A DNA stretch of 12,438 bases, taken from positions 1 to 12,438 of the forward strand of contig NZ_JBAGBW010000036.1 of NCBI RefSeq assembly GCF_039822205.1. Reading direction: 5' to 3'. Numbering within the stretch: position 1 is the first letter of the stretch; the number at the start of each line of letters is the position of its first letter. The DNA is from Thermodesulfobium sp. 4217-1 (GTDB taxonomy: Bacteria; Thermodesulfobiota; Thermodesulfobiia; Thermodesulfobiales; Thermodesulfobiaceae). The notes below the pieces were generated by a model. The model saw only the letters and a program-made list of their open reading frames with translations, had not been told where the DNA came from and did no database searches. This document shows positions 1-12,438 of this stretch, one piece after another. A program made the translations under genes and the position numbers.

Positions 1-29
1 ATATATCATAGTAAAATTAAATACCAAAT

Positions 30-35
30 GGAGGT
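30..35 (+). promoter_or_regulatory. Ribosome binding site of clpC
   Basis: GGAGGT lies five bases before the ATG at 41, a near-perfect Shine-Dalgarno match that fixes the clpC start. The 40 bases visible upstream show no CtsR or CIRCE operator and no clear promoter, so transcription probably enters from genes to the left. Confidence 0.85.
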
Positions 36-40
36 CTAAA

Positions 41-2479
41 ATGTTTGAAAAGTTTACCGAAAAGGCAGCCAAGGCTATAATCCTTGCTCAGGAAGAAGCC
101 AAGCGCTTGGGCCATAATTTCGTCGGTACTGAACATATACTTTTAGGTCTCTTGGCTGAAGGAACAGGCATTGCAAACAAGGTTATAAATTCTATGGATA
201 TAGAACCACAAGATATAAGACGTGAAGTAGAAAGACTGATAGGCCGCGGCGGCGGCACGCTTATATCGGAAATACCATTCACGCCAAGAGCCAAAAGAGT
301 ACTGGAGCTTTCATGGGAAGAAGCAAGGCTTCTAGGCCATAATCACATAGGCACTGAGCATATACTTCTCGGTCTTCTTAGAGAGGGAGATGGCATTGGA
401 GCAAGAGTTCTAAAATCGTTTGGCCTGGATATAGGAAAAGTTAGAAGCCAGATTATACAAATAATATCTGGCGGATCAGTGATTAAAAGCAAAGAATCAA
501 GCCGTACTCCACTCCTGAATGAGTTTGGAAGAGATCTTACGGCCCTTGCACGAGAAAAAAAGTTAGATCCTGTAATAGGAAGAGATAAAGAAATAAAAAG
601 ACTAATACAGATAATGTGCAGGAGAACGAAAAACAATCCTGTACTTATCGGAGATCCAGGTGTAGGCAAAACTGCAATAGTTGAAGGCCTAGCCCAATCA
701 ATAGTTGATGGCGGTGTCCCGCTTTTACTAAGGAAGAAACGTTTAATCTCCCTTGATCTTGGATTACTAATAGCAGGCACGAAATATCGCGGAGAATTCG
801 AGGATAGACTTAAGAAAATAACAGAAGAAATAAGAAGCTCTGGAAACATAATACTCTTTATCGATGAGTTGCACACAATAGTTGGGGCTGGTGCTGCCGA
901 GGGAGCGGTAGATGCTGCCAACATACTCAAGCCCGCTCTTGCAAGGGGTGAAATCCAATGTATCGGAGCAACGACTGTTGAAGACTATAGAAAGCATCTC
1001 GAAAAGGATGCGGGGCTCGAGAGAAGATTCCATCCCATACAGGTCGAAGAGCCAACCCAAGAGGAAGCAATTCAAATATTAATGGGCCTAAGAGAAAGAT
1101 ATGAAACGCATCACGGAGTAAAAATTTCCGAAGATGCAATTATGTCATCAGTAAAACTCGCCAAAAGATATATTTCTGACAGATTTCTGCCAGACAAGGC
1201 GATAGACGTTCTTGACGAGGCATCTGCAAAAGTAAAGCTAAAAGAGCCTGCCATATCAGATGCATGGAAAGACCTTTACAAACAATTGGAATATGTAATT
1301 GCAGAAAAAGAAAGCGTCATAAGAATGCAAGATTTTGAAAAGGCTGCGATCTTAAGAGACGATGAACAAAAAATAAGAGATGAAATATCTACTTTTAATA
1401 ACCAGGAAATAGACGATACCCTGGAGGCCAAGATAGTAACCGAAGAAGATATCGCAGAAATAGTTAGCGAATGGACGGGAGTAGAGTTAAAGAAACTTAC
1501 CGAGTCTGAAATGAAGAAGCTGTTGAACCTTGAAAATGCTCTTCATAAGAGAATAGTTGCTCAGGATGAGGCCGTAAGATCAATTGCAAAAACACTAAGA
1601 AGAACAAGGGCGGGTCTCCAGGATCCCAAAAAGCCCTTAGGATCTTTTTTGTTCTTGGGGCCAACCGGAGTAGGAAAGACTGAGCTTGCAAAAACACTTG
1701 CCGAATACCTTTTCGGAAGTGAAGAATCGCTATTGAGATTTGATATGTCAGAATATATGGAAAAGCACACAGTATCGCGTTTGGTTGGAGCTCCTCCTGG
1801 ATACGTTGGCTACACCGAAGGTGGCCAGCTTACTGATGCCGTCAGGAGAAAGCCCTCATCTGTCATTTTGTTTGACGAGATAGAAAAGGCTCACCCCGAT
1901 GTGTTTAACCTCTTGTTACAGATATTAGATGACGGAAGATTGACTGATGGAAAGGGCAGAACGGTCAATTTCAAGAATACAATTCTTATTATGACCTCTA
2001 ACCTTGGAACACACATGCTAAAAGAGGGCTCACCCGGATTTTTAGCATCCTCAAACGCACTTGATTACGAAAAACTGAAAAGTCAAATTCAAAAAGAACT
2101 CAAGGATACCTTTAGACCAGAATTTTTAAACAGAATAGATGAAATAATAATATTCAGCTCTCTTTCACAGCCAGACATGCTCAATATAACAGAAAAAATA
2201 TTAGAAAATGTAAAGGACAAGCTGAAGGTAAACCTGATAGACATATCTTTCTCTGAAAAGGCTATAGAACAATTAGCCAAAGAGGGCTTTGACCCAAAGT
2301 TTGGAGCCAGACCACTAAAAAGACTAATCCAAAAGAGAATAGAAGACCCGATAGCTGACAAGATCATAGAAGGCTCAATTAGAGCAAACGATAGCATAGA
2401 AGTCGACCATAACTCAACTGAGTTTGTATTTAAAAATATACAAGAGCTTGTACCAGCGAGGAGCTGCAATAGCAAATAA
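41..2479 (+). CDS. clpC: ATP-dependent Clp protease ATPase subunit ClpC
   Basis: ClpC is a cytoplasmic hexameric AAA+ unfoldase that threads misfolded, damaged or regulatory proteins into the ClpP peptidase. At 812 residues it has the usual family length. Two Clp-N repeats fill about residues 1-145. The first AAA+ module has Walker A GDPGVGKT (204-211), Walker B LFIDE (272-276) and arginines 328-329. A UVR/M-domain coiled coil (about 410-450) marks ClpC rather than ClpB or ClpA. The second AAA+ module has Walker A GPTGVGKT (540-547), Walker B ILFDE (609-613) and a C-terminal small domain with FGARPLKR. The ClpP-docking loop (about 660-668) reads PGF (665-667), where family members have a hydrophobic residue before GF. 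The start is fixed by GGAGGT. The 3' end overlaps radA. McsB or MecA would be the expected adaptors, but neither is in view. Confidence 0.97.
2459..2471 (+). promoter_or_regulatory. Ribosome binding site and probable ATA start codon of radA
   Basis: AGGAG at 2459-2463 is followed by five bases and then the in-frame codon ATA at 2469. The next residues read [14 protein letters not shown], which matches the usual RadA opening (M-A-K-rich, then F-x-C-x-x-C-G). The only conventional in-frame starts upstream are TTG at 2424 and 2448. Neither has a Shine-Dalgarno sequence, and both add an atypical N-terminal extension. Confidence 0.55.
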
Positions 2480-3818
2480 AAATAAAAATAATTTCATATG
2501 TACAGAATGTGGATTTGAATCTGCTGTCTGGAAGGGGCAATGTCCAATATGTAGTTCTTGGAATAGCTTTCAATCAAAAGACGACATATTGGAAAAAGAA
2601 AGTGTTCTTCAGTTAGATGATTTAGTTTATGTTGAAGAAGAGAGATTGACATTTGAGTTACCCGATCTAAATGATATTTTTGGTGGCGGAGTTGTTAAAG
2701 GCTCCGTCACATTGCTTTCTGGAGAGCCAGGCATTGGAAAGTCAACCTTAGCTCTTCAAATGGCAAATCAAATTTCGAATCGATATCAAGAAGTCCTATA
2801 CATATCAAGCGAAGAATCTGCAAACCAGGTGGCATCCAGAGCAAAAAGATTGAACCTAAATGAGAAAAATTTAAAATTCCTTTCCTGCTCCGATCTAAAC
2901 AAGATACTTAAAACAGTGAAAAATTATAATTTTTCTATGATTGTAATTGATTCTATACAAATGCTTTATGATTCTGAAGAGGCCTCGTCTTTGGGATCTC
3001 CCTCCCAGATGAAACAATGCGCATCAAAAATAAACTTGTTTTCCAAGCAAACAAATACCCCTTTTTTATTAATTGGTCACATAAATAAAGAAGGCTCAAT
3101 TGCAGGCCCAAAATTTATTGAGCACTTGGTTGACAGCGTCTTGTTCTTTCAGGGAGACAGGTCTTCTACCACAAGAACCCTTAGGTCTTTAAAAAACCGT
3201 TTTGGATCGACGAATGAATTAATTATTTTTGAGATGAAGGAAGAGGGTCTAATAAAACCCAAAAATATCTCAGAGCTAATTTTAAAAAATAGCGATCTCT
3301 CAGGAACTTCTTTTTGTATAACCATGGAAGGCTCCAGGCCTCTTCTTGTACAAGTTGAGTCTCTTGTTAACCAATCCTTCAAAACTAACTCAACTAGGCT
3401 CTCTCACGGCATAAACTTTAATCACTTCATGCTAATAGTAGCAATTTTAGAGAAACATCTAAATATGAAACTGTACGATAAGGATATCTACATAAACATA
3501 ACTGGCGGTATCACAACAGAAGACAGAGGTATAGATCTTGCAATTGCAGTATCATTAATTTCATCTTATTATGATATCATTATTCCAAAGAGTACACTTT
3601 TTATAGGAGAATGCTCTTTATCTGGAGAAGTAAGAGCTGTATATAATATTGAAAAAAGACTTTTAGAGGCATCAAAAATTGGTATCAAAAAGGTCTTTGC
3701 GCCTGACATAAAGACAAAAGTTAAAGATTTAGATTTGAATGAAATAAAAAAACTAAAAGATTTAACAGATTGGATAAAAGAATGGAAAACTCAGTATTCA
3801 AAAGAAAAGATTGGTTAA
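2469..3818 (+). CDS. radA: DNA repair protein RadA (Sms)
   Basis: RadA is a RecA-like hexameric ATPase that drives branch migration and processes recombination intermediates in homologous recombination and repair. Numbered from the ATA start (449 residues, normal length), a C4 zinc finger uses Cys 11, 14, 25 and 28. The RecA-like core has Walker A GEPGIGKS (85-92), Walker B around VIDS (159-162) and the RadA-specific KNRFG motif (242-246). The segment [12 protein letters not shown] (203-214) is also typical. The C-terminal Lon-like domain (about 290-440) includes DIYINITGG and [12 protein letters not shown]; it serves as a structural DNA-binding domain in RadA, not as a protease. The gene overlaps the clpC 3' end by 11 bases and runs 37 bases into disA. 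If ATA is not used, the start would be TTG 2448 or TTG 2424, giving up to 464 residues. Confidence 0.95.
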
Positions 3819-4867
3819 AATCTCTAAAATTGATTTCACCTGGAAACCCATTAAGAGATGGTGTGGACCTAATCCTTGATGCCAGAGGAGGTGCGCTTAT
3901 TGTTGTAGGCAGTCCAGAAAAAACCCTGCCAATAACAGTTGGAGGCTTTCCTCTCGAAATAGAATTTACTCCTGCCAGATTATTTGAATTGTCAAAGATG
4001 GATGGAGCCATAATACTAAATGCTGACGCAAAAACGATATTAAGGGCAAACGCACTCCTTATACCAAATCCAAACATACCATCTGTAAACACTGGGTCAA
4101 GACACCAGGCGGCAGAAAGGTTTGCAAAGCAAACAGGCGAATTGATAATAGCGATCTCAGAAAGAAGAGGTGTGGTGACTCTATATAAAGGAGATGTAAC
4201 ATATCCTTTGAAAAGCAGCGCATCTATTGTGGGGCGCGCAAATCAAGCACTCACCACGCTTGATAGCTACAAACAAGTTTTTAATCGCTCGCTCGAACAC
4301 CTATCTGTCCTTGAGTTCACAGACAGCGTTACAGCATCAGATATCGCAAATATCATCACCAGATCTGAAATGCTAAAATTTATTGAAGAAGAGATAGAAA
4401 CATATATTATACAGCTTGGCAAAGACGGTCTCTTAACGAAATGGCAATTGCTCGAACTCATGTCCGAAGTTAAAGAAACCGAGGTTTTAATTCTAAAAGA
4501 CTACCTCAACGAAGAAAAATTAACAGATATAACAAAATTACTTGAAAATTTAAAACAGCTTAAGTCTGAACAAGACATATTAGATCAGATTGTAGTAATG
4601 AAACATCTTGGTTTCAACAATCCAGACCAACCTTTAACTCCAAAGGGTTATAGAGTATTAGGAAATGTGCCTAGGCTGCCATCGGCAATTGTAGAGAAGT
4701 TGATTGTAAATTATAAAAACTTGAACAACTTGTTGGAAGCAAAAGAAGAAGATCTCGACAAGCTCGAAGGTGTAGGCAAGATTAGAGCACATCAGGTTGT
4801 AAGCTGTCTATCAAGGATGAAAGAAGTTACAAAGATATCTTCTTCAAGAGATATCAAAAAGAATTAA
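3782..4867 (+). CDS. disA: Diadenylate cyclase / DNA integrity scanning protein DisA
   Basis: DisA scans DNA and makes cyclic di-AMP from two ATP, lowering synthesis at branched DNA such as stalled forks. RadA is a known partner, which fits its position just upstream. The protein has 361 residues, the family norm. The N-terminal DAC domain (about 1-145) carries DGA at 74-76 and PITVGGFPL at 50-58. The second catalytic motif, normally RHRTAER, reads RHQAAER (107-113): the third motif residue is Gln and the Thr is Ala. A helical linker spans about 150-285. A C-terminal helix-hairpin-helix DNA-binding domain spans about 285-350, with LPSAIVEKLI (299-308) and GVGKIRA (330-336). ATG 3782 is preferred over TTG 3770, which adds four residues; neither has a strong ribosome binding site, so coupling to radA is likely. 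Family membership is certain, but full catalytic activity is not. Confidence 0.93.
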   Translation: MENSVFKRKDWLKSLKLISPGNPLRDGVDLILDARGGALIVVGSPEKTLPITVGGFPLEIEFTPARLFELSKMDGAIILNADAKTILRANALLIPNPNIPSVNTGSRHQAAERFAKQTGELIIAISERRGVVTLYKGDVTYPLKSSASIVGRANQALTTLDSYKQVFNRSLEHLSVLEFTDSVTASDIANIITRSEMLKFIEEEIETYIIQLGKDGLLTKWQLLELMSEVKETEVLILKDYLNEEKLTDITKLLENLKQLKSEQDILDQIVVMKHLGFNNPDQPLTPKGYRVLGNVPRLPSAIVEKLIVNYKNLNNLLEAKEEDLDKLEGVGKIRAHQVVSCLSRMKEVTKISSSRDIKKN

Positions 4868-4876
4868 CAAGCCAAG

Positions 4877-6022
4877 ATGAAAAAAACCATAGTTCTTTTA
4901 TGTCTCGCTTGTATCTACCTAACATTTTTTTTGGTGCGCGATGCACTATGCGACCAACCTTCCCAAACCTATGAGGAAGCAAGAGTAATTTCTGTTTCAA
5001 AAGAGCCGAACAAAGATAATCCAAACCTTGAAATATTGCAGACCAAGATCGAACTTATTACCGGGGTCTTTAAGGATAAAGAGTTTACCACAGAATACGT
5101 TCACCAGATTGGCTCACCTTACGACTTAAAACTGTCACCGGATGAAAGAGTGATAGTTTATCAGCAGATAAGATCGGACAACGAACCGACATTTTTTATT
5201 TCAGATATTGCCAGATACAATAAATACCCATGGCTCCTTTTAATATTTTTTATTTTAATTTTTATTGCAAGCGGTTTAAGAGGAATATATATGATGATAG
5301 GGCTATTTGGCTTTATGTTCTTAATATGGCTTTGGCTAATACCGGCAGTAATTACAAATCTAAACATCCTTGTCGTCACCATTGCAGTCTTGTTTATAGG
5401 CGTCGTGATACAAACAATATTGATCTGTGGTTTTTCCCAAAAATCTTTATCTGCAATTATAGGCACTATTTCTGGCATCATTGTCGCATCTGTTTTTTCT
5501 TATTATCTTAATAGTTTCTTGAACATCACAGGGATGATAAGCGAGGAAGGATTATTCTTGAAAAATATTAGCTTGAACATTAATTTTACAAATCTTTTAT
5601 CATCTGCAATGATAATTGGTTCTTCTGGAGCGGCGATAAAGTTATCGACAGGCATTGCCTCTACGGCAGAACAGTATAAAATGCTCTTTCCTACTTCAAA
5701 TTGGAGAGAAATTTTTAACTCTTCTTTCCAATCAGGAAGAGAAAGCTTGCCAGAATTGCTGCAGACTCTCTACCTTGCTTACATTGGATGTTACCTGCCC
5801 TTAATACTTTTAGTATCAATACAGGGACCGACTCTTTCATGGTTTAGGGTATTTAGTCTTGAGGTGGTAGCTACAGAAATTGCAAGGTCATTTATAGCAA
5901 TAATAGTGCTCTTTATAACTCTACCTGTAACGTCATTTCTTATATCAAGATTTTTATCTTCTAATTTTGTTTTAAATCTATTTTTAAAAATAGTAGGTAA
6001 AATTCTAATATTAAAAAGGTGA
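4877..6022 (+). CDS. YibE/F-family multi-pass membrane protein
   Basis: This matches the YibE/F-like family, whose biochemical role is poorly defined. The 381 residues begin with a signal peptide or signal anchor (about 3-20). An extracytoplasmic beta-rich stretch (about 30-115) follows, then about seven membrane spans: roughly 117-133, 137-158, 163-183, 189-213, 236-255, 295-314 and 331-356. Family hallmarks are the LLLIFFILIF-SGLRG entry into the first core helix, SQKSLSAIIGTISG after the third, and TLYLAYIGCYLPL near residue 297. Two polar positions I recall as conserved have changed. The GAxxD-type turn is GAAIK (251-255), and the GRD before the late helix is GRE (287-289). It starts 9 bases after disA, so it is probably cotranscribed, but the upstream bases show no good ribosome binding site. 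A link to DNA repair is not implied by the protein itself. Confidence 0.8.
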   Translation: MKKTIVLLCLACIYLTFFLVRDALCDQPSQTYEEARVISVSKEPNKDNPNLEILQTKIELITGVFKDKEFTTEYVHQIGSPYDLKLSPDERVIVYQQIRSDNEPTFFISDIARYNKYPWLLLIFFILIFIASGLRGIYMMIGLFGFMFLIWLWLIPAVITNLNILVVTIAVLFIGVVIQTILICGFSQKSLSAIIGTISGIIVASVFSYYLNSFLNITGMISEEGLFLKNISLNINFTNLLSSAMIIGSSGAAIKLSTGIASTAEQYKMLFPTSNWREIFNSSFQSGRESLPELLQTLYLAYIGCYLPLILLVSIQGPTLSWFRVFSLEVVATEIARSFIAIIVLFITLPVTSFLISRFLSSNFVLNLFLKIVGKILILKR

Positions 6023-6087
6023 TGCAATCATCTGTTAATGTTAAAATAGATTGAGCGTTGCTATTTTCAGGCTAACAATATTGCATC
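6021..6087 (+). repeat. Long imperfect inverted repeat (RNA hairpin) at the 3' end of the YibE/F gene
   Basis: GATGCAAT (6021-6028) pairs with ATTGCATC (6080-6087). Inside it GTTA (6034-6037) pairs with TAAC (6073-6076), and AAAATAG (6043-6049) pairs with CTATTTT (6061-6067) around an 11-base loop. The result is a 19-pair segmented stem whose 5' arm overlaps the TGA stop of the upstream gene. It is followed only by TAATTTTC, a weak T-run, so it is at best a poor intrinsic terminator. It may instead be an mRNA 3'-end stabiliser or processing site. The rest of 6088-6139 shows nothing recognisable. Confidence 0.5.
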
Positions 6088-6139
6088 TAATTTTCAAAAG
6101 TAGTGAATTAACTAAACAGAAAACGCAAGGGTATCTAGA

Positions 6140-6148
6140 TGTTATAAT
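6140..6148 (+). promoter_or_regulatory. Extended -10 promoter for the secreted-protein gene
   Basis: TGTTATAAT is a perfect extended -10 element (TG-N-TATAAT). No convincing -35 sits 16-18 bases upstream, which such promoters do not need. Transcription would begin near 6155, giving a leader of about 59 bases before the ATG at 6214. Confidence 0.5.
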
Positions 6149-6152
6149 GTGG

Positions 6153-6179
6153 TTGTAATAATTTACAATAACATATAAT
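6153..6179 (+). promoter_or_regulatory. Alternative promoter candidate, TTGTAA / TATAAT
   Basis: A second perfect TATAAT (6174-6179) follows TTGTAA (6153-6158), but the spacer is only 15 bases. Either this or the extended -10 just upstream could serve the gene at 6214. The region is very AT-rich, so a chance match is possible. Confidence 0.3.
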
Positions 6180-6201
6180 ATATATAAAAATCAGAAATAT
6201 T

Positions 6202-6207
6202 AGGAGG
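6202..6207 (+). promoter_or_regulatory. Ribosome binding site of the secreted-protein gene
   Basis: AGGAGG sits six bases before the ATG at 6214 and fixes the start. It is one of the two strongest ribosome binding sites in the window, the other being that of clpC, and suggests efficient translation of this small gene. Confidence 0.85.
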
Positions 6208-6213
6208 AGTTCT

Positions 6214-6648
6214 ATGAAAAGTTACACATCAATAATAATAATGTTTTTATTCGTAACCACTTTATTCATATCTAACGCAAGGGCTTTTGAACTGCCTTTT
6301 TTCAAAAAAAGCAACAAAGCAAAAATAGAAAAAATCACCCCTGCTCAACTTTCTGAAACAGGTTTTTTTGGTTTTGTGATCAGCAAAGAATCTTTTGACC
6401 CAATACCAAATGCAACGATAAAATTTAACAATGAGCAAACAACATCATCCGATAGAGGTTACTTTAGCGTACAGGGGTTAAAGCCAGGAAAGTACAAACT
6501 CTTCGTCTCTGCTGCTGGCTTTAAGCCTTTGAAAAGAACTATTGAGGTAAAAGCGGGCACCTACAATCAAATAGACTCATTTGAACTCAACCCTATCCCA
6601 AAGAAGACCAACAAAAAGAAAAAGAAATTCCTATTCTTCACGTTTTAA
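6214..6648 (+). CDS. Small secreted protein with a carboxypeptidase-regulatory-like beta-sandwich domain
   Basis: The 144-residue product begins with a clear Sec signal peptide: MKSY, a hydrophobic core at about 5-20, and likely cleavage after NARA at 24. Residues about 51-125 fit the carboxypeptidase-regulatory-like fold. They have GFVISKESFDPIPNATI, then TSSDRGYFSVQGLKPGKYKL, then SAAGFKPLKRTIEV, the usual order of 'variation plus default plus Gly-Leu-Pro-Gly-x-Tyr' strands. Such domains are non-enzymatic extracytoplasmic modules that bind or display other partners. The C-terminus is odd: a run of lysines (130-138) followed by FLFFTF, which could associate with the membrane or anionic polymers. 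The gene stands alone between two hairpins with its own promoter and strong ribosome binding site. Its specific function is unknown. Confidence 0.75.
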   Translation: MKSYTSIIIMFLFVTTLFISNARAFELPFFKKSNKAKIEKITPAQLSETGFFGFVISKESFDPIPNATIKFNNEQTTSSDRGYFSVQGLKPGKYKLFVSAAGFKPLKRTIEVKAGTYNQIDSFELNPIPKKTNKKKKKFLFFTF

Positions 6649-6696
6649 GCTCGATGCAATTATAAATTAAACGGGATTAACTTATAATTGCAAGCT
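6648..6696 (+). terminator. Stem-loop after the secreted-protein gene, possible terminator
   Basis: An 11-base perfect inverted repeat, TGCAATTATAA (6655-6665) with TTATAATTGCA (6682-6692), is extended outward by AGCT/AGCT (6648-6651 with 6693-6696) across a three-base bulge. It is extended inward by TTAA/TTAA (6667-6670 with 6677-6680). The stem begins at the last base of the stop codon. T-runs follow at 6710-6714 and 6722-6727, inside a short direct repeat (AAATCTTTTT at 6705 and 6717). They are 13 or more bases away, so it is not a textbook intrinsic terminator. Confidence 0.45.
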
Positions 6697-6770
6697 ATAG
6701 TCGTAAATCTTTTTCAAAATCTTTTTTATTAAATTTGATAACACAAAATAAGTAATAATTTTAATTGTGT

Positions 6771-6799
6771 TTGAAAGTTTTAAGCTTTTAAAATATAAA
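6771..6799 (+). promoter_or_regulatory. Promoter for tRNA-Ser and the polyphosphate operon
   Basis: TTGAAA (6771-6776) and TATAAA (6794-6799) are separated by exactly 17 bases, each one mismatch from the sigma-A consensus. The predicted start near 6806 leaves a short leader before the tRNA at 6818. No other promoter is evident before the genes downstream. Confidence 0.6.
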
Positions 6800-6817
6800 T
6801 TTCAGTTTAAATTTTGT

Positions 6818-6909
6818 GGAGAGGTGTCCGAGTGGCCGAAGGAGACCGCCTCGAAAGCGGTTAGCTGATTAATTTCGGCTCGTGGGTTCAAATCCCACCC
6901 TCTCCGCCA
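6818..6909 (+). tRNA. tRNA-Ser (anticodon CGA)
   Basis: The 92-base gene folds completely. The acceptor stem pairs GGAGAGG (6818-6824) with CCTCTCC (6899-6905), followed by discriminator G and an encoded CCA. The anticodon stem ACCGC/GCGGT encloses CT-CGA-AA, with the anticodon at 6852-6854 reading UCG. A long variable arm, AGCTGA (6863-6868) with TCGGCT (6875-6880), marks it as class II serine tRNA. The T-arm is GTGGG-TTCAAAT-CCCAC (6882-6898). No terminator separates it from the next gene, so it probably heads a tRNA-mRNA transcript and is released by tRNA end processing. Confidence 0.96.
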
Positions 6910-6935
6910 AAAAAATATTACAAGAGGTGTTGTTC

Positions 6936-7142
6936 TTGAGACAGAATAGAAATGTTGATTTTTTTCTTTTAGGAACGCTGACAGGAAGCTTGGCTTTTTT
7001 TATCGTCTCTTTTATGCTTTGCTCAGGGAAGCTCGATGTTAGCCTTCAGCCCGAAACAATTAACTCAAAAAATAGAGATCCCAAAGATCTATTAAAAAAC
7101 ATTGACTCACGGCTAAAGGAACTTGAAAAAGAAAAGCTTTAA
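6936..7142 (+). CDS. Small single-span membrane protein, function unknown
   Basis: The likely start is TTG at 6936, because GAGGTG (6924-6929) lies six bases upstream. In-frame starts further left fall on this binding site or inside the tRNA. The 68-residue product has a short charged N-terminus, one hydrophobic span at about 9-28 (DFFLLGTLTGSLAFFIVSF) and a 40-residue polar tail. The tail ends in a helical, coiled-coil-like stretch rich in Lys, Glu and Leu. The layout recalls YtxH-like small membrane proteins, but I cannot assign it to a family. It lies 27 bases after the tRNA and 5 bases before the first Ppx/GppA gene, so it may tether or regulate a polyphosphate enzyme at the membrane. That role is inference from position only. 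Confidence 0.6.
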   Translation: MRQNRNVDFFLLGTLTGSLAFFIVSFMLCSGKLDVSLQPETINSKNRDPKDLLKNIDSRLKELEKEKL

Positions 7143-7147
7143 CACCC

Positions 7148-8722
7148 ATGGATAAAAGTGAAGACAGCAACTCTTATGTCAAGGAAGCTAAAAAGACAGA
7201 AAGTAAAATAATTGGAATTATCGACATAGGGGCAAACTTTGTCAAAGCCCATATAGCCCAGAAAAAAAACGATAGAATATTCGAAACAATCGAAGACATA
7301 AAAAAGCCTCTTTCGATCGGCAAGGACACCTTCTCAATAGGCAGAATTTCAAACACAATACTGCTCCAATTAACAAAAATACTCAAGGAATTAAAGGATT
7401 TATTTAAAGCATACGAGGTGGAAGAAACCTTGGTTTTTGCCTCTACCGCTATCAGAGAAGCAAAAAATTGTGATTTCATAATTGAAAGAATAAAGATTGC
7501 CACAGGAATAGACATTAAACTAATAGAGACAATCGAAGAATCTTTTTATAAATATCAATATATGAAAAGGCATGACTGCTATCTCAGACTGTTCGGCAAT
7601 AAATCAGTTTTAATTTTTGATATAGGTTCTGGTGGACTTTCCCTAATGATAGTAGAAAGAGACAAGCTTAAATATGCGTCAAATCTTGAAATAGGATCGC
7701 TAAAATTAAGAGCGCTACTCTCAAGCCTTGAAAGAGAAACGCTTGATTTTGCAGAGATACTAGATGAGTTCATAGAAAGCAAGATGCACACCATCTCACA
7801 GGAGATAAAAAATTATAAAATAGATTTTGCGATTGGCCTTGGAGGAGAAAGCAAAGTAATTTACAATCTAATCTTTGAAGAAGAACCCCCAAGGGATATT
7901 AGCAATATAAGTAAAGAAAAACTTTTGAAATTTTATAACGAAATTAAAGACAAAACCACAATTAACCTTGTTGAAGACTATTATTTAATGCCGCCAGTTG
8001 CCAATGTCCTTTTGCCATCAACTATTATTTTTAAAAAGATATTAGATATTTGCGAAATTAATGAAGTTGGGATTATGGGTTTCTCCTTTAGGAGCGCAGT
8101 AGCAAATTCAATTCTGATGGACGAAGGCGCTCTTTACGAAGATGACATATTAAGCGTTTCAGAAAGTATTGCAAAAAAATATTTAAGAAATATTAATATG
8201 TCTCACAACATTCTGAGATTTGCCGTTTCGATTTTTGACTACACCAAAAATTATCACGCAATGGGAGACAAAGAAAGACTTCTCTTAAAGATGGCCTGCA
8301 TTTTACATGACGTTGGAAAATTTGTAGATGTAAACGATCCAGGAGAACACTCATATAATATTATTAGCTCCGCAAAGATTCCAGGACTCAGCAGCGAGGA
8401 AAGAGACATCATCGCAAATTCAGTTAAGATATATCAGGAAAGAGATCCAGATGAAAAAGATTGTTCATTTAGTTGTAAAACAATTAAAGATAGGCTAACC
8501 ATAACAAAAATAGCAGCTATATTAAAGCTTTCCAACGCTCTTGACTCCTCACAAAAGGGGAAGATTCAAGACATAAAATTAGAGATTGAAGAACACTATC
8601 TGATATTTAAAACCCTTACTCATGACGACATTCTCCTTGAAAAGTGGCATTTTGATAATGAATCTATTTTCTTTAGAAGAATTTTTGGCCTAATTCCTGT
8701 TTTAAAAGTTATCCCGCAATGA
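7148..8722 (+). CDS. Divergent Ppx/GppA-family protein with C-terminal HD domain
   Basis: The family hydrolyses polyphosphate (Ppx) or pppGpp (GppA) in the cytoplasm. The 524 residues show the actin-like core: IIDIGANF (24-31), FASTAIREA (97-105), ETIEES (127-132), FDIGSGGLS (157-165) and GLGGES (230-235). The HD-type domain has H353, HDVGK (387-391), H401 and LSNALD ending at D466. Two phosphate-contacting signatures are altered. The usual D-x-G-S-N-S is DIGANF, and the usual D-x-G-G-G-S-T-E is DIGSGGLS, losing the Thr and the conserved acidic residue. The HD residues are intact. It may therefore be a weak exopolyphosphatase, a polyphosphate or nucleotide sensor, or an enzyme acting through its HD site. 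It has no clear ribosome binding site, starts 5 bases after the small membrane protein gene and overlaps ppk by 4 bases. Confidence 0.85.
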   Translation: MDKSEDSNSYVKEAKKTESKIIGIIDIGANFVKAHIAQKKNDRIFETIEDIKKPLSIGKDTFSIGRISNTILLQLTKILKELKDLFKAYEVEETLVFASTAIREAKNCDFIIERIKIATGIDIKLIETIEESFYKYQYMKRHDCYLRLFGNKSVLIFDIGSGGLSLMIVERDKLKYASNLEIGSLKLRALLSSLERETLDFAEILDEFIESKMHTISQEIKNYKIDFAIGLGGESKVIYNLIFEEEPPRDISNISKEKLLKFYNEIKDKTTINLVEDYYLMPPVANVLLPSTIIFKKILDICEINEVGIMGFSFRSAVANSILMDEGALYEDDILSVSESIAKKYLRNINMSHNILRFAVSIFDYTKNYHAMGDKERLLLKMACILHDVGKFVDVNDPGEHSYNIISSAKIPGLSSEERDIIANSVKIYQERDPDEKDCSFSCKTIKDRLTITKIAAILKLSNALDSSQKGKIQDIKLEIEEHYLIFKTLTHDDILLEKWHFDNESIFFRRIFGLIPVLKVIPQ

Positions 8723-10884
8723 TCAGAGAAAGAATCTACAACATAAATAGAGAGCTATCTCTTTTAGAATTCAACAAGAGAGTGCTTGAGGAAGCGAAAG
8801 ACGGCAGTAACAAACTCTTTGAAAGGCTAAAATTTCTTTCCATAGTTAGCTCCAATATGGACGAGTTCTTTATGATCAGAGTAAGTTCAATTATAGACAA
8901 GGTGCTCGACGATTTCGTATTTCAGGACTCATCAGGTCTAACTCCTGAAGAGCTTTACAAGGAAATTACCTTAAAAGCTCACCAGATATCCCAAGATCAG
9001 CAAACTCTTTTTTTGGAAGAACTCATGCTTCTTTTGAAAAAAAACAACATAAATATATTAAAAATCAATGAGTTAAGCCCAAACCAGCTAAACTTTGTAC
9101 AAAAATACTACAAAAACACTATTTACCCAGTGCTAACTCCTATGGCTGTGGATAGCTCAAGGCCATTCCCTTTTATTCAGAGCAGAACCCTAAATATATT
9201 TGTCTTATTAAGATCAAATTCCGATTATCTTGTAAAAAATAAAAACCAAAAACTTAAAAAGGAAGATGTTTTCGCAATAATTCAGGTGCCAGGCGTCTTA
9301 GACAGATTTATTTCCCTACCCTCTGATAAGAACAGTTACAGCTACATACTCTTAGAAGACATAATAGCCCACCACTTAGGCGACCTCTTCAACAACCAAG
9401 AAATTGTCTACAATTCACTCTTCAGGATCACAAGAGATGCCGATCTCACTATAGACGAACAAATTGCAGAAGATATATTAGAAGAAATAGAAAAGTCTTT
9501 AAAAAGAAGAAGATACGGCGAGGTAGTTAAGCTTGAAATAAGTAAAGATTGCCCTGAAATTTTAGAAAATTTTTTAAAAGACAATTTCGAGCTTGACGAA
9601 GAAGATGTATATAAAATAGATGGACCATTAGACTATACCTTCCTAATGAAGTTTTCCAATCAAGAAATTGCAGCGTTCAAAAGTCTTAAAGACATCCCTT
9701 TGCAACCAGTAAGGCCAATCGATTTCTTGACAGCTGACAATACAACCATATTCGATCTGATAAAAGAAAGAGATCTCTTGCTGCATACCCCGTTTGAGAG
9801 CTTTGAAAAGATTATAGAATTTGTTCGCACAGCAGCACAAGATCCAGATGTTCTCGCAATAAAAATGACACTATATAGAGTCACGAAAAATTCCCCAATA
9901 GTAAAAGCCCTTGAAGAAGCTGCGGACAATGGCAAGCAGGTAACGGTAGTTATTGAGCTAAAAGCTCGTTTTGACGAAGAAAACAACATCATATGGGCCA
10001 AGAAGCTCGAAAAAGCAGGCTGTCATGTAGTATATGGGCTCACCCACTTAAAGGTCCACTCAAAAGCCATTCTAGTTGTCAGAAAAGAAGAGGGTACAAT
10101 AAGAAGATATGTTCATCTTGGGACTGGAAATTACAATGAAAATACTGCAAAGATTTATACAGACCTCAGCCTGTTTACCAGCAATGTCTACTTTGGAACA
10201 GACGTATCAAATCTTTTCAACACGCTGACAGGACTTTCCCAGCCAAGTCACTGGTATAAGATAGGGGTTTCACCCATCAACTTAAGAGAGAAAATAATTA
10301 GATTGATAAGAAGAGAGTCAAAATATCGCTCTAACGGACACATTATAGCCAAAATGAACGCCTTAGTAGATGATGAAATAGTAAAAGAGCTCTATCTCGC
10401 ATCGATAGAGGGGGTAAAAATAGATCTAATTGTGAGAGGAATATGCTGCCTAAGGCCCAGTATAAAAGAAATCAGCGAGAATATAAGAGTAATTAGCATT
10501 GTGGGAAGATTTCTTGAACACAGCAGGATATTTTACTTCAAAAATGATTCAAATGAAGAGATATATCTTTCAAGCGCCGACTGGATGCCAAGAAATCTTG
10601 ACAGAAGGATAGAAACAATTTTCCCTGTTGAGAGCGAAGCATTAAAGGAGAGAATTAAAAAGTGTCTAAACATAATGTTAAAAGACAACGTAAAAGCAAG
10701 AGATCTCAATGAAGACGGGAGCTATATCAGAGTCCCAAAAAATTCACAAAATCAAATAGATAGCCAAATGCTTCTATATGAAACAATATTAAAAAGTGCT
10801 GAAGTCAAGAACAAAGAAATCAAGACGATAAAGAGTATGGAATTCGTCCCCATCCAAAATTTTGATGACGAGACAGCAATATAA
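8719..10884 (+). CDS. ppk1: Polyphosphate kinase PPK1
   Basis: PPK1 reversibly transfers the ATP gamma-phosphate to inorganic polyphosphate through a phosphohistidine intermediate. The 721-residue protein has all four domains. The N-terminal domain opens INRELSLLEFNKRVLEEA (9-26) and contains SSNMDEFFMIRV (44-55). The head domain includes PVLTPMAVDSSRPFPFI (137-153). The two phospholipase-D-like catalytic domains follow. The autophosphorylated histidine is H447 in LKVHSKAIL, and the second catalytic histidine is H601 in RFLEHSRIFYF. HLGTGNYNENTAKIYTDLS (466-484) and SSADWMPRNLDRRIE (618-632) are hallmark motifs. It is slightly longer than the E. coli enzyme because of a tail after about 670 with no recognised motif. 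The start overlaps the previous stop as ATGA, with no ribosome binding site, indicating translational coupling. The core looks fully active. Confidence 0.97.
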   Translation: MIRERIYNINRELSLLEFNKRVLEEAKDGSNKLFERLKFLSIVSSNMDEFFMIRVSSIIDKVLDDFVFQDSSGLTPEELYKEITLKAHQISQDQQTLFLEELMLLLKKNNINILKINELSPNQLNFVQKYYKNTIYPVLTPMAVDSSRPFPFIQSRTLNIFVLLRSNSDYLVKNKNQKLKKEDVFAIIQVPGVLDRFISLPSDKNSYSYILLEDIIAHHLGDLFNNQEIVYNSLFRITRDADLTIDEQIAEDILEEIEKSLKRRRYGEVVKLEISKDCPEILENFLKDNFELDEEDVYKIDGPLDYTFLMKFSNQEIAAFKSLKDIPLQPVRPIDFLTADNTTIFDLIKERDLLLHTPFESFEKIIEFVRTAAQDPDVLAIKMTLYRVTKNSPIVKALEEAADNGKQVTVVIELKARFDEENNIIWAKKLEKAGCHVVYGLTHLKVHSKAILVVRKEEGTIRRYVHLGTGNYNENTAKIYTDLSLFTSNVYFGTDVSNLFNTLTGLSQPSHWYKIGVSPINLREKIIRLIRRESKYRSNGHIIAKMNALVDDEIVKELYLASIEGVKIDLIVRGICCLRPSIKEISENIRVISIVGRFLEHSRIFYFKNDSNEEIYLSSADWMPRNLDRRIETIFPVESEALKERIKKCLNIMLKDNVKARDLNEDGSYIRVPKNSQNQIDSQMLLYETILKSAEVKNKEIKTIKSMEFVPIQNFDDETAI

Positions 10885-10885
10885 C

Positions 10886-12412
10886 ATGGGAAAACGATTA
10901 TCTGTAATAGACCTTGGCTCAAACTCTATAAGACTGGGAATTATAGAGGTAAACGAGGACAAGAGCTTTAGAATACTTGAGGAAAAAAAAGAGCAAGTCA
11001 GGTTGTCAGAAGGATTCTACAAGAATAGCTTCATCCAGGAAAAACCCATTAGAAGGGCCATCCAAACGCTTAAGACTTTTAAAAAGATTATTGAATTTTA
11101 TGACACAAAAAAAATTATAGCTGTAGCTACAGCATGTATTAGAAATTCAAAAAACGGAAAAGACGTCTTAGATCTGATCTTTAAAGAGACGCTCATAACA
11201 TTTAAAATTATCTCTGAAAAAGAAGAATCATATTATGGATACCTTGGAGCATTAAATACAATTAATTTAAGAGACTTCATACTTGCAGACACTGGAGGCG
11301 CCAGCACTGAGATTACCCTTGTAAAGGACAGAAAGATAGTCAATTTTGTTTCGATTCCCTATGGAAGCGTAAACCTTACAGATATGTTTTCAGAAACAAA
11401 AGAAATATGTGACACAAAAAATATAGAAAATTTTTTGAAAAAAGAACTTCAGAATATCCCATGGCTAAAAGACGTTAAATTGTCAGGAATGCCAATTGTA
11501 GGAATAGGAGGATCAAATAGGACCTTTGCAAAGATACACAGAGCTCTTCATAAATGGTTTTCGCTAAAGCTGCATCATTATGAGCTGACAAAAAATGAGG
11601 TTTTTCAAATATATTCATATATTGCAAATTTAAGTTCAAAAAATAGAAAAAATATAGATGGTCTCTCAAAACAAAGATCTGACATCATCTTAGCAGGAAT
11701 GGCTCCTTTGAAGGTGTTATTCGACATAACAAATTCGGACAAATTTGTTGTTAGCGGAAATGGCCTTAAGGAAGGGTTAATTTTTGATTCGTTAAGCAAC
11801 GACTTTAAGATTTATCCTTTAATATACGAAAATATTTTGGACAACAGTTTACTAAATATTGCTAATTTATATTTTTTGGACATAGAGCATGCAAAAAGAG
11901 TTACCCACCACAGCCTATCAATATTCGACCAGATGAGGCCCCTTCACAATTTTGACGAAAATGATAGGAAATTATTAGAAATAGCATCGTTTTTACACGA
12001 CATCGGAAAGTACGTAGATCCTTACAATCATGCAAAACATGGCGCATACCTAATCCAAAACCTTCCTATATACGGAGTAAACCCAAAAGATCTCATAAGA
12101 TGTTCATATATTTGCCTATTTCACGAAAATAAAATCAAATTTCAACAACTTCCCAATGAATCCTTTATATCTGAAAAACAATTTAAAGATATCATAAAAC
12201 TTTCAATATTTTTAAGGCTCGCTGAACAGATAGAAACATGCGAATGTGCCGCAATAAAAGCTGTAACGATCAGTATAAGAAATAATGAGGTACTGCTTAA
12301 ACTAAGAAAGAGCTATGAAGAATATGACACAGAAACCGAAATTATAGAGCTCTCAAAGTCAAGCAAGGTTTTCAAAAAATTCTTTAAAAAAACCTTAACA
12401 ATAGCAAGATAG
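10886..12412 (+). CDS. ppx: Exopolyphosphatase / Ppx-GppA family protein with C-terminal HD domain
   Basis: This is the likelier working exopolyphosphatase (or pppGpp hydrolase) of the pair. ATG 10886 is chosen because MGKRLSVIDLGSNSIRLGII matches the canonical opening; TTG 10862 and ATG 10865 lie inside ppk and add unrelated residues. The 508-residue protein keeps DLGSNSIRL (9-17), ATACIRNS (81-88), SEKEESYYGYLGA (110-122), DTGGASTE (135-142) and GIGGS (206-210). The HD-type domain has H335, HDIGK (371-375), NHAKH (381-385) and H413. The final segment LRLAEQIE ends in E450, where an aspartate is usual (ALD). The gene begins one base after the ppk stop, so the two are surely cotranscribed. 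Pairing with ppk suggests control of polyphosphate level by synthesis and breakdown. Only 26 bases follow the stop, with no terminator seen. Confidence 0.92.
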   Translation: MGKRLSVIDLGSNSIRLGIIEVNEDKSFRILEEKKEQVRLSEGFYKNSFIQEKPIRRAIQTLKTFKKIIEFYDTKKIIAVATACIRNSKNGKDVLDLIFKETLITFKIISEKEESYYGYLGALNTINLRDFILADTGGASTEITLVKDRKIVNFVSIPYGSVNLTDMFSETKEICDTKNIENFLKKELQNIPWLKDVKLSGMPIVGIGGSNRTFAKIHRALHKWFSLKLHHYELTKNEVFQIYSYIANLSSKNRKNIDGLSKQRSDIILAGMAPLKVLFDITNSDKFVVSGNGLKEGLIFDSLSNDFKIYPLIYENILDNSLLNIANLYFLDIEHAKRVTHHSLSIFDQMRPLHNFDENDRKLLEIASFLHDIGKYVDPYNHAKHGAYLIQNLPIYGVNPKDLIRCSYICLFHENKIKFQQLPNESFISEKQFKDIIKLSIFLRLAEQIETCECAAIKAVTISIRNNEVLLKLRKSYEEYDTETEIIELSKSSKVFKKFFKKTLTIAR

Positions 12413-12438
12413 GAAAATATTCCCAAGATAAGTTATAA

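Follow-up and report, generated by a model that had tools for sequence, protein, structure and literature searches.

Two genes of the Ppx/GppA-HD family flank ppk1 at the end of the 12,438-nucleotide stretch of Thermodesulfobium sp. 4217-1 DNA analysed here (the window), raising the question of what each of the two proteins, termed P1 and P2, does next to a polyphosphate kinase. To our knowledge, the control of PPK1 is poorly understood. The initial annotation of the locus had described P1 and P2 as paralogues that have diverged in opposite active sites, P1 acting through its HD site or as a sensor of polyphosphate or (p)ppGpp and P2 serving as the exopolyphosphatase. We examined this proposal by residue-level alignment, phylogenetic analysis and comparison of gene neighbourhoods.

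Organisation of the ppk1 locus

P1, ppk1 and P2 are tightly packed on one strand (Table 1). The TGA stop codon of P1 overlaps the start codon of ppk1 in the sequence ATGA (8719-8722), and a one-base gap separates the ppk1 stop codon from the ATG of P2. All four genomes of the genus share this order, confirming the coupled, single-strand ppx-ppk-ppx arrangement that had been described. Pfam profiles assign the Ppx-GppA domain and the HD-like Ppx-GppA domain III to P1 as well as to P2, and for P1 the family fold is supported across domains I-III (PF02541, E 2.4e-19; PF21447, E 2.4e-17). The matches of P1 to NCBIfam models are far below the model cut-offs, so that P1 has no curated name. A profile search of the genome revealed no PF02541 genes besides P1 and P2. 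In PPK1 the residues H447, H466 and H601, corresponding to E. coli H435, H454 and H592, are conserved.

Table 1. Coordinates of the features of the ppk1 locus within the window
Feature	Position	Strand	Basis
Small membrane-like one-helix protein, possible operon member	6936..7142	+	Translations compared in G000, G001, G003
P1, degenerate Ppx/GppA-HD protein, 524 aa	7148..8722	+	PF02541 and PF21447; lost core/HD residues; clade placement
P1 loop 1, DIGANF (family DxGSNS)	7223..7240	+	Alignment
P1 loop 2, DIGSGGLS (family DxGGGSTE), catalytic Glu replaced by S165	7619..7642	+	Alignment
P1 H387-D388, the sole HD pair kept	8306..8311	+	Alignment
P1 N463 at the aligned HD-domain metal-site Asp	8534..8536	+	Alignment, covariation
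ppk1, polyphosphate kinase 1, 721 aa, catalytic residues conserved	8719..10884	+	Full PPK1 in Pfam; aligned histidines
P2, predicted Ppx/GppA-HD exopolyphosphatase, core site intact, 508 aa from ATG	10886..12412	+	Pfam; residue scoring

The small gene ahead of P1 encodes a product of about 68 aa with a charged tail and ends 5 bases before P1; the protein is conserved in three genomes of the genus and has no match in Pfam. Just upstream lies a tRNA-Ser gene with the anticodon CGA (6818-6909), and genes for a ClpC-like protein, a RadA-like protein and DisA (diadenylate cyclase) follow each other on one strand at 41-4867.

The arrangement had also been called unusual. Among the distinct ppk loci that were read with both flanks, Ppx genes on both sides of ppk were found in this genus only; these loci were sampled through Ppx hits, and the rarity of the sandwich elsewhere is thus an indication and not a measured frequency. 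The P1-ppk half of the arrangement, in contrast, is widespread, as detailed below.

Active sites of P1 and P2

To assess the core (ASKHA) active site, P1 and P2 were aligned with E. coli Ppx, H. pylori PPX/GppA and A. aeolicus Ppx, and a second alignment comprised 144 full-length Ppx-HD proteins, with residues numbered according to the mutagenised D. radiodurans PPX (PMC11234463). Like the family members with a C-terminal HD-like domain, i.e. E. coli Ppx and GppA, H. pylori PPX/GppA and D. radiodurans PPX, both proteins share the domains and the length typical of the family. In P1, however, loop 1 (starting with D26) and loop 2 (starting with D158) carry the substitutions S/T10 to A29, S12 to F31, G139 to S161, S141 to G163 and E143 to S165, R271 is replaced by V284, and E and G of the REG motif are changed to S and A, leaving P1 without the loop serines, the catalytic Glu of loop 2, the R271 equivalent and the REG E and G of the family. 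The equivalents of D7, N11, R86, E114 and D136 are retained (D26, N30, the Arg of helix 1, E131 and D158), E131 corresponding to the catalytic E114. P2 has DLGSNS and DTGGASTE as loops 1 and 2, in keeping with the family patterns DxGSNS/T and DxGGGSTE, together with the equivalents of E114 and R271 and the E and G of the REG motif, where Lys replaces the Arg. Scored by aligned positions, P1 retains 7 of 11 core residues and P2 all 11, the latter in each of the four genomes of the genus, and the residue states of both core sites are constant across these genomes. With Ser and Val at the positions of E143 and R271 P1 lacks a complete catalytic core. In D. radiodurans PPX the single substitutions E143A, R271A and S12A lower kcat/Km from 2.28 to 0.04, 0.13 and 0.18, respectively (PMC11234463).

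The HD domain was scored in the same way, yielding two of six ligand positions for P1 and five of six for P2. The first HD histidine of the family aligns with M351 of P1, an Ile in two species of the genus, and the first two histidines of HHKH and the histidine of YHRK are missing as well. H353 is located two residues past the family position and is absent in G001 and G003. The metal-site Asp is the first Asp of the A-D-x-L-D motif, which correlates with the first His over all alignment rows (0.55) and, within the ppk1-linked clade described below, with two other histidines (0.77); it is N463 in P1 and E447 in P2. D466 of P1 and E450 of P2 are the second Asp position of this motif, which does not track with the other HD ligands. 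The ligand series H...HD...D is consequently incomplete in P1, its first His and its metal-site Asp being absent in all four genomes. In P2 the first His, both residues of the HD pair and the two further histidines are in place, and the last Asp is Glu.

These alignments bear out the core losses described for P1 (SNS to ANF in the first phosphate loop, S-T-E to GGLS in the second) and the intact loops of P2, and the retention of H387-D388; the P1 changes are the same in four genomes. The HD assignments fared differently: H353 and D466 of P1 do not occupy ligand positions, and the Glu at the last Asp of P2 is E447 and not E450. Divergence in opposite active sites thus does not hold: judged by aligned residues, both sites are degenerate in P1, and P2 has kept both nearly intact. 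Two AlphaFold models, built from shallow alignments with mean pLDDT values of 64 and 59, were too weak for a three-dimensional judgement of either site, and their HD geometry was not used. A Foldseek search with the P1 model showed a Ppx-like N domain and nothing beyond that.

Ancestry of P1 and the ppk1-linked clade

P1 and P2 share about 23% identity. In a tree of 60 proteins P1 is part of a clade of 17 (support 100/99) and P2 is placed elsewhere, and a constraint uniting P1 and P2 in one clade was rejected (p-AU 6.4e-5), ruling out a recent tandem duplication as their origin. The term 'paralogues' is appropriate in a broad sense only, as the two proteins represent separate, old lineages. 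We also asked if the degenerate proteins group together because of their common losses. A tree of the N-terminal half without the active-site motifs recovered the degenerate group (support 86), and a tree of the C-terminal half recovered P1 with the group from operons of the order intact Ppx-degenerate copy-ppk1 (A-B-ppk; support 87), with three intact relatives located inside the wider group. As the motif-free and half-protein trees still unite the degenerate proteins, an artefact of common losses was dismissed; some long-branch pull on the grouping is possible.

P1 is under strong purifying selection: its dN/dS against the nearest relative is 0.051, as compared to 0.036 for PPK and 0.088 for P2. 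This value rules out a decaying pseudogene, and such constraint despite the loss of residues in both sites implies that P1 is retained for another task.

In a larger tree of 144 Ppx-HD proteins the clade containing P1 has 60 members, leaving 84 others. The genes of 57 of the 60 clade members, and of one of the 84 other proteins, are followed directly by ppk1 on the same strand. The R271-equivalent Arg is missing from all 60 and present in all 84, and the full set of E114, D136, E143 and R271 is present in none of the clade members vs 79 of the others. Because the sequences are related and the search was seeded with P1-like proteins, these counts describe the clade rather than independent events. 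P1 belongs to the clade both by its placement in the tree and by its position directly upstream of ppk1. Related degenerate copies hold the same place before ppk1 in many distant bacteria, either in A-B-ppk operons or as a lone degenerate copy, and in one phylum 37 of 50 genomes gave a strong match of the A-B-ppk type. Of the 22 clade genomes checked, 18 encode no PF02541 protein apart from the degenerate one, indicating that the conserved partner of the clade is PPK and not an active Ppx. Judged from sequence, P1 is a member of an old, supported and unnamed group of degenerate Ppx/GppA-HD proteins, and the open-licence literature searched gave no description of this clade, nor of a pseudo-Ppx, a ppk-linked inactive Ppx or Ppx-HD partners.

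The HD ligands vary within the clade. Single-copy members have mostly retained them, A-B-ppk members are variable, and P1 and one subgroup of eight have lost most of them. In this subgroup (L152-L159; G421-G426, G429 and G430) much of the HD site has disappeared from the degenerate copy and from its intact partner alike, in parallel to P1.

Proposed role of P1

The loss of both active sites, combined with a position kept before ppk1, suggests a partner or sensor of PPK1 rather than a second degrading enzyme. We therefore favour, with moderate confidence, that P1 is a catalytically dead protein of the Ppx/GppA fold that is co-produced with PPK1 and serves as its non-catalytic partner or sensor, P2 being the exopolyphosphatase. 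A ligand, be it polyphosphate, (p)ppGpp or another nucleotide, would occupy the old ASKHA cleft of P1 without being hydrolysed; by translational coupling and probably by direct contact, P1 might control or scaffold PPK1. P2, from a different Ppx lineage, would be the working exopolyphosphatase. Conservation of gene order can also reflect shared expression without contact. Of the division of labour suggested initially, the roles of P2 as exopolyphosphatase and of P1 as sensor or regulator fit the evidence; action of P1 through its HD site, with two of six ligands, does not.

Such action, e.g. on (p)ppGpp or cyclic nucleotides, is the least probable of the readings we weighed. H387-D388 is kept, and of the 21 clade members that belong neither to the A-B-ppk group nor to the genus, 19 have complete ligands or lack a single one, which makes HD activity plausible in the clade at large. 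For P1, the ligand positions missing in four genomes led us to reject an HD-site enzyme. P1 might instead be a weak or altered phosphatase that uses its core site on a different substrate, which we regard as unlikely. The residues it keeps there, D26, N30, the helix-1 Arg, E131 and D158, mean that weak hydrolysis may remain; D. radiodurans PPX E143A still has about one tenth of the wild-type kcat (PMC11234463), and M. tuberculosis Rv1026 is a Ppx-GppA homologue without exopolyphosphatase activity that nevertheless hydrolyses ATP (PMC3411833). In P1, however, at least five substrate or catalytic positions are altered together, and the Arg lost throughout the clade is the polyphosphate-binding one. 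Somewhat less likely still is that P1 assists P2 instead of PPK1, as part of a heterodimer or as a regulator of the exopolyphosphatase. Ppx proteins do dimerise (PMC11234463), P2 is encoded in the same operon, and in A-B-ppk operons the degenerate copy adjoins an intact one, but P1 and P2 are of separate lineages and most clade genomes checked have no other Ppx that could be assisted.

Two known systems come closest to a PPK1-linked, non-catalytic P1. M. tuberculosis likewise has two Ppx-GppA homologues, Rv0496 and Rv1026, one of them without detectable exopolyphosphatase activity (PMC3411833), a likeness in gene number and activity. The Streptomyces phosin PptA, a CHAD protein, binds polyphosphate, is co-transcribed with ppk and has been proposed to be an accessory factor, and a relative showed no exopolyphosphatase activity (PMC8003754). 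PptA thus resembles P1 in its location in a ppk operon and provides a precedent for a polyphosphate-binding accessory protein; unlike P1, it has the unrelated CHAD fold, its gene follows ppk, and its proposed role is to assist degradation (PMC8003754).

If P1 acts on PPK1 as proposed, this conserved, translationally coupled and catalytically broken relative of the opposing enzyme would suggest itself as a polyphosphate or (p)ppGpp sensor that feeds back on PPK1. More tentatively, the whole clade may consist of undescribed, widespread pseudo-exopolyphosphatases that are dedicated PPK1 subunits or ligand sensors. 'Ppx/GppA' annotations in the lineages of the clade name proteins that lack the residues needed, including in genomes without any other Ppx. 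The domains are also found apart: at L044 (8672-10173) the Ppx core and the HD domain are split over two adjacent genes, and stand-alone HD relatives are present at L045 and L050.
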